The notes under the pieces were generated by a model. The model worked only from the letters and a program-made list of their open reading frames with translations, made no database searches and was not told where the DNA came from. From Leptolyngbya sp. BC1307 (GTDB lineage: Bacteria > Cyanobacteriota > Cyanobacteriia > Phormidesmidales > Phormidesmidaceae), in the NCBI RefSeq assembly GCF_002286735.1, contig NZ_NRTA01000042.1, positions 1 through 33,558 on the forward strand: a stretch of 33,558 nucleotides of DNA, written 5' to 3'. Both the position numbers and the translations under genes were made by a program. This document shows, piece by piece, positions 1-33,558 of this stretch (position 1 is its first letter; every line of letters begins with the position of its first letter).

Positions 1-1
1 T

Positions 2-70
2 TATACCCAAGGCAGATGGGCTCAGTTTTGGGCCAAAATTAACCAATATGGATTTTCTCTCGCTTTTTAA
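2..70 (+). CDS. Possible 3' end of an unidentified gene (partial)
   Basis: The second reading frame is open from the window edge to a TAA at 68-70 and encodes 22 residues ending in YGFSLAF. The aromatic and amide-rich composition (WAQFWAKINQYGF) looks like coding sequence rather than noise, and the gene would converge on the minus-strand gene that follows. The fragment is too short to name a family. It could equally be a chance open frame, because the start of the gene lies outside the window. Confidence 0.3.
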   Translation, partial: YTQGRWAQFWAKINQYGFSLAF

Positions 71-83
71 GCCTACATCAAAT

Positions 84-419
84 TCAGGTCACACCCCCGG
101 CAACTACCTTAGCCCTGGCATCGTATGCACCTGATAAAGAGGAAGAAATTGATATCTTGTATGTAATTCCATTCCAAGCGTCTGCGCCTCTTTTAACGTA
201 AGTTGTGTAATACTGTTGTGTGCCTAACGATGCTTCAGGCACTTGTCTAATAACTCTGCCTGCATTGCCAGAAGCCGGAGGAAAGCCTCCAGAGAAGTAG
301 TTATTCTGAGCAACAACTTCAGAATTAAAATTGCCAATTGAAACCAGGCTAATAGCAGCTATCAGAGCATTGACTAATTTCTTTTGTTTTATCAAACCCT
401 TTCTCAATTTAGTAGACAT
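84..419 (-). CDS. Orphan secreted protein, unknown function
   Basis: This 111-residue protein has a classical export signal: a basic N-terminus (STKLRKGLIKQKK), a hydrophobic core (LVNALIAAISLVSIG) and a likely cleavage site after VVAQ near residue 38. The mature part of about 70 residues is rich in Gly, Ser, Tyr and Asn, with no Cys and no motif I recognise; it ends in a Val/Ala/Gly-rich tail. No good Shine-Dalgarno sequence precedes the ATG. The gene and its upstream stretch to about 540 are clearly more AT-rich than the rest of the window, which suggests acquisition by transfer or weak selection. It probably acts in the periplasm or outside the cell; the function is unknown. Confidence 0.6.
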   Translation of the reverse strand: MSTKLRKGLIKQKKLVNALIAAISLVSIGNFNSEVVAQNNYFSGGFPPASGNAGRVIRQVPEASLGTQQYYTTYVKRGADAWNGITYKISISSSLSGAYDARAKVVAGGVT

Positions 420-557
420 ACTATAGGCACTGAAAATTTTTATAATGGTACTACTAGACAGAAAATACGTTTGCTAGTACTCACGTTTAAACATTATTTT
501 AGTTTAGCGGCTTTTTTCAATCGGTGTCATGGTGGCAATTTAGTCCGGCTCGTGCCC

Positions 558-602
558 AAAAACCGACCCCAGTCCTCCGCTGTGGAACACTAGGGTCGGT
601 TT
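558..602 (-). terminator. Rho-independent terminator downstream of the doxX-like gene
   Basis: AAACCGACCC at 560-569 pairs perfectly with GGGTCGGTTT at 593-602 across a 23-base loop. Read on the minus strand, the hairpin is followed by a run of five T. It lies about 60 bases after the stop of the DoxX-family gene, so it is best read as that gene's terminator. Confidence 0.7.
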
Positions 603-665
603 GATCGCTACCAAAACAATCTCGATAGCAATTCAGCCTATAGCAAGCCTTCTAGAAGACAGACG

Positions 666-1184
666 CTATACGGCCTCTGTCTCTTCAGCAGATTTAATGC
701 GCATGAGCTGCTTGGCCTTGGCTGAAAAAGAAGTGCCGTCTAGCCAGTAGGCAATCAAGGCGTCGAAGGAAAACAAACCCGCGCCGTTGACTGAGAAGAA
801 TAGGAAAGCAGCCGCATAGACAGCAGACAGCTCCAGGTAAGGAAGGCTGAGTCCCGCCACCTTGACGTGGTGATACATGGCAACAAACATGGTGCTCAGC
901 AAACCAAGGGCGGCTGGGCGGGCGAACAAGCCGATGATCAGCAGCGGTGCGCCGATCAGCTCGGTGTAAGCGGCCACGTATGTGAAGAAGATCGGGAAGG
1001 GCAAACCAATGTAGGCAACGTAAGCCTGAGCGAACCCTTCGACATCGGCGAGCTTGTCTAAGCCATTGTGAATCATCATGATACCGATGATGGCCCGTAG
1101 GATGGCTAGCGTAGTCTGTGAGGCGAGGTTGAGCTTGACGTTAGGCTTAAAAATGTAGCCTATCAGTTTTGGAGTGTTTGTCAT
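666..1184 (-). CDS. DoxX-family membrane protein
   Basis: This integral membrane protein of about 172 residues has the DoxX layout: four hydrophobic segments, the first starting near LAILRAIIGIMMIHNGLDKL, then FTYVAAYTELIGAPLLIIGL, a third around LGLLSTMFVAMYHHV and a fourth around YAAAFLFFSVNG. The GLDKL and ELIGA patches are typical of the family. DoxX proteins are inner-membrane proteins with roles in terminal oxidation or in redox and oxidative-stress complexes, depending on the organism; the exact role here is not evident. An in-frame ATG at 1235 exists, but I chose the ATG at 1184 because the longer form would put the promoter and the Fur-like box inside the gene, and its 17 extra residues are not DoxX-like. 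A terminator follows the gene. Confidence 0.8.
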   Translation of the reverse strand: MTNTPKLIGYIFKPNVKLNLASQTTLAILRAIIGIMMIHNGLDKLADVEGFAQAYVAYIGLPFPIFFTYVAAYTELIGAPLLIIGLFARPAALGLLSTMFVAMYHHVKVAGLSLPYLELSAVYAAAFLFFSVNGAGLFSFDALIAYWLDGTSFSAKAKQLMRIKSAEETEAV

Positions 1185-1246
1185 GAGAATGATAATTATT
1201 AAGAATTTATACCTTTGTGTAAATAAGTATAACAATTATTATTACT
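1185..1246 (-). promoter_or_regulatory. Promoter with two Fur-like boxes upstream of the DoxX gene
   Basis: On the minus strand TTGTTA (1230-1235) and TATAAA (1206-1211) are separated by 18 bases, a good sigma-70 type promoter. A 19-base site at 1185-1203, between the -10 and the ATG, matches the classical Fur consensus GATAATGATAATCATTATC at 15 of 19 positions. A second 19-base site at 1228-1246 overlaps the -35 and matches at 13 of 19. A repressor on these sites would block RNA polymerase. Fur or a relative (Zur, PerR) is inferred from sequence similarity only. Confidence 0.55.
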
Positions 1247-1419
1247 TATGTGAAGGATTAGAATTCCCTGCGTCGCAAGGCTTATAGATTTTTCGTCCTT
1301 TTGAACTCCCGGGTGTTGTGACGGTATTCCAAAAGGATTCTCAGACTTTTCTGAGGGAACGAGTCGTGATCTGACCGTGGTTTTCGCCTTTCTTAATCTC
1401 GAATTTTGAAGATGCGTGC

Positions 1420-2964
1420 TTAGCCAGCGACAGACTTGAGCGTTTGCCGATGCAGATCAACCGGGACCAGGCTGTGAGCTGCGATCATGCCGCTAGCGGC
1501 CACTGCGGGCAAGCCAATACCCGGGAAGGTAGAGTCGCCGCAGCACAGCAGCCCCGCAATCGGCATTTTGGGGCCGGGGAAAAGGGCTTTGCCAGCTGCG
1601 ATCGCGGGTCCATAACTGCCCTGATATCGCCGCAGATAGCGTTCGTGAGTCAGGGGCGTGCCCGTCAGGTTCAGCTCTGTTCGCTGCCGAATATCGGGGA
1701 TGACTCGCTCTAAAGCCTGCCACATCGCTTCTGAGCGCGACTGCTTTTGCTCGGCGTAAGCAGCGCTGCTGCGATCCATGCCCTGCCACAAGTCGTAGGG
1801 TTCACTGCCTGGGGTATAGACATGCAGAGTGTGCTTCCCGGGTGGAGCCAGGTCAGGATCTAGCACTGAGGGAATAGAGATCAAAATTAGATTTTGCGGC
1901 GCGGTAATTCCTTTTTCCCAATCGTTGACCACGATGTAGTGACAGGCCAGATCAGCGGGCAGTCCTTGAGCTTCTATGCCCAAATGCAGGTGCATAAAGC
2001 TCTCACAGGTAGGAGTCGCCTGCCGCTTGTCGGTAAATTTTTGCGGCAGCACCCCGGCTGGAATCAGCTTCAGCGTGTCCCATATCGACGCATTAGAAAT
2101 CACCGCCTGGCTAGCGTGAATGAGGCCGCCGCCGCGCAGTCTCACCCCGGTCGCCTGGCCGTCTTGGGTGTTGATCTGAGTGACGTGAGCGCCAGTTTTG
2201 ATTCTGCCGCCGTGTTTGGTGATTCCCCTCGTCAGCGCGGCAACCAGCGCGGCTGAACCCCCTATCGGGTAGTCGAGCTGAACGCCGGGACGATACCAGT
2301 CGGCAAACATGAAAGCGACTTCGGCAGTGCTGGTGCCGCTAGCGGGCAAGCCCGACAACAAAAAGCACAGCATATCTAGCCAGTTGCGAATAAAGGGATC
2401 GGTGACGACGCCGTCCATAATTCGGCTGAAGGGGCCGGCTAGTTTTGGGGCGCTAGCGGCGTGTTTGAACAACTGCGGCGCAAAGGGGCCAACGGTGCGC
2501 AGGGCTCCCCAGTCAAACCGGACGGCAGCAGTGGGAAGGGCGATCGCTGCACTCGCCAGCGGCTTCATCACTCGCTGCAATTCGCGCCACTCGGCGACGG
2601 CGCTTTCACCGCGCAATTTCTGCAAAATTTCACAAAACTGATCGGCTCCAACGGCTGTCTCAAAATCGCCTTCGGGAAAGCGACAGCCCCAGGTATCGTA
2701 ATTAGCCCAAGCGAGGTCTTCGCCGATGATATCTAGCACCTGCCGCAGCGGATTGGGAGACGGGCTGTAAGACAGGCCAGAGTAAAGCGAGGGGCCAGAG
2801 TCAAAGCGATAGCCTTCTCGCTCAAAGCCATGAGCCGCGCCGCCTAGTAGCGTATGGCTTTCGCAGACGGTCACCTGAAAGCCATAGTGAGCCAGCAGCG
2901 CCGCGCAGCACAGGCCGCCGATGCCGCTACCGATAATGACTACGTCTGTTTGTTCTGGGGGCAT
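1420..2964 (-). CDS. CrtISO/phytoene-desaturase-like FAD oxidoreductase
   Basis: This 514-residue flavoprotein belongs to the phytoene desaturase / carotenoid isomerase / retinol saturase superfamily. The N-terminal Rossmann FAD site is VVIIGSGIGG (residues 8-17), followed by the second FAD signature GGAAHGFEREGYRFDSGPSL. Near the C-terminus, CCGDSTFPGIGLPAVAASG is the conserved FAD-contact motif of the family. Length fits cyanobacterial CrtH-like proteins. It differs from true CrtH in the segment after the second motif (SLYSGLSYSP), so it is more likely a paralogue acting on a carotenoid or other polyene than the main carotene isomerase. Its start is 3 bases after the stop of the Spx/ArsC-like gene, so the two are probably co-transcribed. 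The substrate is unknown. Confidence 0.75.
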   Translation of the reverse strand: MPPEQTDVVIIGSGIGGLCCAALLAHYGFQVTVCESHTLLGGAAHGFEREGYRFDSGPSLYSGLSYSPSPNPLRQVLDIIGEDLAWANYDTWGCRFPEGDFETAVGADQFCEILQKLRGESAVAEWRELQRVMKPLASAAIALPTAAVRFDWGALRTVGPFAPQLFKHAASAPKLAGPFSRIMDGVVTDPFIRNWLDMLCFLLSGLPASGTSTAEVAFMFADWYRPGVQLDYPIGGSAALVAALTRGITKHGGRIKTGAHVTQINTQDGQATGVRLRGGGLIHASQAVISNASIWDTLKLIPAGVLPQKFTDKRQATPTCESFMHLHLGIEAQGLPADLACHYIVVNDWEKGITAPQNLILISIPSVLDPDLAPPGKHTLHVYTPGSEPYDLWQGMDRSSAAYAEQKQSRSEAMWQALERVIPDIRQRTELNLTGTPLTHERYLRRYQGSYGPAIAAGKALFPGPKMPIAGLLCCGDSTFPGIGLPAVAASGMIAAHSLVPVDLHRQTLKSVAG

Positions 2965-2967
2965 GGG

Positions 2968-3321
2968 TTAAGTAAGTTTCGCCAGCTTTTCCTCTTCTTT
3001 GGCGCGAAAGCCAACCATCACCGCCTCGCCGTCTTTTTCAAACAGGGGCCGCTTGAGCAGCATGGCATCTTCAGCGAAGGCGTCGATCCACTGGGCATCG
3101 CTCCATTCTTTTTTGGCTTCGCCTAAGGCCCGGTAAGACTGACCGGAGGTATTGCGCATGGGCCGGGCGGTGAGGTCGGCGACCCATTGAGTAATCATGG
3201 CGGGGGTGGGCGGCTGGGTTTTGGTGTCGATAAATTCATAGGCGATGTTTTGGTCTTGTAGCCAGGCGATCGCCTTTTTACAGGTGCCGCAGTTAGGAAT
3301 ACCGTAAACTTTCAGGCTCAT
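2968..3321 (-). CDS. Spx/MgsR/ArsC-family protein
   Basis: A small thioredoxin-fold protein (about 117 residues) opens with SLKVYGIPNCGTCKKAIAWL, the ArsC/Spx signature with a CxxC pair (CGTC). The central TKTQPPT and the later RPMRNTSG and LLKRPLFEKDGEAVMVGF segments are also typical of this family: in arsenate reductases the Arg after KRP-type motifs contacts oxyanion, and in Spx proteins the CxxC is a redox switch. In cyanobacteria such proteins are usually annotated as ArsC-family reductases of unknown substrate. I start at the ATG at 3321, where family homology begins; a longer form from 3357 adds 12 residues without family resemblance. It lies directly upstream of the CrtISO-like gene in the same orientation. 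Confidence 0.8.
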   Translation of the reverse strand: MSLKVYGIPNCGTCKKAIAWLQDQNIAYEFIDTKTQPPTPAMITQWVADLTARPMRNTSGQSYRALGEAKKEWSDAQWIDAFAEDAMLLKRPLFEKDGEAVMVGFRAKEEEKLAKLT

Positions 3322-3385
3322 AAAGGGTTCGATTAGAGGGGTCAATCGCGAGAGCACAGAGCAGATCGTAGCAAGATTGTCGGGA

Positions 3386-5149
3386 TCATGGCTGCTCTAT
3401 GGGTGCAGACGGTTGAGGGGCGGTCTCTTCGCCGGTATCTTCAGGGCTGTCAGCGGGAGGGGCCGTCAGCGCGGCTTCGCTTAGCGAGTTTACGACATAG
3501 AGCGGCAAATCGGGCTGACTGAGACGGCTGATGTAAGGCTCGCTCAGGGCACCACGATAGCTCAGATTTTGAGCGATTTCGGTTTGCATAAAGCCCAAAC
3601 TCAAGGCCCGAAGATAGCTGTAGGACAGCGGAATGTTACTGCTGACGAGCTGGTTAGTTAAAGGGGAATCAGCGTTTTCAGCCAGACTCGGGACATCGTA
3701 GAGGTGGGAGCCGCCCTCAATCAGGGCGAGATACTGATCTGGCGTAGGCGCTGTTGCCTCTGATTGATTTAGCCAGGTGAAGGGGCGAATCTGCTCTAAC
3801 AGAGCAGGGGCCACCGGGTCAGCGCTGCCTGCAACCAGGAGAATAGGAATGTCAATTTTGGAAAAGCCTGCCTGCCCAAACAGGCTGCTGTCTACCGGGT
3901 TCATTGCCATCACGGCCTGGACTCGGGGGTCTCGCAGGTCGGCAGCGAACTGCTCAGGGGCGGCGAGGGCAGTGCATTGCAGCAGCATGGAAGGATTGGC
4001 CGCGTTAAAGATAAAGTCTTCTGAGTCGCAGTTGGTTTGTAGCGTTTCAAAATTGAGCTGAGCGCCTGCTAGCGCTAGAGCCGTATAGCCACCAAAAGAA
4101 TGGCCAATGACGCCCACTCGCGATGTCTCTAAACGGTTGGCCAGAGGGCCGTTGGCTGCGCTCAGTTGGGTGAGTTCGTCGATGAGGTAAGAGACATCGC
4201 GAGGCCGGTCAGCAAATTCGGTGGGTTTGGCAATTTCGCGGGCTGCGCCGCTGAGTAAGTCTTCTAGCTGGCGGCGATCGCTCCCCGGATGATCTAGCGC
4301 AGCTACGGCAAACCCATAGCTGGCCAGATGCTGAGCAACGTTGACAAAGCCGGTGCGATCGCCCGAGAGCCCATGAGAAATCACAATTAGCGGGGCGGGC
4401 GAGCTGTCTGGCCGAGCGGGCAAATAGAGATCGGTCGGCAAGGTGCGATCGCGCTCACTATCGTAAATTTCCAGGGTTTGAACGCTGACCTGAAAAGGCC
4501 CAGGCTGAGTCAGGTCAGGTAGAGGGCTGGTCGGCGGAAAGGCTGATTGATCCGACTGATTTTCGATGGCGGCGATCGCCCGGGTCGTCTCTTCGACCAA
4601 ATTTGTTAGCGAACCAAGGATCTGAAACCCTCGCAGCGAATCGATCCGCACCGTTCTCGTCGGAAAGTTTTCAATCACGCCCAACAGCGACAGACCCTCA
4701 GGTTCCGCCGCTGCCAACACCAGCGCCCCTCTGAGCCCTTTAGCCCCGTCACGCCGCCCGGCAGTCCGCACTACGCCGCCCGCATAGCGCAAAATATTTT
4801 GCCCGATAGAAGAATATAAAAACTGAGAAAGCTGGGCCGGGCCGATGTTGTTCTGACGCACTTGCAGGGCCTGACGGAACTGCGATCGCTGATCCTCACT
4901 CAGCAAGCGCAGGTAGGGAGCTAGCTCCGCATCGACCGTGCCATTCTCCCCATAGGCCCGCAGCGCCTCTACCGAGGTAGAAATCTCAAGAAAGCCATAG
5001 GTGAGGGTGACTCGTTCAGCTGCCGCTGCCGATTTGACCATTGTCAGGGGCAGCAGTCCACTCAGACAGAGACCGCTCAAAAGCGCGGCGGTACGAACCC
5101 GAAACCGGGATAAACCAAGGATCGTCAGAGGATGGGTTAGTTTTCTCAT
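3386..5149 (-). CDS. Exported alpha/beta hydrolase with DUF1400 domain
   Basis: This 587-residue protein starts with an export signal (residues 1-44, hydrophobic AALLSGLCLSGLLPLTMV, cleavage near AAAAE). Residues 45-175 match the DUF1400 domain found in cyanobacterial hydrolases (AERVTLTYGFLEISTSVEAL). The second part is an alpha/beta hydrolase of the platelet-activating-factor acetylhydrolase type: oxyanion region VISHGLSGDRTGF (about 257-269), nucleophile elbow GHSFGG with Ser351, probable acid in GSADPVAP and His in GGSHLYDVP. All catalytic residues appear present. The final 30 residues are Pro/Glu-rich and probably disordered. It is likely a periplasmic or envelope esterase or lipase; the substrate is unknown. 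It lies 64 bases upstream of the Spx-like gene on the same strand. Confidence 0.85.
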   Translation of the reverse strand: MRKLTHPLTILGLSRFRVRTAALLSGLCLSGLLPLTMVKSAAAAERVTLTYGFLEISTSVEALRAYGENGTVDAELAPYLRLLSEDQRSQFRQALQVRQNNIGPAQLSQFLYSSIGQNILRYAGGVVRTAGRRDGAKGLRGALVLAAAEPEGLSLLGVIENFPTRTVRIDSLRGFQILGSLTNLVEETTRAIAAIENQSDQSAFPPTSPLPDLTQPGPFQVSVQTLEIYDSERDRTLPTDLYLPARPDSSPAPLIVISHGLSGDRTGFVNVAQHLASYGFAVAALDHPGSDRRQLEDLLSGAAREIAKPTEFADRPRDVSYLIDELTQLSAANGPLANRLETSRVGVIGHSFGGYTALALAGAQLNFETLQTNCDSEDFIFNAANPSMLLQCTALAAPEQFAADLRDPRVQAVMAMNPVDSSLFGQAGFSKIDIPILLVAGSADPVAPALLEQIRPFTWLNQSEATAPTPDQYLALIEGGSHLYDVPSLAENADSPLTNQLVSSNIPLSYSYLRALSLGFMQTEIAQNLSYRGALSEPYISRLSQPDLPLYVVNSLSEAALTAPPADSPEDTGEETAPQPSAPIEQP

Positions 5150-5212
5150 TCAGCGCTCTTAATTCCAAACGTGCAGAAAAGCTATGCAGATGCCCCGGCG
5201 AAATTTTATCAT

Positions 5213-6454
5213 CTAACCTAACGAGCTTAGCGCTTTCGTTAAGTGGAGCTTTACCGGCAGCACGCCTTCACGCAACCCCTTCTGCTCATGCAGCCAAATA
5301 GCTTGGGCAAACCGAAAGCGACCAAAGGCGGTAGCGATCGCCTTAAACGTCAGATACGGCAGCCCTGGCTGCGAGATCAGCGCCACCTTCCGCCACTCAG
5401 CCAGCTGCATCTTTTGTACCGCCTCAATCTCAGGCTGACGCTCCGCCTGAATAGCTTGCAGAGTCTCCGTCCGGATCGGCCCATCTGACTCAGCAACACC
5501 AGCCAGGTGATTAGCCACAACAATCGCATCGCGCAGCGCCATATTGATGCCCTGAGCGCGGTTGGGAGCCATCGGATGAGCCGCATCGCCAATCAGCAGC
5601 AGACCGGGAATGCTCCACTGCGGGCAGCAGCCAACCTGCACATCGAGATAAATCGGGCCTTCTAGCTCATCTTTGTGCTGGCGAAAGTGAGCGGCTAAGT
5701 CAGGCGGCAGCGCCTGCGCAAATTCTTCTATCCAGTCGCGATTCTTCAGCTTAGCTAGTGCTTGCTTTGATTTTTTTTCAACAATCCAGCCAATCTGCAA
5801 GCGGCCATCCCAAGAAGGATAAAAGGCAAACTGTCGCTGCGGCTGCAAACAGGCGACAAACGGCGTTTCCTCTGCAAGTGAAGGCGGGGCAGGTAGCTTA
5901 AACCAGAGCACATCAAACTGCGCAGATGACTTATCTATTTGTAGTCCTGCGAGCTGACGCAAACGAGAATAGCGACCGTCGCAGGCAATCACCGCATCTA
6001 CCAAAAAGTCTTGGCTTTGGCCTTGACGAGCCGCTCGAAGGCCGATCACTTCACCGCGATCTCCCCGTAACAGCTCACTCACTCGCCAGCCCGGATAAAA
6101 TTCAAAATTTGACAGCGTCTTAGCCTGCTCCACCATCGCGATCAGCAGTGCCCCCTGATCGATAATCTGAGTTGCCAGCCCTCTCCGATCGGGTTCTACC
6201 ACGCGCATTCGCCGTCGCCCGCCCACGTAAAAATCCCAGGCGTCTAGCTGGCGAGACGGAATCTGCGCAAACGTCTCTTTTAGCCCCATCTGATAGAGCG
6301 CGTCTAACCCGGCTGGCATCAGCCCTTCACCGCGAAACACCCGGTCGAAGGCCGTTTCTTGCTCTAGTAAGGTGACCTGCATACCCTGTTGAGCCAGCAG
6401 TAGGGCGGTGGCTGCTCCGGCAGGTCCGGCTCCGGCGATCGCAATATGTTTCAT
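5213..6454 (-). CDS. FAD-dependent monooxygenase (UbiH/PHBH family)
   Basis: This 413-residue flavoprotein has a group-A monooxygenase fold. The N-terminal FAD site is HIAIAGAGPAGAATALLLA (residues 3-21), with the acidic ribose-binding end at LLEQE. The middle motif VDAVIACDGRYSRLRQLAG is the DG sequence that binds both FAD and NADPH, and GDAAHPMAPNRAQGINMALRD is the C-terminal GD motif. Such enzymes hydroxylate aromatic or quinone precursors or epoxidise polyenes. The enzyme could serve quinone synthesis or secondary metabolism; neighbours do not decide. It is divergent from the GHL10-like gene across a 135-base gap and is followed 63 bases later by the DUF1400 hydrolase. Confidence 0.8.
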   Translation of the reverse strand: MKHIAIAGAGPAGAATALLLAQQGMQVTLLEQETAFDRVFRGEGLMPAGLDALYQMGLKETFAQIPSRQLDAWDFYVGGRRRMRVVEPDRRGLATQIIDQGALLIAMVEQAKTLSNFEFYPGWRVSELLRGDRGEVIGLRAARQGQSQDFLVDAVIACDGRYSRLRQLAGLQIDKSSAQFDVLWFKLPAPPSLAEETPFVACLQPQRQFAFYPSWDGRLQIGWIVEKKSKQALAKLKNRDWIEEFAQALPPDLAAHFRQHKDELEGPIYLDVQVGCCPQWSIPGLLLIGDAAHPMAPNRAQGINMALRDAIVVANHLAGVAESDGPIRTETLQAIQAERQPEIEAVQKMQLAEWRKVALISQPGLPYLTFKAIATAFGRFRFAQAIWLHEQKGLREGVLPVKLHLTKALSSLG

Positions 6455-6589
6455 AGATAAAGCGTAAGTCAGCAGGCGGCTGAACGGAAACCCATCCCCT
6501 ATATTCAGGCATCTGCCGAAATTGAACCTCTATCGTTTGAAGAGAACGGTGCTGGCCCCGCACCAGCGATTTGCAACTTAAGGAACCTC

Positions 6590-7870
6590 GTGGTCAAACC
6601 CGAAGCCAAACCCAGAGCCAAAGCCAAAGCCAGAGCCAAAGCCAAAGCCAAAGCCAAAGCCAAACTGACTCTCTGGAGACGCTTGGCGCTGTTTTTGGTC
6701 GCCCTGTGGGGAGCGATCGCCCTCTGGCAGGCCCCGGTCGTGACACTCGTTGCGACTGACGAGATCAGAGGCGTGTGGATGACCAACCTGGGCGCATCGA
6801 TGATGTACTACACGCTGCGCACTGACGAAGTGGTAGCAAATCTGGCTAAGCACGGTCTGAATACGCTTTACCCTTGCGTTTGGAATCGGGGCTACACGCT
6901 CCACCCAAGCCAGATAGCCAAAGCCGCTGGCGGCGTGCTGCGAGATGTGACGACCGATCTGCCGCTGGTGCCCGGAGATGACGTGCTAGCTGGCTTTGTG
7001 CATCAGGCGCATCGTCAGCATCTGCGGATTGTGCCCTGGTTTGAATATGGGCTGATGATACCGGAGACAGCAGCGATCGCGCTGGCTCACCCCGACTGGC
7101 TCACCACCAACCGCTTTGGCGAGACCGTACAAAATCCGCTGACGCCAAACCCCCTACCGCCCGAACCCATCAGAAACTTCCAGAGGGAGATCATAGGGGG
7201 CAACCTGGCCTGGCTAAACCCCTTTCACCCGGAAGTACAGCAGTTTCTCACTGACCTGATTGTCGAAGTTGTCGCGCGCTACCCGGTCGATGGCATTCAG
7301 CTAGACGATCACTTTGGCCTGCCGGTTGCCTTTGGCTACGATCCTTATACTGAGGAGCTATACAAGGCCGAGCACGACGGCGCAGCGCCCCCTACAGACG
7401 AGAACAATGCAGAGTGGGTGGCCTGGCGAGCCAATCGGATCACTCAGCTTTTAGAGAAAATCACACTCGCGGTTAAGCAAGCCAATCCTAAAGCGATTGT
7501 CTCGGTCTCTCCTAATCCGCCTAATTTTGCCTATGGCAAGTATTTGCAAGACTGGGTGCGCTGGGTCGAGTTAGGTCTGGTTGACGAAGTTGTTGTCCAA
7601 ATCTATCGCGAAAGTCTCGCTACCTTAGAAAATGACCTTTACAACAGCGGCTTCTATAGTTTGCGCGAACAGGTGCCCATCGCTATTGGTCTGTACACGG
7701 GGCCATTCTTACAATCCAAACCGATTGAGCAGCTAGATAAAGAGATTCAGGCTGTTCAAGCGGCGGGCTATCGCGGGGTTGCCTTTTTTTGCTGGGAGAC
7801 AACGCTATGGATATTTAAAGGCGGCAGCGCTCAGACAGTTTGGCAAACGCTGTCAGAGAGATTTTCTTGA
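6590..7870 (+). CDS. Membrane-anchored GHL10 (DUF187) glycoside hydrolase-like protein
   Basis: The protein (426 residues) starts at GTG 6590, five bases after a clear TTAAGGA ribosome site (6578-6584). Residues 2-25 are a Lys/Ala repeat, followed by a single hydrophobic segment (LALFLVALWGAIALWQAPVV, about 31-50), so the protein is probably anchored in the plasma membrane with the enzyme outside. The body matches the GHL10 family: EIRGVWMTNLGAS at the barrel start, GLNTLYPCVWNRGY, and YPVDGIQLDDHFGLP, whose acidic DD pair is in the usual active-site strand. Family members are TIM-barrel proteins thought to act on cell-wall or extracellular polysaccharide. The encoded N-terminal hexamer repeat is unusual and described separately. 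Confidence 0.85.
   Translation: MVKPEAKPRAKAKARAKAKAKAKAKLTLWRRLALFLVALWGAIALWQAPVVTLVATDEIRGVWMTNLGASMMYYTLRTDEVVANLAKHGLNTLYPCVWNRGYTLHPSQIAKAAGGVLRDVTTDLPLVPGDDVLAGFVHQAHRQHLRIVPWFEYGLMIPETAAIALAHPDWLTTNRFGETVQNPLTPNPLPPEPIRNFQREIIGGNLAWLNPFHPEVQQFLTDLIVEVVARYPVDGIQLDDHFGLPVAFGYDPYTEELYKAEHDGAAPPTDENNAEWVAWRANRITQLLEKITLAVKQANPKAIVSVSPNPPNFAYGKYLQDWVRWVELGLVDEVVVQIYRESLATLENDLYNSGFYSLREQVPIAIGLYTGPFLQSKPIEQLDKEIQAVQAAGYRGVAFFCWETTLWIFKGGSAQTVWQTLSERFS
6605..6664 (+). repeat. Coding hexamer repeat (Lys-Ala)n
   Basis: Ten consecutive six-base units, mostly GCCAAA with two AGA variants and one CCC variant, encode alternating Ala and Lys/Arg at the start of the GHL10-like protein. The last five units are identical. 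Because the unit is a multiple of three, gain or loss of units changes the length of the basic tail but never the frame. Confidence 0.9.
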
Positions 7871-7888
7871 GAATTTTGTTGGCGATCG

Positions 7889-7947
7889 CACCGTTCTCTA
7901 TAGAACTTTTGTACGGTGAGCTCTACGATCTAAAAGGGCTGTACCGT
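7889..7947 (+). promoter_or_regulatory. Possible structured leader upstream of glmS
   Basis: CACCG (7889-7893) can pair with CGGTG (7914-7918), enclosing an inner palindrome GTTCTCTATAGAAC (7893-7906). The same downstream arm ACGGT (7913-7917) can instead pair with ACCGT at 7943-7947. The two pairings exclude each other. Stems are short (5 bp), so this is only a weak candidate for a conditional leader; the glmS ribozyme sequence itself is not seen. Confidence 0.25.
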
Positions 7948-8092
7948 TGATGCGATCGCAGTCGTCAGCATTATCTATTCTCCTAACAAGCTTCAGTTAG
8001 CGTAATCTACGCTTAGATGATCTGCGCAGACTAGCTTTATCGGCTAACCTGTGTAGGTCAACTTGCCGTAGGCTTTTGTAAGGAGTATCAGC

Positions 8093-10006
8093 ATGTGCGG
8101 AATCGTTGGATATATTGGCACCAGGGCCGCTAGCAGTATTTTAATCGAAGGGCTAAAAACCTTAGAATACCGGGGCTACGATTCGGCTGGCGTCGCCACC
8201 ATCAGCGAAGGCCGGCTCCAGCGCACTCGGGCCAAAGGCAAGCTTAAAAACCTGCAAACTAAGCTAGAAGGGCTCGAAGACCCAGCTCGCTTAGGTATCG
8301 GCCACACCCGCTGGGCGACTCACGGCAAGCCAGAAGAGCACAACGCCCACCCCCATACCGATACCCAAGAGCGAATTGCTGTTGTACAAAACGGCATCAT
8401 CGAAAATTACCGCGAGCTACGCGCAGAGCTAAAAGCCAAAGGCCATCAGTTTCGATCAGATACCGATACCGAGGTGATTCCGCACCTGATTGCTGAATAC
8501 CTAGAAAATCCTGCGAGTCATGACCCTGCGATCACGGAGCTCACTGAGCAGTCGCACCTGCTAGAAGCTTCGCGTCAGGCGGTGAACCGTTTGCGCGGGG
8601 CCTTTGCGCTGGCCATCATCTCGGTAGACTTTCCCGATGAGCTGATTGTGGTTCGTCAGCAAGCGCCGCTGGCCATTGGCTTTGGTCAGGGCGAATTTTT
8701 CTGCGCCTCCGATACGCCAGCGATTATGCCCTACACTCAGGCGGTGCTGACGCTAGAAAATGGTGAACTCGCCCGCCTGACGCCGACAGGTGTAGAGGTC
8801 TACGACTTTACCGGCCACCGGCTAAAGAAAAAGCCCCAAACTCTGAACTGGAACCCCATCATGGTGGAAAAGCAGGGGTTCAAGCACTTCATGCTCAAAG
8901 AGATCTATGAGCAGCCAGGCGTGGTGCGCACCTGCTTAGAGACCTACCTGGATACCGATTGGACGACTGAAAGCAAGCAATCTCCTATTCGCCTCAATCT
9001 CCCCGACGCCCTTTTGGACGACCTGCAGCATATTCAAATTCTGGCCTGTGGCACGAGCTGGCACGCGAGCTTAGTCGGCAAATATCTGCTAGAGCAGGTC
9101 TCGGGCATTCCAACCTTTGTACAGTATGCCTCTGAGTTTCGCTATGCGCCCGCGCCGCTGATGCCCAACACGCTCACCATCGGCGTCACCCAGTCGGGAG
9201 AAACTGCCGACACTCTGGCTGCGCTAGAGATGGAACAAACCCGTCGCGCTGCCAGCGGCGAGGCGCAATTTGCCCCGCGCATGTTAGGGATAACTAACCG
9301 AGTAGACAGTTCTCTGGGCCGATTGATCCCTCATGTAATGGGTACCCAGGCAGGTATTGAAATTGGCGTTGCCGCGACTAAAACGTTTGTCGCGCAGCTG
9401 ATGGCGTTTTACTTTTTGTCGCTAGAGCTGGCCTACCGGCGACAGACGATTTCACTGACTCGCCTGGCTGAGATTATTCAAGGGCTGCGGCAGTTGCCTG
9501 CGCAGCTGGAGCAGGTTTTAGAAAGTCAGGAGCGCTATGTAGAGGAGCTGTCTCACAATTTTTCGGAGACTCAGGACTTTATCTTTATTGGTCGGGGCAT
9601 TAACTACCCGATCGCGCTAGAAGGCGCACTCAAACTCAAGGAAATCAGCTATATCCACGCTGAGGGATATCCGGCAGGCGAGATGAAGCATGGGCCAATC
9701 GCACTGCTCGATGAGAAAGTGCCGGTGGTGGCGATCGCCACTCTGGGCAGCGTCTACGAAAAGGTGCTCTCCAACGCACAAGAAGCCAAAGCCCGAGACG
9801 CCCGGCTGATCGGCGTCGTGCCGATGAATGACCCGGAGGCCGAAGAAACCTTTGATGCACTGCTGCCCGTTCCGGTTGTCGACGAATTGCTTTCGCCAGT
9901 GCTTACCGTTGTGCCGCTGCAGCTGCTGTCTTATCACATCGCTGCTCGACGCGGTCTAGATGTCGATCAGCCCCGAAACCTGGCAAAGTCGGTCACTGTA
10001 GAATAG
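8093..10006 (+). CDS. glmS: Glucosamine-6-phosphate synthase (isomerizing)
   Basis: GlmS makes glucosamine-6-phosphate from fructose-6-phosphate and glutamine, the first step to UDP-GlcNAc for peptidoglycan and lipopolysaccharide, in the cytoplasm. The 637-residue protein begins MCGIVGYIG, placing the N-terminal nucleophile Cys at position 2 after Met removal. The glutaminase domain shows RGYDSAG, GHTRWATHG and QNGIIENY. Two SIS sugar-isomerase domains follow (CGTSWHASL, TQSGETADT, then IGRGINYP and EGYPAGEMKHGPIAL). The C-terminus DQPRNLAKSVTVE is the near-invariant end of the family. Length is slightly above the usual 610 because of a short insert around residues 140-160. AGGAG (about 8081-8085) precedes the ATG. 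Confidence 0.97.
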   Translation: MCGIVGYIGTRAASSILIEGLKTLEYRGYDSAGVATISEGRLQRTRAKGKLKNLQTKLEGLEDPARLGIGHTRWATHGKPEEHNAHPHTDTQERIAVVQNGIIENYRELRAELKAKGHQFRSDTDTEVIPHLIAEYLENPASHDPAITELTEQSHLLEASRQAVNRLRGAFALAIISVDFPDELIVVRQQAPLAIGFGQGEFFCASDTPAIMPYTQAVLTLENGELARLTPTGVEVYDFTGHRLKKKPQTLNWNPIMVEKQGFKHFMLKEIYEQPGVVRTCLETYLDTDWTTESKQSPIRLNLPDALLDDLQHIQILACGTSWHASLVGKYLLEQVSGIPTFVQYASEFRYAPAPLMPNTLTIGVTQSGETADTLAALEMEQTRRAASGEAQFAPRMLGITNRVDSSLGRLIPHVMGTQAGIEIGVAATKTFVAQLMAFYFLSLELAYRRQTISLTRLAEIIQGLRQLPAQLEQVLESQERYVEELSHNFSETQDFIFIGRGINYPIALEGALKLKEISYIHAEGYPAGEMKHGPIALLDEKVPVVAIATLGSVYEKVLSNAQEAKARDARLIGVVPMNDPEAEETFDALLPVPVVDELLSPVLTVVPLQLLSYHIAARRGLDVDQPRNLAKSVTVE

Positions 10007-10034
10007 CGCCGAAAAAGTATTAAGGAATACAATT

Positions 10035-10094
10035 TTTCTCAGGATTGTATCAGGGAATACTAATATTTCTCATCAAACTCTGGCAGGTTTCTCA
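10035..10094 (+). repeat. Three phased TTTCTCA repeats upstream of the 53-aa peptide
   Basis: TTTCTCA occurs at 10035-10041, 10066-10072 and 10088-10094, 31 and 22 bases apart, close to three and two turns of the helix. The first two copies are each preceded by GGAATAC, making an imperfect direct repeat of about 19 bases. This spacing is typical of sites bound by a regulator on one face of the DNA. No known operator is recognised. Confidence 0.4.
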
Positions 10095-10129
10095 GAAAGG
10101 GTTCAGGGAAGCTTCAGCCGCGCGGGTCA

Positions 10130-10168
10130 TCCTAATAAGTGACGAATTAAAAAATCTCGCTATTAGGA
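10130..10168 (+). promoter_or_regulatory. Hairpin that covers the ribosome site of the 53-aa peptide
   Basis: TCCTAATA (10130-10137) is perfectly complementary to TATTAGGA (10161-10168). The second arm contains AGGA of the Shine-Dalgarno sequence AGGAGA (10165-10170). Folding would hide the ribosome site, so translation of the small gene may be switchable. The loop is 23 bases and AT-rich. Confidence 0.4.
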
Positions 10169-10178
10169 GACACCCATT

Positions 10179-10340
10179 ATGAAACGCCTTATCCTTTCTA
10201 CTTCCATGGTGATGTTAGTGGCGGCAGCCTTTGCCCCGATTGCCTCTGCATCTGGCCAGATCTCAACTACTCAGAGCCTGCCAGAGGGCGCTAGCCTGAC
10301 TGACCTGGTTCGTCACAATCGCGACGCGCGCGGTAATTAA
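10179..10340 (+). CDS. Small secreted peptide, 53 aa, unknown function
   Basis: An ATG at 10179 with a strong AGGAGA ribosome site eight bases upstream opens a 53-codon frame ending at TAA 10338-10340. The N-terminus MKRLILSTSMVMLVAAAFAP followed by IASASG is a textbook signal peptide with a probable cleavage after ASA (residue 24). The mature peptide is only about 29 residues, polar, with the notable tail SLTDLVRHNRDARGN. It has no Cys. It lies between glmS and the glutathione transferase, same strand, behind its own repeat-rich upstream region. I do not recognise the family. The combination of ribosome site, signal peptide and codon use makes a real gene likely. Confidence 0.7.
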   Translation: MKRLILSTSMVMLVAAAFAPIASASGQISTTQSLPEGASLTDLVRHNRDARGN

Positions 10341-10342
10341 GT

Positions 10343-10365
10343 CATAGCGGCGGACATAGCGGCGG
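10343..10365. repeat. Tandem 12-bp duplication
   Basis: CATAGCGGCGG occurs at 10343-10353 and again at 10355-10365, separated by one base. It starts two bases after the stop codon of the 53-aa peptide. It is probably a slippage product; no function is suggested. Confidence 0.7.
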
Positions 10366-10550
10366 GCGGTCTAGGGCTTGCCCCACCGTTCGGTTAAATT
10401 CAGGTGCATCGCTAGTTTGTCTGGCGGCCGAGGTAGAAATGTCTTGGTCGCCAGGCATGCGTTTGGTCGCGCGCAGGCTTGACTCAAAAGTGCCAACCCA
10501 CAGTATCGTTTCTATAGTTTCTCTATGGCGGCCTTGCCGTATCCTGCAGC

Positions 10551-11183
10551 ATGATCGATCTCTACTATTGGACAACGCCCAACGGTCACAAAATTACGAT
10601 TTTCCTCGAAGAGGCCGACCTGCCCTACACGATTCACCCGATCAATATTGGTAAAGGCGACCAGTTTGATCCTGAGTTTCTCAAAATTTTGCCAAACAAT
10701 AGAATTCCAGCGATTGTAGATGCCGATCCTGAGACGGGAGATAGCCCTATCAGCGTTTTTGAATCCGGGGCGATTCTGCAATATTTGGCTGAGAAGACGG
10801 GTAAGTTTATGCCTGCAGAGGGGCCTGGCCGAGTAGAGGTGCTGCAGTGGCTCAACTGGCAAATGGGCGGACTGGGGCCAATGCTAGGGCAAAACCATCA
10901 CTTTGCCATCTACGCACCTGAGAAAATTCCTTACGCCATTGAGCGCTATGTCAAAGAAACAGCGCGGCTCTATGGGGTGCTCAACCAGCGGCTACGTGAT
11001 CGCGAATTTGTGGCAGGCGATTACTCTATCGCCGATATGGCCTGCTACCCCTGGATTACCGGCTATGAGCGTCAGGGACAAGACCTCGGCGATTTTCCCC
11101 ATCTTAAGCGCTGGTTTGAAACGATTCAGGCACGGCCAGCGGTGCAGGCTGCTTACAAAATAGCTGAAGCGATTAATTCGTAG
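10551..11183 (+). CDS. Glutathione S-transferase, YfcG/YghU (Nu) type
   Basis: This 210-residue protein has the N-terminal thioredoxin-like GST domain with TTPNGHKITIFLEE (residues 8-21): the TPNGxK signature marks the YfcG/Nu class, which binds two glutathione molecules and acts as a disulfide-bond reductase. NRIPAIVD supplies the cis-Pro, and FESGAILQYLAEKTG is the Glu-Ser glutathione-binding motif. The all-alpha C-terminal half contains WQMGGLGPMLGQNHHF and SIADMACYPWI, also class-typical. It is a cytosolic redox enzyme, probably for glutathione-dependent disulfide or peroxide handling. No strong ribosome site precedes the ATG. It follows the 53-aa peptide gene by 210 bases. Confidence 0.88.
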   Translation: MIDLYYWTTPNGHKITIFLEEADLPYTIHPINIGKGDQFDPEFLKILPNNRIPAIVDADPETGDSPISVFESGAILQYLAEKTGKFMPAEGPGRVEVLQWLNWQMGGLGPMLGQNHHFAIYAPEKIPYAIERYVKETARLYGVLNQRLRDREFVAGDYSIADMACYPWITGYERQGQDLGDFPHLKRWFETIQARPAVQAAYKIAEAINS

Positions 11184-11227
11184 CTGCCTGCTCCAAAGCC
11201 CTGCAGCCCTATTTACCTGAAGACCTA

Positions 11228-11455
11228 CTAAAAAGCCTGACGGGAAACGAGCTTCTCAATGTCAGCCTGGGTCTGCTGCAGCATAGACTGGCGCGGATCG
11301 GGCTGGCCCTTACCGGCAGATAGAGTCGGGACCAAATTACGCGCTTGCAGAGCCATATGCAGCTGCAGATGAGCAACGTATTCGCTAAAGTCTTCGCGGT
11401 CTGCCGTGGCTGACATTGATGCAGTCTGCTCAGAAGATGGCTTTAAACTAGGCAC
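11228..11455 (-). CDS. Small hypothetical protein
   Basis: The frame encodes about 75 residues from a GTG at 11455, which has GGAG nine bases upstream; an upstream TTG at 11491 and an internal ATG at 11416 are alternatives. The core YVAHLQLHMALQARNLVP looks like an amphipathic helix, and the C-terminal MLQQTQADIEKLVSRQAF another. There is no signal peptide or membrane segment. I do not recognise a family. It is divergent from purD, across a 225-base region with several inverted repeats. Confidence 0.5.
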   Translation of the reverse strand: MPSLKPSSEQTASMSATADREDFSEYVAHLQLHMALQARNLVPTLSAGKGQPDPRQSMLQQTQADIEKLVSRQAF

Positions 11456-11478
11456 TGTCTTTTTCTCCAGAAGAATTA

Positions 11479-11573
11479 CGTGTAAAGGCAAACTTGTCTG
11501 TCAGAGGAATGTATTAAGAAGCTATCACAGCGCTTAATACAAGACCCAACTGTGCGTAAAGAAGCTTTACACG
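11479..11573. repeat. Inverted repeats in the divergent region before purD
   Basis: Three inverted repeats crowd this short region: TGTATTAAG (11510-11518) with CTTAATACA (11533-11541); GTAAAG (11556-11561) with CTTTAC (11565-11570); and CGTGTAAAG (11479-11487) with CTTTACACG (11565-11573). They lie between the two divergent genes and could be operators or transcript hairpins. No specific regulator is recognised. Confidence 0.4.
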
Positions 11574-11680
11574 CCGATGGATAGTTTGCCTTGGCAGGTA
11601 AGTCAAAACCCTGATGGTGCAGTTTTGATGCGACAATAGAGCCTGATTGAGCGCTGATTTCTGCAGGATTTCCTCAACTT

Positions 11681-12976
11681 ATGAAAGCAATTGTCATCGG
11701 GGGAGGCGGACGTGAGCACGCGCTAGCCTGGAAGCTGCTGCAATCAGCTAGGGTGACCGAGGTTGTCTGTATTCCAGGCAATGGCGGCACCGCTCGGCTG
11801 CCCGGCTGTCGCAATGTGGCAATGGTGCCTAGCGATATTGAGGGCATTGTCCGCTGCGTGCAGGTCAACAATATGGCTTTTGTCCTGGTGGGGCCGGAGC
11901 AGCCGCTGGCTGACGGTCTGGCAGATGCCCTCAGAGCGCAGCAGGTAAAAGTATTTGGCCCGGGTCAAGACGGCGCGCAGATCGAGTCCAGCAAGGCTTG
12001 GGCAAAAGCGCTGATGGCCCAGGCAAATGTGCCGACGGCAGCCTCGGCAGTATTTACCGATGCCGAGCAGGCGATCGCCTACGTCCAGCAGCAGGGCGCA
12101 CCGATTGTCGTCAAAGCGGACGGGCTAGCAGCCGGTAAAGGCGTGACCGTCGCTAAAGAAATTGAGGATGCAGTAGCGGCCATTCACGCCGTCTTTGACG
12201 GTCAGTTTGGGGCGGCTGGCAAGCAGGTCGTGATCGAAGAATTTTTATCAGGGCAAGAAGTCTCCGTGCTAGCGGTGACCGATGGCCTGACAATCAGGCC
12301 GCTGCTACCCGCTCAAGATCACAAGCAAATTGGCGAAGGCGATACCGGCCCAAATACAGGCGGTATGGGAGCTTACGCCCCGACCCCGGTGATGCCGCCT
12401 GATCTGCTAGCGCGAGTGCAAACAGAAGTGCTAGAGCCGACGCTGAAGGGACTGCAGGCGCGGGGGATTGACTATCGCGGTGTGCTTTACGCTGGGCTGA
12501 TTGTGATGCCCGCTAGCGAGACCGGAGCGGTGGAACTTAAGGTGATTGAATTTAACTGTCGCTTTGGCGATCCGGAGACGCAGGCGGTACTGCCTCTACT
12601 AGAAACGCCTTTAGATGAGATTGTTTTGGCCTGCTGTGAGCAGCGATTGGAGAATCTACCGCCTTTTGCCTGGAAGGATGCGGCCTCGGCCTGTGTGGTA
12701 ATGGCAGCTGAGGGCTACCCGGGTGACTATGAAAAGGGGCTGTCTATCAACGGGATAGACGCGGCTGAATCTGCCGCTGACGATACGATGGTCTTTCACG
12801 CAGGCACCCGGCTCAGCCAAGGTCAGCTCAAAAGCACAGGCGGCAGAGTGCTGGGGATAACGGCTATGGCACCTGACTTCGATGCGGCACTGGCAAAAGC
12901 CTACAGCGCGGTTGATAAAATTGACTTTCCAGGTAGCTACTACCGCCGTGATATTGGTTGCCGGGTGAAAGGCTAG
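11681..12976 (+). CDS. purD: Phosphoribosylamine--glycine ligase (GAR synthetase)
   Basis: PurD joins glycine to phosphoribosylamine using ATP, the second step of purine synthesis, in the cytosol. The 431-residue protein begins MKAIVIGGGGREHALAWKL, the standard N-terminus. Family motifs follow: LVGPEQPLADGLAD, ATP-grasp loop VVKADGLAAGKGVTVA, HKQIGEGDTGPNTGGMGAYA, and metal/ATP ligands in EFNCRFGDPETQAVLP. Length is normal. It is followed 129 bases later by nblS on the same strand, a neighbour arrangement I recall from other cyanobacteria, and the two may be co-transcribed. Confidence 0.96.
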   Translation: MKAIVIGGGGREHALAWKLLQSARVTEVVCIPGNGGTARLPGCRNVAMVPSDIEGIVRCVQVNNMAFVLVGPEQPLADGLADALRAQQVKVFGPGQDGAQIESSKAWAKALMAQANVPTAASAVFTDAEQAIAYVQQQGAPIVVKADGLAAGKGVTVAKEIEDAVAAIHAVFDGQFGAAGKQVVIEEFLSGQEVSVLAVTDGLTIRPLLPAQDHKQIGEGDTGPNTGGMGAYAPTPVMPPDLLARVQTEVLEPTLKGLQARGIDYRGVLYAGLIVMPASETGAVELKVIEFNCRFGDPETQAVLPLLETPLDEIVLACCEQRLENLPPFAWKDAASACVVMAAEGYPGDYEKGLSINGIDAAESAADDTMVFHAGTRLSQGQLKSTGGRVLGITAMAPDFDAALAKAYSAVDKIDFPGSYYRRDIGCRVKG

Positions 12977-13105
12977 GCAGGGCGATCGCCGTTTAGAATA
13001 GAACCACCCGCCCGTGATCACCCGTAATGCCTACTTCAGGACAATGCTTTTTCGGCGATAGACAGCCTAGCTGCGTCTAGCCAGAAATCGCAGAACACAG
13101 CCGCC

Positions 13106-15034
13106 ATGCAACTTTTCAGTCAATTTAAAGCCTTATTTGTCAGCTGGTGGAGCGATTTCACCCTGCAGACGCGGCTGATGGCCGGAGCCACCCTGCTGGT
13201 TTCGCTGATTATGAGCGGCCTCACTTTTTGGGCAGTCAACACCATTCAACAAGACGCCCAGCTCAATGACACCCGCTTTGGCCGCGACATAGGGCTGCTG
13301 CTAGCTGCTAACGTCGCGCCGCTAATCGAAACCAACGACCGCTCAGAGCTGGCCCGCTTTTCGTATAGCTTTTACGAAAATACCTCTAACGTTCGCTACA
13401 TGCTCTACGCCGATCAAGACGGCGAGATTTTCTTTGGCATTCCCTACTCTGAGCCCGCCGTCCAAAGCTCACTCACACTGCGGCGACGGATGAAGCTACC
13501 GGCCCACTACACCAGTAGCGCCGATTCGCCGATGGTCCGTCAGCACCTGACGCCAGCGGGCATGGTCACCGATGTCTTTGTGCCGCTCACCATTGACGGC
13601 CAGTATAAAGGCATGTTGGCGATGGGAATCAACCCTAACCCCACTGTTGTCGCCTCCTCTCACCTCACTCGCGATGTCACCATTGCTGTCTTTGTCTCGA
13701 TTTGGGTGATGGTGATCTTAGGCGCTGTGATCAACGCGCTGACGATTACGCAGCCAATTAAAGAGCTGCTGCTGGGGGTAAAAAATATTGCTGCAGGCAA
13801 CTTCAAGCAGCGCATAGACCTGCCCTTAGGCGGCGAACTCGGCGAGCTGATCTACAGCTTTAACGATATGGCAGAGCGCTTAGAGCGCTACGAAGAGCAA
13901 AATATTGAAGAGCTGACAGCAGAAAAGGCCAAGCTAGAGAGCCTGGTCTCGACCATTGCTGACGGGGCAATCTTACTAGACGGGGCGACTAACTTGGTGC
14001 TGGCGAATGTTGCCGCCCGGCGAATGCTGGGTTGGGAAGTAAACACGGCGCTCAGCGGCAGCATTTTAGATCAGTTGCCGCCCGAAGTGCGCGCTCAGAT
14101 AGCGCCATCACTGGTACAGGCAACCACAGGAGAATCGCATGAGGGCAGCGAGTTTCGCGTTTTCTTGGGCGAAGACAACCGGACGCTGCGAGTCTTGCTA
14201 AATACGGTACTCGACCAGTCGCGAGAAAACGTCAAAGGTATGGCGATCACGCTGCAAGATATCACTCGTGAAGTCGCCCTGAACGAAGCTAAGAGCCACT
14301 TTATCAGCAACGTTTCTCACGAGCTGCGCACCCCGCTATTTAATATCAAATCGTTTATCGAAACGCTGCACGAATACGGTGAAGACCTCAGCGAGACTGA
14401 GCGCAAGGAGTTTTTGGCAACAGCTAATAACGAAACTGACCGGCTCAGCCGTCTGGTGAATGACGTGCTCGATCTTTCCCGCCTGGAGTCTAGCCGCCGC
14501 TATGAGTTTGCAGCGGTAGAGGTGCATCAGCCCATCGATCAGGTGCTGCGAACCTACCAGCTAAACGCCCGAGACAAGCAAATCACCCTGGAAAAAGACA
14601 TTGAAGATCAGCTGCCCGCCAGCCTGGGCAATTACGATCTGCTGCTGCAGGTGTTTGGCAACCTGGTAGGCAATGCGCTGAAGTTTACGCCAGCGGGCGG
14701 CCATGTGGTGATTCGTGCCTATCGAGCCCCGAGCATCAATCCGCAGCTGATTCAGAATGTGCGCATTGAGATCGGCGATACTGGGCTGGGCATTGACAAA
14801 GAAGATCAGGTGGCTATTTTTGATCGGTTTTTTCGGGTTGAAAACCGGGTGCATACGCTAGAGGGCACGGGTCTGGGGCTCTCGATTGTGAAAAACATTA
14901 TGGACCGGCACAACAGCCAGATCAATCTGGTGAGCGAGGTTGGCGTCGGTACTACCTTTTGGTTTGATCTGCCGGTCTATGACCTGGCTGAGTATACGGT
15001 GGTAGCCACGCGGCCTGCCCTCAAGATTAGCTGA
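13106..15034 (+). CDS. nblS: Sensor histidine kinase NblS (Hik33/DspA type)
   Basis: NblS/Hik33 is the conserved cyanobacterial membrane kinase that controls responses to high light, nutrient loss, cold and osmotic stress, including phycobilisome degradation, through response regulators such as RpaB. The 642-residue protein shows the full layout: TM1 about 24-44, a periplasmic sensor region with YMLYADQDGEIFFGIPYS, TM2 about 190-213, a HAMP linker (LGELIYSFNDMAERLERYEEQ), a PAS domain (about 275-390), the H-box NVSHELRTPLFNIKSF with His405, and an ATPase domain with N-box GNLVGNALKFTPAGG, DTGLGID, F-box FDRFFRV and GTGLGLSIVK. All catalytic motifs are intact. It follows purD. Confidence 0.93.
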   Translation: MQLFSQFKALFVSWWSDFTLQTRLMAGATLLVSLIMSGLTFWAVNTIQQDAQLNDTRFGRDIGLLLAANVAPLIETNDRSELARFSYSFYENTSNVRYMLYADQDGEIFFGIPYSEPAVQSSLTLRRRMKLPAHYTSSADSPMVRQHLTPAGMVTDVFVPLTIDGQYKGMLAMGINPNPTVVASSHLTRDVTIAVFVSIWVMVILGAVINALTITQPIKELLLGVKNIAAGNFKQRIDLPLGGELGELIYSFNDMAERLERYEEQNIEELTAEKAKLESLVSTIADGAILLDGATNLVLANVAARRMLGWEVNTALSGSILDQLPPEVRAQIAPSLVQATTGESHEGSEFRVFLGEDNRTLRVLLNTVLDQSRENVKGMAITLQDITREVALNEAKSHFISNVSHELRTPLFNIKSFIETLHEYGEDLSETERKEFLATANNETDRLSRLVNDVLDLSRLESSRRYEFAAVEVHQPIDQVLRTYQLNARDKQITLEKDIEDQLPASLGNYDLLLQVFGNLVGNALKFTPAGGHVVIRAYRAPSINPQLIQNVRIEIGDTGLGIDKEDQVAIFDRFFRVENRVHTLEGTGLGLSIVKNIMDRHNSQINLVSEVGVGTTFWFDLPVYDLAEYTVVATRPALKIS

Positions 15035-15272
15035 CAGGTTTCATACCCTATTGAATGTCATGAAAGCGATAGATTGTCACTGATCTTAGCAGGTGTCAAA
15101 TCGCCCGAGCTGATTGACTCATGTAAAGCGCGAATTTAACCATAGCAACGGATTGAGGCGGGTTCGCGCTGTGTATTCTGGGCGAACGCAATCTAAACAA
15201 AGTCTTTCGGGAGACGCTGATTAGGATAGGGCTGATTACAATGATGGGCAGACGAACACTCCGGAGAAGCCT

Positions 15273-16268
15273 ATGAGTTTGCTATCTCAGCTAAAAGAAA
15301 TGACGGTTGTCGTTGCCGATACCGGTGACATTGGCGCAATCGAAGAATTTACCCCGCGCGATACGACGACCAATCCTTCGCTGATTACCACTGCAGCTGG
15401 GCTGCCTCAGTATCAAAGCATTGTCGATGAGACGCTGCAGCGGGCCAAAGACACGCTCGATGCCGACGCCGCCGATAAAGAAATCGCTATGGAAGCGTTT
15501 AAGCACCTAGCGGTGGCGTTTGGTAAGCGCATTTTAGAAATTATTCCGGGGCGCGTTTCGACTGAAGTGGACGCTCGGCTGTCTTACGATATGGAAGGCA
15601 CGCTGGCAATGGCCCGCGATTTGATCGCCGAGTACGAAGAAGCAGGCGTGAGCCGCGATCGCATCTTGATCAAAATCGCCTCTACCTGGGAGGGTATCAA
15701 AGCCGCCGAAGTCCTTGAACAAGAAGGCATCCACTGCAATCTGACGCTGCTGTTTGGGCTGCATCAGGCGATCGCCTGCGCCGAAGCTAAGGTCACCCTG
15801 ATTTCGCCCTTCGTCGGTCGCATCCTCGACTGGTATAAAAAAGACACCGGTCGCGACAGCTACCCGCCTTCTGAAGACCCGGGCGTACAGTCAGTCACAG
15901 AAATCTACAACTACTACAAGAAGTTTGGCTACAAAACCGAAATCATGGGCGCGAGCTTTCGAAACGTCGATGAGATCAAAGAGCTAGCAGGCTGCGACCT
16001 GCTGACTATTTCGCCCAAGCTATTGGCACCGCTAGCCGAGACCGACGGCGAACTGCCCCGCAAGCTCCGCCCTGATATGGCTGAAAATCTCGATATCGAG
16101 AAGAAAACCATCGACAAGGCCACCTTTGACGAAATGCATGCGGCTGACCGCATGGCCAATGAAAAGCTAGCAGAAGGCATTGAGGGCTTCTCTACGGCGT
16201 TAGAAGAGCTAGAGCAATTGCTTGCTGACCGCCTGACTCGAATGGGTCAGCAGGCTGCCGCCGTCTAA
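15273..16268 (+). CDS. tal: Transaldolase
   Basis: Transaldolase transfers a dihydroxyacetone unit between sugar phosphates in the oxidative pentose phosphate pathway. The 331-residue protein is of the TalB type: TTTNPSLI near residue 32, [14 protein letters not shown], the Schiff-base Lys134 in [16 protein letters not shown], and [19 protein letters not shown] lies six bases before the ATG. There is a 238-base gap after nblS, so it probably has its own promoter, and a terminator hairpin follows. In cyanobacteria it works mainly at night or under oxidative stress. Confidence 0.96.
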
Positions 16269-16301
16269 ACTGCTTAGATTAATGATTTGAGCCAACCTTT
16301 G

Positions 16302-16336
16302 AACCCGGCTATGTCTGTCATGGACTAGCCGGGTTT
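16302..16336 (+). terminator. Terminator hairpin after tal
   Basis: AACCCGGCTA (16302-16311) pairs perfectly with TAGCCGGGTT (16326-16335) over a 14-base loop; a short T-run follows on the plus strand. It lies between the converging tal and ABC-transporter genes and may stop transcripts from both sides, although neither U-run is long. Confidence 0.65.
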
Positions 16337-16346
16337 ATGGGTGTAA

Positions 16347-17138
16347 CTACCGCAGCGCGCGAATCACCTGGCGCTTGTAGTCTAAAAATTCGGTCGTTAG
16401 CTTCATCTCCACCTCGCGATGTCTCGGCAAGCTGATGCCTATCGTTTCGCGCAGCTTGCCGCCACGATCCATCACATGCACTTGCTGCGAGAGAAAGATC
16501 GCCTCTTCTACGTCGTGGGTGATCATCAGCACCGTGATCTGCGTTTTCTCCCAGAGATCGTGAAAGAATGCCTGTAGCTGCTCTTTCGTCTGCGAGTCTA
16601 GCGCCCCAAAGGGTTCGTCCATTAGCAGCACCTCGGGGTCGTTGGCGAGGGCACGGGCGATCGCCACCCTTTGCTTCATCCCACCCGAGAGCGCTTTCGG
16701 ATAAGCCTGGGCATAGTCGCTGAGGCCGATGATATCCAGATAATAGGCCACCTTACTGCGCCGTTCGGCTTTAGATAGGCCCTGTAGCTTCAGGCCAAAC
16801 GCAATATTGTCGGCCACCGATAGCCAGGAAAACAGCGTGTAGTTTTGAAAGACCATGCCCCGGTCGGCCCCTGGCCCGGGGACTGGTTCGCCATCGACAA
16901 AAATTTCTCCAGAGGTTGCCCGCCTCAGGCCAGCAGCAATATTGAGCAGCGTAGACTTACCGCAGCCTGACGGCCCGACTACGCAGCTAAATTCGTTCGG
17001 CCTCAGCTTTAAGCTGACATTATCAACCGCAATCTTTGCCTGCTTGCCTTTGCCAAAAACCTGAGTGATACCGCGAATTTCCAGCTTAGGGGCGGTTTGC
17101 TGAAGCGGCTGAGTCAGAGTCGTTGGAAAAGTTTGCAT
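16347..17138 (-). CDS. ABC transporter ATPase (nitrate/sulfonate/taurine class)
   Basis: This 263-residue ATPase energises the importer encoded with the two genes upstream. It has Walker A GPSGCGKST (residues 55-63), the Q-loop in MVFQNYTLFSW, signature LSGGMKQR (150-157), Walker B VLLMDEPFGALD (170-181) and the H-switch in MITHDVEEAIFL. The sequence around PGPGADRGMVFQNYTLFSWL is typical of SsuB/TauB/NrtD-like proteins. It is the last gene of a substrate-binding protein, permease, ATPase cluster, 113 bases after the permease. Sequence alone does not tell the ligand. Confidence 0.9.
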   Translation of the reverse strand: MQTFPTTLTQPLQQTAPKLEIRGITQVFGKGKQAKIAVDNVSLKLRPNEFSCVVGPSGCGKSTLLNIAAGLRRATSGEIFVDGEPVPGPGADRGMVFQNYTLFSWLSVADNIAFGLKLQGLSKAERRSKVAYYLDIIGLSDYAQAYPKALSGGMKQRVAIARALANDPEVLLMDEPFGALDSQTKEQLQAFFHDLWEKTQITVLMITHDVEEAIFLSQQVHVMDRGGKLRETIGISLPRHREVEMKLTTEFLDYKRQVIRALR

Positions 17139-17251
17139 GAAAGAGCCACCAGTCTAATCTGGCAAATAGAGATCGGTTCTGGTCAGGGTTGCTGCCTATA
17201 TTTCGATGCTAGAGGGCCGGTGCCCGCTCAAACTGTGACCAAACACACAAG

Positions 17252-18076
17252 TTAGCTAGCAGTAGGCTCAGCCCAGGGTAGCCACAAGCGAAATGCCAGC
17301 TTAAACGCCCAGTCTGTCAGCAGCCCAATGCAGCCAATCACTAAAATGCAAAACAGCACCTTGTCGGTTTGCAGCGTCCGCTGCGATCGCATAATTGTGT
17401 ACCCCAGGCCGCTTTCTGCCGCCAGCAGCTCAGAAATCACCAAAAAGTTCCAAGCGCCCGCCACATTCACCCGCAGCGCATCGAAAATATTGGGCAAGGT
17501 CGCCGGGAGAATCACGCGAAACAGCACATCGCGGCGAGTCGCTCCCAGCGTGTAGGCCACATTGAGCGTTTCATTCGGAATAAATTTCACCCCGTCGGCC
17601 ACCATAATCGCGTTGTAAAACACAATGCCCAAAAAGATAATCAGCACCTTAGGCAGCTCGTCAATGCCCGCCCAGATAATCATCAGCGGGGTAAAGGCCG
17701 CGATCGGCATATAGCGCACGGTCCCTACAAATCCGCCAAATAGGCTGTCCATACTGTAAAACGTGCCCATGGCAATTCCCATGGGCACGCCGATCAAAGC
17801 CGCCAGGGCAAACCCGGCCATCACCCGGCCCGAACTAGCCAAAATATCGGTGGTGAGACTGCCCGCTTGCAGCATTTCCCAACCCGCTGCTAGCACCGCC
17901 GTCGGCGTCGGCAAAAACGCATCACCCACATATCCGCCATAGCTCAAAACGCTCCAGAGCAACAGCGGTATCGCTAGCGCCACCAGTGTCAAGGTAGGCC
18001 GCAGCCAGAGCGGAAAGCCCTGGCGAATGCTCCAAAATACAGAGGGCTCCAGATATCTTTTTTTTGAGCTGGGCAC
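17252..18076 (-). CDS. ABC transporter permease (SsuC/TauC family)
   Basis: This inner-membrane permease of about 274 residues has the family's six-helix pattern and the ATPase-contact loop around IPNETLNVAYTLGATRRDVLFRVILPATLP, the EAA-type motif. The open frame extends upstream to 18208, but that would overlap the binding-protein gene by about 100 bases and add residues unlike the family. I therefore start at GTG 18076, which has AGGGA nine bases upstream and gives the usual family length. It is 28 bases downstream of the substrate-binding protein gene, so the three genes form an operon. Confidence 0.88.
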   Translation of the reverse strand: MPSSKKRYLEPSVFWSIRQGFPLWLRPTLTLVALAIPLLLWSVLSYGGYVGDAFLPTPTAVLAAGWEMLQAGSLTTDILASSGRVMAGFALAALIGVPMGIAMGTFYSMDSLFGGFVGTVRYMPIAAFTPLMIIWAGIDELPKVLIIFLGIVFYNAIMVADGVKFIPNETLNVAYTLGATRRDVLFRVILPATLPNIFDALRVNVAGAWNFLVISELLAAESGLGYTIMRSQRTLQTDKVLFCILVIGCIGLLTDWAFKLAFRLWLPWAEPTAS

Positions 18077-18104
18077 GGCTAACTTTCCCTCATTAAGCAG
18101 AGAA

Positions 18105-19181
18105 TCAGGTGGATGCGGCTTCAACAAACTGAGGGTCGAACGTAGTTGAAAGATCGGGCACCTCCGACTCGATTTGTCCTTCCTCCAGCAAAAAGGCAGC
18201 GAGTTCATTCAAGGGCTCGCCGACATACAGGTCGCTGTCTGGCTCAGTCATCATTTCAATGTTGGTTGCTTTGTCGGGCAGCTTGACGCCTTCTAGATCG
18301 CCCGCGACATCTGCGGGTTCAACATCTAGCGCAGCCGCCCCGATTTCTAGCGCTTCCTCTTCATTTGTAGAGAGGAAATCCAAACCCATGAAGATGCCGT
18401 TAACAAAAGCCTGTACCGCTTCCGGATTTTCCTCGACATAGGCAGCATCGAATAAATACATATCGATGATGGCCGTCGGCATTTTGCTGGAGTCGTAAAT
18501 GATGCCGCCATCTTCTACCGCAGCAGCAGCCTCCTGAAGATAGGGGGCATAGGTCACCGCAATATCGACGCTGTTCGACTGAAAGGCCGCCGCTGCCGCT
18601 GAGGGCTCTGTGTTGACGATAGTCACATCGTCTTTAGAAAGGCCCGCTTCCTTGAGTACCTGAAGCAGGAAGAAATAGCTCACGCCGCTGGTATCGGCAG
18701 CGATCTTTTTGCCTTTGAAGTCTTCGACGCTGGTGATGCTGTCTTTTGCTAAGATGCCGTCACCGCCAACTGAGTTGTCTTGAATCAGAACAATTTTGAA
18801 GTCTTTGCCGCCGTCTGCCAGCGTCACCGCTTCAGAACTCACCAGTGAAACGCTGTCCAGGTTACCGCTCAAAAAGGCAGAGAGATAGTCGCCGCTGGTA
18901 CCGAAGTTGCGCAGCTCAAAATCCAACCCCTGCTCTGCAAAGAAGCCTTTCTCCATAGCGATGTAGAGTGGCACCTGACCAACCCAGGGCGCGGTACCCA
19001 TCGACATCGACATGGTCGTTTCGATGGCAGCAGTCTCCTCAGTTGCCTCAGAATCAGTCGCGGCGCTGTCTGCGGGTGCTTCGGTGCTGGGCTGACAGGC
19101 GTGGAGTAGCGCTGCGCCGGAGGCTCCTGCTAATAGCTGTAGCGCGTGGCGGCGGCGGATTTTATAGAGGGGATGAGTCAT
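18105..19181 (-). CDS. ABC transporter substrate-binding lipoprotein (TauA/SsuA/NMT1-like)
   Basis: The start chosen is ATG 19181, with AGGA eight bases upstream; the frame runs on to 19310 without family-like sequence. The 358-residue protein opens with IRRRHALQLLAGASGAALLHAC: two or three Arg followed by a hydrophobic stretch and a lipobox-like LLHAC with Cys29, so it is probably a lipoprotein, possibly exported by Tat. A low-complexity Ala/Asp/Glu/Thr linker follows. The fold motifs PLYIAMEKGFFAEQGLDFEL, SLVSSEAV and FKGKKIAADTSGVS match the sulfonate/nitrate/thiamine-precursor binding family. The ligand is unresolved. The gene heads the operon with permease and ATPase. Confidence 0.88.
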   Translation of the reverse strand: MTHPLYKIRRRHALQLLAGASGAALLHACQPSTEAPADSAATDSEATEETAAIETTMSMSMGTAPWVGQVPLYIAMEKGFFAEQGLDFELRNFGTSGDYLSAFLSGNLDSVSLVSSEAVTLADGGKDFKIVLIQDNSVGGDGILAKDSITSVEDFKGKKIAADTSGVSYFFLLQVLKEAGLSKDDVTIVNTEPSAAAAAFQSNSVDIAVTYAPYLQEAAAAVEDGGIIYDSSKMPTAIIDMYLFDAAYVEENPEAVQAFVNGIFMGLDFLSTNEEEALEIGAAALDVEPADVAGDLEGVKLPDKATNIEMMTEPDSDLYVGEPLNELAAFLLEEGQIESEVPDLSTTFDPQFVEAAST

Positions 19182-19385
19182 AGACTTGTCCTGTTCTAGG
19201 GAGCTGGTGAGGAGGTTAAAACATGTTGCTAAAAAACGTAGCGCTAAAACTGTATCAACAGAAACATGGCTAGCTTCTTGGAGCGATCGCCCATCTGCCG
19301 TGAACAGCAACGGTTATGAACTTGAATACCATACTTTGGTGCCACAAAAAGCTGAATAAGAGTCTAGCTGAGCTAGAAAACCGCC

Positions 19386-21884
19386 TTAAAACCATTCATC
19401 TTCGGCTTCAGCTTTGGTGTTGGTATTGCGCTCAGGGGTCTGCCGCTCAAAGTTGAGATGGATAGAGCGCGACTGCTCGCCGTCGGCGGCGACAGCCTGA
19501 ATCGGATAGTCGATTTGACTGTCGGGGAAGGCGACGTGGAAACGAAAAGTGCCGTCAGGGTTGAGGGGTATCTCCTGATCGCCGACCGTCAGCGTGGCGT
19601 CGGGTTCGGTGGCCCCGTAGACAATCAGCTCAGCTTCGGCCACTAGCCAGAACTGGCGCGGACGCGCAGGCGGCATCGAAGCGCCGCCAATGCCTGACAT
19701 GTTTAAGCCAGATACGTTGAGCCCTGACATATTCGGGCCTAAGGCCATCCCTTCAGGCAACACCTGGTGCATAGAGCCAAACAGAGAGCCCGCTACCCGA
19801 GTGACTGCTTGATCCTGACTGAGGGCCATCAGCTCACTGTAAGCAGGCGGCAGCTCTGTCACAGTAACATCGTCAGTTTTGGCATCGGGGCGACCCAGGC
19901 TACTCACAGTGCGGTCTACGAGGCTTTCCTCCCAGCCGATGGTGAGAAGCTGGTCTTTAACCCAATCTGAGGGGTAGATCGGTGGCACTCGCACCGGCGC
20001 AGACCGGGTCAGGAGCAGCCAGCGGTCGTCGGCAGTGAAGTAACCAATTTCTATGGTGTAGTCGCGATCGCTCACGGGCACTTCGACATACCAAGAGCGG
20101 GCCATCTCGTGGCATTCTTGCTGATGCATACTGTGGGGAGACTGGTGCTGCTGGTCGATATCGGTGACATCGTACAGCCTGAGCATCAGCCGCTGACCGC
20201 CCTGATTGCGCAGCTCCTGTTTGTGCTCGTTGGAGATATCCCAGTAGGCATAGGCCCACTTCGGATCGCGGGGTAAGAGCACAATGCGGCTATCGCCATA
20301 GCCGTCGGGTAGCTCGCTCAGGCCCTCATCTACGGTCGTCAGGTCTAGCTCAGCGGTACTGCGGCTAACCGGTCGGGGGTCGCCTGTCGTGGGGCTGTTT
20401 GAGATAGACCCTTTGAAGATGACAGCGCGATCGCCGATGATCGTCTCTCGGGTCGGTTCAATGTCTAAAACGGTCTCAGTTTCAGCGATGACGGTGTCGC
20501 GAGTTGGCTCAATGATGTCCAAGTTGCTGAAGTCATTGCCAGTAGCTCTACTTGTACTGGAGTCTGCTTCAACCTCCTCTCCAGGCGGTATCGTCTCCGC
20601 GCCAATCGCCCAAAAGTCAGCCATATCAGAAACAGCGGCCCCGGTCACCGCAGAGCCAGCGATCGCCGGATCGGGAATAGCCGGCGCAGAGGTGACTATC
20701 GGCTCAGCGATGCCAGCATCAGCAATCTCGGAGACCACCGGATCAGGGGTCATCGGCTCAGGCATTTCGGAGAGTATCGGCTCGGGCAGCACCGGTTCAG
20801 CGTCAGCCGCAGATTCAGTACTCAGCGGCTCATCATCCAGCGTAAGGTCGAGATTGTCATCCCAGATATCGTCGGTTTCGTCATTCTCTGGAGCAGGCGC
20901 AGACTCAAAACTGGCGGCGGCGATCGCCATGTCTCCGTCTGCCCCGCCCAAGGTCTCAGACGCGCTCAAATCTAAATTAGTCCCTTCTAAGTCAGGCGAT
21001 TCTAAATCTGTTGATTCGTACTCGGGCAGGGTACTAGCGGCCATTCCTACCGGAGGAACGGGTAGGGGTTCGGCTGCAGGCGCGTTCGTTGCCGGAATCA
21101 CCCGCGACTCATCGGTTACCCGGTCAGTCGAGATCACAGACTGGGCGCGATTGGAGACTTCGCGATCGCTTTCTACATCGGTTTCTGGCGGCGGCACCGT
21201 CGCGGTCGGCGCGGTTTGTCTGATCGGCTCAGGTTCATCCGGGCGACGCCGCCTGCCAAAGAGCCAAAAGCCTGCCCCGATCAAACCCAACAGTGGAATC
21301 AGCAGCCACGCGGGAGAGACGCCTTCGTCTACCCCATCGGTAACGACTATGCCATCGGCGGCGGCAGTTTCGCCAAAAGGCAAGCCATTGAGCCCCCACA
21401 GTCCGCGCTGCCCTTGGCTGGCGACAGAGAGTTTGTCATTCCCGTCAAAGGCCAGTTCGGTCACAGCGCTGCCATCGGGCACCGCGTCAAAAGCAGCGCC
21501 TTGAGGTTCACCCTCAGCGACAGTCCAAAACCGCACCTTGCCGGTATCTGCACCGGTTGCTAGCGTTTGGCCATCTTCGCTGAAGGCCAGGGCTGTAACT
21601 GCGCCACCTGTCTCTTCTAAAGGCACAGCGACCGGGCTACCCGTCTCGTCTTCAATGATCACCGCGCCGTCTTCAGTGCGCGCCGTGAGTCCCTCTGGGC
21701 TGGTCGCAGTTGGTGCACGCAGTGATTCTGTTTGAGCGAGCAGAATGGGCCGGTTGCTTGAGGCTAGCAGTGAGCTATCTACCTGGAGCCGGACCGGATG
21801 AGGAGTGGCAGCAGCTCGCTGAACCGGCACGGCGAGAGCTGTTAGCAGACACAGCTGGGCAAGGGTAGAACGGTTAGCGCGCAT
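19386..21884 (-). CDS. WD40 - transmembrane - DUF4912 mosaic protein
   Basis: This 832-residue protein begins with a signal peptide (LAQLCLLTALAVPVQRAAA, cut near residue 26). Residues 60-165 resemble one to two WD40 blades (VTALAFSEDGQTLATGADTGKVRFW). A membrane span at 191-210 (AWLLIPLLGLIGAGFWLFG) is followed by RRRR, predicting that the rest is cytoplasmic. A long acidic Pro/Glu/Ser/Ala-rich, probably disordered region (215-520) contains the repeated IEPTR(D/E)T. A DUF4912 domain follows (about 530-670: RIVLLPRDPKWAYAYWDIS, RSWYVEVPVSDRDYTIEIGY). The C-terminus has a small beta-rich domain (RQFWLVAEAELIVYGAT) and a short NMSGLNVSGLNMSG repeat. DUF4912 proteins are common in cyanobacteria and of unknown function. 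Confidence 0.8.
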   Translation of the reverse strand: MRANRSTLAQLCLLTALAVPVQRAAATPHPVRLQVDSSLLASSNRPILLAQTESLRAPTATSPEGLTARTEDGAVIIEDETGSPVAVPLEETGGAVTALAFSEDGQTLATGADTGKVRFWTVAEGEPQGAAFDAVPDGSAVTELAFDGNDKLSVASQGQRGLWGLNGLPFGETAAADGIVVTDGVDEGVSPAWLLIPLLGLIGAGFWLFGRRRRPDEPEPIRQTAPTATVPPPETDVESDREVSNRAQSVISTDRVTDESRVIPATNAPAAEPLPVPPVGMAASTLPEYESTDLESPDLEGTNLDLSASETLGGADGDMAIAAASFESAPAPENDETDDIWDDNLDLTLDDEPLSTESAADAEPVLPEPILSEMPEPMTPDPVVSEIADAGIAEPIVTSAPAIPDPAIAGSAVTGAAVSDMADFWAIGAETIPPGEEVEADSSTSRATGNDFSNLDIIEPTRDTVIAETETVLDIEPTRETIIGDRAVIFKGSISNSPTTGDPRPVSRSTAELDLTTVDEGLSELPDGYGDSRIVLLPRDPKWAYAYWDISNEHKQELRNQGGQRLMLRLYDVTDIDQQHQSPHSMHQQECHEMARSWYVEVPVSDRDYTIEIGYFTADDRWLLLTRSAPVRVPPIYPSDWVKDQLLTIGWEESLVDRTVSSLGRPDAKTDDVTVTELPPAYSELMALSQDQAVTRVAGSLFGSMHQVLPEGMALGPNMSGLNVSGLNMSGIGGASMPPARPRQFWLVAEAELIVYGATEPDATLTVGDQEIPLNPDGTFRFHVAFPDSQIDYPIQAVAADGEQSRSIHLNFERQTPERNTNTKAEAEDEWF

Positions 21885-21973
21885 GATGAAGCCCGTCTCA
21901 AGATTGTGAAATTATCTTAATATCCCAGTGATTCTTCTGAGAGTCAATCTAGGAAATGGATCGGATGTACACC

Positions 21974-22330
21974 CTATTTGCGTCGCTTGCCGCTACGCTG
22001 GTTGCCGCCGGGCGGCGTCTGATGCGGCCCAAAGTATTTTTCACTGCGGTAGCGCAGCCAAATTCTGAGCGGCTGTGGAATCTTCTCTTTTTGAGCTTTG
22101 GTGAGCTGATTGTAGAGTACCAGGGCGCGATGGCGAAGCCTCTCCTACGGAGAATCGCGCTCCCCCCGACAGGCAGCGTTGCGGTGCGCATCCCACAGCC
22201 CCTTAGCCGCCCGAATTCGGCGAGTGGTCTCTTTGACCAGCGCTTCTCCTTCTAACTTTTTTCCTTCTAGCTTTTTATTGGGCAGGCCATCATCGGACGG
22301 GCCAGTCATTTTTCGCTTAGATTTAGCCAT
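21974..22330 (-). pseudogene. Conserved small basic protein interrupted by a palindromic repeat
   Basis: From ATG 22330 the frame reads MAKSKRKMTGPSDDGLPNKK and on through ALVKETTRRIRAAKGLWDAH, then enters the 36-bp palindrome, where an in-frame TAG (22145-22147) stops it. Past the palindrome the same frame resumes with ALVLYNQLTKAQKEKIPQ and RIWLRYRSEKYFG to a stop at 21974-21976. The two halves look like one soluble helical protein of about 110 residues. Apart from the TAG, the frame is intact over all 119 codons (including both stops), so the insertion kept phase but introduced a stop. It lies 36 bases downstream of the Uma2 gene. I cannot name the family; a truncated product of about 61 residues could still be made. 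Confidence 0.65.
22125..22160 (-). repeat. Palindromic interspersed element, copy A
   Basis: A 36-base element folds as a three-way junction: outer stem GCGCGAT (22125-22131) with ATCGCGC (22154-22160), one inner hairpin GGC-GAA-GCC (22132-22140) and a second TCTCC-TAC-GGAGA (22141-22153), with no unpaired base between stems. Elements with this design are dispersed in many cyanobacterial genomes. This copy sits inside a coding frame. A second, shorter copy in the opposite orientation is at 27501-27529. Confidence 0.8.
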
Positions 22331-22365
22331 AGATAGGTTGAAAGAACATTTGAATGCTCTGAACG

Positions 22366-22938
22366 CTACCAAACGTTCTTCAAATTTAGAGTAAAGCCGG
22401 GTAAAACATCCTCGCCTGATAGCGCAGATGGATTGTCCAGAACTTCAGCAGTAGCCTCAGGGCGATAGATCCAGACCCGCCGCTGCTGACGATTGATCAG
22501 CCATCCGAGCCGGACGCCGCTGCCGAGATATTCGCTCATCTTGGCTTGAGCCTCTGTCAGCACATCGGACGGTGACATCAGTTCTAAGACAAAGTCTGGG
22601 GCAATCGGGGGGAATTTCTCTTTCTCCGCCGGTGACAGCGCATCCCACCGCGCTTGCCGGACAAAAGCGAGATCAGGAGCGCGATCGCCGCCGCCGGGCA
22701 GACTAAAACCAGTAGATGAGTCGAATAGGACGCCTAGCTGAGTGCGTCGATTCCAGTTGCCTAAGTCAAGGCCAATCTCAAAATTACGATTCCCGGTTTC
22801 GCCGCCAGTAGGGGGCATGATTAGCAGATATCCTCCGGGCGTTCGTTCAAATTTCACATCAGGATGGGCCTGACACAGGTCATAAAACTGCTGATCGGTT
22901 AAGCTAGCTAGCGCCTGAAGATCCGTTGTAAAAGTCAT
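22366..22938 (-). CDS. Uma2-family (DUF820) predicted endonuclease
   Basis: This 190-residue protein belongs to the Uma2 family, PD-(D/E)xK nuclease-fold proteins that are greatly expanded in cyanobacteria. Seen: LTDQQFYDLCQAHPDVKFERTPGGYLLIMPPTGG at the N-terminus, the catalytic-type Asp in RAPDLAFV, Glu in APDFVLELMSPSD and the following Lys in EAQAKMSEYL, then RLGWLINRQQRRVWIYRP. Its biological role is not known; members often sit near mobile or accessory DNA. It is divergent from the CDF transporter gene and upstream of the broken gene. Confidence 0.9.
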   Translation of the reverse strand: MTFTTDLQALASLTDQQFYDLCQAHPDVKFERTPGGYLLIMPPTGGETGNRNFEIGLDLGNWNRRTQLGVLFDSSTGFSLPGGGDRAPDLAFVRQARWDALSPAEKEKFPPIAPDFVLELMSPSDVLTEAQAKMSEYLGSGVRLGWLINRQQRRVWIYRPEATAEVLDNPSALSGEDVLPGFTLNLKNVW

Positions 22939-23060
22939 CGCGTTACCGCTTGGGCTGACAAACTGGCTAAGTCTAGCGCCTGTGTCAGCATCATAAGTGC
23001 AATGCTATCTATTTTATTGCTCCCATTGGCGACAGCTCAATTACGACCTAATTTAGGCTT

Positions 23061-23744
23061 ATGCACACTCAGCACTCTTCTGCTCATAGTTGCGCTCAGG
23101 GCCACGCTCACTGCCACAGCGTGCCACCCTCTACACCGGGTCAGGTCAGAGCTTTGAGCGTCGCCCTGATCACGGTGAGCTGTTTTTCGGTAGCGGAGCT
23201 GTGGGTGAGCGCCCATAGCCACAGCCTGGCGCTGCTAGCCGATGCCGGGCATATGATCAGCGATGTGCTGGCGATCGCCCTTGCTCTCTGGACGGCTAAT
23301 CAAGTACAGCAAGCTAAGAGTGACCGGCTCAACGCGGTATCGGCGCTGGTCAATGGCAGCCTGCTGCTGCTGGTCAGCGGCTGGCTAGGGTGGGAGGCGA
23401 TCGCAGCGCTGCGATCGCCCCCGACTGGCATTCTCAGCGGCCCGGTCGCAATTACCGCCGCCATCGGTCTCGGCGTCAATGGCCTCAACGCTTACCTGCT
23501 GCACGCTCACGCCCAAGACAACCTGAATTTGCGAGGCGCTTTTTTGCACATGCTGGCCGATGCTGGTAGCTGCCTGGGCGTGCTGATAGCGGCGCTGCTA
23601 ATCGCTCAGTTTGGCTGGTATTGGACAGATGGTGGCGTGGGGTTAGCGATCGCCCTGCTGATTGCTGCTAGCGCACTGCCGCTCATTCGTCAGAGCTGGG
23701 CCACCCTAAAGGCAATGCCTCAACCCAAACCGCTATCGGATTAA
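23061..23744 (+). CDS. Cation diffusion facilitator transporter (short form)
   Basis: This 227-residue membrane protein exports divalent metal, probably Zn2+, from the cytoplasm by proton exchange. The His-rich N-terminus (HTQHSSAHSCAQGHAHCH) is a likely metal-binding tail. The transport site is formed by LLADAGHMISD in TM2 and HMLADAGSCLGV in TM5, both with the expected His/Asp residues. Six membrane segments are visible. The usual cytoplasmic C-terminal domain (about 80 residues) is absent: the frame ends soon after TM6. Short CDF proteins without that domain are known, so this need not be a defect. No Zur-like box was seen upstream. Confidence 0.88.
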   Translation: MHTQHSSAHSCAQGHAHCHSVPPSTPGQVRALSVALITVSCFSVAELWVSAHSHSLALLADAGHMISDVLAIALALWTANQVQQAKSDRLNAVSALVNGSLLLLVSGWLGWEAIAALRSPPTGILSGPVAITAAIGLGVNGLNAYLLHAHAQDNLNLRGAFLHMLADAGSCLGVLIAALLIAQFGWYWTDGGVGLAIALLIAASALPLIRQSWATLKAMPQPKPLSD

Positions 23745-23828
23745 GACGCTATCAGATTAAGATACAGCGGCTTTATTTCTCAGCGCTGGACGGCACAAGC
23801 CCCTTTCCCCTTTTCCCCTTCCGCCCCT

Positions 23829-24614
23829 ATGAAAGTCACTTCCTGGAATGTCAACTCTATTCGCACCCGCCTGGATCACGTCACCCAATGGCTACAGGCA
23901 AACCCTGTAGACGTGATGTGCTTACAGGAGACGAAAGTCATTGACAAAGATTTTCCGCTGCAGCCCTTTGCCGATATTGGCTACCAGGCATATTTTTACG
24001 GTCAAAAGTCTTATAACGGTGTGGCCTTGCTCAGCCGCGAGCCCCTCACCGATGTGCAAATGGGCTTTGGCGCAGTCTTGGGGGAAGATGCAGTCGGTGA
24101 TTTAGACGATCAAAAGCGAGTGATTAGCGGCTTGCTGGGTGACGTGCGCGTCGTGAATTTATACGTGCCGAATGGGTCTGCGATTGGCAGCGAAAAATAT
24201 GACTACAAGCTGCGCTGGCTAACGCTGCTCAAACAGTATTTGAGTCAGCAGCTTACTGCCCATCCGCTGCTCAGCGTCTGCGGCGATTTTAATATCGCCC
24301 TCGAAAACAAAGATATTTACACCGACAAAAACAGAGACAAGCACATTATGTCTTCGCCGGTAGAGCGCGAAACCTTGCGTGATGTGCTCTCAATCGGCCT
24401 GGCCGACGCCTTTCGCAAGTTTACCGATGAGGGCGGTCACTTTAGCTGGTGGGACTATCGCACCAACTCATTTGTCCGCAATACTGGCTGGCGCATAGAC
24501 CATCACTATTTATCACCTGAGCTGTATGAAAAAGCGGTGGCTTGTACGATTGACACTGAGCCGCGTGGCTTAGAAAGACCAAGCGACCATACGCCAGTGA
24601 CTGTAGAGTACTGA
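23829..24614 (+). CDS. xthA: Exodeoxyribonuclease III
   Basis: This 261-residue enzyme is the main AP endonuclease and 3'-5' exonuclease of base excision repair. All family motifs are visible: SWNVNSIRTRL (Asn ligand), CLQETKV (metal-binding Glu), NLYVPNG (Tyr), CGDFNIALENKDIY (catalytic Asp-Asn), WWDYR, GWRIDHHYLS and SDHTPV with the catalytic His near the C-terminus. Length is standard. It follows the CDF gene by 84 bases on the same strand and may share a transcript; it converges on the small membrane-peptide gene. Confidence 0.96.
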   Translation: MKVTSWNVNSIRTRLDHVTQWLQANPVDVMCLQETKVIDKDFPLQPFADIGYQAYFYGQKSYNGVALLSREPLTDVQMGFGAVLGEDAVGDLDDQKRVISGLLGDVRVVNLYVPNGSAIGSEKYDYKLRWLTLLKQYLSQQLTAHPLLSVCGDFNIALENKDIYTDKNRDKHIMSSPVERETLRDVLSIGLADAFRKFTDEGGHFSWWDYRTNSFVRNTGWRIDHHYLSPELYEKAVACTIDTEPRGLERPSDHTPVTVEY

Positions 24615-24688
24615 GCCACGGATAATTTCAGAGGCTGACAAGGCCACGATGATAGATCGGCGCTGAGAGGTGGTAGGGGCGATCGCCC

Positions 24689-24799
24689 TTACTGAGAGAT
24701 AAACCCCGTCAGCAGCAGCGGAATCAGCAGCGCCGCCACCACAATGGCAAACGTTGTGGCAGGCGACAGCTTAATGAAGTTCGGATCGGGCTTATTCAC
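24689..24799 (-). CDS. 36-aa single-span membrane peptide
   Basis: A GTG at 24799 is preceded by an excellent GAGGAG ribosome site seven bases away and opens a 36-codon frame ending in TAA (24689-24691). The N-terminal NKPDPNFIKLSPATT is polar, followed by one membrane span FAIVVAALLIPLLLTGFI and a two-residue tail SQ. The start lies 23 bases after the trxA stop, so it is almost certainly co-transcribed with trxA. The size and shape recall the small subunits of cyanobacterial thylakoid complexes, but it does not match those I can recall (PetG, PetM, PsaM, PsaX, PsbX). The function is unknown. Confidence 0.7.
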   Translation of the reverse strand: MNKPDPNFIKLSPATTFAIVVAALLIPLLLTGFISQ

Positions 24800-24822
24800 T
24801 CAATAGCTCCTCAGTAGCGCCT

Positions 24823-25143
24823 CTAAAGATGACTCGCCAGCGCTTCACTAAATGTGGAATAGGGCTTCACACCAACCATCGTATCTACCAGTTCACCATC
24901 TTTAAACAGCATCACAGCGGGGATGCTCTTAATACCAAATCGCTTGGCCACCGCCTTATTAGAGTCGAGGTCGAGCTTGGAGACCTTGGCCTTGCCCTCG
25001 TACTCTTCTGCTAGCTGATCCATCAGCGGCGACACTAGCTTGCAAGGCCCACACCAGCTCGCTGTACAGTCTACGACCAGCACCGACTCGTCTTTGAGTA
25101 AGGCGTCTAGTTCAGCTTCGTCTTTAACGTACTCTGCGGCCAT
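24823..25143 (-). CDS. trxA: Thioredoxin
   Basis: This 106-residue thioredoxin has the active site WCGPCK (Cys31 and Cys34) and the cis-Pro in KSIPAVMLF. It reduces target disulfides in the cytosol, fed by thioredoxin reductase. The unusual VVDCTASWCGPC, with an extra Cys26 five residues before the active-site Cys, differs from the common VDFWA of m-type thioredoxins, so this is probably not the main TrxA. It is followed at once by the 36-aa membrane peptide, and its upstream region carries three CAGGCAAA repeats. Confidence 0.93.
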   Translation of the reverse strand: MAAEYVKDEAELDALLKDESVLVVDCTASWCGPCKLVSPLMDQLAEEYEGKAKVSKLDLDSNKAVAKRFGIKSIPAVMLFKDGELVDTMVGVKPYSTFSEALASHL

Positions 25144-25156
25144 TGTGCGGTTGCTC

Positions 25157-25224
25157 CAGGCAAAAAATCACGTAGTCATCACCCTATGCTAGGTCAGGCA
25201 AAGGCCGAACGCATCAGGCAAAGG
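25157..25224 (-). repeat. Three CAGGCAAA repeats upstream of trxA
   Basis: CAGGCAAA occurs at 25157-25164, 25195-25202 and 25215-25222. The last two extend to an 11-base identity, TCAGGCAAAGG, exactly 20 bases apart, about two helical turns. The array lies within 80 bases upstream of the trxA start and is a candidate operator. No regulator is recognised. Confidence 0.45.
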
Positions 25225-25289
25225 TCACATTCAAATCATACACCCGCAGCCATCTCCGCATTTTTAGATAGCCTTAAACTCTACCAGCT

Positions 25290-25321
25290 AAGCCCTCTGG
25301 GTACTGCGACCAAAAGGGCTT
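25290..25321 (-). terminator. Weak hairpin after the transketolase-like gene
   Basis: AAGCCCT (25290-25296) pairs with AGGGCTT (25315-25321) over an 18-base loop, 35 bases past the stop of the transketolase-like gene. There is no U-run, so termination activity is uncertain. Confidence 0.3.
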
Positions 25322-25355
25322 GCGTTTAGCTATTCAAGCAGGTTAGAAGTAGCGC

Positions 25356-27284
25356 CTACTTACCGGATAGCTTTTTCACTTTTTGCATGATGCTCTCAGG
25401 GTCGAGTCCCTGGTGGTAGAACTGCTCCCAGAGACCGCCGCCGCCTTCTTCGTGCGTGCCAGCGTGGGCAAACTTAGGCGTGTAGCCCCGCTCCAGCAGC
25501 CAGGTACCGTAGCGAGCGCCGAGGCCGGTTTTCTCGTTGAACGATTCAACTACCATCACCAGCGGCGAGTTACCGACCTTTTCCATCATCTGCTCATCGA
25601 CGACGTTGAGCGTAGACTTGTTGATCAGGCCGATACTGAGCCCTCCGTCCTTGAGTCGTTCAACGGCATCGAGCGCCCGGTACAGGCCATCACCAAAGCT
25701 GACGATGTAGCCATCGGTGCCTTCGCGCACTAACTCATCTTTTCCGGGGACGAAAGTATAGCCGTCGCTGTAAAGCGCTTTGCCATCAGTGCCATTCACC
25801 ATAGGTACTTTGGCGCGAGTAGAGAAGATGAAGCGCAAACCAGGGTCGTTAAACACCCTGTTGACGCAGGCTTTCATCTGATGCGCGTCGGCCGGGAAGT
25901 ACAGACGCGTTTCGTAGCTGTCGTCTAACCCGTTGTCGGCAAACATGTTGTTAATGCCGAAGTGACAGGTGTTGTCGGCCATGTCGTCGATGCCGGAGTG
26001 CGAGAAGTGGCAGAGCAGGTTGGACTTGTTCAGCCGGGCCATGGTGATTTCAGAAATGCACATTTCTAAAAAGGCGCTGAAGGTGGCAAAGACGCCCTGC
26101 TTACCTTCGGCCATGCCGAAGCCCGCTGCCGCAGAGAGGTTGCCCCGCTCCATAATGCCGCCGCTGACAAAGATTTCGGGGTATGCCTTGTGAATGTGGT
26201 TGAGGCCGCAGGAGCCTTCGAGGTCGCAGTCGACCACCAGCACTTTTTCTTTGCGCTCGGCGTCGCTCATGCCGCCGAGCACTTCGACCATGGCCTGCCC
26301 GAAGACATTGCGGTTGGAGCCAACTTCGCTGCTACAGCCTTTGAACTCGTAGCTATGTTTGGGCTTTTCGATGTTCTTAAGGTAGTCAGCGGCGGACTGC
26401 TGCCCGTGCTTTTCCAGGTACTGGATGGCCAAATCGGTAGGAATCACGTCGTGGCCGTGAGTGGTACCTTCTAAGCCGTCGATGCCCACTGTCATGGGGC
26501 GCTTGCAGATGACGGCGATCGGGCCGTCAGTACTGATGGCTTCGCAAATGTTGGCATACAGGGCGTCAATGTCTTCGCCGTCGTTGACCAGTACTTTGAG
26601 ACCGTGACCTTCTAGCGTGCTCTGGACGCTGTAGCCCTTTAGATATTCGGAAGGATGACCGGCGATGGTCACGTCGTTATCGTCGATGATCAGCTTGATA
26701 TTGATGCCTTGAGCCACAGCTAAGCGGGCGGCTTCAGCGTCGTCGCCTTCCTGCTGCGCGCCGTCGGAACCGAGGAGAAAGGTGGTTTTGCCGGGGTTAG
26801 CGATCGCCACACCATTCACAAACGGCCACATATGCCCCAAACGCCCTGAACTAAACTTCACACCGGGCGTCAGGCCCAGCTCCGGGTGACCGGGCAGCTT
26901 AGAATCGGCGGCGCGGTATTGCATCAGTTGCTCAGCAGGCAGATCGCCATTCAGCGTGGCCATCAGGTACTGAGTGCCCACGCGGTGACCGGCTTCGTCA
27001 AAGAAAGTCGGCACAAACTTGTCAGGATTGCCCCGAAACAGCGCGTCCATAATCATCACTTCGGGCACCGTGTCGTAAGGCCCGCCCGTGTGACCGCCCA
27101 CGCCGCGTGCCCCGCCCGTCGCTGTGAAAAACACAATCGCCTCACGGCAAAGCTGAATATTAGCCTTGAGGGCTTCTCGCTGCTCGTCGGTCAGCTTATG
27201 GGTAGAAGGGTCGAGGGTAATGCGCTTGTAAGCACTCAAATCGATAGGAAAAGCAGAGGTAGGCTTAACTTGGGTTGCTGTCAT
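25356..27284 (-). CDS. Transketolase-like TPP enzyme, non-canonical
   Basis: This 642-residue protein has the full transketolase length and order: a TPP-binding N-terminal domain, a pyrimidine domain and a C-terminal domain. However, key motifs differ from Calvin-cycle transketolase. The usual GHPGxPxG is GHTGGPYD (64-71), the GDG of the TPP/metal motif is SDG (LGSDGAQQEG, 171-180), although the later Asn is kept (IIDDNDVTIAGH), and the sugar-binding THDSxxxGEDGPTHQ segment is replaced by FSHSGIDDMADNTCHFG. The cofactor-activating Glu appears present in GGIMERGNLSAAAG. It therefore probably uses TPP on a different substrate. It is not the housekeeping enzyme. Confidence 0.8.
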   Translation of the reverse strand: MTATQVKPTSAFPIDLSAYKRITLDPSTHKLTDEQREALKANIQLCREAIVFFTATGGARGVGGHTGGPYDTVPEVMIMDALFRGNPDKFVPTFFDEAGHRVGTQYLMATLNGDLPAEQLMQYRAADSKLPGHPELGLTPGVKFSSGRLGHMWPFVNGVAIANPGKTTFLLGSDGAQQEGDDAEAARLAVAQGINIKLIIDDNDVTIAGHPSEYLKGYSVQSTLEGHGLKVLVNDGEDIDALYANICEAISTDGPIAVICKRPMTVGIDGLEGTTHGHDVIPTDLAIQYLEKHGQQSAADYLKNIEKPKHSYEFKGCSSEVGSNRNVFGQAMVEVLGGMSDAERKEKVLVVDCDLEGSCGLNHIHKAYPEIFVSGGIMERGNLSAAAGFGMAEGKQGVFATFSAFLEMCISEITMARLNKSNLLCHFSHSGIDDMADNTCHFGINNMFADNGLDDSYETRLYFPADAHQMKACVNRVFNDPGLRFIFSTRAKVPMVNGTDGKALYSDGYTFVPGKDELVREGTDGYIVSFGDGLYRALDAVERLKDGGLSIGLINKSTLNVVDEQMMEKVGNSPLVMVVESFNEKTGLGARYGTWLLERGYTPKFAHAGTHEEGGGGLWEQFYHQGLDPESIMQKVKKLSGK

Positions 27285-27444
27285 GGAGCGGTGTCCTAAT
27301 ACGTCTATGTCTCAAAGCTATAAAACATCAGCGCTATAGAGCGGTGTCTGGGCTACTGCTTTGAAAAAGTTAATAGTTCTATTCTCCCTGATCATGCCGC
27401 TGCGGTTAAGGGGGCTAGGCAAAATTTGTGCTGTGAGCGACTGT

Positions 27445-28140
27445 TTATGGCCGCTGGCGAGCGGTAGGGCGAGGAAAGTTTTGACGGAGCTGTGCGGTGC
27501 GCGATTCCCTTGGAAGGCTGCGCCATCGCCACTCACACCCCTCCACATGATCATTCACCAGCCCCATGGCCTGCATAAAGGCATAGGCCGTCGTCGGCCC
27601 CACAAACGACCAGCCGCGCTTTTTAAGATCCTGGCTCATTGCCGTCGATGCGGGCGTTTTGCTTAAGGACATTAGCGTTTCGTAGTCGCATCGCTGGGGT
27701 CGGGCAGCGGCTTCGGGTTCGTACTGCCAGAAGTAAGCCGCCAGAGAGCCAAATTCTTCAGCCAGGCCAGTGGCTCGCTTTGCATTATTAATCACCGACT
27801 CTATTTTGCGGCGATGACGCACGATGCCTTTGTCTTGCAGCAGACGCTCCACATCTGCCGGGCCGTACTGCGCAACCTGCTCAAAGTCAAATTTGGCAAA
27901 GGCCAGCCGAAAGTTTTCTCGCTTGCGCAATATCGTCAGCCAGCTCAGCCCAGACTGAAAGCCCTCTAAGCAGATTTTCTCAAACAGCTTTTTGTCATCG
28001 GCGACCGGCACGCCCCACTCCTGATCGTGATAGGCCAGATAGTCTCCCTTATCTCCAGGCCACCCGCAGCGCCAGCAGCCATCTTCACCTTTAACCAAAC
28101 CATCCATAGATTGGGCTCTCACTACGCTGTCTCTTTTCAT
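27445..28140 (-). CDS. tag: DNA-3-methyladenine glycosylase I
   Basis: Tag removes 3-methyladenine from alkylated DNA. The 231-residue protein shows CWRCGWPG, YLAYHDQEWGVPVADDKKLFE, GLSWLTILRKRENFR, GIVRHRRKIES and LKKRGWSFVGPTTAYAFMQAMGLVNDHVEGC. The four zinc ligands known from E. coli Tag (two Cys, two His) correspond to Cys25, His38, His198 and Cys202, all present. After Cys202 the sequence departs from the family: the last 29 residues (EWRWRSLPRESRTAQ onward, Arg/Gln/Pro-rich) are encoded by palindrome copy B and downstream DNA. An internal ATG at 28107 is an alternative start, closer to the E. coli N-terminus. Confidence 0.92.
   Translation of the reverse strand: MKRDSVVRAQSMDGLVKGEDGCWRCGWPGDKGDYLAYHDQEWGVPVADDKKLFEKICLEGFQSGLSWLTILRKRENFRLAFAKFDFEQVAQYGPADVERLLQDKGIVRHRRKIESVINNAKRATGLAEEFGSLAAYFWQYEPEAAARPQRCDYETLMSLSKTPASTAMSQDLKKRGWSFVGPTTAYAFMQAMGLVNDHVEGCEWRWRSLPRESRTAQLRQNFPRPTARQRP
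27501..27529 (+). repeat. Palindromic interspersed element, copy B
   Basis: The design is the same as copy A, on the opposite strand: outer stem GCGAT (27501-27505) with ATCGC (27525-27529), one inner hairpin TCC-CTT-GGA and one GGC-TGC-GCC (27516-27524). It also shares the nearby sequence TGCGGTGCGC with the flank of copy A (about 22180-22190). It lies in the last part of the tag gene, starting five bases after the codon for the zinc ligand Cys202, and is translated. Confidence 0.7.
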
Positions 28141-28512
28141 TCTCTCAGGGCACTGCTCTCAGCACCAGTCTCAACACCAGATAACGGCAACGCAAAAGCG
28201 ACCATTGGGCGCAACTGGCACACCAAAAAACAACGAGTTTGCGTCCATAGACAGACATATTAGCTAGTCCACCCAGACAAAGTGTCCATACCATTGGCGC
28301 AGTCACTAGTCCCAAGCGATACAACTTAAACATGCGAAACGAAACAAAGGTTTCTAACCCAAACAACACTTTCTTTCGCAACCTTCTCTACCTTGCATTT
28401 TTGGTGTTGTGCCCCTTAGCAAAGCCCACCGAAAAGAGCAGAGGCCGCAGAAGTCCTACAGTTCACTCCTTCAACGTTCTCTGTTGTCTCTACATCTTTT
28501 GAGGATACTTCC
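28141..28512. other. Long gene-free stretch upstream of the duplicated porin-like genes
   Basis: No convincing gene is seen in these 372 bases between tag (minus) and the first beta-barrel gene (plus). It holds the divergent control region. An open frame on the minus strand lacks a plausible start and family features. The last 15 bases carry the ribosome site of the next gene within CTTTTGAGGA. I could not identify a confident promoter. Confidence 0.5.
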
Positions 28513-28980
28513 ATGAAATTTTCTCGTCTTTCTGCTACTTTCGCTGTCGCTGCTGCCGCTCTTCTAGCAGTGCCCTTCGGCGCTCAAGCTCAAGAAGCCC
28601 CTAACTACAACTACGTCGGCATCGGCGGCGGCGACAACGGCTTTGTTGTCAACGGTAAAATCTCTGTTGCTGATAACGTCTCCATCCGCCCTGAAATCGC
28701 GACTGACTTTAACTTCGGCGACAGCGAAGATGTCTCCTACCTCGTACCTGTCACCTACGACTTCAACACCATCGGCAACGGTAGAACCGCTTTTAACCCC
28801 TTCCTCGGGGCTGGCGTCTCTGGTGACATTGGCAACGACAGCAATATCGACTTCTCGCTCGTAGCGGGTTCTGACTACCGCTTTGCTGACCGCTATGTCG
28901 CCAATGCCTCGGTCAACTACACCCCCTTCGGCAACAACGACGGAGTTGGCTTCACTGTCGGGGTTGGCCGCACCTTCTAA
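28513..28980 (+). CDS. Outer-membrane beta-barrel protein, tandem copy 1
   Basis: This 155-residue protein has a signal peptide (KFSRLSATFAVAAAALLAVP, cut after AQA at 26) and a mature part of alternating polar and hydrophobic strands, e.g. YNYVGIGGG, NGFVVNGKISV, VSIRPEIATDF, VSYLVPVTYDF, FNPFLGAGVSG, IDFSLVAGSDYRF, YVANASVNYTPF and GVGFTVGVGRTF, ending in Phe as most outer-membrane barrels do. About eight strands are expected, like the OmpA/OmpX size class. TGAGGA provides the ribosome site. The downstream copy is identical at every base. Confidence 0.85.
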   Translation: MKFSRLSATFAVAAAALLAVPFGAQAQEAPNYNYVGIGGGDNGFVVNGKISVADNVSIRPEIATDFNFGDSEDVSYLVPVTYDFNTIGNGRTAFNPFLGAGVSGDIGNDSNIDFSLVAGSDYRFADRYVANASVNYTPFGNNDGVGFTVGVGRTF

Positions 28981-29104
28981 GTATCGCCTGTAGCATCTAC
29001 CGGCATAGCATCTGCCAGGGCGGCTAAAGCCAATACTTTGACGGATTAGCCGCCTGCCTCTCTGCATCGCTCTTAATTTATAACTACCTTTTGAGGACTG
29101 TTCC

Positions 29105-29572
29105 ATGAAATTTTCTCGTCTTTCTGCTACTTTCGCTGTCGCTGCTGCCGCTCTTCTAGCAGTGCCCTTCGGCGCTCAAGCTCAAGAAGCCCCTAACTAC
29201 AACTACGTCGGCATCGGCGGCGGCGACAACGGCTTTGTTGTCAACGGTAAAATCTCTGTTGCTGATAACGTCTCCATCCGCCCTGAAATCGCGACTGACT
29301 TTAACTTCGGCGACAGCGAAGATGTCTCCTACCTCGTACCTGTCACCTACGACTTCAACACCATCGGCAACGGTAGAACCGCTTTTAACCCCTTCCTCGG
29401 GGCTGGCGTCTCTGGTGACATTGGCAACGACAGCAATATCGACTTCTCGCTCGTAGCGGGTTCTGACTACCGCTTTGCTGACCGCTATGTCGCCAATGCC
29501 TCGGTCAACTACACCCCCTTCGGCAACAACGACGGAGTTGGCTTCACTGTCGGGGTTGGCCGCACCTTCTAA
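29105..29572 (+). CDS. Outer-membrane beta-barrel protein, tandem copy 2
   Basis: This gene is base-for-base identical to the copy at 28513, so it encodes the same 155-residue eight-stranded barrel with signal peptide and C-terminal Phe. The two genes are separated by 124 bases of unrelated sequence; only the CTTTTGAGGA ribosome-site segment and the four bases before the ATG are shared outside the frame. A strong terminator follows at 29644. Two copies may simply raise dosage of an abundant envelope protein. Confidence 0.85.
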   Translation: MKFSRLSATFAVAAAALLAVPFGAQAQEAPNYNYVGIGGGDNGFVVNGKISVADNVSIRPEIATDFNFGDSEDVSYLVPVTYDFNTIGNGRTAFNPFLGAGVSGDIGNDSNIDFSLVAGSDYRFADRYVANASVNYTPFGNNDGVGFTVGVGRTF

Positions 29573-29643
29573 GCAGCTGTCTCAACTTTCCTCTTGCAGT
29601 TTCATAAAAATCTCCTAAGGAGTGCGTCCGCGCTCTAAACACT

Positions 29644-29691
29644 ATCGCCTTCAGGGATTCAACCGAACTCTTGAAGGCGATTTTTTATTTT
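29644..29691 (+). terminator. Rho-independent terminator after the beta-barrel genes
   Basis: ATCGCCTTCA (29644-29653) pairs perfectly with TGAAGGCGAT (29672-29681) over an 18-base loop and is followed by a T-rich run. It ends the transcript of the two tandem barrel genes. Confidence 0.85.
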
Positions 29692-29748
29692 GCATTTTTT
29701 GTTTTGCTTTTGGGCGTGATCGCCCTTTCCCCTTTCCCCCTCCTATCC

Positions 29749-30297
29749 CTACTCCCCTACCCTCCGCTCATACCAAGCCACATCCCAATACCGCCCGAAT
29801 TTACGCCCCACCTCTCGAAACAATCCCACCTGCTCAAATCCAAACTTCTGATGAACGGCAATAGAAGGCTCATTCGGCAGCGTAATCCCCGCATAGGCGC
29901 GGTGAACATCTTCGCTGGCTAGCGCTTCAAATAGGGCGCTGTAGAGCTGACTACCGATGCCTTTGCCTTGAGCGGCTGGGTGAAGATAAACGCTGGTTTC
30001 CACAGAGGTGTCGTAAGCGGCCTTGGTGCGAAACTTACTGCTGGTGGCATAACCGACAACCTGCCCGTCGCCCTCTGCTACCAGTAACCGATAGCGCCCA
30101 GTCGCTGAGTAGTGACTCATCCAGCTGGCTTGCCGCTGCTCAACGGTGTAGGGATGCAAGTCGAAGGTGATGGTGGTTTCGGCAATGTATTGGTTGTATA
30201 GCTCGGTCAGAGCAGTAGTATCTGCCAGGCGAAAATCTCGAATGAGCGTGTTCATGGGCAAGTTAGCCTCTGGTACAGCGTCAGGATCGTAGGACAT
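29749..30297 (-). CDS. GNAT acetyltransferase, phosphinothricin/MnaT-like
   Basis: This protein of about 168-182 residues is a GCN5-related N-acetyltransferase. The acetyl-CoA loop is HPAAQGKGIGSQLYSALFEAL (Q/RxxGxG type), preceded by YATSSKFRTKAAYDTSVETSVYL and followed by AYAGITLPNEPSIAVHQKFGFEQVGLFREVGRKFGRYWDVAWYER, the typical end of the Pat/YncA group that acetylates methionine derivatives or phosphinothricin-like amines. The ATG at 30297 gives 182 residues; family homology begins at the internal ATG 30255 (NTLIRDFRLADTTAL), which may be the real start. It is divergent from ilvA and converges on the barrel genes. Confidence 0.88.
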   Translation of the reverse strand: MSYDPDAVPEANLPMNTLIRDFRLADTTALTELYNQYIAETTITFDLHPYTVEQRQASWMSHYSATGRYRLLVAEGDGQVVGYATSSKFRTKAAYDTSVETSVYLHPAAQGKGIGSQLYSALFEALASEDVHRAYAGITLPNEPSIAVHQKFGFEQVGLFREVGRKFGRYWDVAWYERRVGE

Positions 30298-30378
30298 GGG
30301 TTGCAGGGATAAGAAGAGTCGTCAGCGCGATCGCTAACCCCGTACAGTAGAATACGATTTTCTACCCCCTGGCAAGCT

Positions 30379-31890
30379 GTGGCTCATTCTGATTATCTAG
30401 AACGCATTTTAAAGGCCCGCGTTTATGATGTCGCGCAAGAAACACCGCTGGAGAGAGCCCCCCGGCTGTCGGCCCGGCTCGGCAACGAGATATTGCTCAA
30501 ACGGGAAGATGCGCAGTCGGTGTTTTCGTTTAAGCTACGGGGCGCTTACAACAAGATGGTGCAGTTGCCACCTGACTTACTGAAGTGCGGCGTGATTGCG
30601 GCCTCTGCTGGCAACCATGCGCAAGGCGTGGCCCTCGCAGCCCAAAAACTGGGCACTACGGCTGTCATCGTCATGCCAGTCACCACCCCGCAGGTAAAAA
30701 TAGATGCTGTCAAAGCGCTCCAGGCAACGGTTGTGTTGCATGGTGACGGCTACGACGAGGCCTGCGCCTATGCCCGTCAGCTAGAAACCGACAAGGGGCT
30801 AACGTTTATTCACCCCTTTGACGACCCGGATGTCATTGCCGGGCAGGGCACGATTGGCATGGAGATTTTGCGGCAGTACCAGCAGCCGATCCACGCTATT
30901 TTTGTGGCGATTGGCGGCGGCGGGCTGATTTCTGGAGTGGCGGCCTACATCAAGCGGCTGCGGCCCGAAATCAAGATCATTGGGGTGGAGCCAGTCGATT
31001 CGGATGCGATGAATCAGTCGCTGCGCAAGGGCGATCGCGTCTGTCTCGATCAGGTGGGTCTGTTCGCCGATGGCGTTGCCGTCAGGCAGGTAGGCCAGGA
31101 GACGTTTCGCCTATGTCAGCAGTTCGTTGACGAAGTGATGCTAGTCACCACTGACGACACCTGCGCGGCGATTAAAGACGTGTTTGAAGATACGCGCTCG
31201 ATTTTGGAACCGGCTGGGGCGCTGGCGATCGCGGGCGTCAAAGCCTATGTGGAGCGCGAGGGCATTCAGGATGAGTGTTTGGTGGCGATCGCCTGCGGGG
31301 CCAATATGAACTTTGACCGGCTGCGCTTTGTCGCCGAACGCGCCGAACTCGGAGAGCATCGGGAGGCGGTGTTTGCCGTGACGATTCCAGAGCGACCGGG
31401 GAGCCTGGGGAAGTTTTGCGATACGGTAGGCGATCGCAGCATCAGCGAGTTTAACTATCGCATTGCCGACGAAAACAGGGCTCATATCTTTGTTGGCATC
31501 AAAGTCAAAGGCAGAGCCGACGCTCAGGAAATTGCCCAAACCTTCAGAAGCAGCGGCTTTGAAACGCTTGACCTGACCGATGACGAACTAGCGAAAATGC
31601 ACCTGCGCCACATGGTCGGCGGCAAATCGGCTTTAGCTAACAACGAACTGCTCTATCGGTTCGAATTCCCCGAGCGGCCCCGCGCACTGACCAACTTTGT
31701 CTCAACCATGAGCCCCAACTGGAACATCAGCTTGTTTCACTACCGCAACCACGGCGCTGACTATGGCCGCATTGTCGTGGGTATGCAGGTACCACCCACC
31801 GAAATGGAGCAGTGGGAGGCTTGCTTAGAGACGCTAGGCTATCGCTATTGGAACGAAAGCCAAAACCCAGCGTACAAACTCTTTTTGTAG
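30379..31890 (+). CDS. ilvA: Threonine ammonia-lyase, biosynthetic
   Basis: IlvA converts threonine to 2-oxobutanoate, the first step to isoleucine. The 503-residue protein is the long biosynthetic form. PLP Lys52 lies in SVFSFKLRGAYNKM, and the phosphate-binding loop is AIGGGGLISG. Two ACT-like regulatory domains follow: FAVTIPERPGSLGKFCDTVG and YRFEFPERPRALTNFVSTM, which bind isoleucine and valine in known enzymes. The start is GTG 30379, the beginning of family homology (AHSDYLERILKARVYDVA). A ribosome site is not obvious. Confidence 0.95.
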   Translation: MAHSDYLERILKARVYDVAQETPLERAPRLSARLGNEILLKREDAQSVFSFKLRGAYNKMVQLPPDLLKCGVIAASAGNHAQGVALAAQKLGTTAVIVMPVTTPQVKIDAVKALQATVVLHGDGYDEACAYARQLETDKGLTFIHPFDDPDVIAGQGTIGMEILRQYQQPIHAIFVAIGGGGLISGVAAYIKRLRPEIKIIGVEPVDSDAMNQSLRKGDRVCLDQVGLFADGVAVRQVGQETFRLCQQFVDEVMLVTTDDTCAAIKDVFEDTRSILEPAGALAIAGVKAYVEREGIQDECLVAIACGANMNFDRLRFVAERAELGEHREAVFAVTIPERPGSLGKFCDTVGDRSISEFNYRIADENRAHIFVGIKVKGRADAQEIAQTFRSSGFETLDLTDDELAKMHLRHMVGGKSALANNELLYRFEFPERPRALTNFVSTMSPNWNISLFHYRNHGADYGRIVVGMQVPPTEMEQWEACLETLGYRYWNESQNPAYKLFL

Positions 31891-31967
31891 ACGGGTCAAT
31901 CTGTGGATGGGGGAGACAGTAAACAGTGGACAGGAAACAGGAGCCAGTGACCAAGAGTCAGAGGCGC

Positions 31968-32002
31968 TACTGCCTACTCCCTACTCCCTACTCCCTACTG
32001 TT
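31968..32002. repeat. Short tandem heptamer repeat (STRR-like)
   Basis: TACTGCC is followed by three copies of TACTCCC and then TACTGTT. Short heptamer repeats of this sort are well known in cyanobacterial genomes. The array lies after ilvA, and the stop codon of the converging cold-shock-domain gene (TAG, 31995-31997) is made by the repeat itself. Confidence 0.8.
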
Positions 32003-33143
32003 CACTACTTTCTCCCTCCCGCAAATTCACTCCAGTAGCATACGCCTTCCCTTCCATGCACTTCACAGTGGCCGTCACGGGGGTACCCCGCTCTAAATGC
32101 TCAAAAATGTCAGCGTTGACATATTTCTGATGAAACAAAATATCTTTTGAGCCGTCGTCGGGTGCAATGTAGCCGTGGAAGTTTCCTGGTTTTGCGGTGA
32201 ACAACAGCTTGACTATCCCTTTTTTGACCGGTTGTTCTGCGGTGGGTAGGGGCTCAGCAGGCGCTTCTATAGCGGGCGCTAGGTCGGCAGGCGTGACGGC
32301 CTCTTCATGGGTCTCTTCAATCTCAATAGATATTTGAGCAGGCGCTTTAATCTCATTCTCCATCGGGTCGGCAGCAGACGGGTCTGCCCTCATCGGGTCT
32401 TCCGGCAAGGATAGCTCAGCGGGTGGCTCTGCTAGTAATGGGGATGAGTCTGCTACAGATAAGGCTAAACCAGAGGACAGTTCCCTTATTTTAGCCGATT
32501 GATAAGCCATCTCATCTGGTTGGGCAGCGGGCTTCGGGACCGTTTCTGCCCGGTTTGGTGGGGCGATCGCCTCAGAAGCAGGCACCTCACTTTCGGTAAT
32601 ATCAAAGCTAAAGAGAATAGCTTGCTCAGGAAGTTTTGCTGGCTGAGGTGAACTAGCGGCTACGAGCTCATTTTTTTCTACAGGCGGTTCAGCTTTTTCT
32701 AGCAGCGGCTCAGTCTCTACCGGCCACTCTACTGGCTCCTCAGGCTCCATCGCTGGCAGCAGGTCGTGAATTTCTGGAAGCTGGCTAGCGTCTTGAATTT
32801 CTACCGAAGAGTAGTCAGCAGTCATCAATAGCAGGGAAACTTCCGCAGAGACCGCCGTCTCTATCGGCATGTTTTGAAACACCAACGGGATCTCATGCAT
32901 CACCGAGTCCGGGCCTGGCTGAGGCAAAACATCAGGTTCGTAGCCTGTAGAAGAGGCGGCATCAGCCGGGTTGGGCAGCGCAAAATGATTGAGGGAGAGG
33001 GGTTCTGTTGGGCGAACCGCCGAAGAGCGATCAGTTTCTTTCTGAGTAGACACAGACGGGCGGATGCCGCTACGCCGCCCCGAAAAAATGCTAAGCACCT
33101 TTTGCAGCCGATGCAGTAGCCAAGTCATAAACCGTTTTAACAT
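31995..33143 (-). CDS. Cold-shock-domain protein with long acidic N-terminal region
   Basis: The 382-residue protein starts at ATG 33143, preceded by AGGAG nine bases upstream. Residues 1-26 (LKRFMTWLLHRLQKVLSIFS) form a basic amphipathic or hydrophobic helix that could attach to membrane. Residues 30-300 are Pro/Glu/Ala/Ser-rich and probably disordered. The C-terminal 70 residues resemble a cold-shock (OB-fold) domain: GIVKLLFTAKPGNFHGYIAP, then DILFHQKYVN and GTPVTATVKCMEGKAYATGV. The aromatic nucleic-acid-binding positions of CspA are partly kept (FHGYI, ILFHQ). A role in RNA binding is likely; the membrane or scaffold part is inferred. Confidence 0.7.
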   Translation of the reverse strand: MLKRFMTWLLHRLQKVLSIFSGRRSGIRPSVSTQKETDRSSAVRPTEPLSLNHFALPNPADAASSTGYEPDVLPQPGPDSVMHEIPLVFQNMPIETAVSAEVSLLLMTADYSSVEIQDASQLPEIHDLLPAMEPEEPVEWPVETEPLLEKAEPPVEKNELVAASSPQPAKLPEQAILFSFDITESEVPASEAIAPPNRAETVPKPAAQPDEMAYQSAKIRELSSGLALSVADSSPLLAEPPAELSLPEDPMRADPSAADPMENEIKAPAQISIEIEETHEEAVTPADLAPAIEAPAEPLPTAEQPVKKGIVKLLFTAKPGNFHGYIAPDDGSKDILFHQKYVNADIFEHLERGTPVTATVKCMEGKAYATGVNLREGESSEQ

Positions 33144-33278
33144 AGCGGTTGGCTCCTGTAGACCTTTCGCTCGTAAGCATGCATGTCTTTTATGTTACCA
33201 GTCCTGGGATAGGCGATCACGCCAATCCGAAGACATTCGCCGTACAATAAGGGCCCAACTCAAACGGCCTTCGAAGCT

Positions 33279-33488
33279 ATGGTAAAAGATCGCTTCCATG
33301 ACGCAGTGAGAGCGGGATTGGAGAAAGAAGGATGGATAATCACTGCTGATCCCTATGAAGTAAGCGTGGGGGAAGTCGATTTTGAAATCGATCTGGCGGC
33401 AGAAATGATAGCTGCTGAGAGAGCAGGTGAAAAAATCGCGGTAGAAATTGAGAGCTTCATTAGACCTCTTGCAGAAATGATTATGTGA
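33279..33488 (+). pseudogene. Truncated XisH-family protein
   Basis: The 69-residue frame VKDRFHDAVRAGLEKEGWII, ITADPYEVSVGEVDFEIDLA and AERAGEKIAVEIESF matches the first half of XisH, a PD-(D/E)xK-like protein of about 135 residues named after fdxN-element excision in heterocystous cyanobacteria. The usual continuation after IAVEIKSF (a segment like SEFHxALGQF) is missing; instead the frame ends with IRPLAEMIM. No continuation is visible in other frames up to the window end. It is most likely a decayed remnant. The partner xisI, normally downstream, would lie outside the window. Confidence 0.7.
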
Positions 33489-33558
33489 TAGACTAACGCG
33501 CCTCGCTGAGACTACCAAGCGGCTATCGTGCGTTCATGATTGTAGAGGGCCGCAATCA

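Follow-up and report, generated by a model that had tools for sequence, protein, structure and literature searches.

In the 33,558-nt stretch of Leptolyngbya sp. BC1307 DNA analysed here (contig NZ_NRTA01000042.1, in the following called the window), a small conserved gene very likely carries a 24-nt insertion of the SDR5 type within a HIP1 octamer, GCGATCGC, and a TAG in one loop of the inserted element most likely ends its translation. What had looked like an odd palindrome becomes a precise pair of filled and empty sites for one of the smallest proposed mobile elements. A survey of related genomes suggests that the element frequently forms a coding insertion in the Phormidesmis/Nodosilinea family, with one HIP1 reading frame over-represented. 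The single host gene itself is of small importance, and the effect of such tiny repeats on proteins becomes directly testable.

The host gene occupies positions 21974-22330 of the minus strand and forms a single frame of 118 codons followed by a terminal stop. The initial annotation had described one frame running from 22330 downward with a single TAG inside a palindrome, and translation confirms this: the sole in-frame stop among the 118 codons is the TAG at 22147-22145, within a 36-bp palindrome that spans 22125-22160. Upstream of it, 61 residues are still translated (22148-22330, minus strand), which in the structural model of an unfilled orthologue (L135) comprise helix 1 and the first half of helix 2; the post-stop part (21974-22144, minus strand) encodes the second half of helix 2, helices 3-4 and an invariant LRxWLRYRSEKYFG segment. 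Both halves had been described as typical protein, which agrees with their conservation in cyanobacteria. With the stop entered as X, a protein search at E <= 0.01 gave matches in 67 of 143 genomes, one of which is that of the window, and apart from a weak match in G142 (E 0.007, ending at residue 73) all of them extend well beyond the stop position on both sides. Searches against Pfam and NCBIfam returned no family at cut-off, the sole Pfam lines being weak (E 0.1 and 0.075), and Rfam gave no match over positions 20000-24000. No second copy of the gene was found in the window genome; the only other match has an E value of just 0.005 and overlaps with a further repeat copy. Elsewhere in the window, two 300-nt direct copies (28496-28795 and 29088-29387) are 99% identical and lie 592 bp apart.

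The exact insertion, its target and both of its ends are directly established by an unfilled site in L006, the closest relative found, which belongs to the same genus. This site reads GAA CGC GAT CGC GCC, and the window reads GAG CGC GAT, eight additional codons and CGC GCC. The initial annotation took the element to be 36 bp long; by the L006 empty site, the inserted DNA amounts to 24 bp (22130-22153), and the outer 12 bases of the palindrome belong to the host gene. These are the left part of the target, GCG (22127-22129), its right part, ATCGC (22154-22158), and two bases per side. L006 carries the intact octamer GCGATCGC exactly at the insertion site, which places the break at GCG^ATCGC. 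Read on the plus strand, the element consists of AT, a first hairpin GGC-GAA-GCC with a 3-bp stem (22132-22140) and a second hairpin TCTCC-TAC-GGAGA with a 5-bp stem (22141-22153), both with a variable 3-nt loop. The uninterrupted orthologues that had been suggested as a means of fixing the ends thus exist and define them; the target duplication that had been considered is not needed, since AT stands at both edges and leaves the breakpoint ambiguous by 0-2 bp.

These features suggest a simple course of events. An SDR5-type element of 24 nt with two hairpins would have entered GCGATCGC between GCG and ATCGC of the host gene in this Phormidesmis-like, filamentous cyanobacterium, probably by movement via a folded single strand. 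As 24 divides by three, the reading frame survives, and such copies are often read as eight additional residues. The second loop, TAC on the plus strand, reads TAG in the landing frame and orientation, and translation would most likely stop after 61 residues with loss of the C-terminal half. The view that a palindrome entered the gene without frame loss while creating one amber stop agrees with the empty site in L006 and with the other orthologues.

For these, 109 orthologous loci were collected, 29 from the 143-genome search and the best 80 of 431, with some genomes overlapping. They represent 89 distinct orthologous sites, 88 of which have normal spacing, and one (L197) eight additional codons. 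HIP1 is present at exactly the insertion point in 28 of the 89 by hand count, L020 being omitted as its HIP1 lies two codons further on. Three other members of the genus (L007-L009) lack HIP1 at the site and carry no insert in it, and in a further two (G004 and G005) the protein search did not find the host gene. A pattern search of 388 genomes of the class detected a 24-nt insert at this codon of the host gene in the window only, where the pattern requires set flanking bases (CGCGC after the insert) and hence tests window-like sites. Orthologues with the same inserted residues, named in the initial annotation as evidence against an insertion, were not encountered; the one site that is filled holds a different, related insert.

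This second insert, in L197 (Symplocastrum torsivum), is 24 nt long, lies in the same octamer of the same gene and leaves the frame open. It occurs in two neighbouring gene copies, at 1501-1770 and about 2893-2970. Its sequence is unlike that of the window copy, with the two-hairpin layout kept as judged by eye, and as it faces the other way relative to the gene, it looks independent of the window's. When the unfilled protein is modelled (L135, mean pLDDT 78), the point of insertion falls after residue 42, within helix 2 (residues 34-50). The model of L197 with its insert (mean pLDDT 83) places the extra residues, about 42-50, within a helix at 40-56, and the residues preceding this helix are less ordered. 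With an insertion point inside helix 2, the site is not an obvious surface loop, and the case for tolerance on structural grounds is weaker for it. Judging from the open frame in L197, insertion by itself need not destroy the host gene; it is the two open gene copies of L197, and these only, that point to tolerance of the insert.

Membership of the element in a repeat family of its genome is likewise directly observed. A 32-base pattern with free loops and up to three mismatches gave 30 matches in the 4.9-Mb genome, compared with 0 for the reversed control, which lies far outside chance expectation. The loops vary highly among the 30 copies, while changes in the stems are partly compensated. 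The outer pair of hairpin 2 is T-A in 23 copies, A-T in five, C-G in one and G-C in one, so that seven of seven variants are compensated. In hairpin 1, one pair is G-C in 27 copies, C-G in two and unpaired in one, and the next is G-C in 28 and A-T in two. Positions 4 and 29 fail to pair in 15 of the 30 copies, and uncompensated single changes are present at several further stem pairs.

The family extends to related genomes. At least one exact HIP1-flanked copy was found in 30 of 57 genomes of the family sample, with 85 copies in total, and the core alone in 42 of the 57 with 151 copies; a phylum-wide sample of 386 genomes yielded copies in 8, the window genome counted. A contig scan, which may omit the window's genome or near ones, gave no copy with the window's exact loops. 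Exact 24-nt empty sites with the same breakpoint were obtained for all three further genes tested, bringing the number of genes whose empty sites give an element length of 24 nt to four. Across the three, a 24-nt gap is seen in all 16 aligned sequences of relatives, with the octamer exact in some and altered in others; this count omits the filled loci themselves (L246, L254, L259) and a short fragment (L258), and includes two sequences that overlap on one contig (L252/L253). The flanks of 30 sampled core copies contain the HIP1 parts with at most two mismatches in 24 cases, 15 of them exact, and are unlike HIP1 in the remaining six (L215, L220, L224, L225, L226 and L237). In L094 and L076, SDR5-type copies recur within one long ORF at spacings of 144 bp or a multiple of this, as if there were one copy per unit of a coding repeat.

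The codons beyond the stop bear on the fate of the gene. Between the window and L006 they differ with a dN of 0.105 and a dS of 1.15 and thus still appear to be under constraint. The initial annotation's suggestion of a fresh interruption is made plausible by the polarised post-stop changes, nine synonymous and one non-synonymous on the window branch against four and five on the L006 branch, although these counts are small and readthrough fits them equally. In one column upstream of the stop, C is found in 65 and N in three of 68 distinct orthologues, with three loci unparsed, and T in the window. A recent insertion explains these substitution patterns best; readthrough would explain them too. 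We infer that translation ends at the TAG, which inactivates the gene, and that the insertion is recent; the host gene has most likely been truncated recently.

If ribosomes read past the TAG, or bypassed the element, often enough to be useful, full-length protein would be made and the gene would be regulated rather than dead. We regard this as unlikely. The low dN/dS downstream of the stop would suit it, although a recent insertion accounts for this equally well, and the related, stop-free insert in both Symplocastrum gene copies suggests that the added residues may in themselves be tolerable. In-frame stops that are conserved have been reported as frequent in bacteria (PMC7918605). General suppression is, however, unlikely in this organism, since 12 of 23 long ORFs, picked mechanically from the window, end in TAG. 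An obeyed stop could also leave the 61-residue product as the functional form, the frame before the stop being intact. This is quite improbable, as the truncation removes half of helix 2 and helices 3-4 of the L135 model, the invariant segment falls after the stop, and no stop occurs within the examined stretch at any of the other 89 orthologous sites.

The insertion itself could be doubted on two grounds. The assembly is a draft of 222 contigs, and the TAG or the entire insert could in principle be an assembly or sequencing artefact; yet the element is a coherent member of its family whose stems pair and whose junctions are those of HIP1, just as at other loci, which makes an artefact highly improbable. 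As the L197 gene has an insert at the same point, the palindrome might alternatively be an old, inherited part of the gene family rather than a lineage-specific insertion. The L197 copy is, however, of different sequence and opposite in orientation relative to the gene, and the insert is absent from the four other members of the genus where the gene was detected, out of six searched, and from 88 of the 89 sites, so that we give inheritance almost no credence. A lineage-specific insertion of an SDR5-type element, followed by termination at its TAG, hence remains our preferred explanation.

To place the window copy among others, we combined the copies of the window genome (up to three mismatches) with those of the family sample, which gave 111 distinct copies. 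After removal of the element by script, 66 of them sit well inside a long ORF and are read as eight codons. These gene-internal calls rest on a crude ORF rule rather than on annotation: the empty-site ORF must have at least 150 codons, at least 10 before and at least 5 after the site, and exceed the next frame by more than 1.4x. The window copy, with 124 codons, does not satisfy the rule and is hence outside the 66. For hosts in the window genome, 20 of 24 listed ORFs were run against Pfam, and 17 matched at E <= 0.001, some of them below the curated cut-off; L003, L037 and L060 gave no Pfam match. The host genes include MnmG, a multicopper oxidase, a photolyase, an XPB-like helicase, an ABC transporter and an N-acylglucosamine epimerase. 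Open inserts at the same place are apparently common to species within a genus (L072 with L078 and L097; L080 with L105) and even across genera (L065 with L085; L064 with L066 and L088), and the lengthened proteins are therefore taken to work. Where the loops differ, shared inserts may stem from two separate insertions. The homologous ORFs L098 and L103 contain SDR5-type inserts that differ in frame and orientation, probably two separate insertions in one gene.

Of the 111 copies, as many as 78 are open in all six frames. The frame GC GAT CGC was found for 33 of 55 gene-internal copies and for 38 of 129 HIP1 sites that lie unfilled in the same stretches (odds ratio 3.6, P 0.00013), with one member per homology cluster retained from 66 copies and 189 HIP1 sites. 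We read this excess as selection on the protein, with the reservations that the ORF rule is a rough one and that the hydropathy of the flanks did not differ between these 55 filled and 129 unfilled sites (P 0.25). Small in-frame variable segments within genes are described as common in other bacteria (PMC2884548), so that there is nothing special in an in-frame insertion as such.

The unusual feature of the window copy is its stop and not the coding insertion. Placed in the window gene in the same frame and orientation, 7 of the 111 copies would produce a stop. Among the gene-internal copies two of 66 (L087 and L101) make a stop, with 3.0 expected when copies are shuffled among sites. For these 66 the count gives no indication of stop avoidance (P(<=2) = 0.39), and the window stop looks like an ordinary unlucky draw. 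Outside the ORF rule, stops are made by the window's own copy and by one of three copies in L127. In the chosen ORFs the stop codons are TAG in L087, TAA in L101 and TAG in L127. Tentatively, and with considerable doubt, SDR5 could be regarded as a mobile peptide module, whose conserved stems and variable loops would add eight residues at HIP1 sites in genes; selection would filter the insertions by frame, enzymes would be diversified over long times, and stops would be an occasional cost.

Several known systems resemble the element. With REP sequences and their TnpAREP/RAYT proteins it shares the nature of a small hairpin repeat, while differing in its HIP1 target. Membership among the REPs was rejected, as inspection of the 30 matches by eye found no GT[AG]G (GTAG or GTGG) at the foot of the hairpins, the definition given in sections of PMC6006769. 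The same sections describe in-frame REP insertions inside tnpAREP genes of subclass 2.4, a subclass abundant in Cyanobacteria. Y1_Tnp is present in 51 of the 57 genomes of the family sample, and the number of copies does not correlate with that of Y1_Tnp across these 57 (rho 0.07, P 0.58); G053 has eight core copies and no Y1_Tnp match. The palindromic elements of Rickettsia, like other protein-coding palindromes, enter genes in frame and are translated. They have an in-frame coding palindrome in common with the element described here and differ from it in length, about 100-150 bp compared with 24 bp, and in the fixed 8-bp target found here. HIP1 itself (GCGATCGC), a common palindrome of 8 bases, is the target octamer and not the inserted element.

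The repeat family appears to be the published SDR5, a name that here rests on insertion point, length and structure rather than on a match to the published consensus. According to sections of Elhai 2015 (PMC4390886), SDR5 inserts between the third and fourth bases of HIP1, and insertion of SDR5 in HIP1 is thus already published. In the literature searched, with the 2008 source paper outside its scope, we found no report of in-frame coding insertions or of a frame preference of SDR5, and we claim no priority. The same insertion point in HIP1, the short and dispersed copies, the two hairpins with compensatory changes and the existence of empty sites are all shared with SDR5. The length also fits, as SDR elements range from 21 to 27 nt and the window element has 24 nt. 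In 2008, Elhai and colleagues are said to have described SDR5 as short, as lying within HIP1 exclusively and as having a secondary structure supported by compensatory changes; here, in contrast, 6 of 30 sampled core copies are without HIP1-like flanks. The copies described here further differ in that they occur in the Phormidesmis/Nodosilinea family, which we take to be non-heterocystous, that they lie largely within genes, and that the one in the window makes a stop.
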